From the NCBI GenBank assembly GCA_015071005.1, contig SVIG01000006.1, positions 1 through 64,000 on the forward strand: a stretch of DNA of 64,000 bases, written 5' to 3'. Both the position numbers and the translations under genes were made by a program. Below the pieces are notes generated by a model. It did not search any database, was not told where the DNA came from, and saw only the letters and a program-made list of their open reading frames with translations. Positions 1-64,000 of this stretch are shown here, in pieces; within the stretch, counting starts at the first letter, position 1, and each line of letters starts with the position of its first letter. This DNA is from Clostridiales bacterium. Lineage in GTDB: Bacteria > Bacillota > Clostridia > Christensenellales > Borkfalkiaceae.

Positions 1-1
1 C

Positions 2-112
2 GACGGTCTTGGAACGGGTGCTATTATCGGCATCGTAGTAGCGGCAGTTGCAGTCGTAGGCGGCGGTGGATTTGCTCTCTTCTGGTTCGTTATCAGAAAG
101 AAAAGAAGATAA
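2..112 (+). CDS. C-terminal tail of a membrane-anchored surface protein (partial)
   Basis: Only the last 36 codons and the stop are inside the window, so the gene starts upstream. The visible tail reads as a Gly/Ala/Val-rich hydrophobic helix (GAIIGIVVAAVAVV...FALFWFVI) followed by a basic end, RKKRR. This is the layout of a C-terminal membrane anchor or stop-transfer sequence on an exported Gram-positive protein. No LPXTG-like motif is visible in the part present. A hairpin terminator follows about 55 bases downstream. The function of the rest of the protein cannot be judged. Confidence 0.7.
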   Translation, partial: DGLGTGAIIGIVVAAVAVVGGGGFALFWFVIRKKRR

Positions 113-166
113 AACACAATAAAAGAGTCTGCGATTTAGCACAGACCCTTTGAACAACAAAGAATG

Positions 167-195
167 GCGGTGGGCTTCGGCTCACCGCTTTCTCT
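167..195 (+). terminator. Intrinsic terminator after the partial surface protein gene
   Basis: GCGGTGGGC and GCTCACCGC pair as a nine-base stem (one G-U pair) closed by a TTCG tetraloop, followed by TTTCTCT. It probably ends the transcript of the partial gene at the left edge. Confidence 0.7.
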
Positions 196-274
196 ATCGA
201 TATGCAGTTATTGCATCGCTGTAGTCAAAGAAAACGGCGACGGCGAAAACACGAAAAAATCGCAGCTTCCGAAG

Positions 275-309
275 GTGGTCTGTCCCAAAATGTAGGACAG
301 ACCACTTTT
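275..309 (+). terminator. Strong intrinsic terminator just upstream of a small ORF
   Basis: GTGGTCTGTCC and GGACAGACCAC form a perfect 11-bp stem with a short loop, directly followed by TTTT. It ends only a few bases before the next reading frame opens, leaving no room for a promoter between them. Confidence 0.8.
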
Positions 310-311
310 GC

Positions 312-722
312 GTGAAACGCTTGCATATGCTGTTTCATACTTTTGACAGCCAAGAAGAAAGAAGCATATACGGCGGTTCAGCTTTCATTGAAATACAGTA
401 CTGTAATATGCCACTTCAAACCACTATAAAAGAATTAGTTGCGGTTGGGAATATTCAGCACTGGAAGAACGACTCGTTATATGTTCATATGGATGATGAT
501 CACATATTCTATCAAGCATACGGTCATGTTTTTGATTGTGGTACTTACAACAATCTGAAAACGGGGATTGTCGATCTTTATGGCATAAATTATTATGCGC
601 CCACTTTGATAGAATCGATTGTTGAGAAGCTTAATACTGCCAAGCCCGAAGATTATGAAATATTAGTCGCATGGTTGGCTAAAGCGAAATCTTGCAACGG
701 GTTCTATATTTTAGGCGCATAA
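312..722 (+). CDS. Hypothetical protein, possibly 5'-truncated
   Basis: I do not recognise this 136-residue frame. It is acidic and aromatic-rich, soluble, and has no signal peptide or membrane segment. Composition is compatible with small cytoplasmic proteins of the immunity/SMI type, but that is only a resemblance. The frame opens with GTG at 312; an internal ATG lies at 327. Neither has a convincing Shine-Dalgarno, and the frame begins just after a strong terminator, so the 5' end may have been lost. It is followed after four bases by the region carrying the ribosome site of the next small gene, so the two may be co-transcribed from a promoter I cannot see. Confidence 0.5.
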   Translation: MKRLHMLFHTFDSQEERSIYGGSAFIEIQYCNMPLQTTIKELVAVGNIQHWKNDSLYVHMDDDHIFYQAYGHVFDCGTYNNLKTGIVDLYGINYYAPTLIESIVEKLNTAKPEDYEILVAWLAKAKSCNGFYILGA

Positions 723-746
723 AAATTGAAAAAGGAGTGGATTCAA

Positions 747-1058
747 ATGAAAAAGGTTTTGCGCAGTCACGATGGAAAAATGAAGATGTATCTCGTTCCC
801 GATGACGTTGCAGACAACTTGCAGAAATATTGTATGGATTTTGGCTTCGATTGGCTGTTGAATGACCCCAATGCACAAAAACTTCGTGTTGCCACACCAA
901 GCGGAGAGATTGGTTATATGTTTGGCGCACAGGACTTTATAGACTACTTGAATGACTTTATATTTCCAAGCCAAAAATCCACATTAGCTACCGAAATGGA
1001 TTTTTACGATTATGAAATCCCGGAGGAATACAAGGATATTCCGTGGTTTAATTTTTAG
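747..1058 (+). CDS. Hypothetical small acidic protein
   Basis: This 103-residue protein is not recognised. It has no signal peptide or membrane segment; it contains short charged helices (DVADNLQKY; AQDFIDYLNDF) and an acidic, Tyr-rich C-terminus. The start is placed at ATG 747 because AAAGGAGTGG lies about nine bases upstream; a TTG at 726 in the same frame precedes this ribosome site and is less likely. The gene follows the 312-722 frame closely, and the pair ends at a perfect hairpin at 1092-1121. Paired small unknown genes of this kind are often immunity-like accessory genes, but no toxin gene is visible next to them. Confidence 0.6.
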   Translation: MKKVLRSHDGKMKMYLVPDDVADNLQKYCMDFGFDWLLNDPNAQKLRVATPSGEIGYMFGAQDFIDYLNDFIFPSQKSTLATEMDFYDYEIPEEYKDIPWFNF

Positions 1059-1091
1059 GAAGCAAAATCCAATTTGACGAGATTAAAGATC

Positions 1092-1121
1092 GAGGGGTGA
1101 CGAAATCAATCGTCACCCCTC
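1092..1121. terminator. Perfect 11-bp hairpin between convergent genes
   Basis: GAGGGGTGACG and CGTCACCCCTC pair perfectly around an eight-base loop, followed on + by AAAATTT. It lies between a + strand gene ending at 1058 and a - strand gene ending at 1174, so it may serve both directions. The U-tract is weak. Confidence 0.55.
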
Positions 1122-1173
1122 AAAATTTGCTACGCAGTAAACAAAGAAAAGGAAATTTGATTTTTCCAGTCGA

Positions 1174-2061
1174 TTAACAATCTTCTTCTGCGGGAACTTC
1201 AATGATAATATCTTCATCTAACTGAATGTCATTATCAACGGGTTCTACATAATTGGGGTTGCTAAATATTGTGTCTTTTAATGCAGTTTGCAACTTTTTA
1301 CAGCAAGGGCCAAAAGAGAAATATGTAATAGTTCCACCTAATACAAATCCAACAACTGGTATAGCTTTTTTCATAGCTGATTCAAAAGCTTCTTTGGTTA
1401 AATTATAACTAAACAATTTGCAAATATTTTTTAATGCAGGATACCATACCGTGTTCTTTGTGACAGCCGTTTTCATAAATTTCTTTCCTAATCCATCTGC
1501 TAAAGCAGGGGATAATTTGTGAAGTAGTTTATTGGCTGTGCCAACACCAAACATTACACCTAAACAAGTAATTACGATTCGCATAGATTCGGAATCCAAA
1601 AGAGAACCTTCATAGTCAAGGTCTAACTGCGGATAGCCATATAAATATAATAGTTTCTGCATTGTTTTTAATAGATAGCCGTAATATTGAGCAATGTCAG
1701 CAGGAATGGTTGCAAGAACAGCCCAACCTCCTGGCGCGGATAAAAGAGCGGAAACGCCACTAACCTGAAGTTTTTCAAACTGAATGACATTATCGGCAAT
1801 CTTATCGATAAATTCAGGTTTGATTTTTGCTTTCATTGGATTTTCTAAAATTGCCTTGTCAATTACTTCTTTTGAAAGTTTGTTTGCAAATTCTTTTCTA
1901 AGGAATTCTTCTCTATTAACTTTTATGCCAGGAATTTTCATGCATTTGATAATAACGTCGTCAATATCAATTTGTCCGTTACCATTTTCATCAAACGCTT
2001 TAATTAAATCAGCTTTAATTCTAATTACTTTACTCTCTTTTTTAGTAGTTTCATCGCTCAT
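1174..2061 (-). CDS. EF-hand plus EcsC-like protein
   Basis: The 295-residue protein has two visible parts. Near the N-terminus is a canonical EF-hand loop, DENGNGQIDIDD, in an amphipathic setting (about residues 15-35), which should bind calcium. The rest resembles the EcsC family: a Gly/Pro-containing hydrophobic stretch (APGGWAVLATIPADIAQYYGYL) and a C-terminal IPVVGFVLGGTITYF segment. EcsC-family proteins are membrane-associated and poorly understood. The start is set at the codon at 2061 because AAAGGA precedes it by eight bases; a longer frame to 2112 lacks a ribosome site. It is transcribed towards the left, next to tRNA-Pro. The EcsC call is by motif pattern, not alignment. Confidence 0.7.
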   Translation of the reverse strand: MSDETTKKESKVIRIKADLIKAFDENGNGQIDIDDVIIKCMKIPGIKVNREEFLRKEFANKLSKEVIDKAILENPMKAKIKPEFIDKIADNVIQFEKLQVSGVSALLSAPGGWAVLATIPADIAQYYGYLLKTMQKLLYLYGYPQLDLDYEGSLLDSESMRIVITCLGVMFGVGTANKLLHKLSPALADGLGKKFMKTAVTKNTVWYPALKNICKLFSYNLTKEAFESAMKKAIPVVGFVLGGTITYFSFGPCCKKLQTALKDTIFSNPNYVEPVDNDIQLDEDIIIEVPAEEDC

Positions 2062-2137
2062 AGTAGAAAATCCTTTTTCTTTTATTTTAACACATAAAAA
2101 ACTTTTTTGCAAGGGATTTTATAAAACAGAGGACAAG

Positions 2138-2172
2138 CAAAAAACCCGTGAAAATCAAACGATTTTCACGGG
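2138..2172 (-). terminator. Terminator of the tRNA-Pro transcript
   Basis: CCCGTGAAAATC and GATTTTCACGGG form a perfect 12-bp stem with a four-base loop. On the - strand it is followed by a run of seven T, directly after the tRNA CCA end. A + strand T-run also exists, so it may act in both directions. Confidence 0.9.
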
Positions 2173-2176
2173 TTTT

Positions 2177-2252
2177 TGGTCGAGGCGACGGGGATCGAAC
2201 CCACGACCTCAGCGTCCCGAACGCTGCGCGCTACCAGCTGCGCTACGCCTCG
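2177..2252 (-). tRNA. tRNA-Pro (anticodon CGG)
   Basis: The - strand folds as a complete cloverleaf. The acceptor stem is CGAGGCG/CGCCTCG with A73 and an encoded CCA. The D-arm is GCGC-AGCTGGTA-GCGC. The anticodon stem is CAGCG/CGCTG with loop TTCGGGA, giving anticodon CGG. The T-arm is GTGGG-TTCGATC-CCCGT. It is the last element of an array in which two 5' halves of the same tRNA precede it, driven by a consensus promoter at 2660-2688, and it is followed by a strong terminator. As it is the only full copy here, it is presumably the functional gene. Confidence 0.95.
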
Positions 2253-2407
2253 ATTTTTCAGTTTTTTATCTATTTTCGTAAGTGGTCAAACATGTGGTCA
2301 AGCCACTTATTTCGAACGTTTTGTAGAAAAGTGTACCGCCCGAATTTTCAGTGTTGTCAAGGGGTTCAGAGGTTCGAAAAAATCTACCAAGGAAAGCCCT
2401 TGTGGGT

Positions 2408-2446
2408 GTCCCGAACGCTGCGCGCTACCAGCTGCGCTACGCCTCG
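2408..2446 (-). pseudogene. tRNA-Pro 5'-half fragment (copy 2)
   Basis: It is identical to the 5' half of the intact tRNA-Pro, from the first acceptor base to just past the anticodon loop. The anticodon-stem 3' side, T-arm and acceptor 3' strand are absent, so it cannot fold as a tRNA. It lies on the same predicted transcript as the functional gene. Confidence 0.85.
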
Positions 2447-2602
2447 ATTTTTTCAAGTTTTTATCTATTTTCGTAAGTGGTCAAACATGTGGTCAAGCCA
2501 CTTATTTCGAACGTTTTGTAGAAAAGTGTACCGCCCGAATTGTCAGTGTTGTCAAGGGGTTCAGAGGTTCGAAAAAGTCTGCCAAGGAAAGCCCTTGTGG
2601 GT

Positions 2603-2641
2603 GTCCCGAACGCGACGCGCTACCAACTGCGCTACGCCTCG
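2603..2641 (-). pseudogene. tRNA-Pro 5'-half fragment (copy 3, diverged)
   Basis: This is the promoter-proximal 5' half. It carries substitutions relative to the intact tRNA in the D-arm and anticodon stem region (CGACGCG for CTGCGCG; CCAACTG for CCAGCTG on the + strand). It begins about ten bases after the predicted transcription start, the place where the original tRNA gene would be expected. Confidence 0.85.
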
Positions 2642-2659
2642 ATTCATCGAACGAATTAC

Positions 2660-2688
2660 ATTATAGCAAATCCTTTTGTAAATGTCAA
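2660..2688 (-). promoter_or_regulatory. Consensus sigma-A promoter for the tRNA-Pro array
   Basis: On the - strand TTGACA and TATAAT are both perfect and separated by 17 bases. Transcription should start near 2653, just before the first tRNA fragment. Confidence 0.9.
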
Positions 2689-2789
2689 ACCTTTTTTAAG
2701 GTCAAATAATATTTTTTTCTTGGTTCTCGGCGTAAGCCCACAGTGTTTATTCTATTTTTGTCATTTTTTCCGTTTTTTCAAATTTATTC

Positions 2790-2818
2790 TTGCTATTGAG
2801 CGCTGTTTATGCTATACT
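2790..2818 (+). promoter_or_regulatory. Promoter of the SGNH lipoprotein gene
   Basis: TTGCTA and TATACT are separated by 17 bases, ending 23 bases before the start codon at 2842. Confidence 0.7.
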
Positions 2819-2841
2819 GAGAAAAAACGAAAGGGGTTTGT

Positions 2842-4032
2842 ATGCGAAAGATTGCTTTATGGCTGGCGATACTCTCTTTAACCGCTTGTTTTTGCGGTTG
2901 TTCGTCTGGATCAAAAACAGGGGGGAGCGGCGAAAATAAGGAGTTGGAGCAAGTGGAAGATTTTACGAAATATGACTTAGACGTGTATATGAAACCGATT
3001 TGGTCGGGCGAAATCGTTTATAATGAAACGGTGATGCTCGTGGGTAAAGGGGACTACGCTCCCTTGCTTTATCCGGCGACGGAAATCCTTTCCGTGCGCT
3101 CGTATGATTTGCAAAAAGAATACGTGCGCGGCGTGGATTATGAGTATGACAAAGAGCTCGGCGCGATTATTCGTGGAAGCGACGCGATACCGTATATTCC
3201 TACGCAGGTGTATTATCCTTCGCAGGCAATCGAGGGGAAAACATTTCCTTGCACGGCAGAGGATAGGGCATATATTGCGTTTGCGGAAGGCTCGTATTTT
3301 TCGTCGAATCAAATTGCGGTTACCTATCGACATAGGGGGCAGGTATGCGTTGAAAAGCCGAATTGCCAAAAGGAAGCCTTCTCGTCTACCCTTGCAAAGC
3401 TGCAAAATAACGAGCCTGTGAAAATCCTTTTTTATGGGGATTCCATTACGGTTGGGGCAAATTCAAGCGGTTTTGTCGACTATGCGCCTCACGCGGATAT
3501 ATGGTCGAAAATGGTGTTCGATAGTTTGGTGAAGAAATACGGCGCGACAAACGCTGAATACGTCAATACCGCGGTGGGCGGTTGGACGAGCCAAAACGGC
3601 ATAGACAATTTAGAAGAAAAAGTGCTCGCGCATAATGCGGACGCGGTATTTATTGGGTTTGGTATGAACGATGGATCCTTGTCGCCGAGTACGCACGCAT
3701 GGCAAATCAAAAAAATGATCGACGCCATCAAAGAACGCAATCCAAACGTGGAAATTTGCTTGGTTTCTACGATGTTACCCAATCAAGAAGTGGCAGGTTT
3801 TTATAGAGAACAATACGCCTTTGAAGGGGAGTACAAAAAGCTGATTGCGGAATATCAAGGCAAGGGCGATACGAAGATTTGTCTTGCTCCCGTCACGTCC
3901 ATGCATCAGGCAATTTTGGAAAAGAAACGCTATTACGATATGACGGGCAACAACGTCAATCATCCCAACGATTTTATGGCGAGAGTGTACGCGCAGACGG
4001 TTTTCCAAACGGTGTGCGGCTACGAAGAGTAA
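2842..4032 (+). CDS. SGNH/GDSL-family hydrolase lipoprotein
   Basis: This 396-residue exported lipoprotein probably hydrolyses an ester, for example an acetyl group on a glycan, outside the membrane. It has a type II signal peptide with lipobox LTAC (Cys16; Cys18 or Cys20 are alternatives). The SGNH blocks are visible: GDSI with nucleophile Ser about 201, a Gly in GGWTSQNG, GFGMND for block III, and a terminal NHPND with His about 374. Residues 40-190 form a separate N-terminal beta domain, as in two-domain carbohydrate esterases. The start has AAAGGGG six bases upstream, and the gene has its own promoter and terminator. The substrate is unknown. Confidence 0.85.
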   Translation: MRKIALWLAILSLTACFCGCSSGSKTGGSGENKELEQVEDFTKYDLDVYMKPIWSGEIVYNETVMLVGKGDYAPLLYPATEILSVRSYDLQKEYVRGVDYEYDKELGAIIRGSDAIPYIPTQVYYPSQAIEGKTFPCTAEDRAYIAFAEGSYFSSNQIAVTYRHRGQVCVEKPNCQKEAFSSTLAKLQNNEPVKILFYGDSITVGANSSGFVDYAPHADIWSKMVFDSLVKKYGATNAEYVNTAVGGWTSQNGIDNLEEKVLAHNADAVFIGFGMNDGSLSPSTHAWQIKKMIDAIKERNPNVEICLVSTMLPNQEVAGFYREQYAFEGEYKKLIAEYQGKGDTKICLAPVTSMHQAILEKKRYYDMTGNNVNHPNDFMARVYAQTVFQTVCGYEE

Positions 4033-4050
4033 ATAATAAAATTTCGACAA

Positions 4051-4077
4051 AAACGTCCCTTACTGGGGCGTTTTTTT
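4051..4077 (+). terminator. Terminator after the SGNH lipoprotein gene
   Basis: AAACGTCCC and GGGGCGTTT pair (one G-U) around a five-base loop and run into TTTTTTT. Confidence 0.85.
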
Positions 4078-4149
4078 GCGTTTGGAAATATTTGACCTAT
4101 ATTCTTTGAAAAAATTATATAGTACCTATATAATATGACGAAAAAAATC

Positions 4150-4178
4150 TTGACATACGCGCGAAAAAAGTGTAAAAT
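4150..4178 (+). promoter_or_regulatory. Promoter of the giant surface protease gene
   Basis: A perfect TTGACA is followed after 17 bases by TAAAAT. The predicted start near 4185 gives a leader of about 105 bases. Confidence 0.8.
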
Positions 4179-4198
4179 GATATAGTATGGAAGAATAG

Positions 4199-4285
4199 GG
4201 GCTCTTCAAGAAAAGTTGAAATAAAAAGCAAACCCCTTAACAAACATAGAGAAACATTAAGAAGAGCTGATTTTAGCTCGGGAGG
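4199..4285 (+). promoter_or_regulatory. Structured leader upstream of the giant surface protease gene
   Basis: GAGCT/AGCTC (4264-4279) forms a small hairpin just before the GGGAGG ribosome site. Its left arm region GAAGAGC is also complementary to GCTCTTC near the leader 5' end (about 4201-4207), so two exclusive pairings are possible. There is no match to a riboswitch I know. Confidence 0.35.
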
Positions 4286-4289
4286 CTAT

Positions 4290-7200
4290 ATGAAGAAAAC
4301 GACAAAGCGTATTCTTTGCGGAGCACTTTCCGCAATGATGCTGTCCACGGTCGCGATTGAAGGCGCGTTACGCTGGAAGGATGCGGATGGCTCTGTATTG
4401 GATTCGGCTGCGACAAGCGCGGCAGACGTGACGTTTAAGAACGTGACGGGGCAATATGATACGTCCAAGCTCCGAGAGGAGAATTTCAATTCCAACGTAA
4501 TCAAGAACGAAGACGTCGCGCCTCAATACGAAACGCGCACCGTTATGGTCACGTTGGACGGCAAACCTTTGATTAAGCGCGCGAAGGGGGACGTTACCGA
4601 ATACATAGATTCGTGGTCGGGCGATCTCGCGGCGGCAGAAATTGCCGACGAACAGGACGCGTTTTTGACAAAGCTTAAAAAGACGGGTATTCCTTATTCC
4701 TTGGAACATCGTTATAACACCGTATTGAACGCGGTTGCGATCGAAGTCAATACGAAGTACGTTTCCGACATTAAGAAGATGTCGGGCGTGGACAGCGTTG
4801 TCATTACGACGAGCTATTCGGCACCGAAAACGGCGGCGGTAACGTCGGGCGGCGTTACGTTCAACACCACGCAGGTATATGATACTGGTATTTACGATTC
4901 TTCCAAGTACGCGGAAAAATACGGCTCGGAAATGGTCGTTGCCGTACTCGACACCGGTTTGGACTACACCCACGCGGCGTTCCAAGATTTCAAGACGGAA
5001 GGCGTCGATTATGCGTGGTCGGAAGAATACGTGGCGCAAATGCTCTCTTCGAAAAACTTGGTGGCGGAGGATCGCTCTGGGGCGTTGACGGTAGGCGACG
5101 TATTTATTAGCAACAAAGTGCCTTTCGCGTATGACTATGCGGACGACGATCCCGACGTATATCCTTCTTATTCCAACCACGGTACGCACGTTGCGGGTAT
5201 TATCGGCGGTTATGACGAAGGCGGCTACACCGACGCGGACGGCAATCATATAGACATTCCTTTTGAGGGGGTTGTACCCGATTGTCAACTCGTTATTTGT
5301 AAAGTATTCACGGACGATCTTGACGACCCCGATATTGGCGGCGCGGTTGCGGAAGACATTGTTGCGGCGCTTGAAGACTGCGTCAAGCTCGGCGTTGACG
5401 TTATCAATATGTCACTCGGTACCTCTTGCGGCTTCACGACGACGAACGACGGCGACGATGAAGGGAAAATGCTCAATAGCGTATACGAAAGTATCCAAGA
5501 CAAGGGGATTAGCTTGATCTGTGCGGCGAGCAACGATTATAGCGCGGGCTACGGCGGCGTTTACGGTACGAACCTTGCAACCAACCCCGACTCGGGTACG
5601 GTAGGTTCGCCTTCCACCTTCGCGGCGGCACTCTCCGTTGCAAGTATCAACGGTCAGCAAGCGCCTTACGTAAGAGCGAACGCTGGCGATCCCAACCGTG
5701 AATCGGTTGTATTCTATGAAGAATCCCGCGACATCGACGGCAACCCGTACGATTTCGTGAACGATATGTATAAGCGCTACGGCAAGACGACGTTTGAATA
5801 CGTGCTCGTGCCCGGCGTTGGTGACTCGACGGACTACGGTTCGTCGGTAAGAAGCTTGTTTGTGGATGCGAACGGCAACAACTTGAACAGAATCGCGGTC
5901 GTAAAACGTGGTGACGCTACCTTCCAAAAGAAAGTGGAAGTTGCGATGAAGATGGGCGCGGCTGGTATCATCGTATACAACAACGTTGCAGGCGTTATCC
6001 GTATGAACCTTGGTGAAATCGACAACCCGATTCCTGCCGTATCCATTACGATGAACGCGGGCGCGGCGTTGGCACAGGTACAAAGCTACTCGAAAGACGA
6101 GCTCGCGGCAGGCAAGACCAACCGTGTGGGTACGATTGAACTTTCCGCGGCTTACACGGCAGGTCCTTTCATGAGTGAATTCTCCTCTTGGGGACCTACG
6201 CACGATTTGAAATTGAAGCCGGAAATCACGGCGCACGGCGGGGAAATCACTTCTGCCGTACCCGGCGGTTACGGCGAACAAAGCGGTACGTCGATGGCGT
6301 CGCCGAACATGGCAGGCTTCATGGCGCTTATCCGCAGCTATATCGAAAAAGAATTTGGGATTGATAATCCCGTAGAAGTCAACCGTCTTGCAATGCAGCT
6401 TACGATGAGTACGGCAGGTACGGTATACGATCAAGACGGCTTACCTTATTCGCCGAGAAAGCAGGGCGCAGGCGTTGCGAGAATGGAAAACGTTATCGAC
6501 TACACGCAAGCGTACCTTTGGACGGACGTGGAGAGAAACGATTACCGTCCGAAAATTGAAGTTTTTGATAACACGGAAGGGGTTTACGAGCTGAACTTTA
6601 ACGTAACGAACTTCAGTAAAACGGACGACTTGACCTTCAAGCCTACGCACCTTGCGATGACGGAAACGCTTTCGCGCGATAAGCTGACGGTTGCGGAACA
6701 AGCGCGTATGCTCGATAGAGCGCAAGCGAGCTGGAAGGTAAACGGCAAGGCTTTGGAAAACGGTGAAAAAATCACCGTGGGCGCGGGTAAATCCGCAAGC
6801 ATCAGCGTGACCCTTGTCCTTGATCAAACGGAAAAAGATTATATCAATGAAAGCTTCAAAAACGGTATGTACGTAGAAGGTTTCTTGCAGCTTATTTCCG
6901 AGACGGAAGGTCAATGCGATTTGAGCATTCCTTTCCTTGGTTTCTATGGTGATTGGGACGACGCGCCCATGCTCGACTACACGGCGTTTGAAGTCGCTGC
7001 GGACGCGCAAAACGACGCGATTGTCGAAGAAAACAAAAAGAAAGCAAGCGTATGGGAAACCCTTCCTTACACGTCTTACTATAACGAAAAATATATTTTG
7101 CCCATGGGCGGTTATACCTATCTTCTTGCGGAAGACGACGAACCCATGTACGTAAACGAAGACCATTGCGCAGTATCCCGTTATAACGAATATTACGGCG

Positions 7201-10200
7201 AAGGCAACACGGAAAACTACATGACGTCCACGCAAATCAAAGCGGTGTACGCTGGTTTGCTTCGCAACGCGCGTGTGGTAAGATACAGTATGTATAACGT
7301 AGACACGGGCGAAGTGATTATCCAAGATAAGATTATCAACCGCGTCGGCAAAGCGTACTCGGGCGGCGGCAGCGCAGTACCTGCGAACGTCGAGTTGGAA
7401 ATTAGTCCCGAAGAGGCAGGGCTTGTTGCGAACGGTAAATATCGTATCGATTTAGAGTTCTTCAAGGATACACCCGTAGCAGGGGAAAGAGCGAGCGAGG
7501 AAAACACCTACTCCTTCTCGTATACGGTAGACTATGAAGCGCCGATTCTCGACGACGTACGCGTACGTTATTATAACTACAAGGACGGGAACGTTGAAAA
7601 GCAACGTATCTATTTGGATATCGACGTATTTGATAACCACTACGCGCAAGCGTTAATGCTTTGCTATCCCGTTACCGATTCCGAAGGGCAAGTCAGCTTG
7701 ATGTTGGCAACGGAGTATCCTACGCCCATTCGTGACGCAAATAAGAACGGTACGACGACCGTTTCGATCGAAGTAACGGATATCTATGAAAAACACGGCG
7801 GTCAGCTGTACGTGCAGATCGACGACTATGCGGTAAATAGCTGTTTGTATCAGCTTGATATTAACAAAGCAAACGCAAGCGTACTGCCCGAAGGCGGCGC
7901 GTTCACGCTCGAAGAAGGCTGTGAAAACGTAACGCTGGGTATTTACGAAACGCGTAAGATTGGCTTGACCTATGACGATTCCTTCACGGCGGCGGATCCT
8001 TCGAACTTCCTTTGGACGTCGATGAATCCTGGTATTGCGGACGTGAAGAACGGCGAAATCGTTGGTTTGAAGACTGGTACGACGGAAATTGCGGTAAGCA
8101 ACCGTAAGGGCGGCACGAAGAATATTCAAGTCACCGTTACGGAAGACGTACATGCGTCTCTTCCCAACGTACCGATCATTTCCTTCGGTTTGATTAAGAC
8201 GGACACCGAATCCCTTCAAAAAGCGGAAGGGGTGGTTGCGGTCAATGCGGGTAAGGAATTCGCTTTGACGGTTGAAGCGGATCCTTGGTATCATCCGATG
8301 ACGAATCTCCGCCTTGCGTGGAAGAGCTTGAACGAAGACGTGGCGACGGTAGATCAAAACGGCAACGTGCGCACCCTTCGCGACGGTTCGGCGGCGCTCT
8401 CTGCGACGATAGAAAGAAAGGTCGTTAGCGGCGGCGTAGAAAAATGGGAAACAACGTGGAGCTCGGCGAACGTGACCTTGAGAGTCCAAGACGAATTCCG
8501 CGTGGCAAACTTCACGCTCCAAGATTATAACGGCGTGGGCGGCGTAGTCAAGATTCCCACCGACTTGAATATTATGTATATCGGTGACGAAGCGTTCAAG
8601 GATAACGACAATATCACGAAGATTATCATTCCTTCGTCCGTTGTTCAAATCAATCCTCGCGCGTTTATGAATTGTACGGCGCTGGAAGAAGTACATTTCG
8701 TATCCGAAGATCATCGCCAAGACGAAAACGGCAACGATATCGACTACGGCGTGGACGAAAACGGCGAAAAAATCGTAATCGACTGGTCGGATTTGACGCT
8801 CATCTACGAGCAAGCGTTCTATAACTGCCCGAATTTGAGATTGGTCGACCTTTCCAACGTTAAGACGATTACGGTAGACTATTTGAGCTTTGCGGAATGT
8901 CCGAAGCTTGAAACGGTCGTAGATATGGCAAGCATCGGTACGATGCACCACCAAGCCTTCATGAACGCGGCGTTCAAGAGCGTAGACCTTACGGGCTTGC
9001 ACATGAGCGGACAATACGTGTTCCAAGGCTGCGACCAAATCACGAAAATTGAGACGGGTAAGTTCACGGCAATCGGCGATTATATGTTCGCAGGCTGCTC
9101 CGCGCTTACCGAAGTGGTTATTAAGACGCCGAAAGTAGGCGTAGGCGCGTTCTCGGGTTGTGAAAACTTGACGAGCGTTACCTTCGACGACGGCGTAGCG
9201 GCAGGAAGCAAGGGCGCGTTGAATTTCGATATCGGCGCGAGAGCCTTTGAAAACTGCGGCAAGAGCGCAAAGGTTGCGTTGAGCGTAGATTTCGGCGACG
9301 AAATCATTCGTTCAATCGGCAGCAGAGCGTTTGCTGGTACGAACATTAAAGAACTCGACTTCTCGCAAATGCAGGGCTTGAAGAGCCTTGGCTCGGACGT
9401 CTTTGCAGGCGTTGCAAGCATTGACGAAATCAAGATCGGTGACGGCGTTGATTTGGCGGCAATCCAAATGAATGGCGCGCCGTTTAGCGGCAAAACGGTC
9501 ACGGTGGCAAGCGGCTCTGCGTTGTACGTAGAAGAAAACGGCGTAATCTATAACGCAAATATGACGAAGCTTTTCTTTGTCAACGAATCGGTGACGGGTA
9601 AGTTCACGATGCCTACGTCGGTAAGAAAAATTGCCGATTATGCGTTTGCAAACAGCGCGATTACGGAAATCGTGATGAGCCCGAATTTGACGGATATTGG
9701 CAGCTACGCATTCTTTAATGCGAAAGTAGAAAAGGTAGATTTCAACGGCGCGGCTTTGAGCGAAATCGGGGTTGGCGCGTTCTACGGCTCGATGGTTAGA
9801 GACGTCGTATTGCCCGATAGCGTAGAATGGGTGAAGGATTATGCGTTTGCAGAATCGGCTATTCACACGTTTACGGCAAACAACTTGAAAGAACTTGGCA
9901 ACGGCGTATTTGAAAACTGTATCGTAATGCAAGAAATTACGCTTGTCGACGGTATCAAGAAAATGGGCAACAGCACGTTTGCGGGCTGTATCAACTTGGA
10001 GAAGGTTTCGCTTCCTTCCGTAAATAGCCTTGGAAGATACACCTTCCGCGGCGCAACGCAGCTTGTAGAAGTAAGCTTTGGCGCGAATGCAACGACGACG
10101 GGTACGTATACGTTTGCAGGCTCGTCCGTTGCAACGGTTGTATTCAATGGCGAACAAATCACGGAAATCGGCGCGGGCACGTTTAGTCAGGTTGGTAACG

Positions 10201-11822
10201 TATCGATTAAGAGTATGCACGAAGGTCAGCTTATCGAAGGTTTGCCTTCGAGCGTGAAGGCAATCGGCGATTATGCGTTCAACGGTGTACGCATTCGTGC
10301 ATTGAAGGGACTTGATCAAATCGAATTCTTCGGCAACTACTCCTTCTACAACACGAATTTTAGCGCTTTGGATTTGACGAGTGCGCTCGATATCGGTGAG
10401 ATGGCGTTCGCAACGCAAGATAGAAACGCGTCCTATACGAGCATTTCCATGCCCAACGTTATCCACATTAGAAACTATGCCTTCTTGAACGGTATGGAAG
10501 AAGAAGTGATCCTTCCTGCAAGCGTACAAAGCATCGGCGAAGGCGCGTTTGCATCGAGTGCAAACTTGAAGAAGTTTACGGTAGAAGGCGGTGACAAGTT
10601 CTTCGTTAGCGAAGACGGTGTGCTTTATCGCTACTTGGATAAAGCGGCGAAGAAATACGAGCTTGCGGCATATCCTGCGGCGTTGAACGCACAGGGCGAA
10701 GCTGGTGCAAGAGAGTGTTCGATTTTGGAAGGTACGGTTCGCGTGCAAGCGTATGCGTTCTATCAATTAAATAGCGGCACGATCGACAAGGTTGTCCTTC
10801 CGTACAGCGTGAAGTCGATTGGCGATAGCGCATTCTATCAAAGCGGTATTAAGCATTATACCTTTGAAAGCATTGTTGCTCCTATTTTGGAAACGGTATA
10901 CCGCTCTGAAATCGAAACGGCAATCGAAGAAAGCTCGACGATTGCGTACTACAAGGGTTATTACTACTCCAACTTTGAAAATCTTATCTACTATTACAGT
11001 GATTACGTTCGCGAGGCAAGCCCGATTTCTATGAGCTATCCTTCGAACGGCGAGGGTTATGATAACCATATCTACAAGCTCTATTTCGGCGAAAGAAAGC
11101 AGCTTGGTATCTATATGGAAGACTTGACTCGTGAAATCATTGCAAACATTGAAAAATTCACGGAGATGATTCCGGATATTCTTTCGTGGACGGAAAACGT
11201 TACGGAAGAAAACAAGGCGAAATTGGAAGTTTTGGCGGAAGAATTGAAGCAAACGCGTTCGAATTACAATACGGTGAAGATGAACGCCGAGCAATTCGTT
11301 TATATCACCGAGGAACTTTCCAATGCGCTTATGGACGTGGAATTGAAGGTGCGTGAAGCGAAAGCGGCTTACGGTATTGTAACCAAGATTAGCGGCTTGC
11401 AGCTTTATGAAGGCGCGGTGTATAAAGTCGATTATCTTGTCGGCGAATACTTCGATATGACGGGCTTGCAGCTGGTTGTTGTATACGAAGACTACTCGAC
11501 GGAAATCGTTGGCGTAGAAGAAATCACCCTTCTTACAACGACGGCGCTTACGAGCAGACATAAATACGTAGAAGTGTCCTGCCGCGGCGATAAAACGCGT
11601 ATCCCCGTTACCGTAACGGAAAAGAAAACGAACGCGGATGCCGACGATAAGAGAGAGCCCGAAATCTCTGAAACGCCCGAAACTTCCGAAAAGAAGGAAA
11701 ACAAGGACGGCTGTGGAAGCGTTGTTAGCGGCGCGACCTTGAGTGCAATTACGCTTGCAACGGCTTGCGTAGCATTGTTTGGTAAAAAGAGAAAGGCTGA
11801 TAAAGCCGATTCCGAAAAATAA
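4290..11822 (+). CDS. Giant cell-surface subtilase with BspA-type LRR and Ig-like domains
   Basis: This 2510-residue exported protein is built like a cell-envelope serine protease. After a signal peptide (about residues 1-29) comes an S8 catalytic domain with the full triad: Asp221 in VLDTG, His297 in HGTHVAG and Ser668 in SGTSMASP. A PA insert lies at about 470-625, with an Fn3-like region to about 880. Two Big_2-like Ig domains follow (about 1200-1400). A long run of LRR_5/BspA-type repeats (IGDEAF, IGSYAF, IKKMGNSTFAG) fills about 1403-2197. A helical region and a Big_3-like domain (about 2368-2447) come next. The end is GCGS, a hydrophobic helix and KKRK, with no LPXTG. It probably cleaves host or dietary protein at the surface. 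It has its own promoter and a GGGAGG ribosome site. Confidence 0.9.
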   Translation: MKKTTKRILCGALSAMMLSTVAIEGALRWKDADGSVLDSAATSAADVTFKNVTGQYDTSKLREENFNSNVIKNEDVAPQYETRTVMVTLDGKPLIKRAKGDVTEYIDSWSGDLAAAEIADEQDAFLTKLKKTGIPYSLEHRYNTVLNAVAIEVNTKYVSDIKKMSGVDSVVITTSYSAPKTAAVTSGGVTFNTTQVYDTGIYDSSKYAEKYGSEMVVAVLDTGLDYTHAAFQDFKTEGVDYAWSEEYVAQMLSSKNLVAEDRSGALTVGDVFISNKVPFAYDYADDDPDVYPSYSNHGTHVAGIIGGYDEGGYTDADGNHIDIPFEGVVPDCQLVICKVFTDDLDDPDIGGAVAEDIVAALEDCVKLGVDVINMSLGTSCGFTTTNDGDDEGKMLNSVYESIQDKGISLICAASNDYSAGYGGVYGTNLATNPDSGTVGSPSTFAAALSVASINGQQAPYVRANAGDPNRESVVFYEESRDIDGNPYDFVNDMYKRYGKTTFEYVLVPGVGDSTDYGSSVRSLFVDANGNNLNRIAVVKRGDATFQKKVEVAMKMGAAGIIVYNNVAGVIRMNLGEIDNPIPAVSITMNAGAALAQVQSYSKDELAAGKTNRVGTIELSAAYTAGPFMSEFSSWGPTHDLKLKPEITAHGGEITSAVPGGYGEQSGTSMASPNMAGFMALIRSYIEKEFGIDNPVEVNRLAMQLTMSTAGTVYDQDGLPYSPRKQGAGVARMENVIDYTQAYLWTDVERNDYRPKIEVFDNTEGVYELNFNVTNFSKTDDLTFKPTHLAMTETLSRDKLTVAEQARMLDRAQASWKVNGKALENGEKITVGAGKSASISVTLVLDQTEKDYINESFKNGMYVEGFLQLISETEGQCDLSIPFLGFYGDWDDAPMLDYTAFEVAADAQNDAIVEENKKKASVWETLPYTSYYNEKYILPMGGYTYLLAEDDEPMYVNEDHCAVSRYNEYYGEGNTENYMTSTQIKAVYAGLLRNARVVRYSMYNVDTGEVIIQDKIINRVGKAYSGGGSAVPANVELEISPEEAGLVANGKYRIDLEFFKDTPVAGERASEENTYSFSYTVDYEAPILDDVRVRYYNYKDGNVEKQRIYLDIDVFDNHYAQALMLCYPVTDSEGQVSLMLATEYPTPIRDANKNGTTTVSIEVTDIYEKHGGQLYVQIDDYAVNSCLYQLDINKANASVLPEGGAFTLEEGCENVTLGIYETRKIGLTYDDSFTAADPSNFLWTSMNPGIADVKNGEIVGLKTGTTEIAVSNRKGGTKNIQVTVTEDVHASLPNVPIISFGLIKTDTESLQKAEGVVAVNAGKEFALTVEADPWYHPMTNLRLAWKSLNEDVATVDQNGNVRTLRDGSAALSATIERKVVSGGVEKWETTWSSANVTLRVQDEFRVANFTLQDYNGVGGVVKIPTDLNIMYIGDEAFKDNDNITKIIIPSSVVQINPRAFMNCTALEEVHFVSEDHRQDENGNDIDYGVDENGEKIVIDWSDLTLIYEQAFYNCPNLRLVDLSNVKTITVDYLSFAECPKLETVVDMASIGTMHHQAFMNAAFKSVDLTGLHMSGQYVFQGCDQITKIETGKFTAIGDYMFAGCSALTEVVIKTPKVGVGAFSGCENLTSVTFDDGVAAGSKGALNFDIGARAFENCGKSAKVALSVDFGDEIIRSIGSRAFAGTNIKELDFSQMQGLKSLGSDVFAGVASIDEIKIGDGVDLAAIQMNGAPFSGKTVTVASGSALYVEENGVIYNANMTKLFFVNESVTGKFTMPTSVRKIADYAFANSAITEIVMSPNLTDIGSYAFFNAKVEKVDFNGAALSEIGVGAFYGSMVRDVVLPDSVEWVKDYAFAESAIHTFTANNLKELGNGVFENCIVMQEITLVDGIKKMGNSTFAGCINLEKVSLPSVNSLGRYTFRGATQLVEVSFGANATTTGTYTFAGSSVATVVFNGEQITEIGAGTFSQVGNVSIKSMHEGQLIEGLPSSVKAIGDYAFNGVRIRALKGLDQIEFFGNYSFYNTNFSALDLTSALDIGEMAFATQDRNASYTSISMPNVIHIRNYAFLNGMEEEVILPASVQSIGEGAFASSANLKKFTVEGGDKFFVSEDGVLYRYLDKAAKKYELAAYPAALNAQGEAGARECSILEGTVRVQAYAFYQLNSGTIDKVVLPYSVKSIGDSAFYQSGIKHYTFESIVAPILETVYRSEIETAIEESSTIAYYKGYYYSNFENLIYYYSDYVREASPISMSYPSNGEGYDNHIYKLYFGERKQLGIYMEDLTREIIANIEKFTEMIPDILSWTENVTEENKAKLEVLAEELKQTRSNYNTVKMNAEQFVYITEELSNALMDVELKVREAKAAYGIVTKISGLQLYEGAVYKVDYLVGEYFDMTGLQLVVVYEDYSTEIVGVEEITLLTTTALTSRHKYVEVSCRGDKTRIPVTVTEKKTNADADDKREPEISETPETSEKKENKDGCGSVVSGATLSAITLATACVALFGKKRKADKADSEK

Positions 11823-11843
11823 TCGCAAAAAGGAGAACGTACT

Positions 11844-12542
11844 ATGGAAGAAAAAATGATTCCCGTGGAAGAATCCGTAACTCCCGAAGAAGAAACGGTT
11901 GAAACGCCCGTGGAAGAAACGGTAGCGGAAGAACCTGCAACGGAAGAAACGCCCGTGGAAGAAGCGGCGGCGGAAGAACCTGCAACGGAAGAAGCGCCCG
12001 TGGAAGAAACGGCGGCGGAAGAACCTGCAACGGAAGAAGTGTCCGTGGAAGAAACGGTAGTAGAAGAACCTGCAACGGAAGAAGCGCCCGTGGAAGAAAC
12101 GGCGGCGGAAGAACCTGCAACGGAAGAAGCGCCCGTAGAGGAAACGGCGGCGGAAGAACCTGCAGTAGAAGAAGCGCCCGTAGAGGAAACGGCGGCGGAA
12201 GAACCTGCAACGGAAGAAGCGCCCGTGGAAGAAGCGGCGGCGGAAGAACCTGCAACGGAAGAAGCGCCCGTGGAAGAAGCGCCCGTGGAAGAAACGGCGG
12301 CGGAAGAACCTGCGCCTGTAGAGGACGTGAAGAAAGTGGAAATTTCTTGCTGTAAATGCGGAGCCAAATTGAAGGTGAAGATAGGCACGGAAATTTGTAT
12401 GTGTCCGAAATGCGGAGAAATTTTCAAGGTAAAAGCGACGCTCAGACGAGTAAAAGACGTTTCGCCCAAACAAATCACAAAGGCGTACGTAAAGGTAAGC
12501 AAGGACGAAAAAGGCAAATTTATCACCAAAGTCTTGCAGTAA
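11844..12542 (+). CDS. Glu/Pro/Val-repeat protein with C-terminal zinc ribbon
   Basis: This 232-residue cytoplasmic-looking protein has two parts. Residues 1 to about 155 are a low-complexity acidic region of about nine 15-residue units ([15 protein letters not shown] and variants). Residues about 163-232 form a zinc ribbon with CCKCG and CPKCG knuckles, then a short beta domain. The C-terminal domain is clearly homologous to the next gene product. AAGGAG lies seven bases before the ATG. It starts 21 bases after the giant protease gene and may share its transcript. No function can be assigned; the acidic repeat may act as a flexible linker or a binding surface. Confidence 0.75.
11904..12312 (+). 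repeat. In-frame 45-bp tandem repeats coding for a Glu/Pro/Val array
   Basis: Near-identical 45-bp units (15 codons) are repeated about nine times in frame. High nucleotide identity, including at synonymous positions, suggests recent expansion and probable copy-number variation between strains. Confidence 0.85.
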
Positions 12543-12615
12543 TTCAAACAAAACTTGCGGAGCGATGAACAATCGCTCTGCAAGAGAAAAAATGAAAAAA
12601 GATAGGAGAATAGAT

Positions 12616-12876
12616 ATGGCAAAGAAGCAAATTGAAACGGCAGAAGTTGTCGCACAAGAATTCACGGTAAAATGCTGCGGTTGCGGCGCGAGCTTGAAAG
12701 TAAAAGAAAACGGCTCTGTATATACGTGCCCGAAGTGTAATCAAATTTTCCAATTACGTAGAACGGAAAAATTGGTGAAGAACCTTTATAAAGGACCTAT
12801 CAGCGAAGCGTACGTTGCTGTTTCCGAAGATCAAAAGGGCAACGTTTTGGTAGAAACCGAAGTTAAAGAATACTAA
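12616..12876 (+). CDS. Small zinc-ribbon protein
   Basis: This 86-residue protein consists of a zinc ribbon, with CCGCG and CPKC knuckles, plus a short C-terminal beta segment. It is a paralogue of the C-terminal domain of the gene immediately upstream (shared pattern: CGxxLKVK, CPKC, IFxLR, AYVxVSxDxKG). The start at ATG 12616 is chosen because ATAGGAG lies seven bases upstream; two upstream in-frame ATGs (12565, 12592) precede that site. It is probably cytoplasmic. The role is unknown; zinc ribbons of this size bind nucleic acids or mediate protein contacts. The two genes form an operon-like pair ended by the hairpin at 12967. Confidence 0.75.
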   Translation: MAKKQIETAEVVAQEFTVKCCGCGASLKVKENGSVYTCPKCNQIFQLRRTEKLVKNLYKGPISEAYVAVSEDQKGNVLVETEVKEY

Positions 12877-12966
12877 TGCCTTGCAAGATTTGATAGTAAA
12901 GGGCGCGAAGGATTTCCTGCGCGTGCCTTTTGCTTGCGTTAAATTGCTCAAATTAGGCTAAATTAA

Positions 12967-12999
12967 GCCGACCTTGATACTTTATCAAGGTCGGCTCTT
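12967..12999 (+). terminator. Terminator of the zinc-ribbon gene pair
   Basis: A perfect 13-bp stem, GCCGACCTTGATA paired with its complement around a three-base loop, is followed by TCTTTT. Confidence 0.85.
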
Positions 13000-13042
13000 T
13001 TCGTTAAAATTAGGCGTTTATTAAGCCGTTTTACAAAAGAAT

Positions 13043-13074
13043 AACCGCGCCGTAGGATTTTCTACGGCGCGGTT
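13043..13074 (-). terminator. Terminator of the 1487-residue lipoprotein gene
   Basis: AACCGCGCCGTAG and CTACGGCGCGGTT form a perfect 13-bp stem. On the - strand it is followed by ATTCTTTTG, 25 bases after the stop codon. Confidence 0.8.
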
Positions 13075-13098
13075 TGCGCTTTGGATTACGTTATAAGC

Positions 13099-16000
13099 TT
13101 ACGCTGCTACGATTTCGTCGCCCAACGTAAGGGTAACGTTTGCGGAATCCGCATAGTCGAGCGTTGCGCTGTATTTCTTGCCCGTTGCGATTTCGCAAAG
13201 CTCAAGCGTTGCCGTGCGATTCGCATTGTACGATTTAATGAGATAGGTGTATACCGCTTCGCCGTCGAGGAGAAGTTTACCAGGCGTAGCCGCCGCGGTG
13301 TCGTTTATGGGATCCTTATAGCCGCCGTCGAAGAGATAGGTTTTGCCGTCCATCTTCGCTTCGGTGAGGTAAAGTCCGTCGACTTCCGTTCTCAAAATCG
13401 CCTTGTCGCCGTTTACAAATGCGGTGCTCGCTTCTAAATCATCCGTGAAAGTAATCTTGTAGTAGCTGGTTTTGCCGGTACCGTCCGCTTCTTGCGACCA
13501 CATGAGAATGCCGTTTTCTTTGATCATATAGTAATAGTTCGTTTCATTTACCGCCGTGGCAGAGGTGCTGGTAAGCTTTGCAACACCTTGCGCGTAGGGG
13601 CTTGTGATACCGTCGAAGGAAAGGGTGACTGTTCTACCGTTTCTATTCGTGTTGTAAACCCAAGTGCCGAAAAGTTCGTCCGCTTTCGCGCAAACTTGAT
13701 AACCGCTAAAGCCGTCGGGGTTTTGCGAAAGAAGCATAGGGCTGCCTTCCAAATCCTTGCGGATATACAAGTAATATTTGTAAGGATTATTACCTTCTTT
13801 GTATTGGAAGGTAAGCATATCCACGTCGTAATAGGTCATTTCGACGGGCACACCCTTGAAGGTCGCGTGAATTATGCCGTTAATGTCGGTAGGGCCGACC
13901 GTGAAGGTCGCGAATTCGCCGCTGATTGCCCAAGTACCCATAAATGCGTTGCGGATATAGAGGGAAACCGTTTCCTCGCCGATTGTCAAGCTGTATACGT
14001 TTTGCGCTTTTACAAGCGAGCCGATCGTCTCTTTCGTTTCAAGGTTATAAACGTCGTAAGCATCGCCGTTGGGCTTATAGCCGTAAGCGGTCGAGCCGTT
14101 TATAGTAAACTTACCGCCAATCGTGAGCGCGCTCTTGCCGTCGAATGCGTAGGAGTTGCCGCTTATATCGATGAAGTCAATGTTCGCAAAGGCGTCTTTC
14201 CTTTCGAAGCTGTCCGCGCTGTTAAGGATAACCACCTTCGCGTCTTCGTCGTAGGACATAAGGTAAAGCTTTCCGTTGTAAGCAAACTTGCCTTGAAGCG
14301 CCGCGTCGAGGGTGTAGGGAACAACCGTTCTCTTGCCGTTTTCGATTAAGGTAATCGTACCTTCCATACCGACGTAGGGCAAGTGACCGTACAAGCCAAA
14401 GCCGTTGAAGTCAAATTCTACGTTCGTAAATTCAGGTGCGTTGCAAATCCATTCGCCGTTATAGTCGTCTTGGACGAACAAGCTGATAGCGGTGAAACCC
14501 GATTCGCTATTCGTGTCCGACAAGTACGCCGTTAAGGTGTTCGTGATAACGTCGTGCGTGAAATAGCCGAAAAGATCGTTCTTCACGTAAACGTCGTGGG
14601 GGAGATACAAGCATACGTAATTTTCCGTTTCACTTGCTTCGTATACAAGGTCTAACGAAGAACCGTCGCTATATACCGCCGTTGCCTTACCAATACCGCT
14701 TTCACCGATACCCAAAAGGTTGAGTACAATACCCGAGTTCGACCAAGAACCCACGTAGCTTTCGCTGCGGTAGAAGATTTGCGTCTTGTCTGCGCCTACG
14801 ATTTGAAGCGCGCCGCTCGCGTCGAATTCCGCCACGTAGCTTACGCCGTTCATTGTGAAGGAAATGCCGTTGCCAAGTACGCTATATTCGCCGCTAAAGC
14901 TTTCTACGACCTGTTCGTCGCAGGTGTAGCCGTCGCGAACGTAAGATTTATGCGTGTAGGTGAATTGATTGATGCCGTCGAAGGTAAAGGTCTTGTCGAC
15001 CGTCGCCGTCTTTGTCCAAGAGCCCTTGAAATTATCGTAAGAAGAAAGGGCTGCGGTATCGATTACCAAATCGTTAAGTACGCCGTTTGAATCTTTCAAG
15101 GTGAGCACCGTGCCAGCCAACGTGCAAACGTCGTATTCGGTGCGTACCGATTCTCCGTTTTCCACTTTTTCCACAATCGCACGATCGCCGTAGAAGGAGT
15201 AGTAAACGGTCGCGTCGCCGTTTTTTGCGAAGTATTCGCCGCGGAAGACGTTTTTCATTGCGTACAAGGGGGATTCTTCGGTATAGTACAAGCCGTCGTA
15301 GATTGCCAAGCCCTCGTCGGTGAGTTCCGCGCGGTAATTATAATAGGAATAGCGGTAGAGATCGAAGTTTGCGTCGTATACTTTCGACGTATCCGTTTCC
15401 GCTTCCTTTTCGTCGATAATGATTTCCCCGAGATAGAAACGGGAAAGTCTTGCGCTTTCAATGATCACCGTTTCGCCGTCGAAAGAGAAGTTTGCTTGTT
15501 GCGAGCTCTTGCCGTCCGAATAGGTCGCAAAGCCGTTTTCATCAAGCGTAATCGTAAGGGGATTCGCATGGTTCGGCACCATCACTTGATAGGTGCCAAG
15601 CACGGGGGTAGGGTCTGCAAAACCGACGTAGAGCGTTACGTTCTTCATCGGGGTGTAGGAATAGGGAACTTTCTGCGTGCAAGCTTCGTCGAAGAAGTAG
15701 CCGTAGGAAAGATACCCGTTGTCCGCTTGCAAATAACGTACAAGTCCACCGTTGAAAAGGTATTCGCCGAAGGACGCATACATACTCAACGATTCGTCCG
15801 CATTATCGAAATAGGTAATACTCTTAACGTTTTCTCCGCCGAGTTTAACGCTTTCCGTTTCGCCCTGTTCGTTCTTCGTCACGTAGCGGAGCTCAATAGC
15901 GAGCGTTACGTGTTTAATTTGGGCATTGCCGTCTTGGTCGTAAATGATTTCGCCTTCTTCGTTGCGTTCATAGTCGGGCTTGAAGTTGATGGTAGGGTAC

Positions 16001-17562
16001 TTACCTGCCTTAAACACCCAGTCGCCCGAGAGCCAAGAAAGGTTATCCATGAAATAGGTTTCGTCCGCCAAATTCGGGTTGGTTACACAGGATTGCACCG
16101 AATATTTTTCCGAATACACGGAAACGTAGCCCTTTTCGTTGCCACCGCCGACAAAATCGCCCGTGGCAGCATAAGCCGCGCCCGAAGCCGCGTAAGCCGC
16201 CGTGCTACCGTCGAAGAAACATTCGCTTACGATGCTGTCGTTTTCCGCAAACCCAGCGATACCGCCTGCGTAAGAATAGCAATAATCAGTCGTCGTTGCC
16301 AAGGGATCGGTAACCGCTTGCGACGCTTTTGCTACGACTTCGCCCGTTGCGTAGGAGTTGGTGATAACCGTGTATTGTCCGAGTGAGCCCGCCACGCCGC
16401 CGCTATACAAAGCGCCGGAAACGTCGCCGTGCGCGTAGGAGTGGTGAATGGTTGCTGGTGCGCCGAGGGGATAGTTCGTGACCATATAACCCGAGATACC
16501 GCCTGCCGCGAGTGCCATACCGCTCAAAATTCTAATATCTACGTCCGTATTCGAGAACGCGACTTCCGAAGGATGCGCGCCGCCGAGCTCGGCGGCATAG
16601 AAGCCTTGTTGATAGCCGATCAAGCCGCCTGCGAAGGCGAAATAGCTATTGTCAGCAAGTACGTTGATTTCCCCGTTTGTTGCCGAGCAAAGATAGATCG
16701 TTGCGCCGACGCCGTAGCCAAGAAGGGAGCCGACCGAGATGGTCTTGCTTTCGCTATAACTCTCGTTCATGCCCGCGTTGATGGTGAAGTTTTCCAGCTG
16801 AATCCCGTGGAAGAGTGCGCTGTTTTCTACGGACGCGTCCTTGTACGCCGCACCGAACAAGCCAACGTAGTTCGCCGATTCGGAATGAATCGTGAAGTTC
16901 GAAATCTTATATTCGAAAGGCTTACCTGACACGGGATCGTAGTTGGTAAGGAAACAGCCCGCAAAATAGGAGTTTTCCGTACGCAAATCCCCGATTACCT
17001 GCAATTCTTCACCCTTACAGTCAATATTATTAACCACCATATAGGAAGCGGTCACGTAGCGGTATTCCCCTGCGTTAACCTTTTCCGCGATGAAGAGCAA
17101 GTCGATAGGCTTGCTGACAAGGAAGGGGGCATCTTTCGTTCCCATACCGTCCATACGCGAAACGTCTTTCTTGAGTCCTGTAACGGTGATCGTCAAGTCT
17201 TGATCCGCAACGACGGTATAGCTACCGTCTGCACGGGGCGCAACTGCTTTTTCGTTTGCATAAACGATGGCGTTGCCCGTATAGAAAGCGCTGACGTTCA
17301 GTTTGAACGTCACTTCCGTGCCGTATTCTACCGATTCGCCGCTGACAAAATCACTAACGAGGGTGTAGCCTTCGCCTTCTTCAAAGACGATGGTTTTTGC
17401 GTTCTGATTTTCGCCAGAGCCGTCTTCCGAACTGCCTTCTTCCGAAGTGATGTCAGAGCTGTTCGTTTCGTTGTCGCTACCTTTTGAGCCGCCGCAACCT
17501 GCCGCTGCCATCGCGCACGCGCAGGAAAGGGAGAGCAATAAGGCAATTAAATATTTTTTCAT
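13099..17562 (-). CDS. Very large lipoprotein with GLUG-type repeats and repeated beta domains
   Basis: This 1487-residue protein has a type II signal peptide with lipobox AAGC (Cys23) and a Ser/Glu-rich linker. Residues about 210-500 contain GLUG-like repeats (VGLFG, GGLIGY, GGISGY, GGVAGS, GGIAGF), expected to form a right-handed beta-helix. Residues about 640-1450 are a series of related beta domains, each opening with a G-x-W/Y motif such as FKGSW, YVGSW, NGEW, FMGTW and LFGTW, like small lipocalin-type barrels. It should be displayed on the outer face of the membrane, as an adhesin or glycan/ligand-binding scaffold. No catalytic motif was seen. GGAG lies five bases before the start. It has its own promoter and terminator and no operon partner. 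Confidence 0.85.
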   Translation of the reverse strand: MKKYLIALLLSLSCACAMAAAGCGGSKGSDNETNSSDITSEEGSSEDGSGENQNAKTIVFEEGEGYTLVSDFVSGESVEYGTEVTFKLNVSAFYTGNAIVYANEKAVAPRADGSYTVVADQDLTITVTGLKKDVSRMDGMGTKDAPFLVSKPIDLLFIAEKVNAGEYRYVTASYMVVNNIDCKGEELQVIGDLRTENSYFAGCFLTNYDPVSGKPFEYKISNFTIHSESANYVGLFGAAYKDASVENSALFHGIQLENFTINAGMNESYSESKTISVGSLLGYGVGATIYLCSATNGEINVLADNSYFAFAGGLIGYQQGFYAAELGGAHPSEVAFSNTDVDIRILSGMALAAGGISGYMVTNYPLGAPATIHHSYAHGDVSGALYSGGVAGSLGQYTVITNSYATGEVVAKASQAVTDPLATTTDYCYSYAGGIAGFAENDSIVSECFFDGSTAAYAASGAAYAATGDFVGGGNEKGYVSVYSEKYSVQSCVTNPNLADETYFMDNLSWLSGDWVFKAGKYPTINFKPDYERNEEGEIIYDQDGNAQIKHVTLAIELRYVTKNEQGETESVKLGGENVKSITYFDNADESLSMYASFGEYLFNGGLVRYLQADNGYLSYGYFFDEACTQKVPYSYTPMKNVTLYVGFADPTPVLGTYQVMVPNHANPLTITLDENGFATYSDGKSSQQANFSFDGETVIIESARLSRFYLGEIIIDEKEAETDTSKVYDANFDLYRYSYYNYRAELTDEGLAIYDGLYYTEESPLYAMKNVFRGEYFAKNGDATVYYSFYGDRAIVEKVENGESVRTEYDVCTLAGTVLTLKDSNGVLNDLVIDTAALSSYDNFKGSWTKTATVDKTFTFDGINQFTYTHKSYVRDGYTCDEQVVESFSGEYSVLGNGISFTMNGVSYVAEFDASGALQIVGADKTQIFYRSESYVGSWSNSGIVLNLLGIGESGIGKATAVYSDGSSLDLVYEASETENYVCLYLPHDVYVKNDLFGYFTHDVITNTLTAYLSDTNSESGFTAISLFVQDDYNGEWICNAPEFTNVEFDFNGFGLYGHLPYVGMEGTITLIENGKRTVVPYTLDAALQGKFAYNGKLYLMSYDEDAKVVILNSADSFERKDAFANIDFIDISGNSYAFDGKSALTIGGKFTINGSTAYGYKPNGDAYDVYNLETKETIGSLVKAQNVYSLTIGEETVSLYIRNAFMGTWAISGEFATFTVGPTDINGIIHATFKGVPVEMTYYDVDMLTFQYKEGNNPYKYYLYIRKDLEGSPMLLSQNPDGFSGYQVCAKADELFGTWVYNTNRNGRTVTLSFDGITSPYAQGVAKLTSTSATAVNETNYYYMIKENGILMWSQEADGTGKTSYYKITFTDDLEASTAFVNGDKAILRTEVDGLYLTEAKMDGKTYLFDGGYKDPINDTAAATPGKLLLDGEAVYTYLIKSYNANRTATLELCEIATGKKYSATLDYADSANVTLTLGDEIVAA

Positions 17563-17668
17563 AAAAACTCCGTATATAATGTTTACAACTTTACTTTTTA
17601 CGCAAGGTAAGCTACCAGTAAGGTATAGCTATGTGCATAACATCCCAATCTAGAGCATACCTTTCTAC

Positions 17669-17697
17669 ATTATACTATATATTACGAAAAATGACAA
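17669..17697 (-). promoter_or_regulatory. Promoter of the 1487-residue lipoprotein gene
   Basis: On the - strand TTGTCA and a perfect TATAAT are separated by 17 bases. The predicted leader is about 100 bases long and contains an AAGGTAT/ATACCTT inverted repeat. Confidence 0.8.
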
Positions 17698-17776
17698 GAA
17701 AAAACGGGGTAGTTTACGCAATTTTCTCTATTTTTCACAAAACCGTTTTTTTCCTATTTAAGCGGAAAATAATCAC

Positions 17777-17805
17777 TTGACAAGTCTTGCTTTTTAGGCT
17801 ATAAT
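17777..17805 (+). promoter_or_regulatory. Consensus promoter of the redox operon
   Basis: Perfect TTGACA and TATAAT with a 17-base spacer. Because transcription starts near 17812, the translation start must be downstream, which supports ATG 17864 for the next gene. Confidence 0.9.
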
Positions 17806-17863
17806 AGTGCATAATGCAAATCGTATGCCCAAACGTAGTTTGGGAAGTAAGGAAGGAAAGGTT

Positions 17864-18784
17864 ATGAAAGAAAAGTCGGGGGAACGGATACTCCGCTCTT
17901 TATACACCATATTATTTTCGCTTTTGACGCTCTTTGTCGGCGCGCTGTGTATTATACAGGTTTGGTCGATTTTCAAGTCCGAGGCAAGCGGGGCGTTTAC
18001 CCGTGCAAGGGTATGGGCGCACTTCAAGGAAATTTGGATTCCGATTGTAGTTTTTGTCGGTGCGTTGATGGGCAATATTATCATCGCGCTTGCTTATCCC
18101 AAGCAAAAGGAAAAGCTGAAAGCGGAGATCGATCCATGGATTACGGCGCGTCGTTTGCGCGAAAAAGTGGGCGGCGTTACGGGCGCGAAAAAAGAACGCG
18201 TTTTTAGAGGAGTGGTCAACGTTTTCATTGCGGCGATTACGGCTTTTGGCTTGGCGCTTTGCATTGGAATTATGTACGTAGATTCGTACACGCCTATGCT
18301 CTCTGCGAAATTCTTCTTAAAGCAGGACTTCTTGGTGGACCGTTTGGTTCGCGTTGCGATGTGCGCGCTTTCGGGCTTGCTTGCTTGCGTAATACTTGTA
18401 TCCCTCAAGAGTCTTTCCATAAAGAGAGAGATTGCGATTTATAAAGAGGCACTCGTTGCAAGAGCGAAAGGGAATAAGGAAGCGTGGGCGTCTGTTTGTG
18501 AAAAAATTGCGCTTGCGAAAAACGAAAAAGAGCTTGCCCAAGCGAGAGCGGAAGCAAAAGCACTTTTGAAAAAGCAAGAAAAAGACGCAAAGGCAGCGTC
18601 CAAGGTTAAGAAAACGAAAGCAAAAACGAATAAAAATAGTTCGCAGGTTTGGATTTGGGCGGCGCGCATCGCGTTGTTTGCGGTGGCGGTTACGTTCATT
18701 GTAATGGGCGTGGATAACGGCGGCGTAAAGGCGATGTTTATGAAGGCAATCAACGTTTGTACGCAATGTATCGGGATAGGGTAA
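17864..18784 (+). CDS. Multi-spanning membrane protein with CD1871A-like CXXC tail
   Basis: This 306-residue membrane protein has about five helices and a Lys/Ala-rich cytoplasmic stretch (about 205-265). Its last 45 residues, VMGVDNGGVKAMFMKAINVCTQCIGIG with the helix before it, match the pattern of the small CD1871A-family CXXC proteins (a single helix, then a KAxxxCxxCIGIG end). Here that element seems fused to a larger membrane domain. The conserved Cys pair at the very end (CTQC) suggests thiol redox chemistry. The start at 17864 has GGAAAGG just upstream. The next gene begins four bases after the stop, then TlpA follows, the usual CD1871A context. The N-terminal part is unrecognised. 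Confidence 0.75.
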   Translation: MKEKSGERILRSLYTILFSLLTLFVGALCIIQVWSIFKSEASGAFTRARVWAHFKEIWIPIVVFVGALMGNIIIALAYPKQKEKLKAEIDPWITARRLREKVGGVTGAKKERVFRGVVNVFIAAITAFGLALCIGIMYVDSYTPMLSAKFFLKQDFLVDRLVRVAMCALSGLLACVILVSLKSLSIKREIAIYKEALVARAKGNKEAWASVCEKIALAKNEKELAQARAEAKALLKKQEKDAKAASKVKKTKAKTNKNSSQVWIWAARIALFAVAVTFIVMGVDNGGVKAMFMKAINVCTQCIGIG

Positions 18785-18788
18785 GGAT

Positions 18789-19838
18789 ATGAAGAAATTT
18801 TTTGCAAAACTGAAAAGGGGTTTCAAAAAGATCCTGCCCACAAAACGGCGCATCGTACAGCTTTACACCGCGCTTTTGTTCAACGCAAACGTCAAGGGCT
18901 TTTTTAACGGTCAAATTTATCAAGGGCCGACCAAAAACCTTTGCGTGCCTGGGTTGAATTGCTATTCCTGCCCTGGCGCAACGGGGTCTTGCCCGATGGG
19001 CTCTCTCCAAAACGCACTCATCGATTCCAAGACAAGAATGCCGACGTACATAGTAGGGATTATCATTTTGTTCGGCTTGATCCTCGGTAGAACGATTTGC
19101 GGTTGGCTTTGTCCGATTGGTTTAGGGCAAGAGTTGTTGTATAAAATTCGGACGCCGAAGGTGAAAAAGAGCAAGGCGACGCGCGTGTTCTCCTATTTCA
19201 AATACGTGATCTTGATTGTGTTGGTTGTGATTTTGCCCTTGTCGATGGCAGTACCGGGATTTTGTGAATTCATTTGTCCTGCTGGTACGTTCCAAGGCGG
19301 TTTAGGGCTGTTACCGAATAAAGTAAGAGAGCCTTTGCTTACCCAGCTTGGCCCGATCTTTACGTGGAAATTTATCGTCATGGTCGCGGTGATTGTGGCA
19401 AGTATCTTTATTTTCCGTTTCTTCTGCCGTTTCCTTTGTCCGCTCGGCGCGCTTTACGGTTTCTTCTGTAAAATCGCGATGATCGGCTTGAAGGTGGATA
19501 AGAATAAGTGTACCGATTGCGGACTTTGTATCAAAGTATGTAAGATGGACACCAAGAAGGTGGGCGACCACGAGTGTATCCAATGCGGCGAATGTATTTC
19601 CGTGTGCCCGACGAAAGCGATTGCGTGGAAGGGCTCGAAGATGGTCGTTCGCGGTAACGACACCGACGTGGATCCTTCGAACGGGTTGAAACCGTTGAAC
19701 GGGCTTTTGAAAAAGGACGTAGAGCAAGTAGAAAACGTAGGCAACGCGGATAACGCGGAAAACGTAGGTAACGTATCGTCCGAACCCGTAGAAAACAAGG
19801 GATGCGAAGCTTCCCAAGCGGGGGTGGAAAATGAGTAA
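18789..19838 (+). CDS. Membrane polyferredoxin (4Fe-4S binding protein, NapH/CcoG-like)
   Basis: This 349-residue protein has about five membrane helices carrying repeated CxxxCP motifs (CGWLCPIG, CEFICPAG, CRFLCPLG) and an N-terminal YSCPGATGSCP. Then comes a classic two-cluster ferredoxin domain, CTDCGLCIKVC and CIQCGECISVCP (about residues 237-275). Proteins of this class pass electrons through or along the membrane via Fe-S clusters. The C-terminus is an Asn/Glu/Val-rich low-complexity tail of about 60 residues. It lies between the CD1871A-like protein (four-base gap) and TlpA (eight-base overlap), so it most likely feeds electrons to the extracytoplasmic thioredoxin. The electron donor is not identifiable here. 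Confidence 0.85.
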   Translation: MKKFFAKLKRGFKKILPTKRRIVQLYTALLFNANVKGFFNGQIYQGPTKNLCVPGLNCYSCPGATGSCPMGSLQNALIDSKTRMPTYIVGIIILFGLILGRTICGWLCPIGLGQELLYKIRTPKVKKSKATRVFSYFKYVILIVLVVILPLSMAVPGFCEFICPAGTFQGGLGLLPNKVREPLLTQLGPIFTWKFIVMVAVIVASIFIFRFFCRFLCPLGALYGFFCKIAMIGLKVDKNKCTDCGLCIKVCKMDTKKVGDHECIQCGECISVCPTKAIAWKGSKMVVRGNDTDVDPSNGLKPLNGLLKKDVEQVENVGNADNAENVGNVSSEPVENKGCEASQAGVENE

Positions 19839-20412
19839 AAAGAAGAAAATCGTAGGCGTAGCGCTTGCGTCGGTTTTAATGTCAGGCGCGCTCGTTTACT
19901 ATAATTTCATTGACAAAGCGCCGTCTATGGGTATGGGCGTAGGCAATATGTGTCTCGATTTCACGGTGGAAACGTACGAAAACGTCAATAGTGATTTTGC
20001 GCTCGATGGAAATAAGGCGACGCTTGGCAATCAAATCGGTAAGGTGTGCGTACTCAATTTCTGGGAAACGTGGTGCCAAGCCTGCGTAGAAGAATTGCCA
20101 GAGTTTAACGAAGTGCAGGTAGAATACGGCGATAAAGTGCAAATTTACGCGATTGCAGGCGTCACGTCGACGCAAGCGGAGATTGCGGAATATTTGAATA
20201 CGGGCGGCTGGAAGGTTTACGATTCCGAAAGCGATTGGTCGACCTTTTCCTTGACCTTTGCGTATATGTCTTATGACGCTTGTTTAGAAATGGGGTACAA
20301 TGGTATTTTGCCGAGAACGATTATCCTTGACAAGAGCGGCTTAATTGTCTACGAAGGGGATGGAAAATTGAGCTATGAAAGGCTGAAAGAATTGATTGAC
20401 AGCGTACTTTAA
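19831..20412 (+). CDS. TlpA-family membrane-tethered thioredoxin
   Basis: This 193-residue protein has an uncleaved N-terminal helix (about 8-27) and an AhpC/TSA-TlpA thioredoxin fold outside the membrane. The active site is WCQAC (Cys82 and Cys85), followed by EELPEF as is typical of TlpA/ResA. A family cis-Pro region is visible near ILPRTIILD. It should reduce disulfides in exported proteins or haem-maturation targets. The ATG overlaps the end of the polyferredoxin gene and GGGGGTGG lies just upstream, so the genes are translationally coupled. A strong terminator follows. No cytochrome c maturation genes are visible, so general thiol maintenance is more likely than haem ligation. Confidence 0.85.
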   Translation: MSKKKKIVGVALASVLMSGALVYYNFIDKAPSMGMGVGNMCLDFTVETYENVNSDFALDGNKATLGNQIGKVCVLNFWETWCQACVEELPEFNEVQVEYGDKVQIYAIAGVTSTQAEIAEYLNTGGWKVYDSESDWSTFSLTFAYMSYDACLEMGYNGILPRTIILDKSGLIVYEGDGKLSYERLKELIDSVL

Positions 20413-20422
20413 TGGAAAGATA

Positions 20423-20461
20423 AAGCGTGGCGTTTCCCGAAAGGAAACGCCACGCTTTTTT
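20423..20461 (+). terminator. Terminator of the redox operon
   Basis: A perfect 15-bp stem (AAGCGTGGCGTTTCC and its complement, five-base loop) is followed by a T-run, 11 bases after the tlpA-like stop. Confidence 0.9.
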
Positions 20462-20483
20462 ATGCCCAAAAATGCGATTGGAT

Positions 20484-20498
20484 GGGGGCAGGTACGCG
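20484..20498 (+). repeat. GGGGGCAGGTACG dispersed motif, intergenic copy
   Basis: This copy lies between two convergent terminators. Related copies are at 27771, 38786, 40055, 41853, 44649, 51812 and 57808 on +, and at 43841-43853 on -. Confidence 0.6.
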
Positions 20499-20512
20499 AA
20501 TAACAAAAAAAT

Positions 20513-20548
20513 ACTCGCTTTGAAACGGTAAGCCGTTTCAAAGCGAGT
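20513..20548 (-). terminator. Terminator of the thioredoxin-lipoprotein pair
   Basis: A perfect 16-bp stem with a four-base loop. On the - strand it is followed by ATTTTTTTG. The + strand also has TTTTC after it. Confidence 0.9.
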
Positions 20549-20573
20549 TTTCATTTTTCAATCGAATATTCGA

Positions 20574-23474
20574 TTAAAGGAAGGGGGTAGGAATCGTAGG
20601 ATTCTGCGCGCCTTCAGCAAGTACGCGTTCGTAGTAGCATACGCAAAGCCACGTGTCTTCTACGCCGTCGTGCTTTTCAGAAAGCAGGATGGTATTCAAA
20701 AGGTCGTAGATTTCTTTATCGACTGCAATGAAGCCCTTTAACTTGCCTTCGTTTTCCATAGCACGTTCGCAAATTTCAAGCATTGTCGCCGTGTAGTCCA
20801 CGCCGTCTACGTAGAATGCGCTCGTCGTGGGATCTTCAAACTTAACCGCGCGTTGACAGTAGCTGTAAATGCTTTCCGAAGGGAATTGCACCGTAGGACG
20901 GTTAACGTCGAGATACAAGTAGCGGCCGAGCGAGCCGTCGGAGTTGACTACGTGATAGAATCCGTCCTCTTCGGAGTAGGTGTATTCGATGCCGTCCGCA
21001 AGGAAGGTATTGCCCGAAACTTCATTGAAGCTGTATTGCCCTAAGGACGCATGCTCAAAGTAGGAATAGGACGTATCGGTCGATTTTGTAATGTTCAAGT
21101 TGAACGAACCGACTTCTTCGGGACTATAATAGGTCAAGAGCAAGTAGTAGGTCTTGCCTGCTTCCATATAATAACGGAAGTTGAAATTGTAATCGTATTC
21201 ACCCTCAACGAAGAAAGGATTATCGTACGTGCCGAGGAAGGTCTTTCTATCGCTATCCACAAGCCAGCAAATCGTATCCGAATTGCCCGTGGAACGAATG
21301 TCGTAAATGCCCGACGTTTCGGGAATAAACTTATGCTTGAAGCCACGCGGCGTCATGGGGAAGGGAACGTTGACTTTGTTGTCGCCTTCATACACTTGGA
21401 TTGCGCCTTGATAGGAAATACCGCGCATAGGATCTTGCATCGGTTCGCTATCGCCGTAGTGGTCGTAGTAAACGCAAAGCTCAAGCCATTCATTTTCGTG
21501 GTATTCGCCGCCCCAAGCGTTGTATTGCCATACGTAGTATACAACCAAATCAAGCAAGTCTTTCAAGTCTTGGGTGACGGGCGTATAACCGTGGTTGTAC
21601 ATATTGTTGTTTGCTTCCCAAGCATAGTATTCGACTTCCGCTATATAGTTAATGCCGAGGTCGTCGTAAATGAAGTTGTTGTAAGCGAGCATCCAAAGGC
21701 TCGTTTCCGTGCACCAAAGGGAAGTGTACCAAAGGTTCGCAAAGAGCAAAGGACCGTCTGCCGTTCCTACGTGGTAGTAGCCGTCAACTTCGTTATAAAC
21801 GGGGGTGATGTAGCGTTCGAATTGCGTTGCCGCGCCGTCCGCTGCCTTTACCGAAGCTGCATGACGGAATACGTTCGCGTCTACGCCAGGCGCGGAAATC
21901 ATATCGTCCAACGATTCAAAACGCAAGTTCTTGATTTGTACCGTGTCGCCGTAAACGTTACCCGACGTGTTCTTGTTATAGATGAGCGCTAATTCGTGTT
22001 CGCCCGCTTCAAAGTCTCTAAATACGTACGCGTAGCAGGTATTCCACTTGTTCATATAGTTGCCCGAAAGCTGATGAATGGGTACACCGTCAATAAGGAC
22101 GATAAATTCGTCGTACATTTCTTCCGAACCGAGCTTGTAATCAAATGCAAGCGCCGTGTTTGCTTCCGCTACGAAATCTACGTACAAGGTCGCATACGAA
22201 TAGTTGATATTATGGTTGGAAACTTCCAAATATTCGTTGCCATTAGCGATATACCAAGGCCAGCTGTAAGGATCATAGCCTTCGTCGTCGCTCGTCACAA
22301 CGCCTTTCTTTTGCCAACGGTAAGTAAAGCCGTCTTTACCCAAAACGTTCGCTACGCCCGTGAGTGTAGGCGCTTTATCCATAGCCGATTGAGGAACTTC
22401 GACGCGTTCCAATATATCGGTGGGAGGGACATCGATAGTGCCGTCGCCTTTGATGATGTACGGTTCGTAGTCATCACCGAGGAAATAGTCATAGCGTTGT
22501 TGGAAATCCTTCGCTTCCGTCATCGAGCCCGCGTGCATAAAGGTGATTACGCCGTAGCGGTCGATCATAACGGAAAGGGGAACAACGCCCGAATAGAACG
22601 CATTGATAAGTCCGCCGTCGTTGCCAGGGGATACCATATCCAGTTCAAGCCCTCTTTCGGTTTTGTACTGTGTGATTACCGAAGCGGTGTCTTTCGATTC
22701 TATGCTAATTGCGATGACTGCTACCTTGTCGGGATAAGCTTCGCCGTTTTCACCTTCATATCGAATCGAGTTATCGATCGCAGGGAATTCGGCTTCGCAA
22801 GGTCCGCACCACGTTGCCCAGAAGTTCAAAAGTACGACTTCCTTCGTTTCCAAAAGGGTGGAAAGGGTAAGCGTTTTACCGTCCGTCGTCGTCACGGTGA
22901 AATCGTGCATAACGTTGCCTAATTGATATCTCGTGCCACTCGGGATTTCGTCGCCAAGCAATTCACCCGTAGGCTCTACGTTTACGATAACCGTTTCACC
23001 GCCCCAAGGTTGGGTATAAATGGTGATATCGGAATCGCAAAGCTGATAGCCGGGCGTAATGTCTTCCAAAAGAACGACGTATTCCGCAGGGGGGACTTCG
23101 TCTTCCATGAAGTAGGCAAAGCCGGAAGAGTTCGTGATTTCCGTTGCGATGATTTCGTCCGTCAGTTCATCGACAAGATGAACGGTCACGTTGCCCATAC
23201 CGTAGTCGGTAGGGGTTTGAACGGAAACTCTGTACGAATAAGAAAGTTCAGGGGGTTCGGTTTCTTCGCTGGAATCGCCTTCGCTCGTTTCGCCCTCACT
23301 CGTTTCGCCGTCGCTCGTGCCGCCTTCGCTTCCGCCGGGTTGCTCGCTCGTCGGGGGGGTGGACGTATCGCCGTCACTGCCGCCACCGCCGCCGCAGCTC
23401 GCCGCGGCGCCAAGACCCAAACAAAGGGTCATGATCGCGGAAAGCCAAGTAATTTTCTTAAAGATTTTTTTCAT
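20574..23474 (-). CDS. Large lipoprotein with SpaA-like and TlpA/thioredoxin domains
   Basis: This 966-residue lipoprotein has lipobox AASC (Cys27) and a Gly/Ser/Glu/Thr-rich linker to about residue 75. A prealbumin-like/SpaA-type domain follows (about 78-165). A TlpA-type thioredoxin domain at about 185-330 has the active site WCGPC (Trp222, Cys223, Cys226). The remaining 600 residues look like beta-rich binding domains (aromatic-rich, jelly-roll-like) and may bind carbohydrate or peptide. It ends convergently against the redox operon, whose electron conduit could keep its CXXC pair reduced. GGAG lies seven bases before the start. It is 26 bases downstream of a second small lipoprotein gene, so the two form an operon. 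Confidence 0.85.
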   Translation of the reverse strand: MKKIFKKITWLSAIMTLCLGLGAAASCGGGGGSDGDTSTPPTSEQPGGSEGGTSDGETSEGETSEGDSSEETEPPELSYSYRVSVQTPTDYGMGNVTVHLVDELTDEIIATEITNSSGFAYFMEDEVPPAEYVVLLEDITPGYQLCDSDITIYTQPWGGETVIVNVEPTGELLGDEIPSGTRYQLGNVMHDFTVTTTDGKTLTLSTLLETKEVVLLNFWATWCGPCEAEFPAIDNSIRYEGENGEAYPDKVAVIAISIESKDTASVITQYKTERGLELDMVSPGNDGGLINAFYSGVVPLSVMIDRYGVITFMHAGSMTEAKDFQQRYDYFLGDDYEPYIIKGDGTIDVPPTDILERVEVPQSAMDKAPTLTGVANVLGKDGFTYRWQKKGVVTSDDEGYDPYSWPWYIANGNEYLEVSNHNINYSYATLYVDFVAEANTALAFDYKLGSEEMYDEFIVLIDGVPIHQLSGNYMNKWNTCYAYVFRDFEAGEHELALIYNKNTSGNVYGDTVQIKNLRFESLDDMISAPGVDANVFRHAASVKAADGAATQFERYITPVYNEVDGYYHVGTADGPLLFANLWYTSLWCTETSLWMLAYNNFIYDDLGINYIAEVEYYAWEANNNMYNHGYTPVTQDLKDLLDLVVYYVWQYNAWGGEYHENEWLELCVYYDHYGDSEPMQDPMRGISYQGAIQVYEGDNKVNVPFPMTPRGFKHKFIPETSGIYDIRSTGNSDTICWLVDSDRKTFLGTYDNPFFVEGEYDYNFNFRYYMEAGKTYYLLLTYYSPEEVGSFNLNITKSTDTSYSYFEHASLGQYSFNEVSGNTFLADGIEYTYSEEDGFYHVVNSDGSLGRYLYLDVNRPTVQFPSESIYSYCQRAVKFEDPTTSAFYVDGVDYTATMLEICERAMENEGKLKGFIAVDKEIYDLLNTILLSEKHDGVEDTWLCVCYYERVLAEGAQNPTIPTPFL

Positions 23475-23500
23475 AATAACTCCAAAAAGTTTGTTTTTTC

Positions 23501-23914
23501 TTATTCAGCCAAGGTGACCGTGTATTCGCCGAACGCAGCTTCCGTTCTAACGACGTCTTTCAAGGTCTTGCCAATTACGTGGATTTCGTAAACGCCTTCA
23601 CCAGGGAAACCCATAACATCTTTGTATTCGCACATACCGTTTGCATCCGTCGTCACGGGGGAGTAGCACGCGCCGAGAGTGCCGTCCGATTCTACTTTGC
23701 AAAATTGCACTCTTGCGTCTGCTGCAGGCGTACCGTCTGCGTTGAGTACGGTTACGGTGTAGCACGTAGCTTCGCCGGGTTGTTCGCTCGTTACGGGCGT
23801 GGAATCTTTGTCCGTGTCCTTGTCTTTGCTACCGCCGCAGCTTGCTACCGCGCAAAGACCTGCGCAGAACGTAAGGGCAAGGCAAAGACCTGCAAGTTTC
23901 TTAAATAATTTCAT
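23501..23914 (-). CDS. Small SpaA/carboxypeptidase-regulatory-like lipoprotein
   Basis: This 137-residue lipoprotein has signal peptide lipobox VASC (Cys26). After an Asp/Lys/Ser linker comes one prealbumin-like beta domain (about 55-137: YTVTVLNADGTPAADARVQF...GEYTVTL). It resembles the domain near the N-terminus of the larger lipoprotein encoded downstream. The start is placed at 23914 because AGGAGGTAATT lies directly before it; a longer frame to 23956 lacks a ribosome site. It is the first gene of the pair. No enzymatic motif is present, so a structural or ligand-presenting role is likely. Confidence 0.8.
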   Translation of the reverse strand: MKLFKKLAGLCLALTFCAGLCAVASCGGSKDKDTDKDSTPVTSEQPGEATCYTVTVLNADGTPAADARVQFCKVESDGTLGACYSPVTTDANGMCEYKDVMGFPGEGVYEIHVIGKTLKDVVRTEAAFGEYTVTLAE

Positions 23915-24005
23915 AATTACCTCCTTGAAACGAAAATCATCTGATTTACCTTTCACTTAATTTTTTTTATTTTTTTCGCGACCGCGCATAATGCGCAGTA
24001 TAGAC

Positions 24006-24034
24006 ATTGTATCATAAAAACGAGAAAAAGGCAA
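24006..24034 (-). promoter_or_regulatory. Promoter of the lipoprotein pair
   Basis: On the - strand TTGCCT and TACAAT are separated by 17 bases. A TATACT a few bases downstream is an alternative -10. Confidence 0.6.
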
Positions 24035-24100
24035 TCATTTTATCAGCAAAACGAATTATTATTTATGTCGCGCGCACGAGAAAAAAGTTTACTTCTATAC

Positions 24101-24136
24101 AAAAAAACCGTCGCAAACCAAGAGTTTACAACGGTT
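24101..24136 (-). terminator. Terminator of nagB
   Basis: On the - strand AACCGTTGTAAAC pairs with GTTTGCGACGGTT (two G-U pairs), followed by seven T. Confidence 0.85.
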
Positions 24137-24188
24137 TTTAGGGTTCAATAGAAAAAATTGATAGGCTTAATCGAAAAATTGATAAACC

Positions 24189-24911
24189 TTAAAGCAAGCT
24201 TGCCGCGTCCTTATCGCAAATGATGGTCACGAAGGGGTGGAGCTGTAAAACGGACGCAGGAAGATTGGGGGTGATTTCGCCCTTGACCATACCTTTCACC
24301 GCTTCGGCTTTGTTCTTACCCGATACGACCATAAGAATGGACTTCGCTTGCATGATATTTTTGATGCCCATGGAAAGGGCTTGACGGGGTACTTCGTCGA
24401 CGGAGTTGAAAAGACGAGAATTGTCTTTGATGGTGTTTTCGGTGAGATCGACAAGGTGGGTAACGGAATCGAAGGGAGTACCGGGTTCGTTGAAGCCGAT
24501 ATGACCGTTCGAGCCAAGACCAAGCACTTGAACGTCCTGCTTCATTTCTTCGAGCAACGCGTTATAGCGGTCGCATTCCTTTTGCGCGTCGGGCGCGCTG
24601 CCGCAGGGAAGGTTGGTGTTTGCTTGATTGATGTCGATATTGTCGAAAAGGTTGGTACGCATAAAGTATGCGTAGCTTTGGTTGTGGTCGGCAGTAAGAC
24701 CAACGTATTCGTCGAGGTTAACGGTGGAAACGTTCTTATAGGACGTGCCGTTTTCCTTGCAGTCTTTCGCCATATATTGATAGGTCCCGATCGGGCTCGA
24801 ACCCGTTGCAAGACCAAGGATAGCATTGGGATTTTTCTTGACGATATCGATCAAGATTTCCGCTGCTTTTTTGCTCATTTCGTCATAGTTTTCGGTAATG
24901 ATTACTTTCAT
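24189..24911 (-). CDS. nagB: Glucosamine-6-phosphate deaminase
   Basis: This 240-residue enzyme converts glucosamine 6-phosphate to fructose 6-phosphate and ammonia, linking amino-sugar use to glycolysis. Family motifs are intact: LGLATGSSPIGTYQ for phosphate binding, NLDEYVGL, LGLGSNGHIGFNEP with the catalytic Asp/His region, and a C-terminal GxxK segment near MVVSGKNKAEAVK. Length fits NagB (about 240). It has its own consensus promoter and terminator and no nagA or transporter beside it. Growth on mucin or host glycans would give it substrate, consistent with the surface proteins nearby, but that is inference. Confidence 0.95.
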   Translation of the reverse strand: MKVIITENYDEMSKKAAEILIDIVKKNPNAILGLATGSSPIGTYQYMAKDCKENGTSYKNVSTVNLDEYVGLTADHNQSYAYFMRTNLFDNIDINQANTNLPCGSAPDAQKECDRYNALLEEMKQDVQVLGLGSNGHIGFNEPGTPFDSVTHLVDLTENTIKDNSRLFNSVDEVPRQALSMGIKNIMQAKSILMVVSGKNKAEAVKGMVKGEITPNLPASVLQLHPFVTIICDKDAASLL

Positions 24912-24951
24912 GACATATACACTCCATATAAAAATATTTTTTAACGATTAC

Positions 24952-24980
24952 ATTATAAACGATTGTGAAAAATCCGTCAA
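24952..24980 (-). promoter_or_regulatory. Promoter of nagB
   Basis: On the - strand TTGACG and a perfect TATAAT are separated by 17 bases, about 40 bases before the start codon. No clear operator palindrome was seen. Confidence 0.85.
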
Positions 24981-25078
24981 GTATTTGAGAATATTTTATC
25001 AAAAAAGTTTTATAATAGGGAAGGTGCAGGGGAAAAAATAAAAAAAGAAAATTTTTCATATTTTCAAGGCAAAAAGCT

Positions 25079-25107
25079 TTGACAATGCCAAAAAAATGTG
25101 GTATAGT
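25079..25107 (+). promoter_or_regulatory. Promoter of tRNA-Ser
   Basis: Perfect TTGACA and TATAGT with a 17-base spacer, ending 40 bases before the tRNA. Confidence 0.9.
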
Positions 25108-25146
25108 AGTATAGCTTTTGAATAAGAAAGAAGAAATTGAGCTGTT

Positions 25147-25238
25147 GCAGAAGTACCCAAGAGGCTCAAGGGGCTCCCCTGCTAAGGGAGTAGTATGGGA
25201 AAACCGTAGCACGAGTTCGAATCTCGTCTTCTGCGCCA
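25147..25238 (+). tRNA. tRNA-Ser (anticodon GCT)
   Basis: A class II tRNA of 92 nucleotides including an encoded CCA. The acceptor stem is GCAGAAG/CTTCTGC with G73. The anticodon stem is CTCCC/GGGAG with loop CTGCTAA, giving GCT. A long variable arm follows. The T-arm is ACGAG-TTCGAAT-CTCGT. It has a consensus promoter and a hairpin terminator. Its last 16 bases before CA are repeated about 180 bases downstream. Confidence 0.95.
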
Positions 25239-25244
25239 AAAAAA

Positions 25245-25272
25245 GGACACCGAAACGGTGCCCTTTTTTTTT
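25245..25272 (+). terminator. Terminator of tRNA-Ser
   Basis: GGACACCG and CGGTGCCC pair (one A-C mismatch) around AAA, followed by nine T, starting six bases after the CCA end. Confidence 0.85.
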
Positions 25273-25573
25273 GGCGCAAAAACCGAGCCGCTCGCACTCG
25301 TGAATTATCACGAGGTCGTGCGAGCGCCGTCCGCAAAGAGTGACCTTTGAAAGGGCGAAAGCATATCGGCGGCGCGAAGCTTTGCCGCACAGCGGCAAGC
25401 TCTCGTCTTCTGCGCCGTTTACCGCACGAGCAATCGTCCGCTGGGTGTCCTTTTTTTGGCGCAAAAACCGAGCCGCTCGGTTTCGTGAATTGCCACGAGT
25501 GACGCTCGATTTTCTCGCGCTCCCGATGTAAAAGTCACAAAAGAAACATCAAAATCAAGTACGGCTTAAATGC
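25273..25573 (+). repeat. Duplicated fragments downstream of tRNA-Ser; no gene
   Basis: This 300-base stretch holds no believable gene. The last part of tRNA-Ser (TCTCGTCTTCTGCGCC, 25222-25237) recurs at 25401-25416. The post-tRNA string starting TTTTTTTGGCGCAAAAACCG (from about 25266) recurs at 25451-25479, an offset of about 185. Both ends are GC-rich with scattered inverted repeats. The arrangement looks like an attachment-site duplication or an unequal duplication at the tRNA 3' end. No integrase is nearby. Confidence 0.7.
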
Positions 25574-25602
25574 TTGACAAATGAGAGAAGCAGTGCTATA
25601 AT
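25574..25602 (+). promoter_or_regulatory. Consensus promoter of ktrBA
   Basis: Perfect TTGACA and TATAAT with a 17-base spacer, giving a leader of about 70 bases. Confidence 0.9.
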
Positions 25603-25620
25603 GAATAAAAAGAATAGCGA

Positions 25621-25661
25621 GGGGGCCAGCTGATTGAAGGGGATGTTGGTCCTTTATTTCT
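25621..25661 (+). promoter_or_regulatory. Hairpin with U-rich tail in the ktrBA leader
   Basis: GGGCCA (25623-25628) pairs with TGGTCC (25647-25652) around an 18-base loop, then TTTATTTCTTT. It could act as a weak attenuator or protein-binding hairpin. It is too short for the known ydaO-type c-di-AMP riboswitch. Confidence 0.35.
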
Positions 25662-25679
25662 TTACATATAGGTGTATTT

Positions 25680-27041
25680 ATGTTTCGAAAAAAGAAATTT
25701 GCATTATCCACCACGCAAATCATTTTGATCAGTTTTCTAATAACGATACTGCTTGGCAGTTTGCTTTTAGTATTGCCGATTAGCTCTTCAAGCGGTAAAT
25801 CCGTTTCGTATATCGACGCATTGTTTACCGCTACTACGTCGACTTGTGTTACGGGGCTTGTGACGTTACCGACGTTTTCCACTTGGAGTGTTTTTGGGCA
25901 AGTCGTCATTTTGCTTTTGATTCAAATTGGCGGACTTGGCGTTATTACAATTATGTCGGGTTTTATGATAATGCTCCACAAAAAAATGGGGATAGGGGAT
26001 CGGTTGTTGATTCAAGACGCGTTCAACTTGAATACCATGGCAGGGGTTACTAAATTCATAAAGAGCGTATTGCTCGGTACGCTGGTCATTGAAGGACTTG
26101 GCGCGGTGCTGTATTCGTTTGTTTTTATCCCCGATTTCGGTGTAAAGGGGATATGGATAGCCGTTTTTAACTCTATATCCGCTTTTTGTAATGCAGGAAT
26201 TGATATTATAGGCGACAGTAGCTTGTATCTATACGCAACGAATCCGTTGATCAATACTGTGACGTCGTTTTTGATTGTCCTTGGTGGTATAGGGTATATT
26301 GTTTGGTGGGACGTGATTCGGGTATTAAAAACCCGTACGGCACGAAACAAAAAGATATTCAGGCGTTTAACCTTGCATAGCAAAATTGCGATTGTGGCGA
26401 CGCTTTGTTTGATAGTTGGCGGCGCGGCGCTTATCTTCTGCTCTGAATATAGCAATCCGAATACGATTGGGGATATGTCGCTGTGGAACAAAATACAAGT
26501 TTCCTTGTTTCAATCGGTAACAACGAGAACGGCAGGCTTTGCAACGATTCCGCAAGAGCATTTGACAGGTGCGGCAACCGTTGTTTCACTCATTTTAATG
26601 TTTGTCGGCGGTTCGCCCGTTGGTACGGCGGGCGGGATTAAAACGGTGACGCTGATTGTTTTGCTTTCTTCTGCTTTTTCGACTGTTCGCAATAAAAGCC
26701 AAACAACCATTTTTAACCGCGCGTTATCAAGCGATTCCATTCGCAAGGCAATCGCCGTGGCGATGATGTTTATGCTCGTCACACTTACGTCTATTATTTT
26801 ATTAGCATTAGCAACCGAAGCGTCTATCATCGACGTAATTTATGAATCCGTGAGCGCAACGGCTACGGTGGGACTGTCTAGGAACTTTACGGCAAGCCTA
26901 AACTCAATGGGAAAAATTATCATTATTGCGACGATGTATTTTGGAAGAGTAGGGCCTATTTCATTGGCGGTTGCGCTTGGCAGCAAAAATGAAAGTCAAA
27001 ACGTTATTTCCGTGCCCACGGAAGAAATAAATATCGGTTAA
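25680..27041 (+). CDS. ktrB: Potassium uptake channel subunit, TrkH/KtrB family
   Basis: This 453-residue integral membrane protein transports K+ (Na+-coupled in characterised KtrB). It shows the four-fold membrane/P-loop/membrane layout, with selectivity-filter type segments after TSTCVTGL, FNSISAFCNAGID, TTRTAGFATI and SVSATATVGLS; each has the conserved filter glycine. Length is in the KtrB range. The ATG has AGGTG eight bases upstream. The RCK subunit gene follows after ten bases, which argues for KtrB over a TrkH needing TrkA with two RCK units. It has a consensus promoter and a short hairpin leader. Confidence 0.9.
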   Translation: MFRKKKFALSTTQIILISFLITILLGSLLLVLPISSSSGKSVSYIDALFTATTSTCVTGLVTLPTFSTWSVFGQVVILLLIQIGGLGVITIMSGFMIMLHKKMGIGDRLLIQDAFNLNTMAGVTKFIKSVLLGTLVIEGLGAVLYSFVFIPDFGVKGIWIAVFNSISAFCNAGIDIIGDSSLYLYATNPLINTVTSFLIVLGGIGYIVWWDVIRVLKTRTARNKKIFRRLTLHSKIAIVATLCLIVGGAALIFCSEYSNPNTIGDMSLWNKIQVSLFQSVTTRTAGFATIPQEHLTGAATVVSLILMFVGGSPVGTAGGIKTVTLIVLLSSAFSTVRNKSQTTIFNRALSSDSIRKAIAVAMMFMLVTLTSIILLALATEASIIDVIYESVSATATVGLSRNFTASLNSMGKIIIIATMYFGRVGPISLAVALGSKNESQNVISVPTEEINIG

Positions 27042-27051
27042 AGGAGATTTT

Positions 27052-27702
27052 ATGAAAGCGAAAAAAACATATGCGGTCTTTGGTTTAGGAAGATATGGCG
27101 CTGCGGTAGCAAGAGAGCTTGTAGAAAACGGCATGGAAGTGATTGCGGTAGATAGCGAGCAGAAAATCGTCAACGACGCAGCGGCGTATTTGCCTATTTG
27201 TAAATGCGCCGACGTAAGCGACGCAGAGGTGATTTCGCGGCTTGGGATCGGCAGCGTAGATACGGTCATCGTTTGTATGGCGAGTAATTTGGGAGCGAGC
27301 GTTATGGCTGTCACGCTTTGCAAGCAAGCCGGCGTTAAGACGGTTATAGCCAAATGTGCGAACGAAATGCAACAAAAAATTTTGCTTCGTGTGGGAGCGG
27401 ATCAAGTGGTTTTTCCGGAAAATGAATCTGGGATTCGTCTTGCGAAAAATTTATTGAGCTCGGGATTTATTGATATGATTTCTTTGTCAAAAGACGTATC
27501 TATCGTTGAAATTGACGTAAAGAAGGAGTGGCTTGGGAAGAACCTTGTCGAGTTAAACCTCCGCAAAAAACATGGGATTAACGTCGTAGCGATAAAAAAA
27601 GGTGAAATTGTCAGCGTGGATATTAACCCCGAACAAAAGCTTGATCAGGAAACGACGTTAATTATTATTGCAAATACTGCAAAATTGGAAAAATTAAAAT
27701 GA
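27052..27702 (+). CDS. ktrA: Potassium channel gating subunit with RCK domains, KtrA
   Basis: This 216-residue cytoplasmic protein has an N-terminal Rossmann RCK_N domain (FGLGRYGAAVARELVENG, then VIAVDSE at the end of beta-2) that binds nucleotide. The C-terminal RCK_C domain (about 135-216) binds c-di-AMP in studied KtrA proteins. The single RCK_N/RCK_C layout and size fit KtrA. It forms a ring that gates KtrB, encoded directly upstream; AAAGGAG precedes the start. The pair should maintain K+ and turgor. Confidence 0.92.
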   Translation: MKAKKTYAVFGLGRYGAAVARELVENGMEVIAVDSEQKIVNDAAAYLPICKCADVSDAEVISRLGIGSVDTVIVCMASNLGASVMAVTLCKQAGVKTVIAKCANEMQQKILLRVGADQVVFPENESGIRLAKNLLSSGFIDMISLSKDVSIVEIDVKKEWLGKNLVELNLRKKHGINVVAIKKGEIVSVDINPEQKLDQETTLIIIANTAKLEKLK

Positions 27703-27770
27703 ATTCATTGGCAAAGACGATAAAAACGTATTTATAAAGCGTATTTCTTGTCTAAAAAATAGAATTTGGC

Positions 27771-27790
27771 GGGGGCAGGTACGCGTTGAA
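27771..27790 (+). repeat. GGGGGCAGGTACG dispersed motif, intergenic copy
   Basis: These 20 bases (GGGGGCAGGTACGCGTTGAA) are identical to 51812-51831 inside ribF. The surrounding 200-base gap between ktrA and ppa holds nothing else but the ppa promoter. Confidence 0.6.
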
Positions 27791-27842
27791 TTGGAAAAAC
27801 ACTAAAAAAATGCTTTTTCTTACAAATCATGGCGTTATGTCC

Positions 27843-27871
27843 TTGCATTCTTTGAAAAAATGTGTTAAAAT
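27843..27871 (+). promoter_or_regulatory. Promoter of ppa
   Basis: TTGCAT and TAAAAT separated by 17 bases, ending 34 bases before the start codon. Confidence 0.75.
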
Positions 27872-27905
27872 AAAGTCATATCTATGATATGAAGTGAGGT
27901 AAAAT

Positions 27906-28436
27906 ATGAATATTTGGCATGATATTTCCCCCTCGCGCATTACGGCGAAAAGCTTTGAGGCGTATATTGAAATTCCTAAGGGCTGCAAAGCAAAGTACGA
28001 ATTGGATAAAGAAACGGGACTTTTGAAGCTCGACCGCGTGCTTTATACGTCCACGGTATATCCTGCAAACTACGGTTTTATTCCAAGAACGTTTGCGGAC
28101 GACGGAGACCCTTTGGACGTGCTCGTTTTGTGCAACGAAGAAATTTATCCCGCTACGCTCGTTCGTTGTTTCCCGATCGGCGTAATCAAGATGATCGACG
28201 GCGGTTCGCTCGATGAAAAGATCGTCGCGATTCCTTTTGGCGATCCTACGTATAATAATTATTACGACGTACACGAGCTTCCCAAGCATGTCTTTGATGA
28301 AATGATGCACTTTTTCGAAGTGTATAAGACCTTGGAACACAAGCAAACAACGGTCAAGGAAATTTGTCACCGTGACGAAGCGATGGATATTATCAATAAG
28401 TGTATCGCAAAATACAAGGAAATCTTTACGAAATAA
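27906..28436 (+). CDS. ppa: Inorganic pyrophosphatase, family I
   Basis: This 176-residue soluble enzyme hydrolyses pyrophosphate to phosphate and so drives biosynthetic reactions forward. The family I signature [11 protein letters not shown], with its metal-binding aspartates, is at about residues 64-74. Other conserved parts are [22 protein letters not shown] near the N-terminus and [11 protein letters not shown]. Length matches the bacterial family I enzyme; many Clostridia use membrane or family II enzymes instead. GAGGT lies just before the ATG. It is a single-gene unit with its own promoter. Confidence 0.95.
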
Positions 28437-28501
28437 AGCGCAGGCATTGTAAAAAGATGAAAATTTTTCTTTATTTTTTATAAAAATAAGGGAAAATGAT
28501 A

Positions 28502-28530
28502 TTGACAATTAAAACAAAAAGGGTTATAAT
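28502..28530 (+). promoter_or_regulatory. Consensus promoter upstream of a membrane protein gene
   Basis: Perfect TTGACA and TATAAT with a 17-base spacer; predicted start near 28537. Confidence 0.9.
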
Positions 28531-28543
28531 AGTAAAAATCATG

Positions 28544-28580
28544 AAAATGCGGGAGTTTTTTCCGCTTTTCGCATTTTTTT
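28544..28580 (+). terminator. Promoter-proximal terminator or attenuator
   Basis: AAAATGCG (28544-28551) pairs with CGCATTTT (28570-28577), with inner CGG/CCG pairing, and seven T follow. It starts within ten bases of the predicted transcription start and lies 44 bases before the next gene. Either most transcripts end here as a ~45-base RNA, or read-through is regulated. Confidence 0.6.
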
Positions 28581-28623
28581 GATGAGAATATGATTGTAAA
28601 AAAAATCCGGAGGGTATTTTATA

Positions 28624-29976
28624 ATGAGACAGTACATGAAAAAGAACGTACCTAGTCAACAAGGCCTTTACCTGAAGAAGCGGATTGCGAGCACGCATGC
28701 AAGAGCAAAGTTCGTCGGGATCGTATATTTCTTTGCGATTTTGGCGATTGCAGCCGTTGCCTGCTTGCCTTTATTCGAATCCGCGCTTGCGCCTCTTGGC
28801 GTTATGGAGTTCTGGCGCGTATTTAAGATGGAAAATTTCAAGAGTCTTGATACGATTGAAGAAATCATCGTGATGAGCAATGCTTGTCTTTACGCATTGA
28901 TGCTTTTTGGGATCGCAATCAACGTTTTGAAAGCGCTTTCCAAGCTCAACTGGCTTTTCAAAAAGAAGGGCAGCAGAACGTATAGCTTCAACCGTAACGT
29001 TTATGCGATGGAAGACCTTGGAAATATTTTCTCGGGTTCGTTTGCTTCGATTATTATCTTCCATTTCATTATGTATATCCTTTGTGGTAAGATGGAAGTG
29101 CTTTGGCCCTTCTACGCTGTAATGGGCGGCGGCTTGTTCTTGCACTTCTTCTGCGGTCTTATCGGCGGCAAAGCGAGCTACTTCGCGGCTGACTCGAAGG
29201 GCAACCTTGTAGAAGAAAAGAGAACGATTGGTAGAGTCGCTCCGTTTATCCGTAACGTATTGCAGGTTGCGGCGGTGTTCAGTATGATGTATTTCTTCTT
29301 GGATACCTGCTGCTTGAGCAACGTGCTCGGCCCGATTTTGCAAGAAAACAGCTTCAATAACTACGTTAAGGACGACATTTTGACGTACGTATCGCTCGTA
29401 CTGCAAGTGCTTACGGCGCTTTGGCTTATCGTGCTTGTAAAGCACGCTACGGGCATCAGCGAATACAGTATGCAAGGTCCGAACGCAAGCGGCATGAAGA
29501 ATTATAGAATTTTCGCGTTCTTCGTATTGCTCACGGCTGGTGCAACGGCAGTATGCAGATACATATTCGGCGAAGCTTGCTTTACGGAATTCGGCGGCTT
29601 GACTTATATGGGGATTGCAAAGGGCGTGGACTATTCGTCTATCTACCTTGCGGCAATCGCATTCGTAATTTTCGTAGTGGAAGTGGTTATGCGCCATATG
29701 CCTCGTTTCCCTGGCAACAAGTGGGAAGAAGAGGAAGACGGTTATTGGGATATGGATTATCCCCCCATTCTTTATTCGAGCAATCCCGACGGCGCAATCG
29801 TGCCCCCAACGGTAGCTCGCCCCGATGCGAAGCCTCAAGACGAAAAAGCGCAAGTAAAGTGTCCCACCTGCGGCAAACTTTTGAGCATTTCGTTGGCGGT
29901 AAAATATCATCGTTGCCCTTGCTGCAGTAAGGTTTTTGAAACGCCGATCGAAGAAGAGGATGAAGAATTCGCATAA
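28624..29976 (+). CDS. Eight-helix membrane protein with C-terminal zinc ribbon
   Basis: This 450-residue membrane protein has about eight predicted helices between residues 25 and 360. A Glu/Asp-rich linker and a C-terminal zinc ribbon (about 408-440: CPTCGKLL...CPCCSKVFETP) follow, then an acidic end. The ribbon resembles those of the two zinc-ribbon proteins at 11844-12876 (CxxCGxxL, then CPxCxxxF), so the three may share a cytoplasmic partner. Transport signatures are absent. GGAGGG lies ten bases before the ATG. Expression probably passes the hairpin at 28544-28580. Function unknown. Confidence 0.8.
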   Translation: MRQYMKKNVPSQQGLYLKKRIASTHARAKFVGIVYFFAILAIAAVACLPLFESALAPLGVMEFWRVFKMENFKSLDTIEEIIVMSNACLYALMLFGIAINVLKALSKLNWLFKKKGSRTYSFNRNVYAMEDLGNIFSGSFASIIIFHFIMYILCGKMEVLWPFYAVMGGGLFLHFFCGLIGGKASYFAADSKGNLVEEKRTIGRVAPFIRNVLQVAAVFSMMYFFLDTCCLSNVLGPILQENSFNNYVKDDILTYVSLVLQVLTALWLIVLVKHATGISEYSMQGPNASGMKNYRIFAFFVLLTAGATAVCRYIFGEACFTEFGGLTYMGIAKGVDYSSIYLAAIAFVIFVVEVVMRHMPRFPGNKWEEEEDGYWDMDYPPILYSSNPDGAIVPPTVARPDAKPQDEKAQVKCPTCGKLLSISLAVKYHRCPCCSKVFETPIEEEDEEFA

Positions 29977-30060
29977 TCAAAAATGCGGAAAAGAAAGGCG
30001 GAGACGTGTTCTCCGCCTTATTTATAGATATAGTGAGAAAATAAGTATTAAGGAGTCATT

Positions 30061-31491
30061 ATGGCGAAAGAGAATCAATTTGTAGAACAAATTGCCGACG
30101 TCAATGCGGATTTTCCGCAATGGTATACGGACGTCGTATTAAAGACGAAACTCGTAGATTACGGCCCTGTAAAGGGGACGATGGTTATTCGTCCTTACGG
30201 CTATGCGATTTGGGAAAATATCCAAAAGGAAATGAACGCGCGTTTCCAAAAACGCGGCGTAGAAAACGCATACTTCCCCTTGTTAATCCCCATGAGCTAT
30301 TTCACGAAGGAAGCGGAGCACGTAGAAGGCTTTGCACCCGAAGTTGCGGTAGTTACGCACGCAGGCGGCGAAGAGCTTGCCGAGCCTTTGGCGATTCGTC
30401 CTACGTCTGAAACGATCATTGGTACGATGATGGCGAAATGGGTGCAATCTTATCGTGATTTGCCCTTGAAGGTTAATCAATGGTGCAACGTAATGCGTTG
30501 GGAAAAGACCACCCGTCCATTCCTTCGTACGAGCGAATTCTTGTGGCAGGAAGGTCACACGGCGCACGCAAGCCAAGCGGAAGCGGAAGAAGAAACGCTC
30601 GCTATGCTTGAAAGCTATAAAGAGTTTGCGGAAAACTGTCTTGCAATCCCCGTTTTGACGGGTAGAAAGACGGAAAAAGAAAAGTTCGCAGGTGCGGTTG
30701 CCACCTATACCATGGAAGCGATGATGCGCGACGGTAAGAGCTTGCAGGCAGGTACTTCCCATTATCTTGGTCAAAACTTCGCGAAAGCATTTGATATTCA
30801 ATACCTCGGAAACGAAGGGGTTTTGCAAACGGCGTACACGACGTCTTGGGGTGTTTCCACCCGTTTAATCGGCGCGATCATTATGACGCACGGGGACGAG
30901 CGCGGACTCGCGATTCCGCCCGTTGTAGCGCCTATTCAATGCGTAATCGTACCCATCGCGGCAAGAAAGGGCGGCGTTATTGAAAAGTGTGAAGAATTGA
31001 AAGCAACGCTTGAAAACGCAGGGATTCGCGTGACGCTTGACGCGAGCGACAATAGCCCTGGCTGGAAGTTCAACGAATGGGAAATGAAGGGTGTGCCCGT
31101 ACGTATCGAGCTTGGCCCTCGCGATATCGAGGCAGGCAAAATGCTTTGTGCCCGCCGCGATACGCTTGAAAAGCTTGAAATGCCTTTGGAAAACGCAGCG
31201 GAAAGCATTAAAGCGCTGCTTAAATCGGTGCAAAAGGATATGCTTGAAAGCGCAAGAAAACGCCGTGACGAACGTATCGTTTATGCGGACGATATGAAGG
31301 GTATTTTGGCTGGCGTAGACGCAGGCAACTTCGTGAAAGCGGGTTGGTGCGGTTGCCGTGCTTGTGAAGACAAAATCAAGGAAGAAACGGGCGCGACGGC
31401 ACGCGTATTCGCCGAAGGCGAAGAAGCGGAAAAGTGCGCGGTTTGCGGCGAAAAGGCAAAACACGTCATTATTTACGCGCGCGCATACTAA
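30061..31491 (+). CDS. proS: Prolyl-tRNA synthetase, archaeal/eukaryotic type
   Basis: This 476-residue class II synthetase charges tRNA-Pro. Motif 2 (VMRWEKTTRPFLRTSEFLWQEGHTAHA) and motif 3 (SWGVSTRLIGAIIMTHGDERGLAIPP) are clear. It lacks the INS editing insertion of the long bacterial form and has the C-terminal extension with Cys residues (CGCRACEDKIKEETG...CAVCGEKA) of the short ProS type 3 found in archaea, eukaryotes and many Clostridia. AAGGAG lies six bases before the ATG. It stands alone before a strong terminator. The tRNA-Pro(CGG) near 2.2 kb would be one of its substrates. Confidence 0.95.
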   Translation: MAKENQFVEQIADVNADFPQWYTDVVLKTKLVDYGPVKGTMVIRPYGYAIWENIQKEMNARFQKRGVENAYFPLLIPMSYFTKEAEHVEGFAPEVAVVTHAGGEELAEPLAIRPTSETIIGTMMAKWVQSYRDLPLKVNQWCNVMRWEKTTRPFLRTSEFLWQEGHTAHASQAEAEEETLAMLESYKEFAENCLAIPVLTGRKTEKEKFAGAVATYTMEAMMRDGKSLQAGTSHYLGQNFAKAFDIQYLGNEGVLQTAYTTSWGVSTRLIGAIIMTHGDERGLAIPPVVAPIQCVIVPIAARKGGVIEKCEELKATLENAGIRVTLDASDNSPGWKFNEWEMKGVPVRIELGPRDIEAGKMLCARRDTLEKLEMPLENAAESIKALLKSVQKDMLESARKRRDERIVYADDMKGILAGVDAGNFVKAGWCGCRACEDKIKEETGATARVFAEGEEAEKCAVCGEKAKHVIIYARAY

Positions 31492-31517
31492 AAATTGAAT
31501 CATTCCAAAATTGTAAA

Positions 31518-31548
31518 AAACGGGTCTTTGTTAGACCCGTTTTTTTGT
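31518..31548 (+). terminator. Terminator of proS
   Basis: AAACGGGTCT and AGACCCGTTT form a perfect 10-bp stem with a five-base loop, followed by a T-run. Confidence 0.9.
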
Positions 31549-31696
31549 GTTCAACGCGTACATGGTAGGGGGATTTTGTGTTTTGTGGGCGTTTTTTGTT
31601 GATTTTTTTGCTCTCACGCTCGTGTGAGGATACACACGGGCGCAGGCGCGCGAAAAAATAATGTAGGAAAAATGCGCGAAAAATACTCGAAGAGGC

Positions 31697-31725
31697 TTGA
31701 CGAAATCAGGGAAAAATGGTATGAT
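31697..31725 (+). promoter_or_regulatory. Promoter of the XRE-mcsAB-clpC-aro run, apparently leaderless
   Basis: TTGACG and TATGAT are separated by 17 bases. The -10 ends at 31725 and the start codon is at 31732, so transcription should begin at or beside the A of ATG. No CtsR box (GGTCAAA heptad pair) is visible near it. Confidence 0.7.
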
Positions 31726-31731
31726 TATACT

Positions 31732-32388
31732 ATGGCAAACGATATCGAAATCAATGAAAAAATTGCAAAAAACTTAATTTTCTATCGCAAGTTGGCAGGG
31801 ATGACGCAAGCGGAGCTTGCGGAAAAAATCAGTTATTCCGATAAGTCCGTTTCTAAATGGGAATCGGGCAACGGCGTGCCCGACGTTTATACCCTGATGC
31901 AAATTGCGGAATTATTCGGTGTCACCTTGAACGATTTGGTGAAGAGCGGCGAGCCCGTTCGCCCGAAATCGAAAGAGCACGGCTTGCATGCTTTAATCCT
32001 ACTTTTATCGAGTGGGATACTTTGGCTTGCGGCGACGCTTTTTTACGTGTCTATGCAAATATTCGGGCCGGAAGGGGATTGGTGGCTCGCGTTCTTGTAC
32101 GCTGTGCCGCTCAACGCAATCTTGCTTTTGGTTTTTGCGTGTATTTGGAAATATCGCACGCTGAATTTCATTTGTGTTTCGGTGATTATATGGACGTCTT
32201 TGCTCTGTATCTACTTAACGGTAAAATGCGTGTCTATTCGTTTAGGAAATAGCTATGCTGGTTTGTGGTTAATGTTCCTTTTGGGCACACCGCTGCAAAT
32301 TTTGGACGTGCTTTGGGTGTTCTTCCGTTCCTTGTTCCGCAAAAAGAAAAAGCGCAAGGCGGAATTAGAGGAGTTTAGCAAAGAATAA
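31732..32388 (+). CDS. XRE-family regulator with four-helix membrane domain
   Basis: This 218-residue protein has an N-terminal helix-turn-helix of the XRE/Cro type (about 9-65: IAKNLIFYRKLAGMTQAELAEKISYSDKSVSKWESGNG). Four membrane helices follow (about 85-205), then a basic C-terminus. Such membrane XRE proteins may sense envelope signals. The start at 31732 is chosen because the promoter -10 ends six bases before it and no upstream codon could be transcribed; there is no Shine-Dalgarno, so the mRNA looks leaderless. mcsA starts 19 bases after the stop, so it occupies the place where ctsR usually sits. Autoregulation of the run is inferred. Confidence 0.85.
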   Translation: MANDIEINEKIAKNLIFYRKLAGMTQAELAEKISYSDKSVSKWESGNGVPDVYTLMQIAELFGVTLNDLVKSGEPVRPKSKEHGLHALILLLSSGILWLAATLFYVSMQIFGPEGDWWLAFLYAVPLNAILLLVFACIWKYRTLNFICVSVIIWTSLLCIYLTVKCVSIRLGNSYAGLWLMFLLGTPLQILDVLWVFFRSLFRKKKKRKAELEEFSKE

Positions 32389-32407
32389 GGGGAAAAGGAG
32401 AAAGATT

Positions 32408-32935
32408 ATGGCGTGTTGCCATTGCAAAAAAAACGACGCGACGACGTCTTACGAAGAAATTAAAAACGGACGAAAGACGACTTCGTACTATTGCTTGCAA
32501 TGCTATCAAAAGCTCTTTTTGGATTTGAGAGCAACGGAGGAGGGGCAGAGTGAAATTTGTCCCTATTGCGGTACGTCGGTGGAGGAGTTTTTGAAAAGCA
32601 AGCTCGTCGGTTGCGCCTATTGCTATCGCACGATGCAGGCAAGCCTAATGCCTTCCGTGGTGAAAATGCAAGGTCAAAAACGCGCGCATTGCGGTAAAAC
32701 GCCCCCCTTGGAGATGGACGAGGCGTTCGATGAAAATTTTGAATTTGATCCCGAGTTCAAGGCGCAAAAGATCGCGCAAACTCGTTTGGAAAGACAATGC
32801 AACGAACTGAATCTAATTATTAAAAAACTGCAAGATATGGGTGACTTCGCACAAGCGAAGGAGTATGCGGATAAGCTTTCTCGTATGAAGAGCAACGCGG
32901 CGGTGGAGGAGGAATTCGTATGGAACGCTCCGTAA
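32408..32935 (+). CDS. mcsA: McsA, activator of the protein arginine kinase
   Basis: This 175-residue protein has zinc-finger Cys pairs CCHCKK and CLQC near the N-terminus, then CPYCG and CAYC (about 55-77). A C-terminal UVR-type helix follows (LERQCNELNLIIKKLQDMGDFAQAKEYADKLSRM). This is the layout of McsA, which binds and activates McsB and regulates ClpC. GGAAAAGGAGAAAG precedes the ATG. The mcsB start lies inside its last codons (16-base overlap), showing translational coupling. One knuckle (CGKTPP) seems to have lost its partner. Confidence 0.9.
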   Translation: MACCHCKKNDATTSYEEIKNGRKTTSYYCLQCYQKLFLDLRATEEGQSEICPYCGTSVEEFLKSKLVGCAYCYRTMQASLMPSVVKMQGQKRAHCGKTPPLEMDEAFDENFEFDPEFKAQKIAQTRLERQCNELNLIIKKLQDMGDFAQAKEYADKLSRMKSNAAVEEEFVWNAP

Positions 32936-33951
32936 ATTTCCTTGAAAATATCGTCGTGTCCACCCGTATCCGCTTGGCGAGAAATTTCGCGAGCTTTCCC
33001 TTTCCGCGAAAAATGAATAAAGAGCAAGCGGAAAAGGTTGCCTTTTTAACGGAAGTGGGGTTGAAACAGTTTGGGCAATTCCAAAAGTACGAAATGTCCA
33101 AGCTCACGCGCGAAGAGGCACTTCTTTTACAAGAAGATTATATGATCAGCCCTGCGCTGATGAAAAGTAAGCACGGCGTTGCGTTCGTTTCTTTGGATAG
33201 GACGATTTCCGTGATGGTCAACGAGGAAGACCACCTTCGCGAGCAGTATATTTGCAAGGGTTTCGACCTTTATAAAGCGAACGATTTTATTAGCAGTCTT
33301 GACGATGGCTTGGGCTCGATGTATGATTTCGCGTTCGATGAAAAGCTCGGTTATTTGACCGCTTGTCCGTCCAACCTTGGAACGGGTATGCGTGCGTCGG
33401 TGATGATGTTCTTGCCAGGGCTCGCTTGGAACGGTGGATTGAAAAGCTTTTTGCCTACGTTAAAAGCGGACGGTATTACCGTGCGCGGCGCGTTTGGGGA
33501 AGGCACGAGCGCGCAGGGGTACTTGTATCAAGTAAGCAACGAGCAAACGCTTGGGCTTTCCGAATGGGACGTGCTCGACGAAATGACGCGCGTGACGATG
33601 GCGGTTGCGGATAAGGAACTGCTTGCAAGAGAGGAAATGCTCGCAAAAGCGGAGACGGAATGTCGGGATCGCTGTTTGCGCGCTTACGGCGTATTGTCCC
33701 ATTGCGCAATTTTGAGTATGCAAGAGTTTTTAGAAAAACTCGCGGACGTGCGTTTGGGGATATTGCTCGGCTTGTTCCGTTGCACGAGTAAGAAAAAATT
33801 TGAGGAGTTTGCGAACGATATGCGTCCGACGGCGTTCCGTGTCGCCAACCACTTGGAAGAGGACGAAAAGCTGTGCGATATGGTTCGCGCCGAAACGGTT
33901 TCCCGCGCGTTGCCTACGCTTGTGAAGGTCGTTCGCGACGTAGACGTATAG
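32920..33951 (+). CDS. mcsB: Protein arginine kinase McsB
   Basis: This 343-residue member of the phosphagen kinase family phosphorylates arginine residues on misfolded or regulatory proteins, marking them for ClpC-ClpP. Conserved parts include the N-terminal VVSTRIRLARNFASFPFP, the nucleotide-binding ACPSNLGTGMRASV, and RGAFGEGTSAQGYLYQVSN. Length is normal. It overlaps mcsA by 16 bases and is followed by clpC after 47 bases. This kinase/adaptor/ATPase set is typical of low-GC Gram-positives. Confidence 0.95.
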   Translation: MERSVNFLENIVVSTRIRLARNFASFPFPRKMNKEQAEKVAFLTEVGLKQFGQFQKYEMSKLTREEALLLQEDYMISPALMKSKHGVAFVSLDRTISVMVNEEDHLREQYICKGFDLYKANDFISSLDDGLGSMYDFAFDEKLGYLTACPSNLGTGMRASVMMFLPGLAWNGGLKSFLPTLKADGITVRGAFGEGTSAQGYLYQVSNEQTLGLSEWDVLDEMTRVTMAVADKELLAREEMLAKAETECRDRCLRAYGVLSHCAILSMQEFLEKLADVRLGILLGLFRCTSKKKFEEFANDMRPTAFRVANHLEEDEKLCDMVRAETVSRALPTLVKVVRDVDV

Positions 33952-33998
33952 TTTATTCTAAATAAATAATAAATCCGTACACGGGTAGGGTATTTTTT

Positions 33999-36560
33999 AT
34001 GAGTACAAACAATAAAATCACCGAAAATTTCAATCAGGCGATTGCGCTTGCGAATAAGTTGGCTGCGGAAGTCGTGGAAACGACGTTTATCGGCAGCGAG
34101 CATATCGTCCGCGCTTTTTTAGACTTGCCTGCGTGCGAAGCGTATAAGATTTTAACGCAAGCAGGGGTAAGTCCTGCGAAATACGACGCGCTTTTCAAGA
34201 AGAACGTCGATAAAAAATTCGGTGGCGACGGACTCACGCCGAATACGAAAAATATGTACAATCGCGCAGTTGCGCAAGCGGCGGAATACGGTATGCTGGG
34301 CGGTACGGCGCACATGCTCTATCAAATTTTGAGCGTACCTTCTTGCCGTGCGTCGCAATTTTTAGCGACGATGGCGTCGATTGAGGACTTAAAGGATAAA
34401 ACGGTTTCGGCGATCAATGCCTTGTATTATATGAAAAAACACGGCGTCACGGGAGAAACACCCGTTTCGAGCGGTTATAGCGCAAGTAGTTCCGAGCAGA
34501 GTTCGGAAGAGGGCGGGCACGTGGGTTTGATGCTCGACCAATCGCAAAAAACGGCGGCGAAGACGAAGACTCGCGCGAACGCGAAAAAACTCCCCGAATG
34601 CGGTACGGATATGACCGAGCGCGCGCGGAAGGGGAAAATGGACCCCGTTATCGGCAGAAAAAAGGAAATCGAAAAGGTTGTCCAAGTCCTTTCTCGCCGT
34701 ATGAAAAACAATCCCGTGCTTATCGGTGAGCCGGGGGTTGGTAAGAGCGCTATAATTGAAGGGCTTTCGCAGCTTATTGTAAGCGGCGACGTACCCGAGC
34801 AGCTGTACAATAAAACGATTTTTTCCGTGGACTTGGCAGGTATGCTCGCAGGCACGCGATACCGCGGCGATTTTGAGGAAAAATTAAAGAATTTAATCGA
34901 TGTTGTCTTGGCGGACGGAGACGTGGTACTCTTTATTGACGAAATCCATACCCTTGTCGGCGCGGGCGGTTCGTCGGACAATAACATGGACGCGGCGAAT
35001 ATTTTGAAGCCGTTGCTTGCGCGCGGCGACTTGCAGGTAATCGGCGCAACGACGATTGAGGAATACCGCAAGTATATCGAAAAGGACAGCGCGTTAGAGC
35101 GCCGTTTTACGCCCGTACAGGTGGACGAGCCTTCGCAATCGGACGCAATTAAGATTTTGCAGGGCTTGCGCGCAAAGTATGAAGAACATCACGGAATCGT
35201 AATCACCGACGACGCGATTAAGGCGGCGGTAGAGCTTTCTTCGCGCTATATTACGGATAGATTCTTGCCCGATAAGGCGATTGACTTGATCGACGAAGCG
35301 GCTGCACGCGTACGGATTGTAGAAGACGGTGGCGGCGTAGAATTGCAGGAAGCGCGGCAGGAATTGCAACAAGCGGAAGCGGAACGCGTTTTGCACGCGT
35401 CGCGCCAAGAATACGTGCTTGCAACGGAAGCTACGAATAAAAAAGCGCATATTCAAGAAAAAATCGAGGCGTTGGAGCAGGCGCAAAAGCCGTTGCGTTT
35501 GTCGGACGGTAGAAATGCGATCGGTCGGGAACACGTTGCGGCAATCGTTTCAGCGCGTATGCGTATCCCCCTTTTGAAAATCACGCAAGAGGAAGGGGAA
35601 AAGCTCATGCGTATGGAAGAGGAACTGCATCGTCGTATTATCGGTCAAAACGAGGCGGTGAGCGCGGTAGCAAAAGCGATTCGCCGTGCAAGAGCGGGCT
35701 TGAAAGACCCGTCAAGACCGATCGGTTCGTTTATTTTCGTCGGGCCTACGGGGGTGGGGAAGACCGACCTTTGCAAGGCTTTGGCAGAGTCGCTCTTTGG
35801 CTCGGAAGACCAAATGATTCGTTTGGATATGAGCGAATATATGGAAAAACAGTCTATTTCCAAGCTTATCGGCGCGCCCCCGGGCTACGTGGGGTACGAG
35901 GACTTACAAACGGGGCAGTTGACAGATAAAGTCCGCACGAAACCCTATTGCGTGATTTTGTTCGACGAAATTGAAAAGGCGCACCCCGACGTGTTCAATT
36001 TGCTTTTGCAAATTTTGGACGACGGGCGCTTGACGGATAGCAAGGGTAGAACGGTAGACTTCAAAAACGCGGTGATTATTCTCACGTCGAACGCAGGCGC
36101 GTCGATGGCGGAAACGCCGCAAAGGGCGACGCTCGGCTTTGGCGGAGCTTCGATGGATACGGGCGTTAGCACGAGTCAATACGAACAAATGAAGGCGAAT
36201 ATCACGGCGGCATTGAAAGAAAAATTCCGTCCTGAATTCTTGAACCGAATGGACGATATTATCGTATTCCACCGTTTGAGTGAAAGCGATTGCGCGCAAA
36301 TTGGGGAAAAGATTGTGGGCGGCTTGTCCAAGCGTTTGCTTGATCAACGCGGCATCTTGCTCACGGTTACGGAAACCGCGCTTCGCGCGCTCGTAAAAGA
36401 GGGCTATGACGCGCAGTACGGCGCAAGACCGTTAAAACGCGTCGTACAACGCCGCGTGGAAGATAAACTTTCCGAGGAAATTTTGCTCGGCCGTATTCGC
36501 AACGGCGAGAAAGTGACGGTGGATTATAACGGGGGCGAATTTGTGTTTATTTCCCGTTAA
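33999..36560 (+). CDS. clpC: ClpC-type AAA+ unfoldase
   Basis: This 853-residue chaperone unfolds proteins for the ClpP protease. It has an N-domain (about 1-145, rather diverged). A first AAA+ module follows with Walker A GEPGVGKS near residue 243 and Walker B VVLFIDEIHTL. A short middle coiled coil (about 445-500) marks it as ClpC rather than ClpB. The second AAA+ module has GPTGVGKT near 582, VILFDEIEKAHPD and a C-terminal D2-small domain. It follows mcsAB and probably receives arginine-phosphorylated substrates. The aroC start lies 12 bases after its stop, so read-through into the shikimate genes is likely. Confidence 0.95.
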   Translation: MSTNNKITENFNQAIALANKLAAEVVETTFIGSEHIVRAFLDLPACEAYKILTQAGVSPAKYDALFKKNVDKKFGGDGLTPNTKNMYNRAVAQAAEYGMLGGTAHMLYQILSVPSCRASQFLATMASIEDLKDKTVSAINALYYMKKHGVTGETPVSSGYSASSSEQSSEEGGHVGLMLDQSQKTAAKTKTRANAKKLPECGTDMTERARKGKMDPVIGRKKEIEKVVQVLSRRMKNNPVLIGEPGVGKSAIIEGLSQLIVSGDVPEQLYNKTIFSVDLAGMLAGTRYRGDFEEKLKNLIDVVLADGDVVLFIDEIHTLVGAGGSSDNNMDAANILKPLLARGDLQVIGATTIEEYRKYIEKDSALERRFTPVQVDEPSQSDAIKILQGLRAKYEEHHGIVITDDAIKAAVELSSRYITDRFLPDKAIDLIDEAAARVRIVEDGGGVELQEARQELQQAEAERVLHASRQEYVLATEATNKKAHIQEKIEALEQAQKPLRLSDGRNAIGREHVAAIVSARMRIPLLKITQEEGEKLMRMEEELHRRIIGQNEAVSAVAKAIRRARAGLKDPSRPIGSFIFVGPTGVGKTDLCKALAESLFGSEDQMIRLDMSEYMEKQSISKLIGAPPGYVGYEDLQTGQLTDKVRTKPYCVILFDEIEKAHPDVFNLLLQILDDGRLTDSKGRTVDFKNAVIILTSNAGASMAETPQRATLGFGGASMDTGVSTSQYEQMKANITAALKEKFRPEFLNRMDDIIVFHRLSESDCAQIGEKIVGGLSKRLLDQRGILLTVTETALRALVKEGYDAQYGARPLKRVVQRRVEDKLSEEILLGRIRNGEKVTVDYNGGEFVFISR

Positions 36561-36572
36561 AAGGAGAGAGAT

Positions 36573-37712
36573 ATGAAATTGACAACGGCAGGAGAATCGC
36601 ACGGCAAAGCGCTCGTGGCAATTATTGAAGGCTTGCCTGCGCATTTGCAAATCGATATCGAAAAAATCAACGAGACGCTCGTATTAAGGCAAAGCGGCTA
36701 CGGTCGTGGCGCGCGCCAAAAAATCGAGCGCGACCGCGTAGAGATTTTGACGGGGGTTAGGGATTGCGAAACGCTTGGTAGCCCCGTTACGCTTTGTATT
36801 TACAACAAGGATTATGCAAACTGGGAAAACTGTATGTCGGACGGCGACTGCGACAAGGTTCGTATGCAGGAAAAGGCGTTGACGAAGGTTCGCCCCGGGC
36901 ATGCGGATTTGACGGGTATGCTGAAATTCGAGCAATCGGACGCGCGGAATATTTTAGAGCGCGCTTCCGCTCGTGAAACGGCAATCCGCGTTGCGGCAGG
37001 CGGCGTATATAAGCAGTATCTTTCCGCGCTTGGTGTGGAAATCGGCGGCTACGTTTGTGAGGTTTGCGGCGTAAAGGACGAGGGCGTGTACGCGTTCAAT
37101 GAACTCAAAAAAGCGAAAACAACGCAGCTTGGTATGCTGAACGAAAGTCTAGAAGCTCGCGCGGTGGAAAAGATTGCGCAGCTTAAAAAAGAGGGCGATA
37201 CGGCAGGCGGCGTAGTGGAAATTCGCGTGAAGGGCTTAAAGAGTGGCTTTGGCAGTATGATGACGTATGCGGAAAAGCTCGACGGACAGCTCGCGCAAGG
37301 CTTAATGAGTATTCAAGCGGTGAAGGGCGTGGAAGTCGGTGCAGGGTTTTCCGTAGCAAGCACGAGCGGCAGAGATATCCACGACGAAATCTTTTACGAT
37401 GAAACGCGGGGGATTTACCGCAAAACCAACCGCGCAGGCGGTATCGAAGGCGGTATGTCCAACGGCGAAGAAATTGTTCTTCGCGTGGCGATGAAACCAA
37501 TTCCTACGTTAATGAAGGGTTTGCAAACGGTAGATTTTGCGACGAAAGAAAGGGCGGTTGCGGCGTCCGAAAGAAGCGACGTTTGCGCGATTTTTGCGCT
37601 GGAAATTATTGCGGAAGCGGTGGTTGCCGAAGTGCTTGCGAACGCGATTGAAAAACGGCTTGGCGGCGATACGATGCACGAAGTAAAGGTACGCTACGAT
37701 TTGTTGCCGTAA
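36573..37712 (+). CDS. aroC: Chorismate synthase
   Basis: This 379-residue FMN-dependent lyase converts 5-enolpyruvylshikimate 3-phosphate to chorismate, the last step of the pathway. Signatures are visible: the N-terminal GESHGKALVAIIEGLPA, RPGHADLTG, RASARETAIRVAAG and GGIEGGMSNGEEIVLRVAMKPIPT. Length is normal. AAAAGGAGAGAG precedes the ATG. It is the first of six contiguous shikimate genes; aroB begins nine bases downstream. Confidence 0.96.
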   Translation: MKLTTAGESHGKALVAIIEGLPAHLQIDIEKINETLVLRQSGYGRGARQKIERDRVEILTGVRDCETLGSPVTLCIYNKDYANWENCMSDGDCDKVRMQEKALTKVRPGHADLTGMLKFEQSDARNILERASARETAIRVAAGGVYKQYLSALGVEIGGYVCEVCGVKDEGVYAFNELKKAKTTQLGMLNESLEARAVEKIAQLKKEGDTAGGVVEIRVKGLKSGFGSMMTYAEKLDGQLAQGLMSIQAVKGVEVGAGFSVASTSGRDIHDEIFYDETRGIYRKTNRAGGIEGGMSNGEEIVLRVAMKPIPTLMKGLQTVDFATKERAVAASERSDVCAIFALEIIAEAVVAEVLANAIEKRLGGDTMHEVKVRYDLLP

Positions 37713-37721
37713 GAGAAGATT

Positions 37722-38786
37722 ATGGAAAAGATTTGCTTAAAAACGCCTTCCACAGAGGCGACCATTTATATCGGTAACGATGCGATAGAAACGCGCTTAC
37801 CTGCGCTTATGCAGGGGCAAAAGAATTTTGTTTTGACCGATTCCAACGTGTACGCGCTTTATCCCGAGTTTTTCAAAAAATATTTTGAGGATACCGCGTT
37901 GTTCGTTTTGCCTGCGGGGGAAGAAAATAAGAATTTTGCCTCTCTTGCGGCGATTTTGGAACAAATGACGGTGGCATGTCTGCATCGAACGTCAAGACTT
38001 TTCGCCGTCGGTGGCGGCGTAATCGGCGATATCGGCGGTTTGGCGGCGGCGCTTTATATGCGCGGAATTTCGTGCGTGCAAATCCCGACGACCTTACTCG
38101 CGCAGGTGGATAGTAGCGTGGGTGGAAAAACGGCGATTGATCTTGGCGGCGTGAAAAACGTTGTCGGCGCCTTTTATCAGCCTTGCGAAGTGTTGATAGA
38201 TCCGAATTTTCTTTCGACCTTGCCGCCTCGTGAAATCAAGTGCGGACTTGGCGAAATTGTGAAATACGCCGCGTTAAACGGTGAGATTTTCGACGTGTTA
38301 GCGGGAAATCAAGATTGGACGGACCGCGAATTTTTGCAGTCGCTTATTAGCTTATGCGTGCGCCACAAAGCGCGCGTGGTGGAAGCGGACGAAAAGGAGA
38401 ACGGCGAGAGAAAATCCTTAAACGTTGGGCATACGACGGGGCATGCGATTGAGCTTTCGAGCGGACTTTCGCATGGCGAGAGCGTGCTTTACGGTATGAA
38501 ATTGGAAACGATTATGGCGAACGAAGCAGGCGTTTGTGAAAACGACTACGCCGAAAAACTTCTTGCCATTATTGATAAAGCGCTCGCGTTAGCACCTGTT
38601 GGAGAATATGATTTTAGCGGTTTGGGCGATGATGCGAAAAAGGCGATGTCGGACAAGAAAAACAAAGGCGACGGCAAGATTACGATGTCGGTCGCGAAAG
38701 TTAAAAACGAATGGACAAGCTTTTCGTTGCCCTTCGAGGAATACCGTGTGGCGCTTATCAAAGCGGCGCAAAAATGTGGAGCATAG
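37722..38786 (+). CDS. aroB: 3-Dehydroquinate synthase
   Basis: This 354-residue NAD- and metal-dependent enzyme cyclises DAHP to 3-dehydroquinate. Visible signatures are GGGVIGDIGGLAAALYMRG, the PTTLLAQVDSSVGGKTAID substrate/NAD site, and metal ligands in GLGEIVKYA, NVGHTTGHAIE and LSHGESVLYGM. Length fits. It lies nine bases after aroC and ten bases before aroA. The substrate-producing DAHP synthase is not encoded in this window. Confidence 0.96.
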   Translation: MEKICLKTPSTEATIYIGNDAIETRLPALMQGQKNFVLTDSNVYALYPEFFKKYFEDTALFVLPAGEENKNFASLAAILEQMTVACLHRTSRLFAVGGGVIGDIGGLAAALYMRGISCVQIPTTLLAQVDSSVGGKTAIDLGGVKNVVGAFYQPCEVLIDPNFLSTLPPREIKCGLGEIVKYAALNGEIFDVLAGNQDWTDREFLQSLISLCVRHKARVVEADEKENGERKSLNVGHTTGHAIELSSGLSHGESVLYGMKLETIMANEAGVCENDYAEKLLAIIDKALALAPVGEYDFSGLGDDAKKAMSDKKNKGDGKITMSVAKVKNEWTSFSLPFEEYRVALIKAAQKCGA

Positions 38787-38795
38787 GGGGCAGGT

Positions 38796-40052
38796 ATGCA
38801 ACGAATTGATGCGAGAGAATATTTTTCGGGCGAATTTGACCTGCCTGGCGATAAATCGATCACCCACCGCGCCGTTATGCTCAATAGCGGTGCGGACGGA
38901 GAAGCGATTGTTTCCAACGCGCTGATGGGGGAAGACTGTTTGTCGACCTGCCGCTGTATGCGCGCGTTGGGCGCGAAAATCGACGTGGACGGCACGACGA
39001 TGCGCGTGCGCGGTACGCCTAAATTCCAAAGCGGCGTAGAGCTTGACTGCGGAAACTCGGGTACGACCATTCGACTTTTAACGGGCTTTGTTTCGGGTAA
39101 AGGTATCGAAGCGAAATTGTACGGCGACGAATCTCTTTCTGCTCGCCCGATGAAGCGTGTTTCCGATCCTTTGTCCTTGCTCGGAGCGAATGTGAAAACG
39201 ACGGACGGTCACGCGCCCGTATACGTATCGCCTGCGGTTTTGCACGGTGCGGATATAAGCCTTTCGATTTCGTCGGCGCAGGTAAAGAGCGCGGCGATTC
39301 TTGCAGGACTTTCAGCTGGCGGCGAAACGCGTGTGAGCGAGCCCGTGAAATCGCGGGATCATACGGAACGTATGCTTGCGGCAATGGGCGCAAATATTTG
39401 TGTGGACGGGAATAGCGTTACGGTAAAGCGTAGCGAACTTCGCGCGACGGACGTATGCGTACCGTCGGATATTTCTTCGGCGGCGTACTTTATGGCGCTT
39501 GGCGCATTGAAAGGGAAAACGCTTTGTAAAAACGTGGGTGTTAACTCTACGCGTACGGGTATTTTGTCCGCTTTTGATAAACTCGGCGTGCGGTATTCGC
39601 TCTTGAATAAACGAGTTTCCGCAGGGGAAGAAACGGCGGATATTTTAGTGGAAAAATCCCCGATGCGGGCAATCGAACTTGGCTATCAAGACGTGCCTGC
39701 GATGATTGACGAATTGCCGCTTATCGCGCTGTTGTGCGCGTTTGCGGACGGCGAAAGCCGCATTACGGGTGCGAAAGAATTGCGCGTAAAGGAAAGCGAT
39801 CGAATTCGCACAACGGCGGAATTGATCCGTAATTTAGGCGGTGAATGTGAGGAACTGCCCGACGGATTTGTTATTCGCGGTAAAAAGTCGCTTCGCGGCG
39901 GTACGATTGATAGTTATCTTGATCACCGTATCGCAATGACGGGTGCAATCGGCTTGCTCGCTTCTCAAAACGGCGGCTACGTCGCACGCCCCGAATGCTG
40001 TGCGATTTCCTTCCCCGATTTCTTCAAGAAATTGGACGTGAAGAACGGTTAA
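38796..40052 (+). CDS. aroA: 3-Phosphoshikimate 1-carboxyvinyltransferase (EPSP synthase)
   Basis: This 418-residue enzyme joins phosphoenolpyruvate to shikimate 3-phosphate. The family pattern is clear: PGDKSITHRAVMLNSGADGEAIVSNALMGED, DCGNSGTTIRLLTGF, LSARPMKRVSDPL, ISSAQVKSAAILAG and ESDRIRTTAELIRNLGG. The N-terminal GDKSITHRA and the region around SGTTIRLLTGF resemble both class I and class II enzymes, and I do not assign a class. The start codon is embedded in a copy of the dispersed motif (GGGGGCAGGTATG), leaving no normal Shine-Dalgarno position; GGAG lies about 15 bases upstream. Confidence 0.95.
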   Translation: MQRIDAREYFSGEFDLPGDKSITHRAVMLNSGADGEAIVSNALMGEDCLSTCRCMRALGAKIDVDGTTMRVRGTPKFQSGVELDCGNSGTTIRLLTGFVSGKGIEAKLYGDESLSARPMKRVSDPLSLLGANVKTTDGHAPVYVSPAVLHGADISLSISSAQVKSAAILAGLSAGGETRVSEPVKSRDHTERMLAAMGANICVDGNSVTVKRSELRATDVCVPSDISSAAYFMALGALKGKTLCKNVGVNSTRTGILSAFDKLGVRYSLLNKRVSAGEETADILVEKSPMRAIELGYQDVPAMIDELPLIALLCAFADGESRITGAKELRVKESDRIRTTAELIRNLGGECEELPDGFVIRGKKSLRGGTIDSYLDHRIAMTGAIGLLASQNGGYVARPECCAISFPDFFKKLDVKNG

Positions 40053-40069
40053 GTGGGGGCAGGTACGAG

Positions 40070-40882
40070 ATGAACGAGAAAACAATCCGATTAGGGCTTA
40101 TCGGTAAAGACGTATCAAAATCTTTAAGTGAGGGTATACACGGCTTTATTTTATCGGAGCTTGGTTATCAATGCGAGTACGAGCGATTCTCTGTTTCGCC
40201 TGATGATTTTGACTGCACAATCCGTCGCCTTTTGGGGGATTTCGACGGTTTTAACGTCACCATTCCTTACAAGCGTGACGTGATGGAATATTTGAATGAA
40301 ATTGTCGGTGACGCAATGACTTTTGGCGCGGTGAACACCGTGCTCTCTACGAAAAAGATTGGCTATAATACGGACGGGCTCGGCTTTATGCTTATGCTCC
40401 GTTTGGCGAATATCGACGTTGAGGGTAAGCGCGTGTTGGTGCTTGGCGCGGGCGGCGCAGGTAGGAGCAGCGCGTCGGCGTTAAAGCAAGCGGGCGCAAC
40501 GGTGTACGTGTACCAACGCCGCAGAGCGGAGCTTTTGGAAACCTGCAACGAGCTTGGCGTATTTGCGGCGGACAATCCCGAGTCGGGCGGCTACGACGTG
40601 CTTGTGAATTGCACGGGTGTGGGTATGCACGATACGGAAGGGAGATCTCCTGTCACGGCGAAAGCGTTTGTCGGTGCGAAGTCAGCGGTGGACTTGATTT
40701 ATACGCCCGAAAAAACGGAATTTTTGCGACTTGCGGAAGAAGAAGGCTTGTCCATTTTGAACGGCAAGGCAATGCTTTTTTATCAAGCCTACTTTGCGGA
40801 CTGCATCTATTTTGGCTTAGAACCCGACGATGCGCAAGCGGCGCGTCTTTATCAAAACTATAACGAACAATCATCAAAATAA
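40070..40882 (+). CDS. aroE: Shikimate dehydrogenase
   Basis: This 270-residue NADPH enzyme reduces 3-dehydroshikimate to shikimate. The N-terminal substrate site is IGKDVSKSLSEGIHGFIL, the catalytic Lys lies in FNVTIPYKRDVMEYL, and the NADPH Rossmann motif is VLGAGGAGRSSASALK. The late NGKAMLFYQAYFA motif is also present. ATG 40070 is preferred over upstream frame extension because translation from there gives the exact family N-terminus. The bases just before it (GGGGGCAGGTACGAG) are another copy of the dispersed motif in place of a classic ribosome site. Confidence 0.95.
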   Translation: MNEKTIRLGLIGKDVSKSLSEGIHGFILSELGYQCEYERFSVSPDDFDCTIRRLLGDFDGFNVTIPYKRDVMEYLNEIVGDAMTFGAVNTVLSTKKIGYNTDGLGFMLMLRLANIDVEGKRVLVLGAGGAGRSSASALKQAGATVYVYQRRRAELLETCNELGVFAADNPESGGYDVLVNCTGVGMHDTEGRSPVTAKAFVGAKSAVDLIYTPEKTEFLRLAEEEGLSILNGKAMLFYQAYFADCIYFGLEPDDAQAARLYQNYNEQSSK

Positions 40883-40893
40883 GGAGTTTGATC

Positions 40894-41325
40894 ATGAGAA
40901 TTTTGGTCATGAACGGAGTAAATCTCAATTTGACGGGTAAACGCGAAAAGAGCGTTTACGGCGCGGCGACGCTTGAAGAAATTAACGCGAATATCCAAGC
41001 GTTTTGCGAAAAAAACGGGGATAGCGTAGAATTTTTCCAAAGCAACGTGGAGGGGGAGCTTGTCAACAAACTCCACGAAGCGTTTTTGCAAAAGACCTGC
41101 GACGGGATTGTGTTTAACGCAGGCGCGTTTACTCATTACAGCTACGCTTTGCGCGACGCGATTGCGGCAATTGATATTCCCGTTGTAGAAACGCATATTT
41201 CTAACGTACACGCACGAGAATTTTTCCGCCATACGAGCGTGCTTGCGGAAGTTTGCAAAGGCGTGGTGTGCGGCTTTGGCGCGGCGAGCTATTTAGCGGC
41301 AATCGTCGGGCTCAAAAATTCTTGA
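40894..41325 (+). CDS. aroQ: 3-Dehydroquinate dehydratase, type II
   Basis: This 143-residue dodecameric enzyme dehydrates 3-dehydroquinate. Signature ILVMNGVNLNLTGKRE is followed by the flexible-loop YG in KSVYGAATLEEI; NAGAFTHYSYALRDAI and ETHISNVHAREFFRHTS hold the catalytic His region. ATG 40894 is chosen because AAGGAG lies seven bases upstream; a TTG at 40888 is too close. Spacing to aroE is 11 bases and to aroK 15 bases. Confidence 0.95.
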   Translation: MRILVMNGVNLNLTGKREKSVYGAATLEEINANIQAFCEKNGDSVEFFQSNVEGELVNKLHEAFLQKTCDGIVFNAGAFTHYSYALRDAIAAIDIPVVETHISNVHAREFFRHTSVLAEVCKGVVCGFGAASYLAAIVGLKNS

Positions 41326-41340
41326 ACGGCGGCGTAGAAG

Positions 41341-41847
41341 ATGAATCACGTTTTATGCGGCATGATGGGGTCGGGCAAAACGACCGTCGGGAAAGCGCTT
41401 GCCAAGCTTTTAAGCTGTGCGCAGTTGGATACGGACGACGTAATTTCGGCGCGGCACGGCAAGATATCCGAGATTTTCGCGCAGCGTGGCGAAAGCTATT
41501 TCCGCGCATTAGAAACGGCGCTTGCGCAAGAACTTTCTGAAAAAGACAAGCTCGTGATTTCCACGGGCGGCGGTTTTGTACTGAACACGGAAAATGTTGC
41601 GCTTTTGAAAAAACAGGGCAAAATTATCTTTTTGCGCGCACGCTTGGAAACGTTGGAAGCGCGTTTGATTGCAGATGAAAACAGACCGCTGTTGCACGCG
41701 TCTAACGAGCCGTTGAAAAACAAGCTCTCACGGCTGATCGCATCGCGTTATCCAATTTATGAAGGGGTGGCGGATTGCATTGTAGATGTGGATGAAAAAT
41801 CGGTGGAAGAAATTGCAAAAGAGATCGTTTTAAGAGTGAAAAAATAA
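41341..41847 (+). CDS. aroK: Shikimate kinase
   Basis: This 168-residue P-loop kinase phosphorylates shikimate. It has Walker A GMMGSGKTT, the shikimate-binding DTDDVISARHGKISEIFAQRGESYFRALE (Asp and Arg contacts), a GGG motif in VISTGGGFVL, and a lid region RPLL. Length is normal. It closes the six-gene chorismate set. All steps from DAHP to chorismate are now present in one run. Confidence 0.95.
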   Translation: MNHVLCGMMGSGKTTVGKALAKLLSCAQLDTDDVISARHGKISEIFAQRGESYFRALETALAQELSEKDKLVISTGGGFVLNTENVALLKKQGKIIFLRARLETLEARLIADENRPLLHASNEPLKNKLSRLIASRYPIYEGVADCIVDVDEKSVEEIAKEIVLRVKK

Positions 41848-41870
41848 GAAAAGGGGCAGGCAGGTACGGA

Positions 41871-42569
41871 ATGAAAACGGTTTTAGTCACGGGCGGTGTG
41901 CGCGGTATCGGCGCGAGTATCGCCTTGGCGTTTTTGAAAAAGGGCTATCGCGTTTGCGCGGCGTATTCCAAGGACGAAGAAAGTGCGAAAAAAATTTCCG
42001 CGCAGGGTGTAGAGACCTATCGCGCGGACGTTTCCAAGGAATCGGATGTAAAGGCGTTGTTTGCGCAAGTTGGAAAGGTGGACGTACTTGTCAATAACGC
42101 GGGCATTTCTCTTATCAAGCAAATTCAAGACGTCACTTATGAGGAGTACGATAAAGTAATGAAAATCAACGTGGGCGGCGCATTTCTTTGCTCGCGCGAA
42201 GCGGCGAAGGGTATGATTAATGCACAAAGCGGCTTGATTATCAACGTTTCTTCCGTTTGGGGCGAAGTCGGCGGTAGCTGCGAGAGTGTGTATTCCGCGT
42301 CCAAAGCCGCGCTGCTTGGCTTTACCAAGGCGCTTGCCAAAGAACTCGGTTGGTCGGGGATTCGCGTAAATAGTATTTCCCCTGGCGTAATCGACACGCC
42401 GATGAACGCACATTTTTCATCGGAAGAACTGCAAGCATTGCAAGACGAGATCCCAATGGGTAGACTCGGCAGAGGCGACGACGTAGCGAAAGCCGCGCTC
42501 TATTTTGAAGAAAACGAATACGTGACGGGGGTGGATATCCCCGTCAACGGTGGTTTTTCGATTGTGTAA
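41871..42569 (+). CDS. Short-chain dehydrogenase/reductase (FabG/YmfI-like)
   Basis: This 232-residue SDR has the cofactor motif TGGVRGIG, NNAG, a catalytic Ser in INVSSVWGE and YSASK. It closely resembles FabG. In Bacillus the similar YmfI reduces a 5-aminopentanone group on EF-P; an EF-P gene with the matching loop lies at 54336, but this link is only inference. The gene follows aroK by 23 bases and ends at a terminator, so it is the last member of the run. The bases before its ATG (GGCAGGCAGGTACGGA) are a variant of the dispersed motif. Confidence 0.85.
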   Translation: MKTVLVTGGVRGIGASIALAFLKKGYRVCAAYSKDEESAKKISAQGVETYRADVSKESDVKALFAQVGKVDVLVNNAGISLIKQIQDVTYEEYDKVMKINVGGAFLCSREAAKGMINAQSGLIINVSSVWGEVGGSCESVYSASKAALLGFTKALAKELGWSGIRVNSISPGVIDTPMNAHFSSEELQALQDEIPMGRLGRGDDVAKAALYFEENEYVTGVDIPVNGGFSIV

Positions 42570-42572
42570 AGA

Positions 42573-42875
42573 CTATGTTTTCTTCAAATAACTATCTAAA
42601 ATATTTTGAATGAATTGATCCGCAATCCCTTGCGTAGGGGATTGCGGTTTTTCTTTTTTATCCGTGTGAGAATCTTTTTCGGGTGGTTTTTCGTTATGCT
42701 TGGGCGCGCTTGCGCCTTGGAAGGTGCTGAACGTTTCCGTGAATTTGGAAAGGTCGCTTAAAAAGGAAAGCATTTGCTCGGAGTCTTTGATTTGGCTCAT
42801 AAGCGGTTTCACGCTTTCGGAAAAATCGGGGTTTTGCGAGAGATAATATAAAAGCACGAGTATTAAAATTTCCAT
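42573..42875 (-). CDS. Small membrane-anchored hypothetical protein
   Basis: This 100-residue product, if real, has an N-terminal hydrophobic helix (MEILILVLLYYLS), an amphipathic helix and a Lys/Pro/Glu-rich C-terminal part. The start at 42875 is chosen because it begins at that helix and the longer frame runs into the divergent gene. No Shine-Dalgarno is visible; a TATATT lies five bases before the ATG, so the mRNA might be leaderless. The 3' part of the frame contains the + strand terminator of the SDR gene. It is divergent from the small gene at 42955. Function unknown. Confidence 0.5.
   Translation of the reverse strand: MEILILVLLYYLSQNPDFSESVKPLMSQIKDSEQMLSFLSDLSKFTETFSTFQGASAPKHNEKPPEKDSHTDKKEKPQSPTQGIADQFIQNILDSYLKKT
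42620..42659 (+). terminator. Terminator of the mcsAB-clpC-aro-SDR run
   Basis: CCGCAATCCC and GGGATTGCGG form a perfect 10-bp stem, followed by TTTTTCTTTTTT. It lies inside the C-terminal coding part of the opposing small gene. Confidence 0.85.
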
Positions 42876-42954
42876 ACTGCAATATATGCCGCGAAGTGTC
42901 GGAAATTTGACAAACGGAATATGATATAGCGAAATATCCTTTCGGAGGTGAAAG

Positions 42955-43245
42955 ATGAAAAGCTTTAAGGAGTATTCCAAACCCGAAAACAAGCCCACGA
43001 GCGAAACGGAGCAAAAAACGGCGGATACCGCCGCGGATTTGACGAAAAAACTCGCCGCGGCGTATAACGGAAAAAGCAACGCGGCGATGCTGCAAAATAT
43101 TTTGCGCGAAGCGGAAAAAAGTAAGCGTGCAGGTACCCTCTCGGATGCCGAGATCGAGAACTTTTACCAAAGCTTTGCGCCTATGCTCGACGGCGCACAA
43201 CGGAAACGTCTTCGCGCGGTGGTGGAGCGTTTGAAGAATATATAA
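42955..43245 (+). CDS. Small soluble helical hypothetical protein
   Basis: This 96-residue charged protein has a disordered N-terminal third (Lys/Glu/Thr-rich) and two or three helices after residue 30 (LTKKLAAAYNGKSNAAMLQNILREAEKSKR; LRAVVERLKNI). GGAGGTGAAAG directly before the ATG is a near-perfect ribosome site, which strongly supports the gene. A TTGACA lies 47 bases upstream, but the matching -10 is poor. It is divergent from the 100-residue gene on the other strand; both products contain a Leu-rich helical core of similar size. Not recognised. Confidence 0.75.
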   Translation: MKSFKEYSKPENKPTSETEQKTADTAADLTKKLAAAYNGKSNAAMLQNILREAEKSKRAGTLSDAEIENFYQSFAPMLDGAQRKRLRAVVERLKNI

Positions 43246-43275
43246 ACGCGGACACGGTAGCCCCGTGTCCGCGTT
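43245..43275. terminator. Hairpin between convergent genes
   Basis: AACGCGGACACGG and CCGTGTCCGCGTT form a perfect 13-bp stem with a five-base loop. The - strand side runs into TTATATATT, so it most likely ends the cysteine desulfurase-like gene. Confidence 0.7.
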
Positions 43276-43281
43276 GAAGAC

Positions 43282-44406
43282 TCATATTCGTTGTATTTCT
43301 CGAAGTGCAAATAGCAGGGAATCGATTTCTTTTTCCGAGTTAAATTGAGAAAAGGAAAGGCGCACAAGCCCGTTGTCAAGCGTCCCTAAATGCTCGTGCA
43401 TAAGCGGTGCGCAATGTAATCCGCCGCGCACGGCGATGTGGTATTTTCGTGATAAAATATCCGCAATCCGTTCCGATTGAATTTCCCTATGCCGAAAGGC
43501 AACGATGCCGCAAGGATTGGGACGGGAAAATAGCTGGTAGCTTGTAAGCGTGGATATTCCTTTTATGCAATAGTCCGTCAGTTTAAGACAATGCGCGCGG
43601 ATTTTGCTTTCGTGTAAGGTTAAATACCGTGCTCCTTCGAGCAGGGATAAAATCGCGGGATAGGCGAGCGTGCCCGATTCCAAAGCGTCGGGGTAAAAAT
43701 CGGGCATATCGAGCGAAAGGCTCATCGATCCCGTACCGCCGTATAAGAGCGGCTTTAGCTCTACACGCTCGGAAAATAAAAGCGCGCCGCTACCCTGTAT
43801 GCCGAGCATACCTTTATGCCCTGCGATTGTCAATAGATCAATACCTGCCCCCCGCATTTTAAGAGGAATATGTCCTGCGCCCTGTGCGCCGTCGCAAAGA
43901 AAAAGTATCTGCTTGGGCAAGGCCTTTCGAATGGCGATAAGGTCGGGAATAGTACCTGTGACGTTGGACGCCGTTGTAACGATTGCCATTTTCGTATTCG
44001 GCTTTACGAGCGAAAGGAAATCGTCGGGGTGGATGCTGCCGTTTTTGGAAAGGGGGCAAACGTCGTATTCGATTATTCCCGATTTTTTCAAGAATTCAAG
44101 CGGTCGTAAAACGGAATTGTGTTCCATACACGTGCATACGACGTGATCGCCTTGGTTGAGTACGCCGAAGATGGCGATATTCAGCGCTTCGGTGCAGTTT
44201 TTCGTAAAAATTACGCGATCGTAGCCGTATCCGTCGAAAAATAGATCGAGTTCTTTGCGGCATTTTTCCACGTTTTCCGCGCAGGCGATAGAAAGTCTAT
44301 GTCCGCTTCTGCCGGGGTTTGCACAAACCTTTACGGCGGAAGTGACGGCGGTGAGTACGTTGTCGGGTTTCTTGCCGCCTGTGGCGGCGTTGTCAAAGTA
44401 TAGCAT
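43282..44406 (-). CDS. Cysteine desulfurase-like PLP enzyme (aminotransferase class V)
   Basis: This 374-residue enzyme belongs to the NifS/SufS/CsdA fold group. The PLP lysine is in TIAGHKGMLGIQGSG. The C-terminal active-site loop RGGLHCAPLMHEHLGT has the Cys expected to carry a persulfide. An N-terminal YFDNAATGGKKPDNV is typical. It releases sulfur (or selenium) from cysteine derivatives. It is divergent from a DUF3343 gene, a pairing seen for sulfur/selenium carrier systems, and no iscU or sufU lies nearby. GGAG precedes the start. A minus-strand copy of the dispersed motif (43841-43853) lies inside the coding region. Confidence 0.88.
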   Translation of the reverse strand: MLYFDNAATGGKKPDNVLTAVTSAVKVCANPGRSGHRLSIACAENVEKCRKELDLFFDGYGYDRVIFTKNCTEALNIAIFGVLNQGDHVVCTCMEHNSVLRPLEFLKKSGIIEYDVCPLSKNGSIHPDDFLSLVKPNTKMAIVTTASNVTGTIPDLIAIRKALPKQILFLCDGAQGAGHIPLKMRGAGIDLLTIAGHKGMLGIQGSGALLFSERVELKPLLYGGTGSMSLSLDMPDFYPDALESGTLAYPAILSLLEGARYLTLHESKIRAHCLKLTDYCIKGISTLTSYQLFSRPNPCGIVAFRHREIQSERIADILSRKYHIAVRGGLHCAPLMHEHLGTLDNGLVRLSFSQFNSEKEIDSLLFALREIQRI

Positions 44407-44468
44407 TGTGGCACTCCTAGTTAGCGATTACATAAAATATAGTATTCACTAAAGGGGGATCTTATGAT

Positions 44469-44726
44469 ATGACGGTTTTGGCGGTATTCCGCAGCCGAGC
44501 GCAAAGCTTGGATTATGCGGAACGTTTGGCGAAATACGGCGTAGCGGCAACCACAATGCCCACGCCCAAGGAAGCAAAAATCGGTTGCGGACTGTGCGTA
44601 CGCTTTTACGAACGGGATTTTATCCGCGCGAAAGCGATACTGAAAACAGGCAGGTATGCAACCTTCAAAGGTTTTTATAAAATGGACTACGTTGGCGGCA
44701 GAATTTCTATCACGCCGTACAAATAA
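44469..44726 (+). CDS. DUF3343 protein (putative Se/S carrier)
   Basis: This 85-residue protein matches the DUF3343 pattern: an N-terminal FRSRAQSLDYAERLAKYG, a middle TPKEAKIGCGLCVRFYERD with the conserved Cys (CGLC), and a basic C-terminus. These small proteins are proposed selenium/sulfur carriers paired with cysteine desulfurase-like enzymes. The divergent neighbour is such an enzyme, which supports a relay between the two. A GGGGG ribosome site lies about ten bases upstream. Intergenic space is only 62 bases, so the promoters must overlap. Confidence 0.85.
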   Translation: MTVLAVFRSRAQSLDYAERLAKYGVAATTMPTPKEAKIGCGLCVRFYERDFIRAKAILKTGRYATFKGFYKMDYVGGRISITPYK

Positions 44727-44732
44727 AAATGC

Positions 44733-44758
44733 TCGCGGAGCTTGCAAAAGCTCCGCGA
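44733..44758 (+). terminator. Palindrome between DUF3343 gene and nth, overlapping the nth promoter
   Basis: TCGCGGAGCTT and AAGCTCCGCGA form a perfect 11-bp stem with GCAA loop, followed by ATATGTTAT. It may end the DUF3343 transcript. Its right arm and loop overlap the -35 element of nth, so an operator role is also possible. Confidence 0.55.
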
Positions 44759-44770
44759 ATATGTTATACT
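44742..44770 (+). promoter_or_regulatory. Promoter of nth, apparently leaderless
   Basis: TTGCAA and TATACT with a 17-base spacer. The -10 ends six bases before the ATG at 44777, so the mRNA should start at or next to the start codon. Confidence 0.65.
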
Positions 44771-44776
44771 ATACGT

Positions 44777-45406
44777 ATGAAGAAAGTAGACAAAGAGCTC
44801 GCCTTGTCCGAGCTGGAAAAACTTTACCCTGACGCAAAGCCCGCGCTGCATTTTAGAACGCCGTACGAGTTGCTCGTGGCGGTGGTGCTGTCCGCCCAAT
44901 GCACGGACGAGCGCGTGAACAAGGTGACGGCGGTGCTGTTTGAGAAATACTCTACACCCGAAGCGATGGTCACGCTCACCCAAGCGGAATTGGAGAAATA
45001 CATCTTTTCTTGCGGCTTCTACCGTATGAAAGCGGCGCATATTCTTTCCGCTTCGCACGATATTTTGGAAAAATTCCACGGCGAAGTACCGAGCACGATC
45101 GAAGAACTCACTTCCCTTGCAGGGGTGGGGAAAAAGACGGCGAACGTCGTGTATTCGGTGGCGTTTGGCGGAGACGCGATTGCGGTGGATACGCACGTTT
45201 TTCGCGTGAGTAACCGACTTGGTTTGGCAAAGGGAAAAACCCCGTTGCAGGTCGAAGAAGGCTTGTGCAAAGCGATTCCCAAAGCCGATTGGTCGCAAGC
45301 CCACCATTGGCTTATATGGCATGGTAGAAAAGTATGCCATTCGCAAAAGCCGAACTGCGCGGGTTGTACGCTCGCGCCCTATTGCGATTACGCGAAAAAG
45401 AAATAA
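44777..45406 (+). CDS. nth: Endonuclease III
   Basis: This 209-residue DNA glycosylase/AP lyase removes oxidised pyrimidines. It has the helix-hairpin-helix with catalytic Lys (LTSLAGVGKKTANVV), the catalytic Asp in AVDTHVFRVSNRLGL, and the 4Fe-4S loop C-x6-C-x2-C-x5-C (CHSQKPNCAGCTLAPYC). ATG 44777 is used because the family N-terminus starts there and the promoter -10 lies just upstream; the longer frame to 44729 would include untranscribed DNA. No Shine-Dalgarno is present, in keeping with a leaderless start. Confidence 0.95.
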   Translation: MKKVDKELALSELEKLYPDAKPALHFRTPYELLVAVVLSAQCTDERVNKVTAVLFEKYSTPEAMVTLTQAELEKYIFSCGFYRMKAAHILSASHDILEKFHGEVPSTIEELTSLAGVGKKTANVVYSVAFGGDAIAVDTHVFRVSNRLGLAKGKTPLQVEEGLCKAIPKADWSQAHHWLIWHGRKVCHSQKPNCAGCTLAPYCDYAKKK

Positions 45407-45460
45407 TTTGTATATTTTTCCCCTTTTTTTCGGATACTGCGAAAGAAAGGGGGATTTTTT

Positions 45461-45691
45461 ATGGAAGAAAGAGAATTTTTACAGCTTTTGTTAGAGCTGG
45501 AAGATTTGGGCTCGAAAAAGACGAAAATTTACTCCCGTCTACTGACGGACGCCGCGCTTGCCAGCGAGATGGAAGCGCGCGCCAAACGGCACGACGAGCG
45601 CAAGCTCGCGATCGAAAAATTGCTCTATGGGAAAACCGTGAAAAAGGCAAAGGACGGGGGCATGTCCGCAATGAATAAAAAGGGGGAATAA
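45461..45691 (+). CDS. Small helical protein
   Basis: This 76-residue charged protein is predicted to be almost wholly helical (EEREFLQLLLELEDLGSKKTKIYSRLL) with a Lys-rich C-terminus. AAAGGGGG lies eight bases before the ATG, supporting translation. The next small gene begins after three bases with an equally good ribosome site, so the two are a pair. Not recognised. Small ferritin-like or coat-associated proteins have similar composition, but no motif supports that. Confidence 0.7.
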   Translation: MEEREFLQLLLELEDLGSKKTKIYSRLLTDAALASEMEARAKRHDERKLAIEKLLYGKTVKKAKDGGMSAMNKKGE

Positions 45692-45694
45692 AAA

Positions 45695-45904
45695 ATGAAG
45701 CTGGAAAAACGGGAAATAACGCTCAACGAGTTGGATTCACTCAAAGACGTCTACTATTTTGAAAAAACACTTTTGCGTGAGTATGAAACCGCCGCAAAAA
45801 AAGCGGAAAGAAAGGAAGCGCAAAACGAAATCGCGCGGCTTTTGGAAGAGGTAAAAGGAGAAACGGAAAGCGCGAAAAAACGGATAGAAAAACACGAAAT
45901 ATAA
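45695..45904 (+). CDS. Small coiled-coil-like protein
   Basis: This 69-residue protein is a long charged helix pair (LKDVYYFEKTLLREYETAAKKAERKEAQNEIARLLEEVKGETESAKKRIEKH). It may form a four-helix or coiled-coil assembly with its neighbour, whose gene ends three bases upstream. AAAGGGGG precedes the ATG by eight bases. The YYFEK...LREYETAA stretch faintly recalls ferritin-like/spore-coat small proteins; this is a weak resemblance only. A terminator follows. Confidence 0.65.
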   Translation: MKLEKREITLNELDSLKDVYYFEKTLLREYETAAKKAERKEAQNEIARLLEEVKGETESAKKRIEKHEI

Positions 45905-45931
45905 AAGAACGTCTTATGAGTATGAAAAAAT

Positions 45932-45953
45932 ACGCCGCAAGGCGTTTTTTTTT
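45932..45953 (+). terminator. Terminator of the small helical gene pair
   Basis: ACGCC and GGCGT close a GCAA tetraloop; flanking A-run and nine T extend the stem. Confidence 0.8.
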
Positions 45954-45954
45954 G

Positions 45955-45983
45955 TTGACAAAATATAGAGCGAGCGGTATAAT
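45955..45983 (+). promoter_or_regulatory. Consensus promoter of mscL
   Basis: Perfect TTGACA and TATAAT with a 17-base spacer, immediately after the previous terminator. Confidence 0.9.
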
Positions 45984-46036
45984 AAAGAGGATATTTGCAT
46001 AAATGCAAAAAGAATATTGAAGGAAAGGAATTTACT

Positions 46037-46705
46037 ATGGCAAAGAAAGAAAAGACTGGATTCTTCGCAGAGTTCAAAAAATTCATTACGCGCGGCAACG
46101 TTGTTGACATGGCTGTCGGCGTTATTATCGGCGGTGCGTTCACCGCAATCGTGAATGGTTTGAGTAACAACATCTTAAAGCCCATTATCAATTGGATTTT
46201 GGCTTTGGTGCTTCCTGGGAAAGGCTTGGAAGCTGCGGTCACCTTCTTGCCCAAGTGTAAAGTATATAAAGACGTGCTTAACGATGCAGGCGAAGTGATC
46301 GGCAGAGAAATCGATTTTGCGAACTCGATTTATATCGATTGGGGTGCGTTTATTAGTGCGATTATCAACTTCTTACTTATCGCGCTCGTGCTCTTTATGA
46401 TTGTGCGTATGCTCAACAGGATTAACGCAAACCGTAACGGCGTCATCGAAAATGCAAAGCTTGCAAAGCAAGAGAAAAAAGAAATCAAGGTGATTGCGAA
46501 AGAACAGCACGTTTCTATGGATACGGCAAGAGCGATTTACGCGCAACGCCTTATTGATGAGGCGGAAGCAAAGGCAGCGGAAGAAGCGGCTGCAGCGGCG
46601 GAAGCGGAAGCAAAGGCAGCGGAAGAAGCTCGTCTTGCGGAAGAAAAAGCGATGGCAAACACCGTGCTTTTGACGGAAATTCGTGACCTTTTGAAGAATA
46701 AATAA
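46037..46705 (+). CDS. mscL: Large-conductance mechanosensitive channel with extended C-terminus
   Basis: This 222-residue membrane protein opens under tension to release solutes in osmotic downshock. The N-terminal half fits MscL: an amphipathic FAEFKKFITRGNVVDMAVGVIIGGAFTAIVNGL with TM1, and TM2 near WGAFISAIINFLLIALVLFMIVRMLN. Typical MscL has about 130-150 residues; here about 80 extra residues form a highly charged Ala/Glu helix (KAAEEAAAAAEAEAKAAEE), ending in the family TVLLTEIRDLLKNK. The ATG at 46037 has GAAGGAAAGG upstream and follows the consensus promoter. Confidence 0.92.
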   Translation: MAKKEKTGFFAEFKKFITRGNVVDMAVGVIIGGAFTAIVNGLSNNILKPIINWILALVLPGKGLEAAVTFLPKCKVYKDVLNDAGEVIGREIDFANSIYIDWGAFISAIINFLLIALVLFMIVRMLNRINANRNGVIENAKLAKQEKKEIKVIAKEQHVSMDTARAIYAQRLIDEAEAKAAEEAAAAAEAEAKAAEEARLAEEKAMANTVLLTEIRDLLKNK

Positions 46706-46717
46706 GGGTAATTTTTG

Positions 46718-46746
46718 TTGACTTTTTCATAGAAAAAGGCTATAAT
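46718..46746 (+). promoter_or_regulatory. Promoter of the phe T-box and pheST
   Basis: TTGACT and a perfect TATAAT with a 17-base spacer. The leader that follows is about 315 bases. Confidence 0.9.
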
Positions 46747-46752
46747 AGAAAA

Positions 46753-47023
46753 AAATAAATCAAAGGCAATGAAAAAGTGGGTCTTTTTCAAGAATGCTAA
46801 ATCCAAAGAGAGCTCGTCCGTAGGCTGAAAGGCGTGCGATTTAGTGAAAAATTCCCTTTCGCTTTGGAGCCGCTCTTTTGAGCCGAAAGAAAAGAATCGG
46901 GGTAGGGAGAGCCGTACGCGCGACGTCACGCGCAAAACAAGGCGCGGAGTAATCCGCGTGAATGCAGGTGGTACAGCGGCATTGTTCGCCCTGCGTGTCT
47001 TTCAGGCACGCAGGGCGTTTTTT
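46753..47023 (+). promoter_or_regulatory. T-box riboswitch, tRNA-Phe specific, with terminator
   Basis: The leader carries Stem I features (AGAGAG bulge, GGCTGAAAGGCGTGC, CTAAATC/GATTTAG). A TTC specifier lies in TGAAAAATTCCC. The T-box core GCAGGTGGTACAGCGG is at 46964-46979. A terminator CGCCCTGCGTG/CACGCAGGGCG at 46987-47017 is followed by six T; CAGG of the T-box core can instead pair with CCTG to form the antiterminator. Uncharged tRNA-Phe should therefore switch pheST on. The Stem I boundary is approximate. Confidence 0.9.
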
Positions 47024-47067
47024 AATACCAAACTACGAAAAATTTAACGTTATCAACGGAGGCAAAT

Positions 47068-48081
47068 ATGAAAGAAAAAATCGAAGCCTTGCGCGCGGAG
47101 ATTACCGCGGCAATGGCGAAAACGGAAACGGGTCGCGCGCTTTACGAATTAAAAGTGAAGTTCCAAACAGAGCTCAAAGGGATTATGAGCGGTATGCGCG
47201 ATCTTGCAAAGGAAGACCGTCCTACGTTCGGCAAAATCGTCAACGAGTTTAAGACGGACATCGAAGAAAAATTCGAAGCGCGCGCGGCGGTAGTCCGCCA
47301 AATGGAAATGGAGAAGAAATACGCGTCCGAGCGTATCGATATCACTATGCCGGGCAAGAGCTACAAGGCAGGTGCGCTCCATCCCATCACGCTTGTCAAG
47401 AACGAGTTAATCGACATTTTCGCTGGCATGGGCTTTAAGGTGTTCGAAGGCCCTGAAATCGAAACGGATTATTATAATTTCACGGCGCTCAATACGCCCA
47501 AGGATCACCCTGCGCGCGATATGCAGGATACCTTCTATCTCGCCGAAAATCTGCTTTTGAGAACGCAGACCTCGGCAGGTCAAATCCGCGTTATGGAGCA
47601 GGACGCGCCCCCCATTAAAATTCTTTCCCCGGGCAGAGTATTCCGTTCGGACGACGACGCGACGCACTCGCCTATGTTCCATCAAATGGAAGGGCTTGTC
47701 GTAGACAAGGGGATCACCCTTTGCGACTTGCAAGGTATGCTCGCGGAGTTTGCGAAAAAGATGTTCACCGATTCGACGAAGGTTCGTCTTCGTCCGTCCT
47801 ATTTCCCGTTCACAGAACCGAGCGTAGAGGTAGATTTGAGCTGTTCGGAATGCGGCGGCAAGGGCTGCCGTTTGTGTAAGGGTACGGGCTGGATCGAAGT
47901 TCTTGGCGCGGGCATGGTAAACCGCCGCGTTTTAGAAAACTGCAACGTCGATCCCGACGAGTACACGGGCTTTGCGTTCGGTATGGGTATCGAACGTATC
48001 GCGATGCTCAAATACGGTATCAACAACATTAAGACGCTCTTTGAAAACGATACCCGTTTCTTGGAACAGTTCGAGGACTAA
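47068..48081 (+). CDS. pheS: Phenylalanyl-tRNA synthetase alpha subunit
   Basis: This 337-residue catalytic subunit has an N-terminal coiled coil that binds tRNA (about 1-90). The class II core has motif 1 near [19 protein letters not shown], motif 2 [24 protein letters not shown] and motif 3 [18 protein letters not shown]. Length is normal. An insertion [18 protein letters not shown] has two Cys pairs, as seen in many PheS proteins. GGAGG precedes the ATG. It forms an operon with pheT (21-base gap) under the T-box. Confidence 0.96.
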
Positions 48082-48102
48082 TAGGGAAAAGGAGAAAGAA
48101 AA

Positions 48103-50541
48103 ATGAAAGCACCTTTCAGTTGGTTAAAAGATTACGTAGATATAGATATTACGGCGCAGGAGCTTGCGGAAAAGCTTTTTTCCTGCGGTTTTGAAGTGGA
48201 AGAACTTTCCTATCTCGGCGCGAAGATCAACCGCGTTGTCGTAGGCGAAGTTAAGGCGCTTACGCCTCATCCCGACAGCGACCATATGCAAATTTGCGTT
48301 GTGGATTGCGGCGAAGAATACGGCAGAGACTTGCAAATCGTTACGGGCGCACCCAACGTTTACGTTGGTATGAAAACGCCTTGCGCGCTCGACAATTCGA
48401 CGGTGGTGGAAAGCAACCCCGCTATGCTTGAAAAGAACCCCGACGGGATTAAAAAGATTAAAAAAGGCAAGCTTCGCGGCGTGGAATCCTTCGGTATGCT
48501 TTGCTCGGGCGAAGAGCTCGGCATCAACGACGATTTCTATCCCGGTGCGGAAGTCAATGGCTTGCTTGATTTGGCAAAGGACGCACCCGTGGGCGAGGAT
48601 ATCAAGAAAATCGTCGGGCTTGACGATTGGATTTTTGATATTTCCATTACGGCAAACCGTCCCGATTGTCAATGTATTCTCGGTATCGCAAGAGAAGTGG
48701 CGGCGGTGTTGAATAAGCCTTTTAAGGCACCCGATTTTTCCTACACAGCGCATAGTACGACTGCGGCACCCGTAAAGGTGGAAGTGCTCGCGCCCGACCT
48801 TTGTCCTCGATACGTAGGTCATTACGTTGAAAACGTGACGGGCGGCGTTTCGCCGGCTTGGATGAGAAAACGCCTTGCCCTTTCGGGGATTCGTTCCATT
48901 TCGCCCATTGTCGACATTACGAACTTTGTGTTGCTTGAAATGGGACAACCCATGCACGCGTTTGACGCGGACGATATCGGCGATAGAACAATTATCGTGC
49001 GCCGTGCGGAAAAAGGCGAAAAAATCATCACGCTTGACGAAAAGGAATTCACGCTCACGCCCGACAATCTCGTGATTTGCGACGGCAAAAAACCCGTTGC
49101 GCTCGCAGGGATTATGGGCGGCTTGAATAGTGAAATTAAGGATAGCACGAAAAACGTGTTTTTCGAATCGGCAAAATTCGCGCGCGATAACGTAAGAAAG
49201 ACCTCTCGTGCGCTCGGTCAGTCCTCCGATTCGTCTTCCCGCTTTGAAAAGGGGGTAGACGCGTACACCAATGCGCTCGGTATGGATAGAGCGTTGCACT
49301 TGATTGAAGAACTCGGTTGCGGCACGGTCACCACGCTTTGCGAAGACGTATGCGCGGTATCGCTCGAGCCGAGAAAAATGACGGCGAGCATTTCCAAAAT
49401 CAATGCGCTTTTGGGTATCACCGTTCCCAACGAAGAAATCGAGTCGATTCTTGCGAGATTGAATTTCCAACCGCAAATCAACGGCGATTCGTTGACGGTA
49501 GTGATTCCCGGTTATCGTGACGACGTGGACGGTTATCCCGATTTGGCGGAAGAAATTATCCGTATGTACGGCTACGATCATATCGTACCCACCTTCTTGG
49601 AAAAAGCGACGGTCACGGGCGGCGGTTTGAACGACGAGCAGAAGAAAGAATTGCACTTAAAGAACATTTTGCGTACGCAGGGCTTTTCGGAAGCGTATAC
49701 CTATTCCTTCTATTCGCCCAAGGATTTTGATTTGATGAAATTGCCCGAAGACGCGGCAGAGAGAAACGCGGTACGGATTTTGAATCCCATCAGCGAAGAG
49801 CTTTCCGTTATGCGCACCTTCCTTGCCCCGTCCATGCTTGGCAACGCGGTAAGAAATATCCGCCGCGGCAACGACGAAGGTAGAGAGTTTGAGGTAGCGA
49901 ACACTTATTTCCCGAAAGACACGCAAGCGAGCGAACAGCCCGAAGAAAGAAGCCATTTGGTACTCGGCGTATGGGGCGGTAAAAACGATTTCTTTGATAT
50001 GAAGGGTGCGGTGGAACGCGTTGCGGAAGTATTCCATCTCACGTTCACGTACGAAAGAGCAGAAAAGACCTATCTCCATCCCGGCGTTTCGGCAAACGTC
50101 TTGCTTGGGGATAAAGTGGTGGGTGTAATCGGTGAACTCGACCCTGCTATCGCCCTTTCGCTTGGCTTGGATAAAAAAGTATACCTTGGCGAGCTCGATC
50201 TTTGCGCGATTAGCGAGGTTATGGACGATAGAATCCGTTATAAGAACTTACCGAAATTCCCTGCGGTAAAACGCGATCTTGCGTTGCTTGCGGATGAAAA
50301 ACTTACCTGTGCGGACGTGGAAAACGTACTTATGCATTCTTGCAAATACGTAACGGAAGCAAAGCTTTTCGACGTGTACCGCGGCGGTCAAATCCCCGAA
50401 GGGAAGAAGAGTATGGCGTTTACGCTCACGTTCACGCCCGACGCACAAGTGGAAAAGGCGTTCACGCCCGAAACGCTCGATGGGTATGTGAAGAAAATTT
50501 TGGGTAATTTGAAATTCAAGCTCGGAGTAGAACTTAGATAA
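48103..50541 (+). CDS. pheT: Phenylalanyl-tRNA synthetase beta subunit
   Basis: This 812-residue subunit has, in order, a tRNA-binding EMAP-like domain (about 40-155: GEVKALTPHPDSDHMQICVVD), the B3/B4 editing domain (about 210-390), B5 (about 400-475), a catalytic-like core and a C-terminal ferredoxin-fold anticodon-binding domain (about 718-812). It edits Tyr-tRNA-Phe and positions tRNA. Length and order are normal. AAAAGGAGAAAG lies before the ATG. The truB start follows its stop by two bases. Confidence 0.96.
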   Translation: MKAPFSWLKDYVDIDITAQELAEKLFSCGFEVEELSYLGAKINRVVVGEVKALTPHPDSDHMQICVVDCGEEYGRDLQIVTGAPNVYVGMKTPCALDNSTVVESNPAMLEKNPDGIKKIKKGKLRGVESFGMLCSGEELGINDDFYPGAEVNGLLDLAKDAPVGEDIKKIVGLDDWIFDISITANRPDCQCILGIAREVAAVLNKPFKAPDFSYTAHSTTAAPVKVEVLAPDLCPRYVGHYVENVTGGVSPAWMRKRLALSGIRSISPIVDITNFVLLEMGQPMHAFDADDIGDRTIIVRRAEKGEKIITLDEKEFTLTPDNLVICDGKKPVALAGIMGGLNSEIKDSTKNVFFESAKFARDNVRKTSRALGQSSDSSSRFEKGVDAYTNALGMDRALHLIEELGCGTVTTLCEDVCAVSLEPRKMTASISKINALLGITVPNEEIESILARLNFQPQINGDSLTVVIPGYRDDVDGYPDLAEEIIRMYGYDHIVPTFLEKATVTGGGLNDEQKKELHLKNILRTQGFSEAYTYSFYSPKDFDLMKLPEDAAERNAVRILNPISEELSVMRTFLAPSMLGNAVRNIRRGNDEGREFEVANTYFPKDTQASEQPEERSHLVLGVWGGKNDFFDMKGAVERVAEVFHLTFTYERAEKTYLHPGVSANVLLGDKVVGVIGELDPAIALSLGLDKKVYLGELDLCAISEVMDDRIRYKNLPKFPAVKRDLALLADEKLTCADVENVLMHSCKYVTEAKLFDVYRGGQIPEGKKSMAFTLTFTPDAQVEKAFTPETLDGYVKKILGNLKFKLGVELR

Positions 50542-50543
50542 TC

Positions 50544-51428
50544 GTGAAAAGAACGGAAAAGATAAAAACGTTTGGATTTTTCAATATTGACAAACCGTCG
50601 GGGATTGTTTCCTCGACGGTTGTCAATAAGCTCAAATGGCTGACGGGTACGCCCTGCGGACATATGGGTACGCTCGATCCCTTGGCGAGCGGCGTTTTGC
50701 CCGTCGGTTGCGGCAACGCGACGCGTCTTTTCGATTACTTTTTAGAGAAAGAAAAGGAGTATATTGCGGAGTTCACGTTCGGTGTGGATTCAGATACGCT
50801 TGACAGCACGGGAAAACTCGTTTGTGGGGGGCATGTACCCAACGAATCGGAAATAGAGTCCGTTTTTCCCACTCTTTTGGGGGATATTATGCAAGTGCCG
50901 CCCAAGTATAGCGCGAAGAACGTCAACGGTCAACGTGGTTATGACTTAGCGCGTGCAGGCGTTGAGTTTGAATTGCTGCCCAAGAAGGTGCATATTTACG
51001 GTATGGAGCTTTTGGGGCGAATTGCGGATAAGCCCGACACTTTCCGTATCAAAATCCGTTGTGGCGGCGGTACGTATATTCGTTCCATTGGTCGGGATAT
51101 TGCGGCGGCGCTTGGTACGAAGGCGGTGATGAGCGCGTTAAACCGCACGCAAAGCGGTTGTTTTTTACTCGAAAACGCGATTCCTTTTTCCGTGTTGGAG
51201 CAAGACCCGACGCTGGAAGAATTGGAAAAAATGATGATTCCCACGGAATCGGTGTTGCCGTTTGATGCGCTGACTTTGTCCGAAAAGGAAAGCGTGAAGT
51301 TGTATAATGGGCAAAGAATCCCCGTGGACGTAGCGGACGGACTTTATAAGATTTATCGTAGTGGCGAGTTTTACGGTATCGGCGAAGTTTTGAACGGTTT
51401 GGCGAAAGCAAAAACGAAGCTTTGTTAA
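50544..51428 (+). CDS. truB: tRNA pseudouridine-55 synthase
   Basis: This 294-residue enzyme makes pseudouridine 55 in the T-loop of tRNAs. Motif I with catalytic Asp is GHMGTLDPLASGVLPVGCGNATRL; NIDKPSGIVSS and KYSAKNVNGQRGYDLARAG (motif II) are also present, as is RCGGGTYIRSIGRDIA. The start is GTG 50544. There is no strong ribosome site, but the pheT stop lies two bases before it, so it is probably translated by coupling. ribF follows after ten bases. Confidence 0.93.
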   Translation: MKRTEKIKTFGFFNIDKPSGIVSSTVVNKLKWLTGTPCGHMGTLDPLASGVLPVGCGNATRLFDYFLEKEKEYIAEFTFGVDSDTLDSTGKLVCGGHVPNESEIESVFPTLLGDIMQVPPKYSAKNVNGQRGYDLARAGVEFELLPKKVHIYGMELLGRIADKPDTFRIKIRCGGGTYIRSIGRDIAAALGTKAVMSALNRTQSGCFLLENAIPFSVLEQDPTLEELEKMMIPTESVLPFDALTLSEKESVKLYNGQRIPVDVADGLYKIYRSGEFYGIGEVLNGLAKAKTKLC

Positions 51429-51438
51429 AAGGAAAAAG

Positions 51439-52293
51439 ATGAAGACAGTTTGGTTGACGGACAAAAGAATATCGAGCGGCTCTGTAATGCTGCTCGGCGG
51501 TTTCGACGGGTTGCATTTAGGACACCGTCAACTTTTGTCGCGCGCAAAAACGTATAATCTTCCCGTCGGTGTTATGACGATTGTCGGCGGCAAGGACGAC
51601 GGACTGTTCACGTTTGTAGAAAGAGAAAGTATTTTTCGTGCAAACGGCGTGGATTTTGTTTTTGAATTGACTTTTGCGGAGATCAAAGACCTTTCCCCGT
51701 CCGCATTTTTGGAATTACTCCAAAAAGAGTTTGCCCCCAAAGCCTTTATTTGCGGCGAAGATTTCCGCTTTGGCGCAGGGGCGAGCGGTACGCCGAAATG
51801 GATAGAAGAATGGGGGCAGGTACGCGTTGAAATTCTTTCTCTTGTGGAAATCGCGGGCGAGAAGGTGAGTTCGAGAAAAGTAAAAGCTCTTTTGCAAAAC
51901 GGTAAAATTGAAGAAGCGAATTTGCGCTTGGGCGAGCGGTTTTTCTTGCTTGGAAAAGTGGAAAAAGACCGTCAAGTAGGGCGCACGCTCGGGTTTCCGA
52001 CGGCGAATATCGCCTATCCGCAGGGCAAGTTTGCGCTCAAGAAAGGGGTTTACGAAACGCTCGTTTGTGTGAACGGGAAAGAATATAAGGGGATTACGAA
52101 TTACGGCGCGCGGCCGACTTTTGAAAATGAGACTGTATGGACGGAAACTTATTTAGACGGCTTTGACGGCGATTTGTACGGTAAGCAATTGAAGGTAGAG
52201 TTTGTGCGGTTTTTACGTGAAATCACGAAATTTAGCAGCGCGGAAGAATTAAAAGCGCAGCTTACAAAAGATATAGAGGCGGTGAGAAAATGA
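51439..52293 (+). CDS. ribF: Bifunctional riboflavin kinase/FMN adenylyltransferase
   Basis: This 284-residue enzyme makes FMN and FAD from riboflavin. The N-terminal nucleotidyltransferase has GGFDGLHLGHRQLL; the C-terminal flavokinase has GRTLGFPTANIAYP and the conserved TNYGARPTF. Length is a little under the usual 300-310. AAAGGAAAAAG precedes the ATG. It overlaps the next gene by four bases (ATGA-type). A 20-base copy of the dispersed motif is inside the gene and is translated as WGQVRVE without breaking the frame. Confidence 0.93.
   Translation: MKTVWLTDKRISSGSVMLLGGFDGLHLGHRQLLSRAKTYNLPVGVMTIVGGKDDGLFTFVERESIFRANGVDFVFELTFAEIKDLSPSAFLELLQKEFAPKAFICGEDFRFGAGASGTPKWIEEWGQVRVEILSLVEIAGEKVSSRKVKALLQNGKIEEANLRLGERFFLLGKVEKDRQVGRTLGFPTANIAYPQGKFALKKGVYETLVCVNGKEYKGITNYGARPTFENETVWTETYLDGFDGDLYGKQLKVEFVRFLREITKFSSAEELKAQLTKDIEAVRK
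51812..51831 (+). repeat. GGGGGCAGGTACG dispersed motif within ribF
   Basis: The 20 bases are identical to the intergenic copy at 27771-27790, although here they are protein-coding between the two RibF domains. Confidence 0.6.
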
Positions 52294-53135
52294 TTAAATT
52301 TGGTCCAAGCGGAAACTGTGAAAGCTTTTACGCGGAAGGATTTGCGCATACGGAGCAATCGGCGGAGTTTGTGAAAAACCGCGGCTTAGATTGTTTTGAA
52401 TATTCGTTTGGCCGAGGCGTACGAATGACGGAAGAAAAGGCGCGCTCAATCGGTGCGGCGTTTGAAAAAGCGGGCGTGGAAATTTCCGCGCACGCACCGT
52501 ATTTCATCAATTTTGCCAACCCTGACGATGAAATGGCGGCAAAATCCTACGGCTACGTACTCGATACGGCAAAGGTCTTGAAACTTATGGGCGGCAAACG
52601 CGTGGTATTTCATCCTGCCGCACAGGGTAAGGCGAGCCGCGAAGAAGCGGTGAGATTAACGGAAGATCGCTTGAAAATTTTGCGTGATTATATCTACGAG
52701 CTTGGTTTGCAGGATATGATTTTCTCGCCCGAAACGATGGGCAAGCTTGCCCAAATCGGTACGGTAGAAGAGATTACGCGTTTTTGTAAAATCGACAAAA
52801 TTTACGTACCGTGTATCGATTTTGGGCATATCAACGCCCGCGAGCAAGGCTCTCTGAAAACGGTCGCGGACTACAAAACGCGCTTGGAGTATATGATTTC
52901 CGAACTTGGTTTTGAAAAGATGGAGCATTTTCACATGCACTTTTCAAAGATTATGTATTCGGCGAAAGGCGAGGTGAAACACCTTACGTTTGAGGATACC
53001 GTGTACGGACCGGAGTTCGCGCCGCTCGCGGTTGCGCTCAAAGAATTGCGCTTAAAACCGTATATTGTCAGCGAATCGGCGGGTATGCAGGCGGAAGAAG
53101 CGCGTGAAATGAAGGATATTTACAATAAATTGTAA
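52290..53135 (+). CDS. nfo: Endonuclease IV-type AP endonuclease
   Basis: This 281-residue TIM-barrel enzyme cuts DNA at abasic sites. Zinc-ligand strands are visible: SAHAPYFINFA, VVFHPAAQGKAS, FSPETMGKLAQIGT, CIDFGHINAREQG, HFHMHFSKI and a final Glu in IVSESAG. Length is normal for Nfo. It starts inside the last codons of ribF, so the two are translationally coupled. With nth at 44777 this gives the window two base-excision repair enzymes in separate operons. Confidence 0.9.
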   Translation: MIKFGPSGNCESFYAEGFAHTEQSAEFVKNRGLDCFEYSFGRGVRMTEEKARSIGAAFEKAGVEISAHAPYFINFANPDDEMAAKSYGYVLDTAKVLKLMGGKRVVFHPAAQGKASREEAVRLTEDRLKILRDYIYELGLQDMIFSPETMGKLAQIGTVEEITRFCKIDKIYVPCIDFGHINAREQGSLKTVADYKTRLEYMISELGFEKMEHFHMHFSKIMYSAKGEVKHLTFEDTVYGPEFAPLAVALKELRLKPYIVSESAGMQAEEAREMKDIYNKL

Positions 53136-53153
53136 AAACTTTCCCGTGGACAC

Positions 53154-53182
53154 TTGACGAGCGCAATTTTTTTTGTTAGAAT
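53154..53182 (+). promoter_or_regulatory. Promoter of the Xaa-Pro peptidase gene
   Basis: TTGACG and TAGAAT with a 17-base spacer; the ATG at 53205 lies 22 bases downstream. Confidence 0.75.
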
Positions 53183-53204
53183 AGTAACGAGAGGAATATG
53201 CGCT

Positions 53205-54260
53205 ATGGTGACGAACGGTAAAAGGGTATTAGAGTTTTCCGAGTGTGAAGCGGTGTACGTTTCGCAAACGTTTTTATTGCGGTACGTGACGGGCTTGGAA
53301 GCGGAAAACGGTTGTGCAGTCGTTGATGAAACGGGTGCGACGCTCTATACCGATATGCGGTATATGGAAGCGGCGGAAAAGCTCTTGCAGGGTACGGACG
53401 TTACTCCCGTTCTTTATAAGCAAGACGAAGTCTTGAAACGGCTTGCTGGCTATAAAACCGTCGGCATTTCCTTTGAACAAACCACCCACGCGGAGTTTTT
53501 GACGCTTGAAAAAGCAGGCGTGAAACTTGTGAATATCGACGATAAACTCGCGCAAGCGATGACGGTGAAAAACGAGTGGGAGCTTGCAAATATTGCAAAA
53601 GCCTGCGAGATTGCCGAAAAAGCGTTTTTGGCGCTCTTGCCTGAAATTCAAGAAGGTATGACGGAAACGGAAGTTGCCGCGCTTCTTGAATACAATATGC
53701 GTAAGCTTGGCGCGCAGGGTTTGTCCTTTGAAACGATTGTGGCGTTTGGTCCGCATGCGGCTGTTCCGCATCACGAAACGGGCACGACGAAGCTTTGCTT
53801 TGGCGACGAAATTTTGATAGACTTTGGCTGCAAGGTCAACGGCTATTGTTCGGATATTACGAGAACTTTCTTATTCGGTGACGACGGAAAACACGAAGCA
53901 TTCAAAAATGCGTACGCGGCGGTGCTGAAAGCGCATGAACTTGCGAAGGAAAAGATTACGTCGGGTATGACGGGTGCGGAAGCGGACGCGGTTGCGCGCG
54001 ACTATTTGAAAGCGCAAGGCTACGGAGAACTCTTTACCCATTCCTTAGGGCACGGGATCGGGTTGAACGTACACGAATACCCTTCGATTAGTCCGAAAAA
54101 CACGGCGGGTAAGCTCGTAGACGGTATGGTCTTTTCCGACGAGCCGGGGGTGTACAAAGCGGGCGAGTACGGTATTCGCATTGAAGATACCGTCACGCTG
54201 AAAGACGGAAAAATCAAGAGCTTTATGTCTTTGACGGACAGAAACTTGATCATTCTCTAA
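53205..54260 (+). CDS. Xaa-Pro aminopeptidase family metallopeptidase (M24)
   Basis: This 351-residue enzyme removes N-terminal residues before proline or handles proline dipeptides. It has a short creatinase-type N-domain (about 1-120). The pita-bread catalytic domain contains the five metal ligands: Asp in DFGCKVNGYCSD (two), His in HSLGHGIGLNVHE, Glu in FSDEPGVY and Glu in IRIEDTV. ATG 53205 is chosen because the promoter lies upstream of it and GAGAGGAA precedes it; the longer frame would begin at the -35. efp follows, as in many Firmicutes (pepP-efp). Confidence 0.92.
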   Translation: MVTNGKRVLEFSECEAVYVSQTFLLRYVTGLEAENGCAVVDETGATLYTDMRYMEAAEKLLQGTDVTPVLYKQDEVLKRLAGYKTVGISFEQTTHAEFLTLEKAGVKLVNIDDKLAQAMTVKNEWELANIAKACEIAEKAFLALLPEIQEGMTETEVAALLEYNMRKLGAQGLSFETIVAFGPHAAVPHHETGTTKLCFGDEILIDFGCKVNGYCSDITRTFLFGDDGKHEAFKNAYAAVLKAHELAKEKITSGMTGAEADAVARDYLKAQGYGELFTHSLGHGIGLNVHEYPSISPKNTAGKLVDGMVFSDEPGVYKAGEYGIRIEDTVTLKDGKIKSFMSLTDRNLIIL

Positions 54261-54266
54261 CAAAGG

Positions 54267-54294
54267 TTGATACGCTTGATAATGGCGTTAAAAT
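54267..54294 (+). promoter_or_regulatory. Probable promoter of efp
   Basis: TTGATA and TAAAAT separated by 16 bases, 41 bases before the efp start. Confidence 0.6.
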
Positions 54295-54335
54295 AAAGAA
54301 AAAATAATTATATGTAATACAAGGAGAAAAATTGT

Positions 54336-54899
54336 ATGGCACAGATTTTGGCAGGCGATATTCGTAAAGGCGTTACCTTCGAATACAAGAGCGGCGTTTA
54401 CACCGTTACTGAATTCCAACACGTAAAACCCGGTAAGGGCGCGGCATTCGTAAGATGCACCCTTAAGAACGTTGTTACGGGTCAGGTATTGTCGAACGAA
54501 ACGTTCAACCCCACCGCAAAGCTTGAAACGGCACAAGTGGAAACGAAGAAGATGACGTATTCCTACTTTGACGGCGAATTCTACGTATTCGTAGACGAAG
54601 AATGGAATCAAGAAAACCTTACCTTCGATCAAGTAGAAGACGCGCTTAAATATATCAAGGAAAACGATATGGTCACCGTGAAATTCCTTTACGGTAAGGC
54701 ATTCTCCGTTGAACCTGAAAACTTCGTTGAATTGAAGGTTATTGAAGCAGAACCCGGCGTTAAGGGCAACACCGCTACCAACGTTATGAAGAACGCGAAG
54801 GTGGAAACGGGCGCTACGATTCAAGTTCCTATGTTCGTAGAAGAAGGCGAAACGATCCGTATTGATACGAGAACGGGCGAATACATGAGCCGCGTATAA
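54336..54899 (+). CDS. efp: Translation elongation factor P
   Basis: This 187-residue three-domain factor rescues ribosomes stalled at polyproline. The N-terminal KOW-like domain carries the tip loop [12 protein letters not shown]. The Lys at its tip (about residue 32) is the type modified with 5-aminopentanol in Bacillus rather than beta-lysine. OB domains follow, ending in GEYMSRV. AAGGAG precedes the ATG. Pro-rich substrates exist here: the Glu/Pro/Val repeat protein has many single prolines but no polyproline. No EpmA or EpmB gene is visible. Confidence 0.96.
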
Positions 54900-54952
54900 T
54901 CATTGTAGAAATAGTTTAGCGTTCACGTATTTATAATTTAGTAAAACTTTTG

Positions 54953-54984
54953 GAAATGCAGGATAGAGCAATATCCTGCATTTC
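54953..54984 (+). terminator. Hairpin between efp and dtd
   Basis: GAAATGCAGGATA pairs with TATCCTGCATTTC (13 bp, six-base loop). The following GTTGTACT is only weakly U-rich, so read-through into dtd is possible. Confidence 0.6.
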
Positions 54985-55010
54985 GTTGTACTCTTTTGAG
55001 GTAAAAAAGC

Positions 55011-55448
55011 ATGAAAGCAGTAGCACAACGCGTAAAAAAAACCACGTTAAAAGTAGATGGGGAATTGATTTCCGAGATCCCGTTCGGTCTCACAGTATTT
55101 TTGGGGGTTAAGGTCGGGGACACGGAAAAAGAAGCGGCATACCTTGCGAAGAAAATTGCAGGCTTGCGCGTTTTTGAAGACGAAAACGGAAAAATGAATT
55201 TGTCCGTTAAGGACGTGGGCGGCGAAGTTTTGCTTGTTTCACAGTTCACCCTTTATGGGGACACTTCGCGTGGCAATCGTCCAAGCTTTACGCTTGCGGA
55301 GCGCCCCGAGCACGCGCAAGCGCTTTATGAATATGCCGTAAAAGAGCTTTCCGACTATGGTATTATTGTTAAGAAAGGCGTGTTTGGCGCAGATATGCAA
55401 ATTGAACAGCACAACGACGGACCCGTCACAATCTTGATGGAGGCGTGA
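55011..55448 (+). CDS. dtd: D-aminoacyl-tRNA deacylase
   Basis: This 145-residue enzyme hydrolyses D-aminoacyl-tRNAs (and glycyl-tRNA-Ala mischarging). The two family motifs are intact: SQFTLYGDTSRGNRPSF with the SQxT active motif, and the cross-subunit Gly-cisPro NDGPVTI. Length is normal. A GAGG ribosome site lies upstream. The next gene begins one base after its stop. Confidence 0.95.
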   Translation: MKAVAQRVKKTTLKVDGELISEIPFGLTVFLGVKVGDTEKEAAYLAKKIAGLRVFEDENGKMNLSVKDVGGEVLLVSQFTLYGDTSRGNRPSFTLAERPEHAQALYEYAVKELSDYGIIVKKGVFGADMQIEQHNDGPVTILMEA

Positions 55449-55449
55449 G

Positions 55450-56298
55450 ATGAAGCTGCAATTTTTAGGCACGGGCGCGGCGGAAGGCGCGCCCGCCTGC
55501 TTTTGTCAATGCGAGATCTGTAACGAGCTTCGTAGGCGTGGAGAAAAGGAGTATCACACGCGCGCGCAATATATAATAGAGGAAGATTTGGGGATCGACT
55601 TTCCGCCCGACGCGTATTATCACGCGCTTCGTTTCGGCTTGGATTATTCCAAACTTAAATATTTGCTCATTACCCATAGCCACATGGACCATTTTTACGC
55701 GCATGATTTCATTCTTCGCGGTTATAAATACTGTGCACCGCTGGAAAACCAACTGACGATTTACGGCAATGCGGAAGTGAAAAAAGTTTTCGACGAATGC
55801 ACACGCCGCGAATTGCGGGAAGAAGTAAAAGCGCAAATTGACGTACAAGCAGTTGAGCCCTTTAAGCCCTTTGCTTTTGGCGAATATATGGCGACGGCGC
55901 TTTTGGCGCAGCATAGTAAAACGGAAAAAGCGTACGTATATTTGATTGAGAAAGGGGATAAGGCGTATTTGCATTTGACGGACACGGGAAGATTACCCCT
56001 TGAAACGCTCGATTATTTGGAAGAATATTTGACGAAACAAGGCAAAACGGTGGATTTTGTTACGTTTGATTGCACTTTCTTGTTTCGCACGGCGGGGGAG
56101 ATTTCCCGTCATATGGGCTTGGAAGATAATAAGGCGATGCAAAAAGAATTTCTTTGCCGAAAAATTGCAAATGAGCGTACCATGTACGCGATCACGCATT
56201 ATTCGCATAATAATTCCCCCTTGCGTGAAACGTTGGAAAAGGCAGAAAAGGAATACGGCTATTTGGCGGCTTTCGACGGTTTAACGGTCGAGTTTTAG
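55450..56298 (+). CDS. MBL-fold metal-dependent hydrolase (PhnP-like)
   Basis: This 282-residue metallo-beta-lactamase fold protein has FLGTGAAEGAPACFCQCEIC near the N-terminus and the metal motif HSHMDHF (about 76-82). Further ligands are plausible in LTDTG and ITHYSHNN. The N-terminal CxCxxC stretch is typical of PhnP-like cyclic phosphodiesterases, which often bind a third zinc there. The substrate is unknown. It starts one base after dtd, so the two are co-transcribed, with a strong terminator 97 bases after the stop. Confidence 0.82.
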   Translation: MKLQFLGTGAAEGAPACFCQCEICNELRRRGEKEYHTRAQYIIEEDLGIDFPPDAYYHALRFGLDYSKLKYLLITHSHMDHFYAHDFILRGYKYCAPLENQLTIYGNAEVKKVFDECTRRELREEVKAQIDVQAVEPFKPFAFGEYMATALLAQHSKTEKAYVYLIEKGDKAYLHLTDTGRLPLETLDYLEEYLTKQGKTVDFVTFDCTFLFRTAGEISRHMGLEDNKAMQKEFLCRKIANERTMYAITHYSHNNSPLRETLEKAEKEYGYLAAFDGLTVEF

Positions 56299-56395
56299 AG
56301 CTTTAAGGATCAAATAAAGGTTAAAAATTTGTGAAATGCTCCTAAGCTAACGTTAAAAACATTAAAAAGTACCACTAAAAACTCAAAAAAAAGTA

Positions 56396-56430
56396 AAAAG
56401 CGGACTCTCTTTTCATGAGAGTCCGCTTTT
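56396..56430 (+). terminator. Terminator of the dtd-MBL operon
   Basis: AAAAGCGGACTCTC and GAGAGTCCGCTTTT form a perfect 14-bp stem with a seven-base loop. Confidence 0.85.
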
Positions 56431-56570
56431 ATAGAAGGAATTTTAAGCCTTTTATAGTAAAATAGCGCGTATAGCGGCTTTGGAAACGTAATCTTTTATA
56501 AATCTAACGTTTTTTGTCGATTTTTCCTATAAACTTCCTTTTTAAGGGAGTTTTTTCTTGTTTTTCAAGG
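56431..56570 (+). other. AT-rich intergenic stretch with a second hairpin
   Basis: The 570-base gap between 56299 and 56867 holds no protein gene. Besides the terminator before it and the operator array after it, this part contains AAACTTCC/GGGAGTTT (56531-56553) followed by TTTTTTCTTG, a terminator-like hairpin. No promoter was found upstream of it, so a small RNA here is possible but unsupported. Confidence 0.45.
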
Positions 56571-56633
56571 TCTACTGTGGGTAGAAAAGCGGAATTCTAC
56601 TGTGAGTAGAGTCCAAAATGTCATATAGTAGAG
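56571..56633 (+). promoter_or_regulatory. Tandem palindromic operator array upstream of the glycolipid operon
   Basis: TCTACTGTGGGTAGA (56571-56585) and TCTACTGTGAGTAGA (56596-56610) are palindromes at a 25-bp spacing. A third half, AGTAGAGT, starts at 56628. AGTAGAGT followed by AAAATG recurs at a 23-bp offset. GGTAGA recurs at 56686 inside the promoter spacer. The array lies 40-105 bp upstream of the promoter, a place suited to an activator binding on one helix face. Confidence 0.6.
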
Positions 56634-56674
56634 TGACAAAATGGCGTGGTGGAATGATTTTTCGTAAATTTGGG

Positions 56675-56703
56675 TTGCCTTTTGGGTAGAAATATTATAG
56701 AAT
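56675..56703 (+). promoter_or_regulatory. Promoter of the glycolipid-like operon
   Basis: TTGCCT and TAGAAT with a 17-base spacer; both are imperfect, as expected for an activated promoter. The leader is about 160 bases. Confidence 0.6.
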
Positions 56704-56867
56704 AATATTGCGAATTATGCGGAAAGAGCTGTAATCACGGTTTGGCGTAGGAAATTAAAGGAAAGCGCGTTAAAAGCATTGGTCAAGCATCATGATAAGA
56801 CGGAGCGCTGCAAATTTCGCGAAAAGTTACGAAAGAAAAAGATATTCGATAAGGAGAATAAGTTAAG

Positions 56868-57797
56868 ATGTCGACTAAACCCATCATCCCCATTTTTTAT
56901 GCGTCGGATGAAAACTATTTGCCCTATTTGGCTGTATCGCTTGCTTCGTTGAAAGAAAATGCAAGCAAGGAATACGCGTACGAAATTTATATTTTGAATG
57001 CGGGCATTGATATGTCTAAAACAGACAAGGTGATGAAATTCGCGGAAGAGAATTTTGGAATTCATTTCGTTGACGTAAGCGAACAAATGGAAAAGGTTAA
57101 AAGCGCGTTGCAGCTTCGCGATTATTATACGGGCGCTACCTATTACCGTATTTTTATTGCAAATATGTTCCCGCAATATGAGCGCGCGTTATATATCGAT
57201 AGCGACACGATCGTTTTAGGGGATATCAGTAAGCTTTGCACCGTAGAAATGGGGGACAACTTGATTGCGGCTGTGCCCGACGGCGCGGTAGCGAGCGTAC
57301 CTGCTTTCCGTCTTTACACGAAAGAGGTGCTTGGCATCGACGCAAAAGAATATTTCAACGCAGGGGTTATTTTGATGAACCTCGACGCGTTTAGAGAATT
57401 TGATTTCTACGGCAAATTCTGTGATTTGTTGAAAAAATATAAATTCCGCGTAGCGCAGGATCAGGACTATTTGAACGTATTGTGCCATAAGCGCACGTTG
57501 CTCCTTGGTATGGAGTGGAATAGAATGCCGATCGGCGGCACAACGAATGAAAAACCCGAGCTTATTCACTACAATTTGACCCTCAAGCCTTGGCATTACG
57601 ACAACATTTTGTTCCAAGAATATTTTTGGGAATATGCGAATAAGAGTGAATATTGCGACGTGATCAAAGCGGAGCTTGCAGGGTACACCGGCGCACGCAA
57701 AGAAAACGACGCGATTTGCGAGCAAAAGCTTATCGAGCTTGCGATTGCGGAAGCGCAAAGAGAAGACAACTACTGGAAAGTTTTTGGAAATAAATAA
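56868..57797 (+). CDS. Family 8 glycosyltransferase
   Basis: This 309-residue GT-A fold enzyme transfers a sugar from a nucleotide sugar with retention. The N-terminal PIFYASDENYLPYLAVSLASL is typical of GT8 (LPS galactosyltransferase/glycogenin-like). The metal/nucleotide DxD is in RALYIDSDTIVLGD, and FNAGVILMNL and HYNLTLKPWHY (the late H-x-x-x-x-KPW motif) are present. It is soluble or peripheral. AAGGAG precedes the ATG. It leads a three-gene unit with two acyltransferase-like genes (20-base gap, then 4-base overlap), suggesting a glycosylated, acylated lipid product. Confidence 0.9.
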   Translation: MSTKPIIPIFYASDENYLPYLAVSLASLKENASKEYAYEIYILNAGIDMSKTDKVMKFAEENFGIHFVDVSEQMEKVKSALQLRDYYTGATYYRIFIANMFPQYERALYIDSDTIVLGDISKLCTVEMGDNLIAAVPDGAVASVPAFRLYTKEVLGIDAKEYFNAGVILMNLDAFREFDFYGKFCDLLKKYKFRVAQDQDYLNVLCHKRTLLLGMEWNRMPIGGTTNEKPELIHYNLTLKPWHYDNILFQEYFWEYANKSEYCDVIKAELAGYTGARKENDAICEQKLIELAIAEAQREDNYWKVFGNK

Positions 57798-57817
57798 GTA
57801 AAACGAGGTGGGCAGGT

Positions 57818-58729
57818 ATGGATTTATCCAAACTTTCTCCTTATAGAAAGGAAGTATTAAACCGTATAAAGGAATACGAAAAAGCAGGTAGATTCGATGA
57901 GGACGTCGAGGACGATCCCGAAGCGCCCGAGCTTTTGCCCGACAAGGTGGATTATCTTTGCAAAAAGCTTTCGAGCAAGATTAAACGCAAGGTAGCGAAT
58001 TTTATTGGCGATCGGTATTTCTTGGGACTTATCAAGAAAGATATTTTGGTAATTGACGGGGTGACGGGGGAAGAGCATCTCTCCGCGCTTAAAAACGGCG
58101 CGATCGTCACCTGCAACCATTTCTCGGCGTTTGACAATTACGTCGTATTCCATTGCATTCGAAAGTCGTTGCCGAAAAAATATCTCTACAAAATCATTCG
58201 CGAGGGAAATTATACGAATTTCCCTGGATTATACGGATTTTTGTTCCGCAACTGCAACACGTTGCCTTTGTCGAGCAACCGTCGCACGATGATCAATTTT
58301 ATGTCGGCGGTAAACACGCACTTAAAAAACGGCGAAAGTATTTTAATTTATCCCGAACAGGGGATGTGGTGGAATTATAGAAAGCCCCGTCCTTTCAAAG
58401 TGGGCGGCTTTAAGATGGCGTACCGCGCGAAAGTGCCAGTACTTCCCACCTTTATCACAATGACCGACGACGAACGCTTGGACGGCGACGGATATCCGAT
58501 TCAAAGATTTACCTTGCATATTATGCCCCCGATTTATCCCGACGAAACGCTCGGGGAGAAGGTCGGTGCGGAAAAAATGAAGGACGAAGCGTATGCGCTT
58601 TGTAAGGCAAAATACGAGGAAGTATACGGCGTTCCCTTGACCTACGGAGAAGAAGAAACAACGGAAGAAAACACGGAAAATCAAGAAAATGAGGCTACCG
58701 TGTCCGAAGCGAACGAGGCGAAAGCATGA
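57818..58729 (+). CDS. Lysophospholipid acyltransferase family protein (PlsC-like)
   Basis: This 303-residue enzyme of the PlsC/LPLAT superfamily should acylate a hydroxyl of a lipid or glycolipid. The block I motif is TCNHFSAFDNY (H-x4-D), and later blocks are ILIYPEQGMWW and VPVLPTFITM. An Asp/Glu-rich N-terminal region (about 25-45) and a Glu/Asn-rich tail of about 30 residues are added. The ATG is embedded in a copy of the dispersed motif (GTGGGCAGGTATG). The next gene starts inside its last codons. The acyl acceptor is unknown. Confidence 0.88.
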   Translation: MDLSKLSPYRKEVLNRIKEYEKAGRFDEDVEDDPEAPELLPDKVDYLCKKLSSKIKRKVANFIGDRYFLGLIKKDILVIDGVTGEEHLSALKNGAIVTCNHFSAFDNYVVFHCIRKSLPKKYLYKIIREGNYTNFPGLYGFLFRNCNTLPLSSNRRTMINFMSAVNTHLKNGESILIYPEQGMWWNYRKPRPFKVGGFKMAYRAKVPVLPTFITMTDDERLDGDGYPIQRFTLHIMPPIYPDETLGEKVGAEKMKDEAYALCKAKYEEVYGVPLTYGEEETTEENTENQENEATVSEANEAKA

Positions 58730-59337
58730 TTTTATATTTAAGCATTATCGGCGTATGCGTACTGATTATTTCAGGAATCGTAACGCCGATTTACAACGTA
58801 AATTTCTTTTATGCGCTCGGTTTTGCGGCGCTTGCGGCTGTGCTGGTGATTATCGTAGACGCGTTGGTGGCGACCGTTTGTCGATTACTCCCGAAAAAAT
58901 GGGCGAATCACGAAAAAAAAATCTACACCGTTTCAGCAAGGGAAAAGAAATTTTATGAAAGATTGAAAATTCGCAAATGGAAGGACGCAGTTCCCGAAAT
59001 CGGTCAATTCACGGGTTTTAGAAAGAATAAAATCGTCGATCCCAAAAGCGTGGAATACTTAGATAGATTCCTTTTAGAAATTTGCTACGGCGAATTAGGG
59101 CATACGTTTAGCGTGCCGCTTGGGTTCTTGATTTTGCTCCTTTTTCCGATCACGAAAATTTGGTTTGCGGTGGCAATTCCCGTAGGGATTGTGAATATTT
59201 TTATGAATTTGCCCTCCCTTTTCATTTTGCGTTATAACTCCTATAAATTGGGAGTCTTGCGCAAGAGTGTGCTCAAAAAACAACAACGCGCCAAGAAGAG
59301 CGAGGCTTTAGAAGAAGCAGCGCCTACGGAAGCGTAA
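58726..59337 (+). CDS. CrtO-like glycosyl acyltransferase family membrane protein
   Basis: This 203-residue membrane protein has two N-terminal helices and two later ones. Its soluble core matches the pattern of the staphyloxanthin-pathway CrtO acyltransferases: LKIRKWKDAVPEIGQF, then LDRFLLEICYGELGHTFSVPLGFLIL, and a final NLPSLFILRYNSYKL where CrtO has NVPIIIVQRYNRPRL. CrtO adds a fatty acid to a sugar on a carotenoid. No carotenoid gene is in the window, so the acceptor is more likely the product of the GT8/LPLAT genes just upstream. It overlaps the LPLAT gene by four bases and ends the operon. Confidence 0.8.
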   Translation: MILYLSIIGVCVLIISGIVTPIYNVNFFYALGFAALAAVLVIIVDALVATVCRLLPKKWANHEKKIYTVSAREKKFYERLKIRKWKDAVPEIGQFTGFRKNKIVDPKSVEYLDRFLLEICYGELGHTFSVPLGFLILLLFPITKIWFAVAIPVGIVNIFMNLPSLFILRYNSYKLGVLRKSVLKKQQRAKKSEALEEAAPTEA

Positions 59338-59355
59338 AACAAACTTAAAAGATAC

Positions 59356-59395
59356 AAAACAGCGGATTTTTTTTGGAATCCGCTGTTTTTTTGTG
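59356..59395 (+). terminator. Terminator of the glycolipid-like operon
   Basis: AAAACAGCGGATT and AATCCGCTGTTTT form a perfect 13-bp stem with an eight-base loop, followed by T. Confidence 0.9.
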
Positions 59396-59466
59396 TAAAA
59401 AATGAAAATTTCAAAAAAAATTAAAAATTTTTTCTAAAAAAAAAGGGAAATAGGGTTCTTTTGTCG

Positions 59467-59490
59467 AATATATTATTATAATAATATATT
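59467..59490. promoter_or_regulatory. Perfect 24-bp AT-only palindrome upstream of dgt
   Basis: AATATATTATTA is followed directly by its exact complement. It contains TATAAT in both orientations. It lies 81 bases before the dgt start and is probably the promoter/operator area of the dgt-dnaG-rpoD operon, since no other promoter was found in the gap. A possible hairpin CTCGCG/CGCGAG follows at about 59512-59545. Confidence 0.5.
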
Positions 59491-59571
59491 TTTGGGGTGT
59501 AGCGCCTCGGATCTCGCGTCGTTCGAATAAAAGAAAAATGCGCGAGCGAATTAGGCTTTAAGGAGTTTAGT

Positions 59572-60600
59572 ATGATAGATAGGGGAAAAATGACCGTTCG
59601 CGAGCGGGTATGCGAAAATGAAAACCGCATACTCTCGCCCTATGCGAAAAAATCGGCGGAAACGGCGGGCAGGGCAAGAGAAGAAGCGCCGTGTTCTTTC
59701 CGTACCGAGTTTCAACGGGACAGGGATCGGATTATTTACAGCAATTCCTTCAAACGCTTGAAAAACAAAACGCAGGTCTTTTTCGCGCCTGAGGGGGATC
59801 ACTATATCACTCGCCTTACCCACACCTTCGACGTATCGCAAATCGCGCGCTCCATTTCGCGCTCGCTCGCGTTGAACGAGGACTTGGCGGAAGCGATTGC
59901 GCTTGGGCACGACTTGGGGCATACGCCCTTTGGGCACGTGGGCGAAAAGGTACTCAACAAGCTCTCGTCGCATGGGTTTATGCACAACGAACAGTCGGTT
60001 CGCGTGGTAGACGTGATTGAAAAGGGCGGGCGTGGACTCAACCTTACGCAAGAAGTCCGCGACGGAATTTTGGAGCATAAGAGTTCGGGGAAGCCTGCAA
60101 CGCTGGAAGGTATGGCGGTGTCGCTTGCGGATAGAATTGCGTATATCAATCACGATATCGAGGACGCGATCCGCGCAGGGCTTTTGACGGAAGAAGATTT
60201 GCCCAAGGCGGCGGTGGAACGGCTGGGTAAACGCACGAAAGAACGCATCAACACCGCGATTGCGGATATTTATGAAAATTCTTACGGGAAACCGTACGTT
60301 TGTATGTCCGACGAGGTGATGGACGCAACGAACGAACTGCGGACCTTTATGTTTGCAAGGGTATACGATTACTCGAACGTAATTATTCAAGAACGCGCGG
60401 AGCGTATGCTCACGCAAATGTTTGAATATTTTATGCAGCATACGGACAAGCTGCCCACGCCCTATTTGATGCTTTTGGATTCGTGGGATAAAGAACGCGT
60501 CGTGTGCGATTATCTTTCGGGGATGACCGATCGCTATGCGATCAGCGTGTTTGAAAACATCTTCATCCCCTCAACGTTTTCGATAGGAGGTAGGACGTGA
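59572..60600 (+). CDS. dgt: dGTP triphosphohydrolase (HD domain)
   Basis: This 342-residue enzyme hydrolyses dNTPs (dGTP in the type enzyme) to nucleoside and triphosphate. It has YSNSFKRLKNKTQVF, HYITRLTHTFDVSQIAR with the first metal His, the HD pair in ALGHDLGHTPFGHVGE, and MAVSLADRIAYINHDIED with the last metal Asp. This is the shorter bacterial Dgt-like form. AAGGAG precedes the ATG. dnaG starts in its stop codon, so the two are translationally coupled; dgt-dnaG-rpoD is common in Clostridia. Confidence 0.93.
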   Translation: MIDRGKMTVRERVCENENRILSPYAKKSAETAGRAREEAPCSFRTEFQRDRDRIIYSNSFKRLKNKTQVFFAPEGDHYITRLTHTFDVSQIARSISRSLALNEDLAEAIALGHDLGHTPFGHVGEKVLNKLSSHGFMHNEQSVRVVDVIEKGGRGLNLTQEVRDGILEHKSSGKPATLEGMAVSLADRIAYINHDIEDAIRAGLLTEEDLPKAAVERLGKRTKERINTAIADIYENSYGKPYVCMSDEVMDATNELRTFMFARVYDYSNVIIQERAERMLTQMFEYFMQHTDKLPTPYLMLLDSWDKERVVCDYLSGMTDRYAISVFENIFIPSTFSIGGRT

Positions 60601-62411
60601 TCGGCGGAAGAAATTTCGATTCCGAATTCAGCGTATTTTTGAAAGAGCTTAAAGAGCGGAGCGACATTGTCGAAGTTATTCGCAGCTACGTCGCGGTCGA
60701 TCGAAAGGGTGGAAATTATTGGGCTTGCTGTCCTTTCCATCACGAAAAGACTCCGTCGTTTGCAGTCAACGAAGCCGAGCAGTTTTATCATTGCTTTGGG
60801 TGTCAGGAATCGGGCGACGTAATCAAGTTCGTGCAAGAGATTGAATCGACCGATTTTATGGGCGCGGTGCGAATTTTGGCGGACAGGGCGAAGATGCAAG
60901 TGCCCGAGAGCAATTTCGATACGGAAGAATCGATTCGGAAAAAGAAAAAGCGGGATAACATGGCAAAAATTTTGCTCGATTCCGCAAGGTTTTATCTGAA
61001 TAATCTATACAGCGGCGATGAGCGCGCGGACGCGCATTTAGAATATATCGCAAAACGCGGTCTTTCCCCGACGACGGTGAAAAAGTTTGGGCTTGGCGCG
61101 TCGTTGGATTTCAATTCCCTGCCCGAGTATCTCGCAGGGAAAGGATATTTCAAGGAAGACTTGATCGACAGCGGCGTTTTGGCGGTCAGCGAAAAAAACA
61201 ACCGTATGTACGATTCGCTTGGCGGAAGGCTGATTTTCCCGATTATCAACGCGTTTGACGAGGTGATCGGCTTTGGCGGCCGCGTGATGGAAAAGACTAA
61301 GTTTGCCAAGTACAAGAATACGAAAGAAACGTTGCTCTTTGATAAGAGTAAAACTCTTTACAACGTAAACCTTTTGAAAAAGCTCAAACGCGAACAGCCC
61401 ATTCAAGAGGTAATTATCGTAGAAGGGTATATGGACACGATTTCCTTGTACCAAGCAGGGTTTAAGAACGTCGTTGCGTCCATGGGTACGTCGCTTACAA
61501 AAGAACAGGCGCGGCTTATCAAGCGGTATACCGACAACGTCCTTATTAGCTACGACGGGGATTTTGCGGGACAGAAAGCCGATTTACGCGGCTTGGAAAT
61601 TCTCGACGAGGCGGGTTTGCATTTGCGCGTAGTACCGATGCCGGACGGGCTCGACCCCGACGACGTTGCAAAGCAGGGCGCGGACGCTTACCAAAAGTGT
61701 TTGGACGCGGCGATGCCGCTTATCGATTATCGGCTGCACTCTCTTGAACGGAATTACGATTTGAGTAAGACGGAAGGCAAGCGCAGATTCATTGCGGCGG
61801 CGCTAAAAATTGTCAAGACGGCGGAAAGCGAGAGCGTGAAAGAGGAGCTTTTGAAAAAGCTTCGAGACAAGACGAACGTTTCTTATAGCGCGTTGGAGCG
61901 AGATTTGCAAAACGCGAAATCGGAAACGGAGGAGCGCGAAGAGGAAACGCCGAAGGAAAAGCTTGCGGAGGCGGCAGGTACGGACAAGCAGCAAAAAGCG
62001 AAACGTTTTATCTTGGCGGCAAAGCTATTCTCCGCGCCGTACGCGAAGGAGCTTTCGGTGGACGAGCTACCGCTCACCGACGAAACGCATATCATCATTG
62101 CGCGGTATATTTCCGAGCATGAAAGCAAGGGCGAGCGAATTCGTCCGAGCGAGCTTTTCGAGTTGCTCGATGAAAACAGCGCCGAGTTCAATGCGATTCT
62201 TGATCTAAATTATGGGGAACGATTGAGCGGAGAAACGGCGGAGCGTTTTTTTGCCGACAGCGTAAAGACGTTGCGCTTGGAAGCGATTGAAAAGCAAATT
62301 GCGGAGTGCAACGCGCAGTACGCGCGGGCAATGGACGTGAACGAGCGGAAAAAGATTTCAGCGAAATTGCTTGCGCTCGTACAAAAGCAAAAAGAGTTAA
62401 AACGAAAATAA
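60597..62411 (+). CDS. dnaG: DNA primase
   Basis: This 604-residue primase makes RNA primers at the fork. It has the CHC2 zinc finger (about 41-65: CCPFHHEKTPSFAVNEAEQFYHCFGC), the basic RPD core, a TOPRIM domain with EGYMDTISLYQAGFKNVVASMGTSLT and SYDGDFAGQKA acidic motif (DGD), and a helicase-binding C-terminal region. The start is GTG 60597 with AGGAGG six bases upstream; it overlaps the dgt TGA. rpoD follows after 56 bases, giving the conserved macromolecular synthesis cluster. Confidence 0.95.
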   Translation: MIGGRNFDSEFSVFLKELKERSDIVEVIRSYVAVDRKGGNYWACCPFHHEKTPSFAVNEAEQFYHCFGCQESGDVIKFVQEIESTDFMGAVRILADRAKMQVPESNFDTEESIRKKKKRDNMAKILLDSARFYLNNLYSGDERADAHLEYIAKRGLSPTTVKKFGLGASLDFNSLPEYLAGKGYFKEDLIDSGVLAVSEKNNRMYDSLGGRLIFPIINAFDEVIGFGGRVMEKTKFAKYKNTKETLLFDKSKTLYNVNLLKKLKREQPIQEVIIVEGYMDTISLYQAGFKNVVASMGTSLTKEQARLIKRYTDNVLISYDGDFAGQKADLRGLEILDEAGLHLRVVPMPDGLDPDDVAKQGADAYQKCLDAAMPLIDYRLHSLERNYDLSKTEGKRRFIAAALKIVKTAESESVKEELLKKLRDKTNVSYSALERDLQNAKSETEEREEETPKEKLAEAAGTDKQQKAKRFILAAKLFSAPYAKELSVDELPLTDETHIIIARYISEHESKGERIRPSELFELLDENSAEFNAILDLNYGERLSGETAERFFADSVKTLRLEAIEKQIAECNAQYARAMDVNERKKISAKLLALVQKQKELKRK

Positions 62412-62467
62412 AACAAAAAAATTAAGGGAGAACGGGCGACCGTTCAGTATAAACGGAGGATGAAAAA

Positions 62468-63523
62468 GTGAATATATCCGAACAAAAACTCAACGAAATC
62501 ATCGGTGGCATTATCAATAAGTTTGGCAAGAAAGGTAGCATTACGACCAATGAACTTTGCGATATTATGGAAAAATTTGATACGAATCCCAACCAAATTG
62601 ATTTCGTATACAAGACCTTGAACGAAGCAAGTATTCAAATCGTGGACGAGGATCAAAGGGACAGGGAACTCTTTGAACAAGCCCTTTCCGATATTGGTTT
62701 GGACGATCCCGTCAAGATGTATCTTAAAGACATCGGTAGAGTACCCTTGCTTTCGGCGGAAGAGGAAGTCGAGCTTGCAAAACGTATGCAGGAAGACGAC
62801 GTTGCGGCGAAGAAGCGTCTTTCCGAGGCGAACCTTCGTCTTGTCGTTTCGATTGCAAAGCGTTACGTTGGGCGCGGTATGCTTTTCTTGGACTTAATTC
62901 AAGAAGGGAACTTGGGTCTTATGAAAGCGGTGGAAAAATTTGACTATCAAAAGGGTTTCAAGTTTTCCACGTACGCAACGTGGTGGATTCGTCAGTCGAT
63001 CACGCGTGCAATCGCGGACCAGGCGCGTACGATTCGTATCCCCGTGCACATGGTTGAAACGATCAATCGATTGACGAGAGTACAACGCGTTTTGATTCAA
63101 GAGCTTGGCCGTGAACCGACCCCGAGCGAGCTTGCGGAAAAGATGGGCGTGACGGAAGAAAAGGTGCGCGAAATTCAAAAGATTGCGCAAGATCCTATTT
63201 CCTTGGAAAAGCCGATCGGCGAGGAAGAAGATAGCCACTTGGGCGATTTCATCGAAGATGAAAAGACGGCGACGCCGACGGACGACGTTGCGGCGAAAAT
63301 GTTGAAGGAACAGCTTTTGCACGTTTTGGATACCCTTACCCCGAGAGAAGAAAAGGTGCTTCGCTTGCGCTACGGTATTGACGATGGAAAGTCTAGAACG
63401 CTCGAAGAAGTTGGTAAGGAATTCAACGTCACGAGAGAACGTATCCGCCAAATCGAAGCAAAAGCGTTGAGAAAGCTCCGTCATCCTTCGCGCAGCAAGA
63501 AGTTGAAAGATTTTCTTGAATAA
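62468..63523 (+). CDS. rpoD: Primary sigma factor (sigma-70/SigA)
   Basis: This 351-residue sigma factor directs RNA polymerase to the housekeeping promoters found all over this window. An N-terminal region 1.1-like helix set (about 1-60) is followed by region 1.2 ([28 protein letters not shown]). Region 2 carries [41 protein letters not shown]; region 3 follows, then region 4 with [49 protein letters not shown]-type features. The start is GTG 62468 with CGGAGG ten bases upstream. trmK starts on the last base of the stop. Confidence 0.97.
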
Positions 63524-64000
63524 TGTCGTACGGGAAACGGATTGATACCCTTTGCGCTCTTTTGCAAAACTCGGAAACGTTTGCCGACGTGGGTTGTGAT
63601 CACGGCTATTGTAGCGAGTACGTCTTAAAAACCGGGCTTTGCGAGAAGGTCATTTTTTCGGACGTGAGCCGCGGCAGCTTAGCCAAGGCGGAAAGCCTGC
63701 TGGAAGCGTACGTCGAGGACGGGCGTGCGGTCGGCGTACTTGGCGACGGCTTTTTCGGCGTACCGAAGGATACGCAGCAGGTCTTGATCGCAGGTATGGG
63801 CGGTAGCGAAATTATTTCCATTCTTTCCGATGAAAAGTATGGTTTTTTGCCCAAACGGTTTGTTTTTCAACCGATGCACGATCAGGAAAAGCTCCGTCGG
63901 TATATCGTGGAAAAGGGCGGCTATATCGAACGGGATTTTACCTTCCAAGACGTCAAATATTACGACGTAATCGTTGGCGGAAGATGGGTAGAGGGTATGG
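63523..64000 (+). CDS. trmK: tRNA (adenine-22-N1)-methyltransferase, partial
   Basis: The first 159 codons are present and the gene runs off the right edge. The SAM-binding motif ADVGCDHGYCSEYVLKTG, the post-I acidic strand IFSDVS, and the TrmK-specific LIAGMGGSEII are visible, followed by FQPMHDQEKLRRYIVEKGGY and the alpha/beta continuation. It methylates A22 of tRNA D-arms. The ATG overlaps the rpoD stop codon (TAATG), so it belongs to the dgt-dnaG-rpoD operon. The order rpoD-trmK is usual in Firmicutes. Confidence 0.9.
   Translation, partial: MSYGKRIDTLCALLQNSETFADVGCDHGYCSEYVLKTGLCEKVIFSDVSRGSLAKAESLLEAYVEDGRAVGVLGDGFFGVPKDTQQVLIAGMGGSEIISILSDEKYGFLPKRFVFQPMHDQEKLRRYIVEKGGYIERDFTFQDVKYYDVIVGGRWVEGM

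Follow-up and report, generated by a model that had tools for sequence, protein, structure and literature searches.

The window, by which we mean the whole stretch of 64,000 nucleotides that was analysed, carries an intact tRNA-Pro(CGG) gene on the minus strand near its beginning. Between this gene and a consensus promoter lie two 195-bp units, which are arranged head to tail and are 96% identical, far above chance. Each unit consists of the first 39 nucleotides of the tRNA gene (a 5' half) and of a spacer of about 155 bp. A sequence-only reading of this DNA had described two ~195-bp units between a perfect promoter and the full tRNA-Pro gene, with tRNA identity breaking off just past the anticodon loop. 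The coordinates, the unit identity and a consensus scan of the promoter bear this out, and the tRNA identity indeed stops after nucleotide 39. From the promoter towards the contig end, the features are as follows:

2660 to 2688, minus strand: promoter TTGACA-17-TATAAT with TG before the -10 element, 12/12 in the consensus scan
2603 to 2641, minus strand: outer 5' half (tRNA nucleotides 1 to 39), 36/39 identical to the intact gene, anticodon-stem strand TCGCG
2603 to 2611, minus strand: core GTTCGGGAC of the outer half in the anticodon loop, probable crossover region
2447 to 2602, minus strand: outer spacer, subtype a, putative left end of a first inserted element
2477 to 2496, minus strand: paired direct repeat TTGACCACATGTTTGACCAC in the outer spacer, putative integrase arm-type sites
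2408 to 2446, minus strand: inner 5' half (tRNA nucleotides 1 to 39), 39/39 identical to the intact gene
2408 to 2416 and 2214 to 2222, minus strand: further copies of the core GTTCGGGAC
2253 to 2407, minus strand: inner spacer, subtype a, putative left end of a second inserted element
2282 to 2301, minus strand: paired arm-type repeat in the inner spacer, putative integrase arm-type sites
2177 to 2252, minus strand: intact tRNA-Pro(CGG) (ARAGORN; Rfam tRNA, 62.2 bits)
2140 to 2177, minus strand: terminator-like hairpin, an inverted repeat with 17-bp perfect arms, judged by eye
1 to 2137, no strand assigned: low-GC stretch downstream of the tRNA gene to the contig end (38.2% GC at 1 to 2000)

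The hairpin at 2140 to 2177 does not appear in the terminator list of the consensus scan. A similar hairpin is present at L026 and L027, which are loci without 5' units (G denotes a genome and L a locus; G000 is the genome of the window). No second close copy of tRNA-Pro(CGG) was found in this genome, and the 195-bp unit does not occur elsewhere in it, apart from a perfect piece of 27 bp by a tRNA-Pro(AGG) gene on contig C5. A comparison of the unit copy number in related genomes had been proposed as a check on the array. The relatives are Clostridia, Clostridiales or Oscillospiraceae MAGs, many of them from ruminant gut. In other species, the tRNA-Pro(CGG) loci carry 1 to 3 such units, or none. 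Because such units recur at this gene in other species, the array is real and no quirk of a single assembly. In several of these relatives, the contig ends within the array.

The spacer has the appearance of a tyrosine-integrase element's left end. In all measurable units (24/24), 105-107 bp separate the arm pair from the end of the core GTTCGGGAC. This count is without G038, G074 and G198, in which the arm pair is cut off and its position would have to be assumed; G073 was left out of the unit table because its contig ends inside the spacer. The exact arm pair occurs in 14 of 57 genomes of the genus. The 27-bp piece on contig C5 lies between the tRNA-Pro(AGG) gene and a Phage_integrase gene and contains TTGACCAC-atg-TTTGACCAC, a direct repeat whose arrangement suggests paired integrase arm sites, to which an integrase would bind. 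We take it to be comparable with the arm sites of phage lambda. In the AGG element of this genome (L009), the distance between the arm pair and the equivalent position in the anticodon loop is about 106 bp. The distance is 116 bp behind the G068 gene and larger, about 161-172 bp, at the tRNA-Pro(GGG) genes L047, L048 and L054.

Phage_integrase genes lie behind the arm repeat in L009, L048 and L079, and in L079 they are downstream of a two-unit CGG array. Both L048 and L079 have two tandem integrase genes; the left-end arm repeat is exact in L048 and altered in L079. In this respect they resemble the MTnPi elements, named in PMC5704250 as tandem pairs of tyrosine recombinases, and elements of this dual-integrase type are candidate agents, their products candidate enzymes, for insertion at tRNA-Pro(CGG).

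Across the relatives, the spacers sort into subtypes a, b and c and a few singletons. With the subtype-c spacer, 398 genomes of the family were searched. G419, G089, G031 and G417, which belong to three genera, have a 5' half of the host type, then spacer c, and then one identical complete tRNA-Pro(CGG). This foreign tRNA differs from the half in front of it, and the host halves differ from each other. The spacers of G031 and G089 are identical although the genomes belong to different genera. In G031, G417, G038 and G073, the host gene is split: the 5' half and the spacer are on one contig, and the matching host 3' half is on another contig, where it follows a conserved right end and the core. 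The right end of G031 and G417 also has the arm repeat. When the host halves are joined, all four own pairs give full acceptor (7/7) and anticodon (5/5) stems, as against 1/12 cross-pairs. The joined G038 halves equal the uninterrupted gene of relatives, and the joined G031 halves equal the gene of L114 (G055). The matching split halves and the foreign tRNA hence point to the anticodon loop as the insertion point, to a host gene broken by the insertion and to a whole substitute supplied with it.

In four genomes, the sequence common to the right end and the host gene is limited to [G]TTCGGG[A/T]C, or 8-9 bp within the anticodon loop, and this shared core is too short to rebuild the host tRNA. 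The core GTTCGGGAC also borders displaced 3' halves in L116, L197 and L190. As no contig spans the insertion, we infer only that the two contigs of one split gene flank one element; a complete CGG-type element, core to core, is on no contig. The G031 contig holds 2.3 kb of interior sequence, and one of the four ORFs in the 2.3-kb interior in L238 was scanned and gave no Pfam match. The separate contigs for the host halves in four relatives indicate that at least the subtype-c form is not tiny. One of the two earlier proposals, repeated insertion of a tiny element with the tRNA 5' half as its attachment core, thus holds in outline as repeated insertion at the tRNA. The attachment core must be replaced by the 8-9 bp that the right ends share, and the small size does not apply to subtype c in the four relatives, given the divided host halves and the G031 interior.

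We consider it probable that the array in the window is the scar of two successive site-specific insertions of replacement-tRNA elements into the anticodon loop of tRNA-Pro(CGG), with the element bodies now gone. Tyrosine-integrase elements would recombine at the 8-9 bp core GTTCGGGAC. Insertion would split the resident gene in such a way that the promoter and the 5' half stay and the 3' half is pushed beyond the element. The left end of the element would be the 155-bp spacer with its paired arm sites, followed in the same direction by a complete replacement tRNA-Pro(CGG). This replacement tRNA would have no strong promoter of its own and would sit downstream of the captured host promoter. The next element would insert into the replacement tRNA, and each round would leave one unit of old 5' half plus spacer. 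The element body would be lost later, perhaps via recombination of the working tRNA with the displaced 3' half.

Applied to the window, the promoter would be the presumed original host tRNA-Pro promoter, captured by the insertions. The outer half would be what is left of the host gene from before the first insertion, and the inner half would be the leftover of the replacement tRNA from the first element, split by the second. The outer half has the stem strand TCGCG versus CAGCG/CGCTG in the working gene, which suggests that both halves of the working gene arrived together. The same TCGCG strand is found in the intact genes of G006, G011 and G050. The divergence of the outermost half that had been noted before is thus real (36/39), but this half is not simply a degraded inner copy, as its stem strand matches other intact genes. 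The order that had been described as copying from the inside outwards is better put as the oldest half outside and the newest tRNA inside.

Split genes were seen only with subtype c, in 4/10 genomes having c as the main unit. The window, with subtype a, has neither a displaced 3' half nor a right end, and its subtype-a body appears to be missing, either lost or never there. The search for a displaced 3' half was also negative in its own genome and in 13 genomes of the genus that carry units of subtype a or b or singletons and are incomplete assemblies. Since bodies were never seen for the window's subtype, the unit itself could be mobile: a gene-free miniature element of ~195-275 bp, moved in trans by a related integrase, would consist of the spacer with core and arm sites and of a replacement tRNA, or the 5' half of one, that has no strong promoter, and no large body would ever have been here. 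It would capture the promoter of the broken tRNA gene and add one unit per round. The missing 3' halves agree with this, as do the nearly constant core-to-arm distance in 24/24 units and the fact that several units resemble those of other species more than the units next to them. However, subtype c has the same layout and yet a separate right end that abuts the host 3' half in four genomes, along with the 2.3 kb of interior sequence in G031, and the unit is without a right-end arm region. We regard the miniature element as rather unlikely; if it were true, the array would count past invasions.

The insertion reading with lost bodies also has to be compared with ordinary tandem duplication, in which a single insertion was followed by unequal crossing-over that multiplied the 195-bp unit. 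The window units are head to tail and 96% identical, and by identity the outer unit is nearest to its own neighbour, the inner unit (96.7%), as duplication would have it. However, the inner spacer is nearer to the G006 unit (98.0% versus 96.7% to the outer spacer), and the tree pairs the outer unit with G028 (support 87/85). Moreover, the arrays of G023 (a-b-a) and G019 (a-b, then a c-like third unit truncated where the contig stops) mix subtypes, and the nearest relative of their units is not the array neighbour. We therefore hold duplication to be improbable as the origin of the array. The tree of 24 spacers is poorly resolved, with strong support for 1/20 inner branches, and as most of its forks lack resolution, one duplication step in the window could have occurred.

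The greater likeness of several units to those of other species than to neighbours in the array suggests that they spread as units. Judged from the spacers, separate arrivals of the units are clear for G023 and G019 and only suggested for the two units of the window. In G027, a genus-type half comes first, then spacer c, and the contig ends with 23 nt of a half like that of G068, a genome of another genus. G000 (2 units), G050 (1 unit), G023 (3 units), G052 (no 5' unit) and G038 (split) share a conserved promoter side of the locus.

The promoter before the outermost half scores 11-12/12 in 17 of the 22 loci with units. Within the spacers, promoters reach at most 10/12 in 27 spacers examined, three of which are incomplete. 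A score of 9 is found for 17/27 real spacers, and shuffled spacers reach at least 9 in 244/1350 cases. The best spacer candidate, TTGACC-18-GAAAAT (9/12), could be weakly active. The consensus scan also lists a weak terminator-like hairpin in the inner spacer of the window. The promoter-side half is decayed (21-33/39 ungapped matches) in 5/15 readable genus loci, or in 5/12 when subtypes a, b or singletons are counted; G014 was left out because no half precedes its spacer. The four inner halves readable in the genus have 37-39/39 matches. The kept outer promoter together with the decayed halves fits a captured promoter that would read through dead halves to the working gene.

The second earlier proposal was a functional locus for tRNA-half-like RNAs, for example decoys for anticodon nucleases or RNase P. 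The strong promoter would transcribe the halves, and folding is slightly better than in shuffled sequences for a single subtype-b and a single subtype-c spacer (z -2.25 and -2.35). Nevertheless, the promoter-side halves have decayed in the 5/15 genus loci mentioned above, the window spacers fold within 1.6 sd of shuffles (z -1.58 and -0.82), no Rfam family scores above its cut-off on the spacers, and the exact arm pair is missing in 43/57 genus genomes, which are incomplete. The proposal finds no support here, and we judge such a locus very improbable. A structured RNA gene was likewise rejected on the missing Rfam family and the weak folding in the window.

Among known systems, the closest to replacement-tRNA integration followed by body loss are tRNA-dependent lysogeny and tandem accretion. 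The former is described for the mycobacteriophages Fionnbharth, LeBron, Gaia and others (PMC10865867) and, as far as that account goes, is alike in the short core, the broken tRNA and the carried tRNA. Here, too, the element carries a complete tRNA of the disrupted isotype, namely the identical tRNA-Pro(CGG) behind the spacer in four genomes. In Fionnbharth, the phage tRNA is elsewhere in the phage genome and its own upstream promoter was shown (PMC10865867). In the present elements, by contrast, ~150 bp of left end precede the replacement tRNA, which lies in line with the host promoter but lacks a strong one itself, and an array builds up over repeated rounds. The host here is, to judge from its relatives, not an actinobacterium, and the element would be a phage only putatively.

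A site centred on the anticodon is common among the islands compiled by Islander (2083/3919; PMC4383910). By the Islander description, these islands are alike in that the tRNA gene is split and a displaced fragment marks the island end (PMC4383910). The corresponding trait, a split host gene with its halves at two ends, is found in the four subtype-c relatives and was not seen in the window. Islander gives a 5' fragment for 159/3919 islands (PMC4383910), whereas here such fragments follow one another in tandem and no island separates them. CIMEs and tandem accretion (PMC5704250) and the ssrA islands of Dehalococcoides (PMC3146451) are alike, in the parts of these accounts that bear on it, in that repeated insertion leaves serial repeats. 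CIMEs are also described as integrase-free remnants with att sites (PMC5704250). A CIME keeps both attL and attR after loss of the integrase, whereas in the window left-end junctions are present and no right end was found. The Dehalococcoides ssrA repeats are reported within 100 kb downstream of the gene and involve a serine recombinase (PMC3146451); the 195-bp units, unlike these, pile up between promoter and gene. No description of promoter-side 5'-half arrays or of in-line replacement tRNAs was found in the literature searched, outside of which lie most subscription papers.

Our verdict is that the array would represent ordered scars of repeated replacement-tRNA integration, a variant on known systems. 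Such an element could break a tRNA gene and yet be tolerated, with a substitute tRNA right behind the host promoter. From the leftover halves, the order of invasions at one gene could be read across genera, and replacement-tRNA integration would be extended from actinobacterial phages to gut Clostridia.

Phage origin was searched for in viral contigs and rejected, as the exact 20-mer arm pair and GACCACATGTTTGACCACTTAC are both absent from them. A looser arm pattern matched 20 viral contigs (the matches were counted only). The right end matched one viral contig (L253, 1416-1600), where it abuts a tRNA-Pro 3' half, with phage-like genes alongside as judged by eye. A circle junction of subtype c, in which the right end is joined directly to the left end, was found neither in the viral contigs nor in the 253 loci. 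In L022 (G014, contig 14), a right end is fused straight to a left-end spacer at a core-like site, and this junction precedes a tRNA-Pro whose anticodon stem is mismatched and which has no strong promoter.

Other pieces indicate that further types of insertion act at tRNA-Pro. Sequences that resemble the right end are present in G023 (in an AGG context), G025 (with no tRNA piece) and G026, none of them with a CGG 3' half. G050 and G006 contain pieces of 25 nt from the tRNA-Pro 3' end that have a different conserved flank; the one in G050 lies 5 kb downstream of the array gene. Their positions are about 1000 on the minus strand in L255 and about 680 in L256. Their flank is TTTGCTTTGTTTACT..TTTGAGGG.TGACGG, and a similar flank is found by the integrase of L009. 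These pieces are without the anticodon-stem strand, and none is the missing CGG 3' half.

The low-GC stretch at 1 to 2137 is possibly foreign, and it would belong to the element only putatively. Between 2.8 and 64 kb, the lowest GC content of any 2-kb segment sampled is 40.4%, and the ORF at 1174-2061 was found in 1 of 56 other genus genomes searched. There is no integrase among the three ORFs scanned in 1 to 2138. An EcsC-like ORF, below the Pfam cut-off and rare in the genus, lies in 1 to 2000. The YjbR-like gene (named by eye) downstream of the locus in relatives was not found in this genome.

Some relatives have units on the other side of the gene. At L027 (295-475), L014 (1774-1955), L029, L038 and L019, units of ~174-218 bp lie 3' of tRNA-Pro. 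Each closes with roughly the final 15-20 nt of the tRNA, and several have a terminator of their own. There are at least two sequence types, one of which opens with the reverse complement of the tRNA 3' end. Upstream of tRNA-Pro(CGG), L031 (1680-1820) contains tandem 115-bp tRNA-like units in which 24-26 nt represent the tRNA 5' end and the T-arm region is enlarged; a related copy of the same build is in L018 (1396-1419).

Further observations concern tRNA-Pro(AGG). In L241, two serial displaced 3' halves of this gene lie 5.3 kb apart (5028-5059 and 10379-10410). The conserved right end flanks the second of them, and this arrangement suggests that the AGG gene took up insertions in succession. 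In L076 (~5560-8170), an inverted repeat of ~25 bp, which resembles a tRNA T-arm, borders a 747-aa ORF by tRNA-Pro(AGG), as judged by eye.
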